Below are positions 1 through 25,148 of a stretch of 25,148 bases of DNA, in pieces. Position numbers and translations under genes: made by a program. The DNA is taken from positions 1 to 25,148 of the IMG/VR virus record IMGVR_UViG_3300020200_000163; one strand, written 5' to 3'. Below the pieces are notes generated by a model. It did no database searches. It saw only the letters and a list, made by a program, of their open reading frames with translations, and was not told the DNA's origin. Origin of the DNA: a virus. Position 1 is the first letter of the stretch. Every line of letters starts with the position of its first letter.

Positions 1-187
1 TCATTATTAACCATCCAAAAGTTGGGGACCCGTAATATTGTTGTGAAATCTTATCCATTCTAGATTGACCAACTTTATATATAAACCTTTTATCCGTAGA
101 TTTTGAGGGTAGGGTGATATACGGAACAACCGTTTGTTGTCCGTCAACTAAAAAATCCGAATATCTATTATAACTTTGTCTTGCCAT
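1..187 (-). CDS. Baseplate wedge protein with LysM-like domain (gp53-like), partial
   Basis: The gene starts at the ATG at 187-185 and stays open to the left edge, giving 62 residues that begin MARQSYNRYSDFLVDGQQ. It has a short N-terminal beta segment, then KVGQSRMDKISQQYYGSPTF followed by GWLIM. This is the LysM-like pattern (a D-x-I-S-x-x-Y-Y-G-x-P stretch followed by W) found in gp53-type baseplate wedge proteins of T4-like phages, where it helps join the wedges into the baseplate. The ATG overlaps the TAA of the upstream 1701-residue gene by one base (TAATG), so the two are probably translationally coupled within the baseplate operon. There is no Shine-Dalgarno at normal spacing. Family and role come from motif recognition; the C-terminal part lies outside the window. 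Confidence 0.7.
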   Translation of the reverse strand, partial: MARQSYNRYSDFLVDGQQTVVPYITLPSKSTDKRFIYKVGQSRMDKISQQYYGSPTFGWLIM

Positions 188-3100
188 TATGTTTTACTAA
201 ATTTAACTTTTCCTATGTAAGTTTTATTATCATCTGGTGGGGTATTTACCGATTTATATAAATTACTAATTTCTGTAGTTTGGAACTTAACAGTTTCGGT
301 ATTTTGGTTGGGTACTGTAGTATAACTACATTTTCTTGTTTTTTTAGGTGTGTACATAACTTCATTTATACCTTCTGTTAAATCTTTGTAAGTAGAATTT
401 TTCTTTAACTTATCATATATTTTTTCTTCTTCTTTTAACTCTTTTTTATATATTTTTTCTAAGTCATCTACAATATTTTCAAATTTATTTTTTAAATTTA
501 CAGGGTCTTTAATATTCAATATATCACCTTTAATAACGTAATTAATAAATTCATCTTTTTTATTTTTATCAGTTAATATTCTACACATAATTAAGAAGAA
601 ATTTTGATTCGCAAATGTAGATTGGGTATTACCTCCCTCAAAATCCCCTTGATTTAATAATCTAAAATTACCAGTCTCAACATATTCTTTATCATCAAAC
701 GCTATTCTAAAACCTTTATCTTTATCTTTTAATAATGGTATGAATAAACCCATAGCGGTTTCCAATCTACCATAATCGTAAGATAATTCTTCAAGTACAG
801 TTACGGTTTTTTCATCTATTTTACCAGTTTGGTCAGGAGCATTATATAAACTATAAACTCTAGGTAAATTAGTATCTAAAATTTTACCATCAGTTTTACT
901 TGTAACTAAATTTACTTTTCTAATTAACTGTACATAGTTCTGTTGGAATAATGTTAAATCTTGTATGATAGTTGATACTCCATTTGTGAATGTCTTTTCT
1001 AAGTTAGAAATATATTCTTTCATATTATTCTTAACTCCGTTTAGTTTTTCAGGTGACTGAGCAAAACCATATTTTTTTAGAAGTTTATCAATAATAGGGT
1101 TAAAGTCGTTATCAATATCCTCAATACAAAGTTTAAATTCTTTATTAATTAAGTCCTCAACATTGTTAGATTTACCAAAAATTTCGACAGTTTTTTTATT
1201 ACCGTTAGGTCCTGGGTCATTAACTGTTGGGTCACCTAAAAATATATAACCATCATAATATAAAGGGTCTTTACTTAACATACTAACTACAGGATATGAG
1301 TATTGTAGATTAGTACTTTCTAATTTATTAACCACAGTTTCAAAATAATTTTTTGTTTCGGTTAATAATTTATCCATAATATCAGCATAACTAATTTCAC
1401 CTTCCTGGCCACCTTGGACGGGGATGTTGGTTATAATTGTGCCGATTGTTGAACCTCCATTATTTGTTTGTTGTGTGTCAACATTATTAACTGTTGCAGG
1501 GACTTCTGAAGCCAATATCGCATCGACAACTTCTTTATCTAATGCTGATGTATCTTCAGTTGCAACTGCTCTTTCATCGTATATTTCAGTATTCGCATAA
1601 TAGTTAAATGAAAGTGCGTTTTGTAATTGTTCTACAGGTTTTGCAAGACCCATTCCTCCGATGATATTAAAACTCAATGTTACGTTGGCCATCATTGGTT
1701 GGATACCGATACCTTCAGGATTCATGTCAAAGGTAATTGGTTCATATTGGAACTGTAATCCTGTAGGTATTATTTTAGTGTGGTAGAAATCACCTATTCT
1801 TAATACTAATACAGGTGGAGCTCCGAATGACGTATTAACTGCGTCATTATATTTTGGTTTACCATCAGCACCAATCGTTGGGATTGTTTCTCCAGGTCTA
1901 ACACATTGATTTAAGAATGTTAAACGAGCGTTCAATCCTTCAGGTGTTATTGAGTGGAAAGTAGGATTAAAGTATTTAATCTTTTCTTTGAATGTGTTAT
2001 AAACCATCGGGTTTTCTTCTTTAATTAATTCAAAGTAATCACATTCAGTTAATAAGTTTCTTAATATTTTTTTGGCGATTCCCTCTTTAAGTTTTTTAAC
2101 TATCTCAACTGTAGGTTTTGGTTTTACAACAGGTATGTTTTCAGTTTTTGGTTGTTCAACTACAGGTGGTGGTGGTGCGGCGGTTGAGGTAGTTGTTGTT
2201 GCGGGCACAGGGGTAATATCTACTTTTATTTTACCAATTTTAACTCGTCTACAAGCCATGGCGTCAACAGAGAATATTTGAGAAAGTGTTGTTACCGCCC
2301 CGTTTTTATCCTTTATATCTGTAGTACAATTTACATCAAATCCAGGTCCTTTAGCAGGTGAGTCATCAGGTGCTTTAGGTATAACAATTGTTTCACCTTC
2401 ACTCAATAATGTGAATTTTAAACTACCATCATCAATATATTTAGATAAATTTGCTTCTCCAATAGTTGTTGCCTTTAAAAATTTAATAACGGAATCGTTT
2501 CTTCGTTTAGACAAATTCACATTATAATCTTTAGTTGCAGGTGCTGAAGCGGAGCCAACCATTTCAACAGTAATTTTTGCTTTCTTTTCTTTAATTAAAT
2601 TATAAGCTTCAACAATAAAGTTTTTTTCATTTTTTGCAATTGCGTTAAAATTTGGGATGATTACCGTATCAAAAAATTGTTTAACGTTTCTACTTTTTGA
2701 ATCGGATTTAAATATTGCATCGGCATTGTTAACATACTTTTGAATAAAGTCTGTGGTAGTGTAAGATTCGTACCAAACATTAAATGGTTTACTAGCGACG
2801 GTATTACTAGAGTTGGGGTCGGGTCTATCATTATGGAAATAAAACGCTAAATCTTGGTACTTACCTTCAAAATCTTTTCCTGAAGTGTCAGGGGTAGATG
2901 ATACATCAGTATTAGTATTTTGGTTACCTGTAGGTGTAGAATTCGCTCCTCCATCTGCGGTATTTTCTTTAGGTATTTCTTTATTAATACCCGCCAATTC
3001 TTCAGGGGTTAATCTTGGGTTATTTAAAATTTCTTGGTACGTAAATAAATCCTTTGTTGGGATAGTGTTAAACTTCTTAGCTAATTCATAAATGTCATAT

Positions 3101-5292
3101 TTAACACAACCCGCAAAGAACGAATCTATTATCGAATTTACTCTTTCGGAGTTTTGTCCTTTTAATTGTTTATCAACTAAAACGTTCATTATTGATGGGT
3201 GGTCTACAATTATCTTCCAACTTAACGTACCGCTTCGGCTAGTGTTATTATATGTATAAATTGGTTCAGGTCTACCCATAATATTTGTAGGTGTAAAGTT
3301 TGGTGAACTTGAGTCACTAAAACTTAAATTATAAGGTGGAAACCACATAACTCTACCACCATTAGGTCCTTTTTCACAAACAGGAAGTTCATCATAAGTA
3401 AAACCAGGTCTACTTGATGTTCTCCATGCCAAGTTTTCAATTGAGAACATATATTTTTTAGCTACCAAATCCCCCTTAGCGTTTGGTTGTATATTCGTAG
3501 AGCCAGGGTTTTTAAGTGGTGCAATATTTAAATTGTACGTATTATCAAAAACAGAATTAGTAAATCTTCTACCTGAAGTTGTAATACCATCAGTTTTTTG
3601 TAAATCGGCGTAAGTGTAGTATGGTGTATCTTTTGTAAATACTCTACAATATTCAGTACCAACTTGTTCTCCCGTTGTATTGTCTTTATAACTTACAACT
3701 TGAGAACCTTTGGTCATTTCCTTATATCCGTCATTGAAAACTTTACTAACTTGGTTAATTGCGTTACCGACATGTTTTAATCGGTTAATCCCCGAAACAT
3801 TATCTGCCGAATCAACAAGTCTTTGGGTTTGGTCTAGAATTGAACTTTGTTTAAATGTTATATTTGTAGATTCTCCTCTACTATATTGAGACGCAATTTG
3901 ATTAAATTCCTCATCTAAACTTCCTGTGCCTCCACCAACAGTTGCTTTATATCCCGCGTCACCTTTATATTTAGGTGAGGTCCAAACAAATTGTCCGTCA
4001 ATACCACCACCATCAGATGATGATTTACCAGCTAAACCAAAATTTATTTTATTTTCATTACCTTCATATAAGATACCAAGTTCTGAAGGTCCATATACAG
4101 GAGCTTGTTCTTGTTTACCAAACGGGTTAACAGGTACCTGATTTGGTGGTGACGTAATCGTTGATGGTTCGGCATTTCTACTACCAACATAATATCCTCC
4201 AACTAAAGTTCCGTTATTAGGGTCAATTAAATTAACCGCTAAATTAACTAAAGCTTGTGCAACACCAAGAAGTCCTCCAAAATTTTTCTTATAGTCGGGT
4301 TTATATCTATTATAATTTATGTTGGCAAATAACGCTGACCTTTGACCGTTACCTGTATTAGCTAAGAATATTTCGGAAGGGTTTCTTGTCTTGTTTAAGA
4401 TAGGTCCTAAAAAACCCCCTGTTAATTGGTTAACAACATTTAAAGCACCTGATATTTGGGATGATGCGCCCGCATTAGGTTCGTTCTCTTCAAAATAATC
4501 ACCAGGTATTGGTGATACAGGCCAATAAGCACCTGTTAATCTTGTGGCAAAATCTACGGCCGCAACTATTGGGTTTTCCGCAACCGTAATTCTCCAATTT
4601 CTATAAATCAAAGGTTCTTGACCTGTAATAATAAGACTCGCTTCAAATGGGTCTGATAATGATTCTAAATTAACTAAACCAACTGTATTCTGAAATAATT
4701 CAGCGGCAACTCTTTCTTGGAATAAAGCTCTTAATTGTTGAGCTCCTAACTTAGCGATAAACGAGTCTTGAGACAATCCTGCGGGATTATTATTAATTAA
4801 AATCTCGTATGGTGTATATACAGATGGTGTGAAGATTGGTGGGTTCCAATAAGGTAGATATATTTTGTTATTGTTTTGAATATTGTCAATAACAACCATG
4901 TCTTTAAACCCTCCTTCAGGTCCAAACTTATTTTCAATGTATGCCGCGTCAATATAAAATTCATTAACCAAATCTAATACAGTGTCTGTTGGGTCGTATT
5001 CTCCTTTATTAGAATCTACAGGTAATGGTGGACCATTATATGTTATATTTAAATTATAACCTCCTTCAGGACCATATTCATTTAATGGGTATAATTGTTG
5101 AGCAAATGGGTCGTTAGCAATTAATTCATCAGGAGAATCGATGACATTAGAAACAGTCTGAACAACTTCGTAATTAAGAGGCCCCGATGGTGGTGTGTAA
5201 ACACCTGGGACATCGTAAGGTGGAAGATTTCTTGCCATTAATACATCCCTAAAAGAAGATGATGATGAGAATGATAAAGTACTGTCAGACAT
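187..5292 (-). CDS. Very large baseplate/tail structural protein with embedded OmpA-like domain
   Basis: This 1701-residue protein lies between the tape measure and the gp53-like gene, the usual place for baseplate hub or tube components. The N-terminal part has two GPEGG motifs (near residues 72 and 121). A segment near 669-705 (YNNTSRSGTLSWKIIVDHPS) and one near 1159-1213 (GDFYHTKIIPTGLQFQYEP, then NPEGIGIQPMMANVTLSF) resemble baseplate proteins of other large myophages. Residues about 830-1030 look like an OmpA-type peptidoglycan-binding domain: ITVEMVGSASAP, then NVNLSKRRNDSVIKFL, then a C-terminal ACRRVKIGKI. This is followed by a TTTTSTAAPPPP linker near 1030-1065. The C-terminal 400 residues are charged and probably helical. 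The length far exceeds any single T4 baseplate protein, so it may be a fusion. Structural role is confident; exact T4 equivalent is not. Confidence 0.65.
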   Translation of the reverse strand: MSDSTLSFSSSSSFRDVLMARNLPPYDVPGVYTPPSGPLNYEVVQTVSNVIDSPDELIANDPFAQQLYPLNEYGPEGGYNLNITYNGPPLPVDSNKGEYDPTDTVLDLVNEFYIDAAYIENKFGPEGGFKDMVVIDNIQNNNKIYLPYWNPPIFTPSVYTPYEILINNNPAGLSQDSFIAKLGAQQLRALFQERVAAELFQNTVGLVNLESLSDPFEASLIITGQEPLIYRNWRITVAENPIVAAVDFATRLTGAYWPVSPIPGDYFEENEPNAGASSQISGALNVVNQLTGGFLGPILNKTRNPSEIFLANTGNGQRSALFANINYNRYKPDYKKNFGGLLGVAQALVNLAVNLIDPNNGTLVGGYYVGSRNAEPSTITSPPNQVPVNPFGKQEQAPVYGPSELGILYEGNENKINFGLAGKSSSDGGGIDGQFVWTSPKYKGDAGYKATVGGGTGSLDEEFNQIASQYSRGESTNITFKQSSILDQTQRLVDSADNVSGINRLKHVGNAINQVSKVFNDGYKEMTKGSQVVSYKDNTTGEQVGTEYCRVFTKDTPYYTYADLQKTDGITTSGRRFTNSVFDNTYNLNIAPLKNPGSTNIQPNAKGDLVAKKYMFSIENLAWRTSSRPGFTYDELPVCEKGPNGGRVMWFPPYNLSFSDSSSPNFTPTNIMGRPEPIYTYNNTSRSGTLSWKIIVDHPSIMNVLVDKQLKGQNSERVNSIIDSFFAGCVKYDIYELAKKFNTIPTKDLFTYQEILNNPRLTPEELAGINKEIPKENTADGGANSTPTGNQNTNTDVSSTPDTSGKDFEGKYQDLAFYFHNDRPDPNSSNTVASKPFNVWYESYTTTDFIQKYVNNADAIFKSDSKSRNVKQFFDTVIIPNFNAIAKNEKNFIVEAYNLIKEKKAKITVEMVGSASAPATKDYNVNLSKRRNDSVIKFLKATTIGEANLSKYIDDGSLKFTLLSEGETIVIPKAPDDSPAKGPGFDVNCTTDIKDKNGAVTTLSQIFSVDAMACRRVKIGKIKVDITPVPATTTTSTAAPPPPVVEQPKTENIPVVKPKPTVEIVKKLKEGIAKKILRNLLTECDYFELIKEENPMVYNTFKEKIKYFNPTFHSITPEGLNARLTFLNQCVRPGETIPTIGADGKPKYNDAVNTSFGAPPVLVLRIGDFYHTKIIPTGLQFQYEPITFDMNPEGIGIQPMMANVTLSFNIIGGMGLAKPVEQLQNALSFNYYANTEIYDERAVATEDTSALDKEVVDAILASEVPATVNNVDTQQTNNGGSTIGTIITNIPVQGGQEGEISYADIMDKLLTETKNYFETVVNKLESTNLQYSYPVVSMLSKDPLYYDGYIFLGDPTVNDPGPNGNKKTVEIFGKSNNVEDLINKEFKLCIEDIDNDFNPIIDKLLKKYGFAQSPEKLNGVKNNMKEYISNLEKTFTNGVSTIIQDLTLFQQNYVQLIRKVNLVTSKTDGKILDTNLPRVYSLYNAPDQTGKIDEKTVTVLEELSYDYGRLETAMGLFIPLLKDKDKGFRIAFDDKEYVETGNFRLLNQGDFEGGNTQSTFANQNFFLIMCRILTDKNKKDEFINYVIKGDILNIKDPVNLKNKFENIVDDLEKIYKKELKEEEKIYDKLKKNSTYKDLTEGINEVMYTPKKTRKCSYTTVPNQNTETVKFQTTEISNLYKSVNTPPDDNKTYIGKVKFSKT

Positions 5293-5307
5293 TTATTTTT
5301 ATTTTTA

Positions 5308-5315
5308 TATAAATA
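5308..5315 (-). promoter_or_regulatory. Promoter-like TATTTATA core before the baseplate gene
   Basis: Read on the minus strand, TATTTATA is followed by an A-rich run and lies 15 nt before the ATG at 5292. The same core recurs at similar spacing before several other genes here. Promoter activity is inferred. Confidence 0.35.
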
Positions 5316-5334
5316 GGTATTACCTTATTTTTTA

Positions 5335-7272
5335 TTAAAGATTCGACATACTTAAAGCACTATCAACAATTGATTTATTTCTTACTGTTTGGTTATTAGG
5401 ACCTGTCATTCCTCCTGAAGTATTTGCGTCTTGAGAGGCTTTAACTATAGCATTTTTAATTTGTTGGTCTTCAAGCATGGCCAAAATTTGAGTTGTATTA
5501 ATGTTTGATGGAGCTTTCACGTCTAAAACAACATTAACGTTCATTTCTTTAGGTCCCATATCTTGAGTGGTATTATTACCACCGTCTAAATTAGTACCAC
5601 CAGCCATAATTAACTTGTCTTCAGGTAATGTTTTAATGTAAAAATCACTAACCTTTATTGTGGATGTTTCAGTTGTAACACTCTCGGTTTTTTTGTTCTC
5701 AGTCGCTAAATTAATTCCCAATTTTGATAATTTTTCATGTTCCTGAATATATTTTGCCGCTGAATCATAAGTTCCTTTAAGTGTTTCGGCAAATAAGTTT
5801 CCACTTTTAGAGAACTTATCCATTTCGGTAGTGGCATTGGTTAAGGCCACATTAAGATTGTCTTTTATTGCACTTGTGACACCTCCAATAGATGTTGTTG
5901 CGGTTTTTAAAACTTCATTTAATGACCCTTCTCCTGACATGGCTTTGTTTATAGCATCAAGATTATTAATTAATAATTTATCAGTACCTTTTCTAAAGTC
6001 TTGTGATTCTCCTTGTATATCTCTAATACCTCCCGCAACTAATTTAGCCCCTGTTCTAGCAGCTCCTAATACATCCCCCGCACCTTTACTACCTGCTAAA
6101 CCGTATCCCGCTCTGTTCATACTTTGTAATTCGGCCAACATTGATTCTGAAGTACTTAATTGTGACTCGGCAATTTCTTCCATAGTTTTCGGTGCTTCGG
6201 ATTGTGCCTTGGCAATCGCTTCTATATCGGAGTCTTTTAATTCCATAACATTTTTTTCTTGAGTGATACCTTGTTCGTCTTTGAACTTAATCATATATTG
6301 ACCGTCCTTCATTTCGGCCATATTAGCAATCATTTTTTGAGTATCTTCATCGGCAATATCGGTTGGGAAAGAAATCTTACTTAATTTATCATCTAATTCA
6401 GCTCCCGCTAATGACATTTTAGTTAGTTGTTCATAATTTATTCCCAATTCTTTAGCCAATTCCATTAATTGTCTTTTACCTCCAGGAGCAATTTCAAATT
6501 TACCTGTTTCTTCATTAAATTGGGTGAACTGTTTACCTAACTCAGCAACTTGATTCATTAATTCACCTGGGTCGTTTTGAGCTAAATCCATTAACCTTAA
6601 TGGGTCAAGTAGGTCGGCTTGCGTTGCTCCCAATCTTTGCATGGACGCGGCTAATTGTATTGCTTGGTCAGGTTCGAACGCCTTATCCATAAGAACTTTC
6701 ATATCACCAACGTTAACCCTTAAATTAACCGCTTGAGCGGCCATTTTTGCAAGACCCTGCACACCTCCTTCAAAGTTGTACTTATTCATCAATTCCATGT
6801 TTGACAACGCTTGGTCACTTACCGCTTTACCATTAACACCAATATCTCTAGCGGATTGTAAAACAACCTCCATATTTTTACCTATGTCGTAAGTACCCGT
6901 ACCAATATCTTTAAATTTAGATACTAATGTATTAGCATCTTGACCCGTCGCTTTAGTAGTCGCATATAAATCTTTCATCCCATCGGCGGTCAATGTTACA
7001 TTTCTACCTAAATTAGTGTACGCGGATGTTTGCATAGCAATAACATCATTAAAGCTCCCTCCTAAACGTTTTATATCTGAAGCGGCGTCAGCTAATCCCG
7101 CCCTCATTAAATCAATGTTTTGGGCTCCTAACGCGAAATCTTGAGCTAATTTGTAAGCGGCGTTTTCTACCTCAAGGATAGTGTCTTTGAGACCTTTGAT
7201 TGTGGTCATTTCGGACATAACTTTTTTAAAGTCCCCTACTATACCACTACTTTTACCATCTCCATCTCCCAT
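5335..7272 (-). CDS. Tail tape measure protein
   Basis: This 645-residue protein has no recognised enzymatic motif. It is Ala/Lys/Asp/Leu-rich and mostly helical, with long heptad-like stretches (for example from residue 20 to 130), a glycine-rich patch near 395-415 and a low-complexity C-terminus. It sits directly after the tail chaperone gene with its frameshifted extension and before the baseplate genes, which is the canonical tape measure position. T4 gp29 is about 590 residues, so at the usual near-constant rise per residue the tail would be of T4-like length or slightly longer; that estimate is inference. A TATTTATA core lies 15 nt before the ATG, and there is no Shine-Dalgarno. The assignment rests on context and composition rather than a diagnostic motif. 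Confidence 0.7.
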   Translation of the reverse strand: MGDGDGKSSGIVGDFKKVMSEMTTIKGLKDTILEVENAAYKLAQDFALGAQNIDLMRAGLADAASDIKRLGGSFNDVIAMQTSAYTNLGRNVTLTADGMKDLYATTKATGQDANTLVSKFKDIGTGTYDIGKNMEVVLQSARDIGVNGKAVSDQALSNMELMNKYNFEGGVQGLAKMAAQAVNLRVNVGDMKVLMDKAFEPDQAIQLAASMQRLGATQADLLDPLRLMDLAQNDPGELMNQVAELGKQFTQFNEETGKFEIAPGGKRQLMELAKELGINYEQLTKMSLAGAELDDKLSKISFPTDIADEDTQKMIANMAEMKDGQYMIKFKDEQGITQEKNVMELKDSDIEAIAKAQSEAPKTMEEIAESQLSTSESMLAELQSMNRAGYGLAGSKGAGDVLGAARTGAKLVAGGIRDIQGESQDFRKGTDKLLINNLDAINKAMSGEGSLNEVLKTATTSIGGVTSAIKDNLNVALTNATTEMDKFSKSGNLFAETLKGTYDSAAKYIQEHEKLSKLGINLATENKKTESVTTETSTIKVSDFYIKTLPEDKLIMAGGTNLDGGNNTTQDMGPKEMNVNVVLDVKAPSNINTTQILAMLEDQQIKNAIVKASQDANTSGGMTGPNNQTVRNKSIVDSALSMSNL

Positions 7273-7286
7273 AGTATTGTTTTAAT

Positions 7287-7294
7287 TATAAATA
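7287..7294 (-). promoter_or_regulatory. Promoter-like TATTTATA core before the tape measure gene
   Basis: On the minus strand TATTTATA is followed by ATTAAAAC, 15 nt before the ATG at 7272. The site lies in the 31-nt gap after the chaperone extension. Such a short leader would leave no room for a Shine-Dalgarno. Promoter function is inferred from recurrence. Confidence 0.35.
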
Positions 7295-7303
7295 CTTATG
7301 AGT

Positions 7304-7486
7304 CTAATTATTTTTAGGTTGATTTGACTCAATAATTTTATCGATTAAATATTTTCTCATATATGTTGGCATAAGATTAAAGTCGGAATAAGAAGTTCTT
7401 AAAAACCGAGCCATTATATAATATTCGTCAATAAGATATTGTCTGTAATTAAAAGAAAGGCCGAAAAAATTCAACCCCAAAGGCAA
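7304..7486 (-). CDS. Tail chaperone extension (second frame, probably made by +1 frameshift)
   Basis: A 60-codon frame overlaps the end of the 252-residue chaperone gene by 38 nt and ends 31 nt before the tape measure ATG. Taken as a free gene it would need a TTG start at 7486, or an internal ATG at 7414 giving only 36 residues (MARFLRTSYSDFNLMPTYMR...). The protein-like sequence already begins upstream of that ATG, with NYRQYLIDEYYI just after the chaperone stop codon. This suggests the frame is translated as an extension of the chaperone by a +1 slip at the stop, adding 48 residues for a 300-residue product. This matches the lambda G/GT or P2 E/E' type of arrangement immediately before the tape measure gene. 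No mass-spectrometry evidence is available here. Confidence 0.6.
   Translation of the reverse strand: MPLGLNFFGLSFNYRQYLIDEYYIMARFLRTSYSDFNLMPTYMRKYLIDKIIESNQPKNN
7448..7457 (-). other. Predicted +1 programmed frameshift site (UUC UUU UAA U)
   Basis: The last zero-frame codons of the chaperone gene are TTC TTT followed by TAA, and the bases form a run of four T before AA. A tRNA-Phe on UUU can move forward one base and re-pair perfectly with UUU while the stop codon waits in the A site. This resembles the logic of the RF2 gene frameshift. The new frame then reads AAT TAC AGA (N-Y-R) and runs to 7304. No upstream stimulatory Shine-Dalgarno-like element is obvious. Confidence 0.5.
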
Positions 7487-8207
7487 TCTCGAAAGATACC
7501 AATTCTCCTGACGGGGCTACAACATTTTGTTTAAGGTCTAATGACGGTTGATTTTCTCTTAAAAAATTTCTAATATATTTTGAGTCCATTATTGGCATGG
7601 ATTCGATAAACTTTGAAATTTGTTCTCTGTCTTGAGACCCATTAAGTTCAACAATTTGTTTGTTTAATTTCCATGTTATTTTTGGTGGGGTTAAATTTTG
7701 GGGATATTGTTCAGCTTGTTTCTCTAATTCTATTAATTCTGAATAAGTTAAAACCTTTAATTTAACAACCGCCTCACTCTTAGGTAATTTAGTAGTAAAA
7801 AAACCATTCTCATCTGGTAAATGTGTTGGTTTTTTTATATTTAATTCATCTAATATAATTGTTGCCGTAAATTGTTTACTTGTCATAGGGTCGGTTAAAG
7901 TAACACTATACTCGGGACCAAATGATGTATTTCTTAAAAAGATAAGAATTGCTTCAACATCACCTTCAAGTAACTCTTCGGGCCTTAAATCGTGTTCGTA
8001 CACTTTATTTCTTATTAATGATAAAACAATATTACCTGAACCACCTTTAAAAGCGTTCACAATAAAATTTTCATCATTTGCGGTTAAATAACCAACTTTA
8101 ACTGATTTCTTTTTTGATTTATAGAAGAGTCCTTTAGAGGGTAACTCGACAACATCGTGTGGTAAATTAAAATTTTCTTGACCTACTGTATAAGCATTTT
8201 GTTCCAT
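7449..8207 (-). CDS. Tail assembly chaperone / gp26-like baseplate hub protein
   Basis: This 252-residue protein begins MEQNAYTVGQENFNLPHDVV. Residues about 18-110 carry ELPSKGLFYKSKKKSVKVGY, a TANDEN motif, then LRPEELLEGDVEAILIFLRN and GPEYSVTLTDP. This layout (short N-terminal patch, surface loop, G-D-x-x-A-I-L helix, then a beta-rich domain) is that of the T4 gp26-like family in other T4-like phages. The gene lies between tube and tape measure, where tail tape measure chaperones are encoded. Such proteins coat or fold the tape measure during tail assembly and are normally absent from the mature virion. The stop codon at 7449 sits on a +1-slippery UUUUAA, suggesting a second, longer product. 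A terminator separates the gene from the tube gene. Confidence 0.65.
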   Translation of the reverse strand: MEQNAYTVGQENFNLPHDVVELPSKGLFYKSKKKSVKVGYLTANDENFIVNAFKGGSGNIVLSLIRNKVYEHDLRPEELLEGDVEAILIFLRNTSFGPEYSVTLTDPMTSKQFTATIILDELNIKKPTHLPDENGFFTTKLPKSEAVVKLKVLTYSELIELEKQAEQYPQNLTPPKITWKLNKQIVELNGSQDREQISKFIESMPIMDSKYIRNFLRENQPSLDLKQNVVAPSGELVSFEIAFGVEFFRPFF

Positions 8208-8222
8208 AGTATTATCTTTTAC

Positions 8223-8231
8223 TATAAAATA
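8223..8231 (-). promoter_or_regulatory. Promoter-like TATTTTATA before the chaperone gene
   Basis: On the minus strand TATTTTATA lies 15 nt before the ATG at 8207 and just downstream of the tube terminator. It is a one-base-longer variant of the TATTTATA core seen before neighbouring genes. A gene following a terminator needs its own promoter, and this is the only candidate seen. Confidence 0.3.
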
Positions 8232-8250
8232 TACGGTATATTAGTTTTTT

Positions 8251-8285
8251 TTAAATAAAAAATCCCACATAATCAATATGTGGGA
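8251..8285 (-). terminator. Factor-independent terminator after the tail tube gene
   Basis: The arms TCCCACAT (8263-8270) and ATGTGGGA (8278-8285) pair perfectly and are extended by one inner A-T pair, giving a 9-bp stem and a 5-nt loop. On the minus strand the hairpin is followed by TTTTTTATTT, whereas the plus-strand side is not T-rich, so the terminator acts on minus-strand transcription. It lies 26 nt past the tube stop codon and would isolate the highly expressed tube transcript from the chaperone gene. Confidence 0.85.
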
Positions 8286-8310
8286 CAAAAATATTATATA
8301 TTTTATTAAA

Positions 8311-8799
8311 TTAGTATACTAACACACATCTATCAGGTCTTAAAGTCGCCGTAATAGAAGCAATTGCGTCAGAGTTATAAGCCAATGAATCAAAGTTTAC
8401 ATCAGATAAAAAAGTACCTTCCATAATCCATTTCTCAACAACAACTCCTGTTGGGTCTAACATTTCTAAGTCAACGTTCTTTTTGTAACCCGCCGCATAA
8501 CCCATACGACCTGTTACAGACTCAGCACATAAACGTACCCATTCCATTAACGCCTGAGACGCTGAAGGTCCAATAGGGTCACGGAATTTAACATTAATCG
8601 TGCTCCAAGTGAAACGTCCTGCCACATAGGTTGATGTATTAAGGAATTGAATCTCAACTGGGTTAATTGTTATATGTGGTCTTGATGTAGTTTCTACGAA
8701 CCATTCGTTAATACCCAATGTAGATGGGAAACGAAGAATGAACCTGTTTTGTCTTTTCGGTTCATAAGGTATCGGCATTTTCATTAATAAATCAGCCAT
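8311..8799 (-). CDS. Tail tube protein (gp19-like)
   Basis: This 162-residue protein is almost exactly the length of T4 gp19 (163). It has the family's features: a short start MADLLMKMPIPYEPKRQNRF, an ETTSRPHI segment, then FRDPIGPSASQALMEWVRLC and a C-terminal beta hairpin (NSDAIASITATLRPDR). Hexameric rings of this protein stack to make the inner tail tube through which DNA passes. The gene is monocistronic by sequence: it has its own promoter-like element 41 nt upstream and a strong terminator 26 nt downstream, as expected for a major structural protein needed in high copy. There is no Shine-Dalgarno; the leader is A-rich. Confidence 0.9.
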   Translation of the reverse strand: MADLLMKMPIPYEPKRQNRFILRFPSTLGINEWFVETTSRPHITINPVEIQFLNTSTYVAGRFTWSTINVKFRDPIGPSASQALMEWVRLCAESVTGRMGYAAGYKKNVDLEMLDPTGVVVEKWIMEGTFLSDVNFDSLAYNSDAIASITATLRPDRCVLVY

Positions 8800-8836
8800 T
8801 GTGTTTTCTTTTTAATTTTTTGTTTATTTGTTTTTT

Positions 8837-8848
8837 TATTTATAAATA
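8837..8848 (-). promoter_or_regulatory. Promoter-like TATTTATAAATA before the tail tube gene
   Basis: On the minus strand this 12-base element contains both the local TATTTATA core and TATAAATA, which is identical to the T4 late promoter core. It ends 38 nt upstream of the tube ATG. It lies in a 116-nt gene-free stretch (8800-8915) that is otherwise very A/T-rich and holds no ORF or strong hairpin. Late-promoter function is inferred from the match to the T4 core and from the structural gene downstream. Confidence 0.45.
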
Positions 8849-8915
8849 TATTCAGTTAAATTTTTTCTCTTTACTTTTCTTTTTTTTTTATTTAAATTTC
8901 TACTAGAGCTTTTAA

Positions 8916-9734
8916 TTAATATAGTTTTTTAACTCCTCCTGTAGTTGAGTAGGTCTTTAACATAGGTTCATCTTCAAAACGACTTTTAATTGTTTCTACG
9001 TTTCTTATATCGTCATCAGAAAAACCAATACTAGGTAATTCAAAATTATTTGATATTTTGTTCTTTAAATATGCTTTTTTACTAATATATTCTGAAACAT
9101 TTTTAATATACTGAATAAAATCTTTCATAGCTTTAACCTTACCTTCTTCAGGATTAGTTGCGGAACCCTCACCATAACTTACAGGGTGAAATCTACATAA
9201 ATCTAAATACTCATTGATTAATTCTTTAGTGGATAATTTTTCTTCATCGGTTAAATCCCTATATTTTTTAAGGTTTTTAATTAACTCTTTTGAATTTATC
9301 CCTCCTCTGTTTGAAGCAATTAGGTTATAAACCGCTTCTTTTAGAATACTTGGGGTATGTCCTCTGGCAGTTATTATTGAAAAGATTGAACCGTTATTAA
9401 TTGCCTCTACAAAGTCTCCCCAAGCGGGTCCTGTTTTAGCAATCATTGAATCAACAACAAATTGTTTGTCCCCTTTCACACCAAAGTATCTAAACGGGTC
9501 TTCTGCGAATCCTACAATTGTGTGACCTTCATATTCGAAAGGGTCTTTACCAATTTGAGTTCTATATTCGGCAAAATCCTCGGTTGACATCCCAACCTCT
9601 TTATCGTTATCATCTTTTAATATTATTTGTGTTGGCATTGTCATAATATTATCATCCCAATCAAACGCATAATATTTCATATCAGGTGTTCCTGATTCAT
9701 TAATACCCTCAACAATATATTTTCTATCTATCAT
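8916..9734 (-). CDS. HAD-superfamily phosphatase-like protein in the tail gene cluster
   Basis: This 272-residue protein has the signature motifs of haloacid dehalogenase hydrolases. Motif I is YAFDWDDN (nucleophile D25, acid/base D27), motif II is the threonine of SIITARG (T122), the motif III lysine is probably K199 or K201 (GKVKAMKDF), and motif IV is GFSDDDIRN (D240-D242). The family hydrolyses phosphomonoesters through an aspartyl-phosphate; the substrate cannot be told from sequence. The first 20 residues (KYIVEGINESGTPD) precede the fold and contain IVE-G and INE-S, which fit the T4 prohead protease cleavage pattern. The gene lies between sheath and tube but follows a terminator and has A/T-rich leader DNA, so it is probably separately expressed. 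Nucleotide or polynucleotide 3'-phosphatase activity is possible but unproven. Confidence 0.7.
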   Translation of the reverse strand: MIDRKYIVEGINESGTPDMKYYAFDWDDNIMTMPTQIILKDDNDKEVGMSTEDFAEYRTQIGKDPFEYEGHTIVGFAEDPFRYFGVKGDKQFVVDSMIAKTGPAWGDFVEAINNGSIFSIITARGHTPSILKEAVYNLIASNRGGINSKELIKNLKKYRDLTDEEKLSTKELINEYLDLCRFHPVSYGEGSATNPEEGKVKAMKDFIQYIKNVSEYISKKAYLKNKISNNFELPSIGFSDDDIRNVETIKSRFEDEPMLKTYSTTGGVKKLY

Positions 9735-9780
9735 ATTATATTAATAAATAATGATGAGCCGATTTTTTAACCGACTCACC
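9735..9780 (-). terminator. Terminator hairpin after the sheath gene
   Basis: The minus-strand RNA can form a 12-bp stem between GGUGAGUCGGUU (9780-9769) and AAUCGGCUCAUC (9764-9753), closing a loop of four A. Three pairs are G-U on the minus strand and would be A-C mismatches on the plus strand, so the structure was maintained for minus-strand RNA. It begins 11 nt past the sheath stop codon and is followed by the U-rich AUUAUUUAUU. It probably ends the sheath transcript before the HAD gene. Confidence 0.7.
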
Positions 9781-9790
9781 ACATTTTTTA

Positions 9791-12700
9791 TTAGATATTA
9801 TCAAACGATGCCCCTGTTGGAGTAATGTAGAATGTAATGTCTATGAATTCTAACGATTTAGTAGGTTTGATATAAATCTTACCTGTTAATTGGTTTCTAT
9901 CTAAATCTGCAGGGTCTGAAGAAACATTTACACGGAAATCGTATAAACCTCGGTCTCTTCTGATTGCATCTAATATAGGGTTAACCGCATCTAAGAAATC
10001 TTGTCTTACTTTCTCATCGTTTTGTTCAAACAATAATCTTACAGAAACCGCAGATATTAATTTACGAGCTTGTAATAATAATCTTCTAACATTGATTCTG
10101 TCAAGTGCAGATTCTCTAATTTGTAAAGTTTTATTACCCCAAATTACAGTACCTACGTCAGAGAAAGTTGCAATTGGGTTGATTCTTCCTTTATATAATA
10201 CATCTCTATCTTCTTGAGTAAGTTTCTTTCTCGCTTTGATAGCGTTTACAATACCTCTTGTGTAACCCGCCGCGGCGAACCAAGGGAATGCGATGTTATC
10301 CGTTAACGCTAAGTTCCTCGTTACTTCCGCAGTTGGTGGGATGTAAATTTGTGTGTTATTAACGGTATCTCTTGTAAGTACCCAAGGGTAATATGTTGCG
10401 GTATAGTTAGAGTCTAAACCTGCCTCCTCAAGATTATCTACCGCTTCTTGTGGGTAAATAAAGTCTAATTGGTCACCCGTAGATGGTACAAACATATTGT
10501 AGTCAGGGGTTGTACAAATATAGACTGAATCCGCTCTATCGTTCTCGACCATATCTATAGCGTCTTCAACTAAGTTTGAGTGATTGACGTAATCAATACC
10601 AGGTGTAACAAATACGTTAATATTAACCGCTTCAGGATTTGCAAAAGACCTTTGACCTAATAAGTATGCGTAATAGTCGGTGTTCGCCCAATCTTGTGTG
10701 TTGTCACCAACAGTAATTTGTTTAAACGCACCCCAACCTGTAGCACTTGGGTATTTAAATGATGGACATGACCCTTTTCTATAACCTGGTTGTCCTAATG
10801 CAAATTTATCTCCATTAGTTCTACTCTCTCTATAAATGTCCCATCCGTCAAAACCACCTGAACATAGTAAACTAAATTTACGTGCAAACAATCTAAAATA
10901 TGGGTTAGAAGAATCTTCAGGGTCTGTTGTAAATGGTGCAGAACCTACAAAGAATGCTGGTGTACCACTTGTAATGAAACCATTACCAATTGTTATACCT
11001 GAAGCATTTATGTCCATGTGGAAACCTCTCGATTTATAGAACCAATCATCACCTGTTACATCAGTACAAATATCTAATGGTAGTTGTTTACCTTTATATG
11101 AATAAAAATCAACGTCAAATCCTACTGTATCTGAGATACCTAAGTATGTTCTTCTAATGTTATCACCCGCACTTCTTACGATATCATCAGCTCCTGAAGA
11201 CAAACCAAAAGGTGGGTTATATACAACTTCACCAGGGAAGTCATATTTAGTTTTATAGATAGGGAATGGAGGTCTTACACCCGCGTATTCTCTAAATTGG
11301 TATCCCTCAAATCCACAAGGTAAAGCGTCTACAGGAGCGTCCTCGTTTATCTCAACCATAATATATTTAGAATTTAACGCGTACTCACCGTCAACAGTTC
11401 CTATTTTTTTAGCAATAAAGTTATTTTGGCCTGGGTCCATTGAACAGTTAGTAAACTTTTCGATAACTGAAGGGGCAGCATCTGAGTCAAAGAAATCTCT
11501 AACAATCACATCAAATGTTCCATTACTGAATGAAATATTTGCGATTGATATTTTAACTTCTATGTTAGCCTCGTTACCATCAGCAATTGTTGTGAATTTA
11601 AATAATTTATAAACTTTGTTACCTCTTAATTCAGACACAACCCAAGGGGACATCGGTGATTGGTATTTTTCTAAATACCATGCGATTGATGTTGGGTCAT
11701 TTCCTTGTCTAGCATTTGGTAATGCAGTTAATTCACAATTTAATCCTCTAATATAACCTTTTCTCCACGCGTAGTTTAATAATGCTTGGAATCTTTCCTC
11801 AACAAATAACGGTACTACATCTTTAGGTTTTGCGAAGTTAGACGAACCAAATACTTTAGTTAAGTATTTAGTATCTGAATTAGAAAACGATGTTTCAAAG
11901 AAGAATTTCTCACCATTTTTATTTGTAACATTTAAACCGAAAGTTGAGTAAGGGTTTTTAGTAACTCCTGAATATTCATTACCACAAACCATTTCAACAT
12001 CTGTTAACCCTGAAACTTCATATACCGCGCCGTCATCAGTGCCATAAGTTGCTAAACCTCTAGAACGTAATGTTGCAATTACTAAATCATCATAGTCAGT
12101 GTATGCAGTACCTGAATAGATATACAATCTACCAATTAACTTACCTGTATAACAATTAACAGGTTTAGCAGTTGTTGTTGTAGTAGTTGATGTTGGGATT
12201 GGTGTAACACAAGGGTTAGTAGTTGTAGTAGTTGTTGAAGGTGTTAATGTTGTAGTGGTCGTTACAGGAATTAATGCCAAATCAGTAACAATACTCCAAA
12301 ACGAATAACCACTATAAAGTGCATTACCTATATTATCAAAAGTTGCATAATACCAAGGGTCGTTAACTGACGCTGAAAAATTTATTAATGAAGAACTAAC
12401 ATTGTCAACACCAAAAACATTAGTTTCTGCGGTAAACACTGGTGATAATGTATCATAAGTTTCACCTGAAATCGCTCCGTAATAATATATTGAAGATGTT
12501 TCTAATGTATTATCAGTTAAGATATCAATAATTTGACTTGTCATATCACCATATATTGTTGACGTACTACCATCAAATTTTTCATAGGGTAAATTCATCT
12601 TTTCAGCAATTTCATCAGGTATTTGTGATGGGTTGATAAATTTAATACTGTCCACACTATTAGTACAACCTGTGAAATCAATTGAGTAGTCAATTGTTAA

Positions 12701-13120
12701 GTAATCATTACATTTAGGTTCACAATTCTCAATAACAGGGTCTTCACAATAAAACCCTACAGTTGATGGGTCAACATTTGCCTTTGTTGATATAGTCCAT
12801 GAAGGACCCGCATCATAACCTGATAAACCTAAAACTCTCGTTACAAACAATTGGTTAGATTGTTGTAAATATGATTTTGCAATATAAGCCCCCTCATATT
12901 TAGGTATTTGTGTATTAATGAATTTTTCAGGGGATACTCCTCCAAAAAATGTAGTGAATTCATCAAAGTTTCTAATAAAGATTGGTTCGAATGCTGGACC
13001 TTTTAAAGTCTCACCAACGATACCTAACGTTGTAACCCCAACACTTTGGGCTACGAAACTTAAATCAACCTCAGATGTATACACTCCAGGAGATACGAAT
13101 ACTTTGTTGTTAGATGCCAT
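9791..13120 (-). CDS. Contractile tail sheath protein (gp18-like), enlarged
   Basis: This 1109-residue protein starts MASNNKVFVSPGVYTSEVDL and has the sheath N-terminal domain (SVGVTTLGIVGETLKGPAF, then a FDEFTTFFGG motif). The conserved C-terminal domain has RINVRRLLLQARKLISAVSV, NPILDAIRRDRGLYDFRV and KPTKSLEFIDITFYI. Sheath subunits form the contracting outer tail layer that drives the tube into the host. T4 gp18 is 659 residues; the excess lies between about residues 110 and 700. It includes a Cys-containing stretch (125-152), a Thr-rich linker (286-320) and an inserted domain after it (CYTGKLIGRLYIYSG onward), probably displayed on the tail surface. A terminator follows the gene. Upstream are TATAAATA (13208-13201) and GATAAATA-like sites, but no Shine-Dalgarno. 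Confidence 0.92.
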   Translation of the reverse strand: MASNNKVFVSPGVYTSEVDLSFVAQSVGVTTLGIVGETLKGPAFEPIFIRNFDEFTTFFGGVSPEKFINTQIPKYEGAYIAKSYLQQSNQLFVTRVLGLSGYDAGPSWTISTKANVDPSTVGFYCEDPVIENCEPKCNDYLTIDYSIDFTGCTNSVDSIKFINPSQIPDEIAEKMNLPYEKFDGSTSTIYGDMTSQIIDILTDNTLETSSIYYYGAISGETYDTLSPVFTAETNVFGVDNVSSSLINFSASVNDPWYYATFDNIGNALYSGYSFWSIVTDLALIPVTTTTTLTPSTTTTTTNPCVTPIPTSTTTTTTAKPVNCYTGKLIGRLYIYSGTAYTDYDDLVIATLRSRGLATYGTDDGAVYEVSGLTDVEMVCGNEYSGVTKNPYSTFGLNVTNKNGEKFFFETSFSNSDTKYLTKVFGSSNFAKPKDVVPLFVEERFQALLNYAWRKGYIRGLNCELTALPNARQGNDPTSIAWYLEKYQSPMSPWVVSELRGNKVYKLFKFTTIADGNEANIEVKISIANISFSNGTFDVIVRDFFDSDAAPSVIEKFTNCSMDPGQNNFIAKKIGTVDGEYALNSKYIMVEINEDAPVDALPCGFEGYQFREYAGVRPPFPIYKTKYDFPGEVVYNPPFGLSSGADDIVRSAGDNIRRTYLGISDTVGFDVDFYSYKGKQLPLDICTDVTGDDWFYKSRGFHMDINASGITIGNGFITSGTPAFFVGSAPFTTDPEDSSNPYFRLFARKFSLLCSGGFDGWDIYRESRTNGDKFALGQPGYRKGSCPSFKYPSATGWGAFKQITVGDNTQDWANTDYYAYLLGQRSFANPEAVNINVFVTPGIDYVNHSNLVEDAIDMVENDRADSVYICTTPDYNMFVPSTGDQLDFIYPQEAVDNLEEAGLDSNYTATYYPWVLTRDTVNNTQIYIPPTAEVTRNLALTDNIAFPWFAAAGYTRGIVNAIKARKKLTQEDRDVLYKGRINPIATFSDVGTVIWGNKTLQIRESALDRINVRRLLLQARKLISAVSVRLLFEQNDEKVRQDFLDAVNPILDAIRRDRGLYDFRVNVSSDPADLDRNQLTGKIYIKPTKSLEFIDITFYITPTGASFDNI
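12161..12265 (-). repeat. Thr-rich simple-sequence linker inside the sheath gene
   Basis: The stretch encodes sheath residues 286-320: VTTTTTLTPSTTTTTT, then NPCVTPIPTS, then TTTTTTAKP. At DNA level it is a run of ACA/ACT/ACC codons with near-repeats on both sides of the NPC sequence. It separates the N-terminal sheath part from an inserted domain and is probably an extended, flexible, exposed linker. Similar Thr/Pro linkers occur in the large baseplate protein and in the protein at the right edge. Confidence 0.75.
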
Positions 13121-13200
13121 TATTTTTTTAATTTAGCTTGTTAATTTATTTTATTGATAAATATTCACTAAAAAACCAAAATACTTTACTTTCTTGCAAC

Positions 13201-13212
13201 TATTTATAAATT
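13201..13212. promoter_or_regulatory. Bidirectional promoter-like element between the sheath and RHH-like genes
   Basis: The sequence TATTTATAAATT reads TATTTATA on the plus strand, 34 nt before the small plus-strand gene. On the minus strand it reads TATAAATA, the T4 late core, 80 nt before the sheath ATG. A second minus-strand near-match, ATATTTATCA (13161-13152), is closer to the sheath gene. Either could drive the sheath gene; function is inferred from motif recurrence. Confidence 0.35.
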
Positions 13213-13242
13213 GGGTAGAATAAATTCTGCCTTTTTTCTACT

Positions 13243-13407
13243 ATGTCTAAAGAGGTTAAAAAGATAAAGAATTTAAAGATATCAACCGAGGTTCACGACC
13301 TATTAAAAAAGTATTGTGAAAAACACGGTATTAAAATGTATCGTTTCTTAGAAAAGATGATTACTGAAAAATGTAAAGAAAAGAAAGATATTTACGGAGA
13401 GAATTAA
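13243..13407 (+). CDS. Small ribbon-helix-helix-like protein
   Basis: A 54-codon plus-strand gene starts at an ATG and encodes a protein beginning MSKEVKKIKNLKISTEVHDL, followed by a LKKYCEKHGIKMYRFLEKMI stretch and a charged tail. The order is that of ribbon-helix-helix DNA-binding proteins: a short basic strand (KNLKIS), a helix starting TEVHDLLKKYCEKHG, then a second helix MYRFLEKMITEKC. Such proteins bind DNA as dimers and often act as repressors. The gene is oriented opposite to all surrounding genes, fills the gap between the tail-completion and sheath genes, and ends head-on with the tail-completion gene, the two stop codons sharing TTAA. It has a promoter-like core 34 nt upstream. Function is inferred from pattern alone. 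Confidence 0.65.
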   Translation: MSKEVKKIKNLKISTEVHDLLKKYCEKHGIKMYRFLEKMITEKCKEKKDIYGEN

Positions 13408-14441
13408 ATTAAGATTCCGTATATGAATATTTTAGATTCTGAATTAACATTGGTTTTATTAATAACAAATTTAAGAATATCATTGGTATTGATTTGTATA
13501 TCCGTAATATCAGTACCATAATAATTGTTGTTTATAAACACATCATATTCACTGATATTTTCAGAACCAACTATTTTAATATCGGCAACATAATCAAAAA
13601 CTTGTGATATAGTATCATTACCGATAACAAATAAAACTTCATTAGGTTCCTTTTCAATATTAGAATTCATCTTCACTTGCCTTCTTGATGTTTTAGTATC
13701 AACCTCAACAACCTGTAGTAATCTAGTTACTGCTGGAGAAATTTCAAATTCATCCTCATCAATTAAAAAACCTAACATTGTAAATTCGTAAGTTTGTATA
13801 TAATATTTTCTTTTCTCAATGTCCATAACAGATTCGTCAGAAATATTACCCATGACAATAGGAATGTAGTGACCTTTAATAACTTGGTACGCTTGTTTTG
13901 ATGCAAATTTTTCTATCACAATCTGATTGAATCTATTAAGTTCCCTCATTCTATTACAAACTATCTTAACTTGATAAGTTATATCCACAGGAACAGGTTG
14001 GGGTATCTTATAAATGTCCATACCTGCTCTTTGACCGTCCCAAGTTGGTACTTGAGCATAAAAATATTGTCTTCTATTAGGAATGTTGTATAGAACCGCA
14101 GGATTGGTCCCAAATTTAACTTCAGGAACTCTTATTACTGTCAGAAATGGAGGTTCGGCATTTTTATCTATATTTTGAAAATCCCAAGTTTCAACAAACT
14201 GAGACCAATTTTGTGTTGTGATTATTATATCGACCATTGGTATGGTAGTTCCCTCAACAACACACTTTAATTCTTCTTTAACAAATTCTAAAAATCCTTT
14301 ATCTAAATCGGCATGTAAAATTGATTTAGGTAAATAGGTACCGTCCTTATTAATTTTATCTAATAATTCTTGTCTTCTAGGTAACAAAGTTTTAGACTCT
14401 GTTAATGGAATATATTTTTTTATTTTCTTTGGTAACGGCAT
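13404..14441 (-). CDS. Tail completion / sheath terminator protein (gp15-like)
   Basis: This 345-residue protein has a basic N-terminus (MPLPKKIKKYIPLTESKTLL). It is followed by a mixed alpha/beta domain with ITYQVKIVCNRMRELNRFNQ, KFASKQAYQVIKGHYIPIVM and SDESVMDIEKRKYYIQTYEF. These stretches resemble proteins annotated as tail terminator or proximal sheath stabiliser in large T4-like phages (T4 gp15 is 272 residues). The C-terminal ~90 residues form an extra beta-rich domain (VLFVIGNDTISQVFDYVADI). Such a protein would cap the tail tube and sheath and join the tail to the neck. The gene is third in a tight operon: its ATG lies one base past the TAA of the nuclease-like gene, and it is followed by the sheath gene, as in the T4 order 13-14-15-18-19. 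Confidence 0.55.
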   Translation of the reverse strand: MPLPKKIKKYIPLTESKTLLPRRQELLDKINKDGTYLPKSILHADLDKGFLEFVKEELKCVVEGTTIPMVDIIITTQNWSQFVETWDFQNIDKNAEPPFLTVIRVPEVKFGTNPAVLYNIPNRRQYFYAQVPTWDGQRAGMDIYKIPQPVPVDITYQVKIVCNRMRELNRFNQIVIEKFASKQAYQVIKGHYIPIVMGNISDESVMDIEKRKYYIQTYEFTMLGFLIDEDEFEISPAVTRLLQVVEVDTKTSRRQVKMNSNIEKEPNEVLFVIGNDTISQVFDYVADIKIVGSENISEYDVFINNNYYGTDITDIQINTNDILKFVINKTNVNSESKIFIYGILI

Positions 14442-14442
14442 C

Positions 14443-15888
14443 TTATTCTATTATTAACGGTTCTTCTTTAAAAACAACTCTTGTTTTACTAATCACTGTA
14501 TAATCTTTGTTATCAAATATTAATGTTTTTGATTTACTTGAGAACGCAATTTTATCTACAGATTTTTTTGTTGTGTAATCTCTCATACCATAAGTACTAA
14601 CACTGTAAAGACCATCGTTAACAATAAACCCCTTTAATGGTTTAATTTGGTAATTAACACCATCAATTGTAACGTCAACACCTAACCACCTATCCATCTT
14701 AGAACCATGAGGATAATAAATGATATTAGAAGACCCAACCTTGTCTAAAAAGTTATTAACAGACATTTTTTCCAATTCTAAACCATTTTTTATGGAGCTC
14801 CATTGTCTATCAACTAACATTTGTGTGTATTCTTCATTTTTAAATAAATCGGACATCCATTCGATGATATCGTTAATATTTTTTCCTGATTTTATATCGT
14901 CAAAATATTTTAAGTAAATTAAACTATGTATTTCATCTTTAGTATCAAAATAATTCATAATTGACCAATCCTCTTCAGAGTTCCCCATTTTTTCACCTAT
15001 AGTGTACACACCTCTTAAACCTGGAGTATATAAACTATCTCCTTTATTCCAATTATCAGGAAAGGCCATTTCTAAAGACTGTCTTACGTTTGACGGAGTA
15101 ATCCCAATTGAAGAGGATAATTTAGAATGATTAGTCATACTAAAATTAGGATTTAAACTATCCATAGTTGATTTACTAATAAAGGCAACCCCCTCATCTT
15201 GATTTATAGTAATATCTTCTTTATTAAATTCAAAATCACCATCGCTACCATACATCTTAATTTTGTTAGGTATTGGTGAGCCATCAACAACGGGAACTAT
15301 CTTATTAAAATAATACCTTTTGGTGTTGAACTTTTCAAAAAGACCCATTGTCAAATATGTGTATTTTGTTGGTTGTTCTTCTTCAGATTCTTTAATTATT
15401 TTCGATTTGATTTCATTAATTACAAAAATTTTATTTTTATGATTAATCATATCGACCTCTTTCGCTTTATATACAGGTTCTTTACTATTTTTATAAACAA
15501 ACGAATCGTATTTGTATGGGTCGTATGTAATTACTTTATCCGATTTTTCATCGGGTATTTTATTACAAGGAAACTCACAATAATCTTCTAATTTACCAAT
15601 TACAAAAGCATGAACATTTTTTCTTTTTTCATTTCTAACTTTTTCTTTACCACCTCCTCGAACTCTAAACTCAACATCTTTAAGTTTAACGTAATCGGCG
15701 TGTAAAATAACTTTAGATTTATATGTAACAGAAAATGTATGTTTGTGTAAATTATAATAAACCATTACGTTTTTACCGATATAATCTTCTTCAGAATTGT
15801 TATGACCACATTTATCACAAGTAACCTTACCTGAATTAACTCTTTCAAGTAATTTTAATATTTGAGTTTCTGTTAGTACTATTTTCAT
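14443..15888 (-). CDS. Nuclease-like protein with N-terminal Zn-site and KNVHAFV-type domain
   Basis: This 481-residue protein starts with a helical tag (KIVLTETQILKLLER), then CDKCGHNN (C24, C27). Residues about 41-103 carry YYNLHKHTFSV, VILHADYVKLKDVEFRV and RKNVHAFVIGKL, a pattern I recognise as a small phage/bacterial domain of unknown function; C104 and C108 follow. Residues about 255-470 match the C-terminal module of the superoxide dismutase fusion at 18266-19804: AFPDNW, GLRGVYTIGE and SIMNYFDT, then GVDVTIDGVNYQIKPL and LIFDNKDYTV. The D405, Q414 and K416 triad resembles a PD-(D/E)XK nuclease core in its Q-x-K form. The ATG overlaps the upstream stop (ATGA) and the gene lies between neck and tail-completion genes, so a virion-associated or DNA-end-handling role is possible. 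No activity can be assigned with certainty. Confidence 0.6.
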   Translation of the reverse strand: MKIVLTETQILKLLERVNSGKVTCDKCGHNNSEEDYIGKNVMVYYNLHKHTFSVTYKSKVILHADYVKLKDVEFRVRGGGKEKVRNEKRKNVHAFVIGKLEDYCEFPCNKIPDEKSDKVITYDPYKYDSFVYKNSKEPVYKAKEVDMINHKNKIFVINEIKSKIIKESEEEQPTKYTYLTMGLFEKFNTKRYYFNKIVPVVDGSPIPNKIKMYGSDGDFEFNKEDITINQDEGVAFISKSTMDSLNPNFSMTNHSKLSSSIGITPSNVRQSLEMAFPDNWNKGDSLYTPGLRGVYTIGEKMGNSEEDWSIMNYFDTKDEIHSLIYLKYFDDIKSGKNINDIIEWMSDLFKNEEYTQMLVDRQWSSIKNGLELEKMSVNNFLDKVGSSNIIYYPHGSKMDRWLGVDVTIDGVNYQIKPLKGFIVNDGLYSVSTYGMRDYTTKKSVDKIAFSSKSKTLIFDNKDYTVISKTRVVFKEEPLIIE

Positions 15889-16400
15889 AATCCTCTAAAT
15901 TCATTATCGGTTACTGCAGAACCCATAATAGTTCTATAGTACGGTTTGTATCCCGCGTAATTATGTTTATTATCTGAAATTACCCTACCATCATTGTTAA
16001 CAACATAGTATCTAACTCTATCTTCAGTTTCATAATAACCAAGGTAATCACCATGACTTATGTCTACACCAAGTTCCTCCAAGTGTTTAGTATAAACTGA
16101 AACCTTTATATTACCTGGCTCAAATTGGTTAACTTTAGAAGTTCCAATATTTTTATTTTCAGGGGCCATTATTTGAACATAACCTTTAAATTCGACAGGA
16201 GGTAAAAATTTAATCCCGTCTTTTAAAGATTCTCCGTATACATCATCAGTTTTAGTTTTGATTCTATCAATTCTGTATAATACTAAAGTAAAATTCATGT
16301 CACCATATAACCATTCTTCACCTATAGATAAATCTAAGTTATAATCATCGGAACCAAAAAATTTTCCTACTCTTGTTATTGGGACTTTATTATTCATCAT
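15885..16400 (-). CDS. Neck / head-tail connector protein (possibly gp14-like)
   Basis: This 171-residue protein has a motif series typical of phage neck proteins: EEWLYGDMNFTLVLYRIDRI, TDDVYGES, KFLPPVEF, MAPENK, DISHGDYLGYYE and KHNYAGYKPYYRTIMG, ending EFRGL. The DDVYGE and GDY segments recall the gp14 neck family of T4-like phages, although T4 gp14 is longer (256 residues). The gene is first in a three-gene operon with the nuclease-like and tail-completion genes. It overlaps the next gene by ATGA and is divergent from the helicase gene across 40 nt. Its position before a gp15-like gene and the sheath agrees with a neck role. Exact equivalence is uncertain. Confidence 0.5.
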   Translation of the reverse strand: MMNNKVPITRVGKFFGSDDYNLDLSIGEEWLYGDMNFTLVLYRIDRIKTKTDDVYGESLKDGIKFLPPVEFKGYVQIMAPENKNIGTSKVNQFEPGNIKVSVYTKHLEELGVDISHGDYLGYYETEDRVRYYVVNNDGRVISDNKHNYAGYKPYYRTIMGSAVTDNEFRGL

Positions 16401-16440
16401 TGATAAATATCTAAATAATTATTATTTTTATAGATATATA
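16401..16440. promoter_or_regulatory. Divergent promoter region between neck operon and helicase
   Basis: This 40-nt A/T-only region separates two divergent start codons and contains an inverted repeat, ATATCTA (16407-16413) and TAGATAT (16431-16437). Each gene therefore sees nearly the same sequence just before its ATG: TTTATAGATATATA before the helicase gene and TTTAGATATTTATCA before the neck gene. The plus-strand version recurs before the superoxide dismutase fusion (TTTATAGATATAT at 18240-18252). Both promoters must lie here or inside the opposite gene. Confidence 0.45.
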
Positions 16441-18222
16441 ATGTCAATAGATAAAGTAATAACAGGTAACACCTCATCATTAATTGAGATGAGGGCTTTA
16501 GAAATTCTTGGTAACTACTTAGGGAGTAATAATTTTATATTAAATTTAAAACATAAAAAAGAAAATAATAAAAAGTTTTACCCCACCCGTTCCCAATCGG
16601 ATTACATTATAAATTTTCATGAGACACAACCCAAAGTGGCAAAAAAATGGGTTGAGTTGGACCCGTATTTTGCGAAAAAAATTGCTGATGAAAAACTTTA
16701 TACCACAATACCTGAACAAGTTTGGGTTGAGAAATTATTAACTGAAAAAGAAAAATCATATCATATTTGGGGTAAGGTATTTGAAACGGAATCTTTGCAC
16801 GATTTTTGGTTACCAAAAGGAGCGATAATGAAAACTCATAAAGTAGAAAAAGTAGAGATTGATTATTCTAAATATTCTCATAGACCTCTATTATCACACC
16901 AAATTCCTGCAGTCGAAAAACTTGCGGGTTCAAAAAGATTTATCTTAGCGGATGATATGGGTTTAGGTAAAACAACCGCAACAATAGTTGCCGCTTTAGA
17001 GACTAAAGCTAAACGAATACTAATTGTATGTCCCGCATCATTAAAAATAAATTGGCAACGAGAGATTGCAAATTATACTGATAGGTCAGTTTATATTGCG
17101 GAAAGTAAAAATTTCTCTTTAGAACATGATTTTGTAATTGTTAATTACGATATTCTTAGAAATTTTTATGATACAGGTAAAGAAAAAGAAAACACTTTGA
17201 TTTACCAATTTAATCCCGATTTGGTTATAATTGACGAAGCCCATTACATCCAAAATGGTCAGGCACAACGAACCAAATTAGTGAATAGTTTTAGTAAAAG
17301 GGCGGAAAGATTATGGTTACTTACTGGTACACCTATGACCTCAAGACCGATGAATTATTTTAACTTATTAAATTTAATTGAAAGTCCTGTAGCTCAGAAT
17401 TGGATGGCTTACGCAATCAGATATTGTCAAGGGTATCAGTTTAAAGCAGGTAATCGTAAAGTTTGGAACGTTACGGGAGCATCTAATTTAGAAGAATTAA
17501 GAGATAGAACCTCAAGACAAGTTTTGAGGAGATTAAAGACTGAGGTCTTAGATTTACCTGATAAAATCATTACACCTGTTTACTTAAGATTAAAATCAAA
17601 ACATTACGAAGGTTTAATGGGGGAATATTATGATTGGTATGATAATAAAAAAGAAGAATCTAATTCACTAACTGTTCAATTTTCTAAACTTATGAAAGTC
17701 AGACAAGTAATTGCTGAAGAGAAAATAAAAAATACTATAGAATTAGCTCAAAATATTTTAGACCAAGATAAAAAGGTAATAATTTTTACAAATTTCACCG
17801 ACACATTAAATAAAATTGCCGACCATTTTGGAAAACAAGCGGTTAGATTAGACGGTAGTACAAGTAAACCACAAAGACAATATGCGGTCGACCAATTCCA
17901 AGAGAACGAAAAAATAAAAGTTTTTGTTGGGAACTTAAAAGCCGCAGGAGTTGGGTTAACCTTAACTGCGGGTGAGGCGGTTATTATGAACGACTTATCA
18001 TTTGTTCCATCTGACCACTCACAAGCCGAAGATAGGGCTTATAGATACGGTCAAAAATCAAATGTATCCGTTTATTATCCAATATTTGAGAATACTATTG
18101 AGGGGATTATTTATGATATCTTAGCAAATAAGAAAAATATTTTTGAAACCGTCATGGGGGACAATTTGGATAAGGCCGATGTTGTTGAGGAAATGATGAA
18201 TAGAATTAACAGTTTGAGATAA
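16441..18222 (+). CDS. SNF2-family (SMARCAL1/HepA-like) DNA helicase or translocase
   Basis: This 593-residue superfamily 2 ATPase has Walker A ADDMGLGKTTA (170-180), motif Ia ILIVCPASL, Walker B IIDEAHYIQN (263-272) and motif III LLTGTPM (293-299). The second RecA-like half carries VIIFTNFTDTL, GNLKAAGVGLTLT and AEDRAYRYGQ (arginine finger, near 528-537). The DEAH box with GLGKT and RAYRYGQ identifies the SNF2 group, close to single-polypeptide remodellers such as SMARCAL1, rather than UvsW of T4. The first ~145 residues precede the helicase core and are not recognised. It probably remodels forks or recombination intermediates, or displaces proteins from DNA. It is first in a plus-strand block, and 43 nt separate it from the superoxide dismutase fusion. 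Confidence 0.88.
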   Translation: MSIDKVITGNTSSLIEMRALEILGNYLGSNNFILNLKHKKENNKKFYPTRSQSDYIINFHETQPKVAKKWVELDPYFAKKIADEKLYTTIPEQVWVEKLLTEKEKSYHIWGKVFETESLHDFWLPKGAIMKTHKVEKVEIDYSKYSHRPLLSHQIPAVEKLAGSKRFILADDMGLGKTTATIVAALETKAKRILIVCPASLKINWQREIANYTDRSVYIAESKNFSLEHDFVIVNYDILRNFYDTGKEKENTLIYQFNPDLVIIDEAHYIQNGQAQRTKLVNSFSKRAERLWLLTGTPMTSRPMNYFNLLNLIESPVAQNWMAYAIRYCQGYQFKAGNRKVWNVTGASNLEELRDRTSRQVLRRLKTEVLDLPDKIITPVYLRLKSKHYEGLMGEYYDWYDNKKEESNSLTVQFSKLMKVRQVIAEEKIKNTIELAQNILDQDKKVIIFTNFTDTLNKIADHFGKQAVRLDGSTSKPQRQYAVDQFQENEKIKVFVGNLKAAGVGLTLTAGEAVIMNDLSFVPSDHSQAEDRAYRYGQKSNVSVYYPIFENTIEGIIYDILANKKNIFETVMGDNLDKADVVEEMMNRINSLR

Positions 18223-18237
18223 ATCAAAATATTGGCT

Positions 18238-18252
18238 TATTTATAGATATAT
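18238..18252 (+). promoter_or_regulatory. Promoter-like TATTTATAGATATAT before the SOD fusion gene
   Basis: TATTTATA (18238-18245) followed by GATATAT lies about 20 nt before the ATG at 18266. It matches both the general TATTTATA core and the TTTATAGATATA sequence before the helicase gene. It fills the short gap after the helicase stop, which holds no terminator-like hairpin. Function is inferred. Confidence 0.4.
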
Positions 18253-18265
18253 TATTAATAGCCAT

Positions 18266-19804
18266 ATGAAAAAATTTGAAAATAAGATTAAGATTTTAAA
18301 TAAATCGTTAATCTTACAAGAACAAAAGGAAAATGAAAAGTTCTTTTTGTTTGAAATGAAAAAAATAGGTATTGAGAAGTTACCTTATTCTTACTCCGCA
18401 CTAAAACAATTTATTGATTCCGAAACCATGTCATACCATTATAATAAACATTATAAGGGTTATGTAGACAAACTTAATAAAGCATTGTCCAAGAAAAAAG
18501 GAGGTGATTTAGAGTTAGAGGAAATTATTAAAACTATCAGTAAATTTGATAAAACAATTAGAAATAACGCTGGTGGTGCATTTAATCACGCATTGTTTTG
18601 GAAAATGTTATCACCTAAAACTCAAAAACCTTTTGGAGATGTTTTGAATCGGATTAATAAAGACTTTGGTTCGTATAAAAAATTCCAATCTAAATTTGAA
18701 GAAATAGCGAAAGAAAGATTTGGTTCAGGATGGGTTTGGTTAGTTCTAAATAATAAAAACACTTTAAAAATTATATCAACACCAAACCAAGATAATCCAT
18801 TAATGAATGTCGTACAAGACGGAGGATTTCCTATTTTAGGTCTTGATTTATGGGAACACGCTTATTATTTAAAATATAGAAATAAAAGAGATGAATATAT
18901 TAAAAACTTTTGGAAATCTGTAAATTGGGAGTTTGTAAATAAGTTATTTAATTCTAAATCGACATCAAAATTAAATGAATCGGTAGGGTTTAGACAAATA
19001 ATAAAAGAAGGTGTTTCTGAGAAATGTAGTAAAGAGATGAACGATGCTATCAGATTTGTATTTAACATTAATCCTAAAGTTAAAACAACCTATCGGTATG
19101 CCATTGACTCAATTTTAAAAGACGTATTTCCCGATAATTATTATGGTCAAAATGGGTACAAAGAAGGTGAGATGTCAGGTATATATGATTTAGAAGGGAG
19201 TGGTAGGTCAGTGATTAATAAACTTAACACCAATTATAATTGTTTTTGTATTTTATTAACTGATGTTAATAAAGTTTTAAAATCAATGAATAAACCTGAA
19301 ATAAAAATTATAGGTCAACCACCATACGTCCAAATAAGTGAAACTAAAAAATTTGTAAGATTTTTAAATGATTATAAATCAAGAATATTTAATCAAAATT
19401 CAGGAACGTTCAAAAATTTAATGTCGACTTTAGGATTGACACATGACTTAGGTGATAAGAGGGAAGATTATACTGTAGAAGTTCTTGAAAAGAAATTTGG
19501 TGAGGAAAATATCGAAAGGATTGGTGGTTTAGGTAGTCAAGAAGACATGATTGGGGGTGTTGATTGTAAAGTAAACGTCAATGGAGAAACCAAAACTTCA
19601 CAAATTAAACCTTTTAGTTATATAAAAACCGATAACGGGAATATAACAGTTTTTAATACAGGACAAGTTAAGAAATATGATACTGATTGGATTATATTCG
19701 CAAATCCTAAAAAAGGTATATTAATTTTTAATAATAAAGATTCTAAAATAGTTGAGGGTAACTATACCTTCCCGATTGAGAATTTAATTTATGAAGTAAG
19801 TTGA
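18266..19804 (+). CDS. Mn-type superoxide dismutase fused to a nuclease-like module
   Basis: This is a 512-residue fusion. Residues about 38-230 form a complete Fe/Mn superoxide dismutase: LPYSYSALKQFIDSETMSYH, NNAGGAFNHALFWKMLSP, RFGSGWVWLVL, STPNQDNPLM and LGLDLWEHAYYLKYRNKR. Metal ligands H58, H108, D194 and H198 are present, as are gateway residues H62 and Y66. G104 plus Q175 is the Mn-type rather than Fe-type arrangement. After a linker with LNESVGFRQIIKEGVSE, residues about 255-510 match the C-terminal module of the protein at 14443-15888 (VFPDNY, EMSGIYDLEG, SVINKLNT, GGVDCKVNVNG, SQIKPF, ILIFNNKDSKI). D433, Q446 and K448 resemble a PD-(D/E)XK nuclease core. The first ~37 residues are a charged extension. 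Superoxide removal is likely if the protein folds as its homologues do; the role of the C-terminal module is unknown. Confidence 0.8.
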   Translation: MKKFENKIKILNKSLILQEQKENEKFFLFEMKKIGIEKLPYSYSALKQFIDSETMSYHYNKHYKGYVDKLNKALSKKKGGDLELEEIIKTISKFDKTIRNNAGGAFNHALFWKMLSPKTQKPFGDVLNRINKDFGSYKKFQSKFEEIAKERFGSGWVWLVLNNKNTLKIISTPNQDNPLMNVVQDGGFPILGLDLWEHAYYLKYRNKRDEYIKNFWKSVNWEFVNKLFNSKSTSKLNESVGFRQIIKEGVSEKCSKEMNDAIRFVFNINPKVKTTYRYAIDSILKDVFPDNYYGQNGYKEGEMSGIYDLEGSGRSVINKLNTNYNCFCILLTDVNKVLKSMNKPEIKIIGQPPYVQISETKKFVRFLNDYKSRIFNQNSGTFKNLMSTLGLTHDLGDKREDYTVEVLEKKFGEENIERIGGLGSQEDMIGGVDCKVNVNGETKTSQIKPFSYIKTDNGNITVFNTGQVKKYDTDWIIFANPKKGILIFNNKDSKIVEGNYTFPIENLIYEVS

Positions 19805-19812
19805 TATTTATA
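19805..19812 (+). promoter_or_regulatory. Promoter-like TATTTATA core before the gp13-like gene
   Basis: TATTTATA followed by ATAAAAAG lies 13 nt before the ATG at 19826, in the 21-nt gap after the fusion gene. No Shine-Dalgarno is seen. Promoter function is inferred from recurrence of the core at this spacing. Confidence 0.35.
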
Positions 19813-19825
19813 ATAAAAAGTCAAC

Positions 19826-20950
19826 ATGTCAATTATCGCAGAACCAGAAAGAACTCAACTATATACTAAATTGAGACATACATTAGGAGCACCTCTTAGG
19901 TCGGTTGAGTTAGAAGATGAACAACTAGATTCAATTTTAGAATTATCTATTGAGGATTATTCTCAATATGTTCAAGATTGGTTAATCGAATCTCAATGGA
20001 CTTCGTTATATAATCTTAATCTTGATACTCAGTCATTATCAAGGGCTTTTATTACAAAAAGTTTAGATTATGAAGAAAGATATACTTACGCATATTCTAA
20101 AATTGTTGGTTTGCAAGCGGGTGGTGATTATGTACTTAAAAAAGATTTTTTTAATCTCGAAAGAGGTAAACAAATATATGAAATACCAGCGGGTAGAGAA
20201 ATTAATGAATTATTATGGTTTACCCCGACCCCAATGAACAACCTTTTATTTGACCCATGGTCTTTTGGTACTTTAGGTGGTGGAGGTATCGGAGGTCAGG
20301 GAGGATTCGCCCAAATGGGGAATATGGGAGGAAGTTACTTTATGATGCCAGCTTTTGATATGTTACTTAGAATGCAACAAATAAACATACAAAGAAGAAT
20401 TATTGGTGGTGATTTAACTTATCGAATTACCGCATTACCCGAAGGTAAAAAGGCGATTCATTTAATGAATGTTCCTGGGGGTAAATTTGATTTTGGTAGC
20501 GGGTCTTTAAGGAAAGGTCAGGTATGGTATTGGTATTATGATGTTGGCACTTCAGATAGGGATAAGTGTCTTAAAGATAATCCTGATATTATTAAGTTAC
20601 CGTCAGATGTTCCGTTTGATAAAATTTCTTGGGTGGATTTAAATAACCCCGCACAAATTTGGGTTCGTAGATATTTCTTTGCGTCGGCTAAAGAAGCCTT
20701 GTCTAAAGTTAGAGGTAAATTTAGTGGTAATATAAAAACACCTGATAGTGAATTAACTATGGACTATCAATCATTAGCGACTGAAGGTAAAGATGAAAAA
20801 ACAAAATTGATTGAGGAATTAGTAGGTGCGGAAGGTCGACTTACAAGATTAAGACCTGAAAAAGTTATGGAAAGAGAAGCGTTATTAGCGGAAAATCTAA
20901 ACAAACAAAAGAAATTTACCGCGATGCCAAGACAAATATACGTAATATAA
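19826..20950 (+). CDS. Neck / head completion protein (gp13-like)
   Basis: This 374-residue protein has an N-terminal helical segment LRHTLGAPLRSVELEDEQLD, then SILELSIEDYSQYVQDWLIE. This is the adaptor-type start (a short alpha domain followed by 'gap-x-x-VELtDeQ') seen in gp13-like head completion proteins. A beta-rich part follows (YVLKKDFFNLERGKQIYEIP), then a Gly/Met-rich loop near 150-175 and a C-terminal helical region with many charged residues. T4 gp13 (309 residues) binds the portal after DNA packaging and receives the tail. The gene is on the opposite strand from the other neck and tail genes, which is unusual given that 13 and 14 are adjacent in T4. The Gly-rich loop is an insertion. 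The assignment comes from pattern and synteny. Confidence 0.55.
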   Translation: MSIIAEPERTQLYTKLRHTLGAPLRSVELEDEQLDSILELSIEDYSQYVQDWLIESQWTSLYNLNLDTQSLSRAFITKSLDYEERYTYAYSKIVGLQAGGDYVLKKDFFNLERGKQIYEIPAGREINELLWFTPTPMNNLLFDPWSFGTLGGGGIGGQGGFAQMGNMGGSYFMMPAFDMLLRMQQINIQRRIIGGDLTYRITALPEGKKAIHLMNVPGGKFDFGSGSLRKGQVWYWYYDVGTSDRDKCLKDNPDIIKLPSDVPFDKISWVDLNNPAQIWVRRYFFASAKEALSKVRGKFSGNIKTPDSELTMDYQSLATEGKDEKTKLIEELVGAEGRLTRLRPEKVMEREALLAENLNKQKKFTAMPRQIYVI

Positions 20951-20954
20951 TTTT

Positions 20955-21308
20955 ATGATAGGACAAAAATCAACATTAGTAAGAAAAAAAATTAGTGACC
21001 GACATATACATTTTGAACCGATGGTTATTACTGAATTAAAAAAAACTATTTCGGTACCAAACTATACAACCAAAGGTGAAGAATTTATAGTTGTTAAAGG
21101 AGTTGATTTTTGCGTATTAATTTTAGATGGTGAAACCACAAGTGAAATTAAAATAAAATCACTTACCGATACTATTATTAAATCCAAACAAGGTAGTATT
21201 GACGAATATTATGATGAAATACTAATTAATAATCGAGCATGTATAGAATTAATTTTTTTAAATGGTTATTGGTATATAACCTCATCGGATGGAATTAAGT
21301 TAGATTAA
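20955..21308 (+). CDS. Small beta-rich virion-like protein of unknown function
   Basis: This 117-residue protein begins 4 nt after the gp13-like stop and is probably co-transcribed with it. After a basic start (MIGQKSTLVRKKISDRHIHF) it is a series of beta strands: EFIVVKGVDFCVLILDGETT, then KIKSLTDTIIKS, DEYYDEILI, CIELIFLNGYWYITSSDGIK. The ending NGYWYITSSDGIKLD resembles short beta domains found in phage fibre or decoration proteins, where W/Y-rich hairpins close a trimeric or capsid-bound fold. There is no enzyme motif, signal peptide or membrane segment. Its gene end overlaps the polymerase gene end by 9 nt. A virion accessory role is plausible but not shown. Confidence 0.6.
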   Translation: MIGQKSTLVRKKISDRHIHFEPMVITELKKTISVPNYTTKGEEFIVVKGVDFCVLILDGETTSEIKIKSLTDTIIKSKQGSIDEYYDEILINNRACIELIFLNGYWYITSSDGIKLD

Positions 21309-21311
21309 CTT
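21297..21311. terminator. Small hairpin spanning two convergent stop codons
   Basis: AAGTTA (21297-21302), loop GAT and TAACTT (21306-21311) form a perfect 6-bp inverted repeat. It covers both the plus-strand TAA (21306-21308) and the minus-strand TAA (21302-21300). On the plus strand it is followed by CTTTTC; the minus side has no T-run. It may be a weak terminator for the plus strand, or it may only reflect the overlapping ends. Confidence 0.35.
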
Positions 21312-24098
21312 CTTTTCCCACCCTTCTTCCGCCAAATCATAAATATAGTTAGGGTCTAACCCTCGTTTTTCCCAATACCGTAATTCAGGTTCACTAATAT
21401 CTAATACATCTTCATGTAATCTATCTTGGTCTTTTTCCTCAAAAGGTACTCCATTTATTAACTCACATTGGTCTTTAGTAAAGAAACTTCTATCATCAGG
21501 TTTTGACACCAATAACCCATCTCTAATTTCTTCTTTAAATACAACCAATAAAGGTTCGATACGTTTGTTAAAAGTCGCAATCGCTCTATCGATATTATAT
21601 TCACCCCTCATATCAGGATTACTCTCAATCTCCGATGGGTCTAACATATAACAATTAATCTGAACCATCGATGTTACAGAATCTTCAGGATATTTCCCAT
21701 GTTCTGAAAAATAATATTGTAATTGTTCATCACTCCACCCTCTTTTAAGTTTTGCAACTTTCTGAACATCCCCTTGGGATGCTTTGGTTCCATTATTAAC
21801 ATAATAAATTACATCACCTAAACTAACGTTCAGTTTATTCTTTAACGCTAGTTCCATATGAGCCATCATACTCATAGCACCACCTGATTTGGTTTTTTGT
21901 GTTGACCGTTTTTTATAATCATCTAACGATAATTTCACTTTAGCTCTCTGAGCAATTTTCATTAATGGGATTTCTTTATTATAAATCTTGGATAGGTATT
22001 CATAATACCACTCAACAAATTCCTGACCTTTACCCTCAAGTAATTGTTTTACACCTTTATCTAAAAAATCCTCAATATACAATGGTAGTTTTTTAGATTT
22101 AATTGTATTACCTGTAAGTTTAATTTTACCGCTAGATTCCATAACGGCATAATTTTTACGAGCGAGATTTATACATGAGGGCCAAGTACCATCAGTATCT
22201 AAAGCCATTTCACCCCTCATAAAAGTATCATTAAATTCTGCAACGTCAGCATCATCCCCAACATATTCTTTACCTTCTTTAACTTTCCAATTAAGACCTT
22301 TACCAACATATCTATGATTTTCCCATCCATCAGGTTTAGAGAAGTTAACACCGTCCGTGTCCATTACAAGAGGGGTATAACCTTTTTTCATAAAGAACCT
22401 AATCATCTGTCTTAAATACTGTCTACCCGTACAAGTAATTTGTTCACCCATATACATGTCACCCCAAGCATATACTTGTGGAGCGGATAATGCCCCGAAC
22501 ATCGAGTTAATAAAGATTTTAATCGGTAACTGTTTACGGTCATATGATACTGATTTTTTTTTGTCTTTATCGTACCATTCGGAAGCTAAGTTTTTATACA
22601 TGATACGAGAATTACGGAAATAAGATAACATTCCTTTCATACCTCCTAAAATATCACATTCAGGAAAAACGTCATGTACCAATTGTATTGACGGATATAG
22701 GGAAGAGTAGTCAAGTTTTAATACGTTCCTTGAATACCCCACTTTTAATAACCTTGATAATCCTCCTACAAATTCTGTTTTATCTTGTTTTTTAGGAATT
22801 GCTAATTTGTACTTATAAGACCACGCCAACATCAACATCTTCCATAATGTTGCGGTACCCATTGTAGATACTCTTTCATAAGTTGTTGGTACTAATGATG
22901 ACAACAAAAAGGTTCCTTGATTAAATTCTTCATCAACTAATAAAGTTTCTTCTAAGTCATCGTCAAGATAACGCTCAACTATGTCGTCCCCTGTTGTTTT
23001 TATGTATATGTCAGTTCTTCGTGAGCAAATTTCATCAACCTTTTCACTATCCCCAACCCTTTTATATTTACCATTCTCAATATTTAACCAATACTCATTT
23101 TTTTGTGTGTACATAGGTCCGATTTTGTCATGGTCAATATAGATACGGTCAGGAGCCTCAGCATCAATATACTGAGTAATATATTTCAAACCTGCGGATT
23201 TGATACTTGAATTTATTGCTTGCGCTCTTCTTACTGAATGTAAGATATCGATAATATTATAACCCCACATACCAACTTGGTTATACCTCTCAACCTCGTT
23301 AGCCAACTTTAATAGATTCTCACTTTGTTTGATATTAATATCAGGATTTAAAGTCCTACATATTTTTTTAACATCTAAATTTAACGCCTTACATCTCTCA
23401 AATATCCAATACCAGTCAAAGTTAAATGAGTTATACCCACCGATAATACTTGGTTTAAGTTCGTTAATCGTTCTAAAAAATTCAACCAACCCTCTTCGTT
23501 CTTCATCTTCATTTGAGCATTCGATAACTTTTTTAAAACCTTTATTGGTTTTCATCCCAATCATGAATATACGACCGTCTTTTGGTTCTAATGCGGTCGT
23601 CTCCAAGTCGAATCCAAATCTTGTAATATCATTGTATTCTTCGTAACCTTTAAATAATCGTTTTTCTTTTTGTATTAGATATTGTTCTACAGGTGGCAGA
23701 ATTAAGATTTTATCTTTGGTTCTTTCACCCCAAGGGTCAACTCCACCATCTCTAAAAAATTGTATTAATTCTCGATACCCTTTAAGAGACTTAACCATAA
23801 AATTGAGACCTTGCTCCAATCTTTCATTTTTACCCGTTTCCAATTTTTCAATCATAATACCATACTTTGTCATGGCCTCTTTTTGAAGTCCTTTAGATGA
23901 TTGATAAAAATTTAGGTTTCTTAAATCCCCAACCCAAGCGAATGGTGTGAAAGTGTCTTTTCTAATTTCTTTACCTTTATCGGGAATTTCTTTGATTTTG
24001 TAAATACAGTTCGATGCGTAATCAAATTCTATCGCAACTATAAATTCTTCTGGGTCACCTCCCTCTAGGAAAGATTTAATTTCTTCTTGTGATATCAT
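21300..24098 (-). CDS. Family B DNA polymerase (gp43-like) with intact proofreading exonuclease
   Basis: This 932-residue protein is close in length to T4 gp43 (898). Exonuclease motifs are Exo I FGFDLETTAL (D164, E166), Exo II YNSFNFDWYW (D228) and Exo III RYLDDDLEE (Y377, D381). Polymerase motifs are A KLDYSSLYPS (D463), B LPIKIFINSMFG (K527, N531, S532) and C VMDTDGVNF (D580, D582), preceded by FVGGLSRLLKVGYSRNVL. All catalytic residues are present, so it should be the active, proofreading replicative polymerase. The Exo II to Exo III distance is about 45 residues longer than in RB69/T4, from an insertion near 320-372. The gene is oriented against the plus-strand block and lies among virion genes rather than a replication cluster. 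Its leader has several small hairpins. Confidence 0.93.
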   Translation of the reverse strand: MISQEEIKSFLEGGDPEEFIVAIEFDYASNCIYKIKEIPDKGKEIRKDTFTPFAWVGDLRNLNFYQSSKGLQKEAMTKYGIMIEKLETGKNERLEQGLNFMVKSLKGYRELIQFFRDGGVDPWGERTKDKILILPPVEQYLIQKEKRLFKGYEEYNDITRFGFDLETTALEPKDGRIFMIGMKTNKGFKKVIECSNEDEERRGLVEFFRTINELKPSIIGGYNSFNFDWYWIFERCKALNLDVKKICRTLNPDINIKQSENLLKLANEVERYNQVGMWGYNIIDILHSVRRAQAINSSIKSAGLKYITQYIDAEAPDRIYIDHDKIGPMYTQKNEYWLNIENGKYKRVGDSEKVDEICSRRTDIYIKTTGDDIVERYLDDDLEETLLVDEEFNQGTFLLSSLVPTTYERVSTMGTATLWKMLMLAWSYKYKLAIPKKQDKTEFVGGLSRLLKVGYSRNVLKLDYSSLYPSIQLVHDVFPECDILGGMKGMLSYFRNSRIMYKNLASEWYDKDKKKSVSYDRKQLPIKIFINSMFGALSAPQVYAWGDMYMGEQITCTGRQYLRQMIRFFMKKGYTPLVMDTDGVNFSKPDGWENHRYVGKGLNWKVKEGKEYVGDDADVAEFNDTFMRGEMALDTDGTWPSCINLARKNYAVMESSGKIKLTGNTIKSKKLPLYIEDFLDKGVKQLLEGKGQEFVEWYYEYLSKIYNKEIPLMKIAQRAKVKLSLDDYKKRSTQKTKSGGAMSMMAHMELALKNKLNVSLGDVIYYVNNGTKASQGDVQKVAKLKRGWSDEQLQYYFSEHGKYPEDSVTSMVQINCYMLDPSEIESNPDMRGEYNIDRAIATFNKRIEPLLVVFKEEIRDGLLVSKPDDRSFFTKDQCELINGVPFEEKDQDRLHEDVLDISEPELRYWEKRGLDPNYIYDLAEEGWEKKLI

Positions 24099-24116
24099 AC
24101 TTATTTACTTTTGGTG

Positions 24117-24181
24117 TATTAGCTACCGAATAAGGTCGGCATTTACCTTCGTAAATAAATATAGGAGTAAAAATTACTCTT
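24117..24181 (-). promoter_or_regulatory. Hairpin-rich leader upstream of DNA polymerase
   Basis: Three short inverted repeats lie in the 105-nt gap before the polymerase ATG. On the minus strand they are GAGTAA with TTACTC (24179-24165, loop 3), ATTTAC with GTAAAT (24156-24141, loop GAAG), and GCCGA with TCGGT (24140-24125, 6-nt loop, one G-U). The last lies about 26 nt before the ATG. T4 gp43 represses its own translation by binding a leader hairpin, so an analogous operator is conceivable. An ATATTTATTTA promoter-like stretch lies between the first two hairpins (24161-24151). Confidence 0.3.
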
Positions 24182-24203
24182 ATCAACTAAGTAAGTTAAT
24201 TTT

Positions 24204-24380
24204 TTAAGAAGTAATATTAACAATCGTTAAAGTGTCAGTTCCATCATAGTAAGACAATCTTGATGAAGGTATTGAGTTTTTAAATAAAGTGCAATTATAA
24301 TCCCCATAAACATGTGTAGTATCATTAGTGGGGAATTGTAGGTAGGTCAACTGACCAATTGTTTTTCCTGTAAGTGCCAT
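24204..24380 (-). CDS. Small tail fibre-like module, 58 residues
   Basis: This complete 59-codon frame runs from the ATG at 24380 to the TAA at 24204. The product starts MALTGKTIGQLTYLQFPTND, continues THVYGDYNCTLFKNSIPSSR and ends in a short beta stretch. The 'LTGKTIGQLTYLQ-PTNDT' start resembles N-terminal modules I associate with small phage fibre or fibre-attachment proteins. It sits just after the partial virion protein on the same strand and has a TATTTATA core 12 nt upstream, so it is probably expressed. It could be a free short virion protein or a relic of a longer fibre gene; no frameshifted continuation is seen downstream, where the 105-nt polymerase leader follows. Confidence 0.6.
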   Translation of the reverse strand: MALTGKTIGQLTYLQFPTNDTTHVYGDYNCTLFKNSIPSSRLSYYDGTDTLTIVNITS

Positions 24381-24391
24381 ATTTTTTGTTT

Positions 24392-24399
24392 TATAAATA
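24392..24399 (-). promoter_or_regulatory. Promoter-like TATTTATA core before the 58-residue gene
   Basis: On the minus strand TATTTATA is followed by AAACAAAAAAT and then the ATG, a spacing of 11 nt. This is among the clearest examples of the shared core close to a start codon with no Shine-Dalgarno. Function is inferred. Confidence 0.35.
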
Positions 24400-24417
24400 T
24401 CTTGTTAGTTAATATAG

Positions 24418-25148
24418 TTAGTTATACATTTCTAATATAATTTCATCACTTGATGAGAAAGTCACACCAGTAACAATTATATTGTTAATATTTGTATTTA
24501 TTTGACTTTTCACTCCAACTCCATTACGGAGTACAACGTATGTGTAATTACCTGTACCGCCAATAGTGTAATTTATTGCATCAGGTGCCACACCTGTACT
24601 AGAAGGATGTGTGAAAGAACCCGCCGAATTTGTTGAGTTTATTGGGAATGAACCCACATCTAAACTTACTGTTGGTCCTCCAATAGTATATGAAGCACTT
24701 GTAACAGTTCTATTTGTGGAGTTATTTACCATTTTAAAAAGTATTGATGGGGAAAACAACTCAATTAAGAGTTGACTTCCAAAATATAAATTGTACGGAC
24801 CAAACGTTGCAACTCCAGACGTGGATAAAATATTTTCAACAGCGTAACCAATACTTGAGTGACTCACCTGTATATACATACCAGGAACAAATGTTGAGCT
24901 ATTATACCCTACTTGAATTGTTAATGGATTAGATTCGGTAGATACAAACGTACCTTCATAATTCACATTAGGATAACCATCAAGAGGGAAGTTTGACCCA
25001 CCGGTATTTGTTGGTGTCACGTAATTTAAGGTCACTCCCGTTATAGAGTAGTTCAATAAAGTATCCCAGTTATCGACCAATATTGGTAGTTGGGGTAATG
25101 GTGATGGTGTTGGGGTAATAGTAGGGGTATTCGTTGGTGTTAAAGTAG
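24418..25148 (-). CDS. Virion protein with Pro/Thr-rich linker, N-terminally cut by the window edge
   Basis: The frame is open from the right edge to the TAA at 24418, giving at least 243 residues. It enters as TLTPTNTPTITPTPSPLPQL, a Pro/Thr linker, then a beta-rich region (GTFVSTESNPLTIQVGYNSS, FVPGMYIQVSHSSIGYAVEN, GGTGNYTYVVLRNGVGVKSQ) ending IILEMYN. A TTG at 25080 could be called as a start, but the linker continues upstream in frame, so the real start lies outside the window. Ser/Thr/Asn/Gly-rich beta sheets after a Pro/Thr linker suit a fibre or surface-exposed adhesin-like virion protein. No specific family is recognised. Confidence 0.6.
   Translation of the reverse strand, partial: TLTPTNTPTITPTPSPLPQLPILVDNWDTLLNYSITGVTLNYVTPTNTGGSNFPLDGYPNVNYEGTFVSTESNPLTIQVGYNSSTFVPGMYIQVSHSSIGYAVENILSTSGVATFGPYNLYFGSQLLIELFSPSILFKMVNNSTNRTVTSASYTIGGPTVSLDVGSFPINSTNSAGSFTHPSSTGVAPDAINYTIGGTGNYTYVVLRNGVGVKSQINTNINNIIVTGVTFSSSDEIILEMYN

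Follow-up and report, generated by a model that had tools for sequence, protein, structure and literature searches.

A Mn-type superoxide dismutase joined to a nuclease-like module, with putative prohead-protease sites at the domain borders, in T4-like phages from environmental DNA

The DNA analyzed here (the window) is a stretch of 25,148 nucleotides, positions 1 to 25,148 of the IMG/VR virus record IMGVR_UViG_3300020200_000163. Between the genes for a SNF2/UvsW-like helicase and a neck or head-tail adaptor-like protein, it holds a single reading frame of 512 aa, uninterrupted between its ATG and its stop codon, in which a Mn-type superoxide dismutase (SOD; about residues 31–232) is followed in frame by a C-terminal module of about 260 residues (Table 1). 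A divergent copy of the same module is encoded in a second protein on the opposite strand.

Table 1. Features of the window and examples of related proteins. Positions refer to the window unless a related locus (L) is named; a bar within a motif marks the predicted cut.
Feature	Position	Strand	Basis
Second protein with divergent module copy; tag MKIVLTETQ..., Phage_L5_gp82 domain, IIKE|S border	14443..15888	-	hhalign, Pfam, HMM
SNF2/UvsW-like helicase bordering the exchange locus upstream	16441..18222	+	domain searches, locus comparison
SOD-module fusion ORF, 512 aa, stop included	18266..19804	+	ORF list, IMG/VR relatives
N-terminal helical stretch, residues 1–30, predicted propeptide or capsid-targeting peptide; ends in [LIVM]xE (E30), 68/68	18266..18355	+	alignment, model; function predicted
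Mn-type SOD domain, residues 31–232; ligands H58, H108, D194, H198	18356..18961	+	Pfam, PDB match, alignments, model
Codon of E238; LNE|S at the SOD end as predicted prohead-protease site; [LIVM]xE 68/68	18977..18979	+	cleavage predicted
10-residue spacer 239–248 with a predicted second site at its last residue, E248 (IKE|G), 67/68	18980..19009	+	function predicted
Helical first part of the C-terminal module, residues 251–391; conserved GRSxxNxxNTN	19016..19438	+	alignment, model
PD-(D/E)xK nuclease-like domain, residues 392–512; invariant E400, D433, Q446-x-K448	19439..19801	+	alignment, model, fold search
Neck / head-tail adaptor-like protein bordering the exchange locus downstream	19826..20950	+	PHROG 211, 1.6e-9
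HEW[VI]H-SOD proteins, examples	L148 1855-3978; L184 1870-3969; L208 1838-3970		
Three-part proteins: SOD, diverged QVKP module, third domain	L150 1243-3978; L155 672-3422; L163 1249-3978		

A first, sequence-only reading of this DNA had described the N-terminal half as a complete SOD of the Mn type whose active site is intact, and database searches bear this out. The metal ligands H58, H108, D194, and H198, the gateway pair H62 and Y66, and Q175 stand at the positions it gave and are unchanged in all 68 distinct fusion proteins of the family (see below); their roles, like those of the second-sphere Gln and the interface Glu/Tyr, are presumably the same as in E. coli MnSOD, from which they were assigned. 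Both Pfam families lie above their curated cut-offs (Sod_Fe_N, PF00081, residues 36–116, 3.9e-23; Sod_Fe_C, PF02777, residues 124–226, 2.4e-40), the closest solved relatives are Mn-SODs with 1gv3_A as top PDB sequence match (6.6e-59), and the NCBIfam Mn-SOD model matches at 2.4e-59, yet under its equivalog cut-off. The modelled domain superposes on 6gsc_A at 1.6 Å (TM 0.93 on the target). Among 83 distinct phage SOD domains, which include SODs from other architectures, ten active-site and interface residues (ligands, gateway His/Tyr, Gln, and Glu/Tyr) are unchanged throughout. Median dN/dS, taken over 82 moderately diverged pairs and over fewer for the linker and the N-terminal peptide, is lowest in the SOD (0.045) and rises through the module (about 0.07) and the linker (0.135) to the N-terminal peptide (0.23). 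The SOD looks intact and is predicted to bind metal and dismute superoxide.

The second half had been read as a nuclease-like module of about 255 residues ending in GGVDCKV and SQIKPF; it is indeed joined in frame, although the two motifs lie within it and not at its end. No Pfam, PHROG, or NCBIfam family matches the module above cut-off. Modelled alone with 68 sequences, it reaches a pLDDT of 92.6, and the model of residues 392–512 is closest to the Holliday junction resolvase Hjc (2wcw_D; Z 8.4 over 103 aa, 3.4 Å), followed by the homing endonuclease I-Ssp6803I (2ost_A, Z 7.4), NhoI (7.4), and DpnI (6.2), values of 7–8 being common in such searches, so that a Z near 8 is modest. Foldseek likewise returned I-Ssp6803I as best match to the module (E 2.8e-3, probability 1.00) and none at 1e-3 or better. 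All top 20 rows of the fold search are nucleases, which we take to form one superfamily, PD-(D/E)xK. Residues E400, D433, Q446, and K448 are unchanged in 68/68 distinct fusions; in the model, E400 lies within a long helix, D433 before a core strand, and Q446 and K448 on core strands, presumably where this superfamily keeps its active site. QxK variants of PD-(D/E)xK nucleases can be active. With nucleases at the top of the search and the invariant residues in place, the term "nuclease-like" is therefore supported by the predicted fold as well as by individual residues. A scan of cellular genomes with residues 234–512 matched 27 stretches, none of which encodes a relative, and the single match to the module in annotated phages (E 0.4) is not significant.

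At least 594 stretches in IMG/VR encode a relative of the fusion, of which the best 80 were retained. All 80 hold the SOD and the module in one frame, as the sequence-only reading had proposed for this DNA, and the case that it named as refuting, an assembly error with two separate genes, is contradicted by the same count; a few of these loci match only from query residue 10–25 onward, and one (L039) reaches its contig end. Related phages in which one of the two is missing show absence or exchange of whole domains and no stop codon dividing the halves. Together with the window, the 80 loci yield the 68 distinct fusion proteins, which are 52–79 % identical to that of the window. Their contigs reach 322 kb and in part include head genes of the T4 type. 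A separate contig (L138) has a neck protein 100 % identical to the window's and the same linker. In the annotated phage collection, no record covers 80 % of the fusion protein and there is no close relative, nor was any virion proteomics, cultured member, or protease assay for the family found among annotated phages. Judged by these comparisons, the fusion is old and common among its phages, and its carriers would constitute a T4-like family of bacterial viruses, represented here by environmental DNA alone.

In a tree with midpoint rooting only, the 83 phage SODs are split by a long branch (support 99) from 80 cellular SODs, the best matches among 236 that encode a relative; when the long branch of PA5oct and the Vibrio phage is included, the phage group requires two changes instead of one. 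These cellular SODs derive mostly from Bacteroidota, with identities of up to 53 %. A host among the Bacteroidota is only a guess, because the Por_Secre_tail matches in two large relatives (G001 and G002) fall under the cut-off. Large tailed phages outside the family also carry SOD homologues, namely the Pseudomonas phages PA5oct and MIJ3 and Vibrio phage 2.275.O; these are free-standing and about 30 % identical. The PA5oct record EST35_0261 bears the note ESI-MS/MS, which is also found on FtsH, a ligase, and metabolic enzymes of this phage and hence lends weak support. The free-standing SOD-like protein of Vibrio phage 2.275.O (L219, 2968-3537) has a tail with LDE|S and then a hydrophobic stretch, as in the fusion linker. 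SOD genes 41–49 % identical to that of the window occur in further GenBank records labelled as phages (OR850395, OR846937, OR845917, OR851122, and others), which may be host DNA.

The locus between the helicase and neck genes is variable in content. Among 79 loci fetched by their neck protein, with contents called by HMM at 1e-3, the fusion is present in 37, a SOD without the module in 30, and the module without a SOD in 11, while one (L152) has neither. Two of the 37 (L162, 2849-3970; L181, 1981-3012) have a shortened module in proteins of 373 and 343 aa, the nuclease half seemingly being absent by length; L181 is in addition truncated on the N-side. Where a SOD occurs without the module, it may follow a HEW[VI]H domain, stand alone, or belong to a three-part protein of about 910 aa; some of these proteins contain, as recognized by eye, a diverged form of the module in which the motif is QVKP. 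The HEW[VI]H domain is metallopeptidase-like, about 130 aa long, precedes the SOD in 14 distinct proteins, and ends in [MVI][YF]E|[GSNE]; in the five proteins scanned (L148, L184, L201, L208, and L212), Pfam returned nothing above cut-off for it, nor did it for the partner domains of ten locus and related-module proteins. In 10 of the 11 module-only loci, a start peptide comparable to that of the fusion is followed by LSE|S and then directly by the module, as though everything from the first to the last site, the SOD included, had been removed; the remaining protein (L209) begins with a shorter stretch and carries LTE|K. It appears from these arrangements that two or more unrelated domains are combined per protein and exchanged among relatives, the partners being putative enzymes.

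What the architectures share are the sequences at their borders. In the alignment of the 68 fusions, the pattern [LIVM]xE is found at E30 and E238 in 68/68, at E248 in 67/68 (L002 lacks this third site), and at E197, which we take to be the SOD active-site Glu, in 67–68 of 68; the next-best place is E359 with 57/68. E30, E238, and E248 mark the SOD start, the SOD end, and the module start, respectively, and even the narrower form [LI]xE holds in 66, 64, and 67 of the 68. The residue after E238 and E248 is one of [SGATNQ] in >95 %, and many neighbors of the sites vary freely, LNE|S being the commonest form of the linker (22/68); after E30, the residue is mostly M (60/68) and not small. The AF2 model of the fusion drops below pLDDT 50 (over stretches of at least three residues) only at residues 23–32 and 234–248. 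The borders persist when the partner changes: before the SOD, [LIVM]xE is followed by [MA]K in all 48 distinct proteins with that side intact, including 24/24 with partners other than the module, and within 30 aa after the SOD, [LIVM]xE followed by [SGANTQD] occurs in 45 of 47 distinct proteins compared with 382 of 3504 30-aa windows elsewhere in the same proteins (10.9 %), counts to be read with the shortness of the motif and the non-independence of related sequences in mind. The two exceptions (L180 and L200) have LRE|M. The five distinct SOD-alone proteins carry ILE|S together with TNE|S in four cases and INE|S in the fifth.

These borders resemble the sites of the T4 prohead protease and may accordingly be regarded as putative cut sites. 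T4 gp21 and the head proteases of giant phages cut after a Glu that follows a short motif, the processing of the T4 IPIII targeting peptide is governed by its residues 8 and 10, and a T4 targeting peptide has been used to package foreign proteins, nucleases included (sections of PMC9026906). Among ten large relatives searched, whose records may be fragments, an S77 prohead protease exceeds the cut-off in three (G001, G002, and G008) and a Gp23 capsid protein in five; the window, a short record of 25 kb, contains no S77 protease. In the capsid proteins of the same three relatives, LINE|A aligns to E65|A66 of T4 gp23, the propeptide of which comprises 65 residues (PMC5694885, in part). To judge by sequence, the linker LNE|S of the fusion is the same kind of site as the capsid LINE|A.

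The second module-bearing protein of the window carries its copy in the C-terminal part (hhalign 96.6 %, 7e-10; hmmsearch 3.7e-7), and its Phage_L5_gp82 domain is matched by Pfam at 3e-28. In G002, a tagged related module sits between protease, scaffold-like, and capsid genes, while none was seen in the head cluster of G001. A search of 10 records for second copies found one extra module (G002) and undercounts, because it missed an HMM-found copy (L012) in one record. As an expression for the tag, M, 1–12 residues, and then [IL][ST]E at the ORF start was used, chosen after viewing the window and slot proteins; in the two 322-kb relatives G001 and G002 it matches 30/324 and 35/314 ORFs (9–11 %) as compared with 2.3 % and 2.1 % internally (binomial p ∼1e-10 and 2e-15), the ORFs being mechanically chosen ones of at least 80 aa and not curated genes, and some matches looking accidental. 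A tag-like sequence also occurs inside three three-part proteins (L150, L155, and L163) at the last domain border. Both large relatives furthermore have series of small ORFs that begin with MK..ITE and may encode many small proteins for packaging. No paper in the open-licence literature matched the letters of the tag.

The conserved border sites, the exchange of domains, and the related module in a neighboring protein point to a separation of the two halves during head assembly. We regard it as on balance probable that the fusion is a head-packaged, protease-processed polyprotein that delivers SOD and nuclease with the phage DNA. Speaking against this reading are the shortness of the motif, the Met that mostly follows E30, the deviating sites of L002, L180, L200, L209, and the SOD-alone proteins, the S77 protease in only three of ten relatives, and a related module in the head cluster of G002 but not of G001. 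The gene product would be a polyprotein of the virion, in a T4-like phage of the jumbo type, with residues 1–30, and perhaps also the spacer 239–248, targeting it to the prohead core like T4 capsid-targeting sequences. A T4-gp21-type (S77) prohead protease would cut after E30, E238, and E248 and thereby set free an active Mn-SOD and the PD-(D/E)xK nuclease within the head, both of which would then be injected together with the DNA. The SOD may clear superoxide in the newly infected cell or protect the packaged DNA, and the nuclease might attack host or competing DNA. Only tentatively do we extend this to a tailed phage head that carries an active Mn-SOD injected with a nuclease, in which cassettes (SOD, PD-(D/E)xK nuclease, metallopeptidase, and other domains) are swapped at prohead-protease sites and the N-terminal tag serves as the group's general head-targeting signal.

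A different scenario, which we consider unlikely but worth weighing, is an uncleaved bifunctional enzyme acting in the infected cell, with the SOD lowering oxidative stress, the nuclease degrading host DNA or processing phage DNA, and the linker as a tether. Retention of the fusion in 80/80 kept loci, the conserved residues of both halves, and the adjoining UvsW-like helicase gene would fit, as would the free SOD-like genes of PA5oct, MIJ3, and Vibrio phage 2.275.O, which lie amid metabolic and chaperone-type genes in the stretches viewed. However, a mere tether needs neither an invariant E238 nor a near-invariant E248 amid variable neighbors, the border before the SOD is the same in 48/48 proteins whatever the partner, and each part also occurs alone. 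The joint action suggested by the sequence-only reading, superoxide removal together with action on DNA, is plausible; if they are separated, the halves need not form one bifunctional enzyme.

Less probable still is a virion protein that is not injected, its SOD shielding packaged DNA in the head or neck and its nuclease fold trimming ends or being structural. The position of the gene directly upstream of the neck/adaptor-like gene and the intact-looking SOD are compatible with such a role, but the locus swaps the SOD, or joins it, with metallopeptidase-like and other domains, as would be expected of host-directed cargo, and one of the 79 loci (L152) does without both SOD and module. That the SOD is non-catalytic and serves assembly or attachment merely as a stable dimer, a variant of which the sequence-only reading had also entertained, is very unlikely: in an alignment, the homologues of PA5oct and Vibrio phage 2.275 indeed lack equivalents of gateway His62, Gln175, and Tyr201, but within the SOD family of the fusion the ten residues kept in 83/83 and the dN/dS of 0.045 speak against it. 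A chimeric assembly or host contamination is hardly credible, for although several annotated "phage" SOD records may, judged by their names, be host DNA, the 80/80 loci, the contigs of up to 322 kb with T4-like head genes in some, and the long branch (support 99) between the 83 phage and 80 cellular SODs argue to the contrary.

Several known systems come close to the proposed head-packaged polyprotein. Like the T4 internal proteins (IPI–III and Alt; sections of PMC9026906 and PMC5694885), the fusion has a short N-terminal peptide and a processing site made of a motif and then Glu, predicted in its case; T4 and the relatives of the fusion share an S77-family protease and a Gp23-type capsid protein, and in both the cargo varies among related phages. 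Those sections describe no SOD among the T4 internal proteins, however, and the fusion, known from sequence alone, differs in stringing together two to three domains with sites between them. Polyvalent proteins are likewise multidomain, with unrelated activities and interchangeable domains including metallopeptidases, and are thought to enter the host with the DNA; their release has been proposed to proceed via embedded zincin-like peptidases (PMC5512222, in part), whereas the predicted cutter of the fusion is the head protease. The word "superoxide" is absent from the main text of PMC5512222. The same pair of cargoes is found by another route in the chlorovirus PBCV-1, a eukaryotic virus whose virion contains a SOD of the Cu/Zn type and packaged restriction endonucleases as separate proteins; superoxide is lower than in infection by a relative lacking the SOD gene, a difference that the authors connect with the SOD, and degradation of host DNA begins within 5 min, presumably by the packaged enzymes (sections of PMC7019647). 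The SOD-like proteins of PA5oct, MIJ3, and Vibrio phage 2.275.O share with the fusion the Fe/Mn type and the setting in large tailed phages, but are free-standing.

The view of the sequence-only reading that no described protein has this architecture agrees with the open-licence papers listed for phage SODs, among which no phage SOD fusion appeared, some of them treating bacterial and giant-virus SODs; "superoxide" is also absent from the text of a 2026 jumbo-phage review and of the MIJ3 paper. Among deposited sequences, the BFVD entry A0A6J5L953 (uncultured Caudovirales phage, "superoxide dismutase", 501 aa) is 40 % identical to the module over 256 columns, with a TM of 0.94 on the query, and, from its name and length, apparently has the same architecture. 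New with respect to the known kinds would be the cargo and the predicted use of a head protease between enzyme domains; membership among the T4 internal or polyvalent proteins would require packaging and injection, both of which are predicted here. Should the head-packaged polyprotein prove true, it would mean that phages, like a chlorovirus, equip their heads with an enzyme against oxidants, and it would point to superoxide as a problem for a phage in the first minutes of infection. Because the domain borders and the N-terminal tag can be recognized from sequence, phage genes that are at present unannotated would then become a readable list of cargo.
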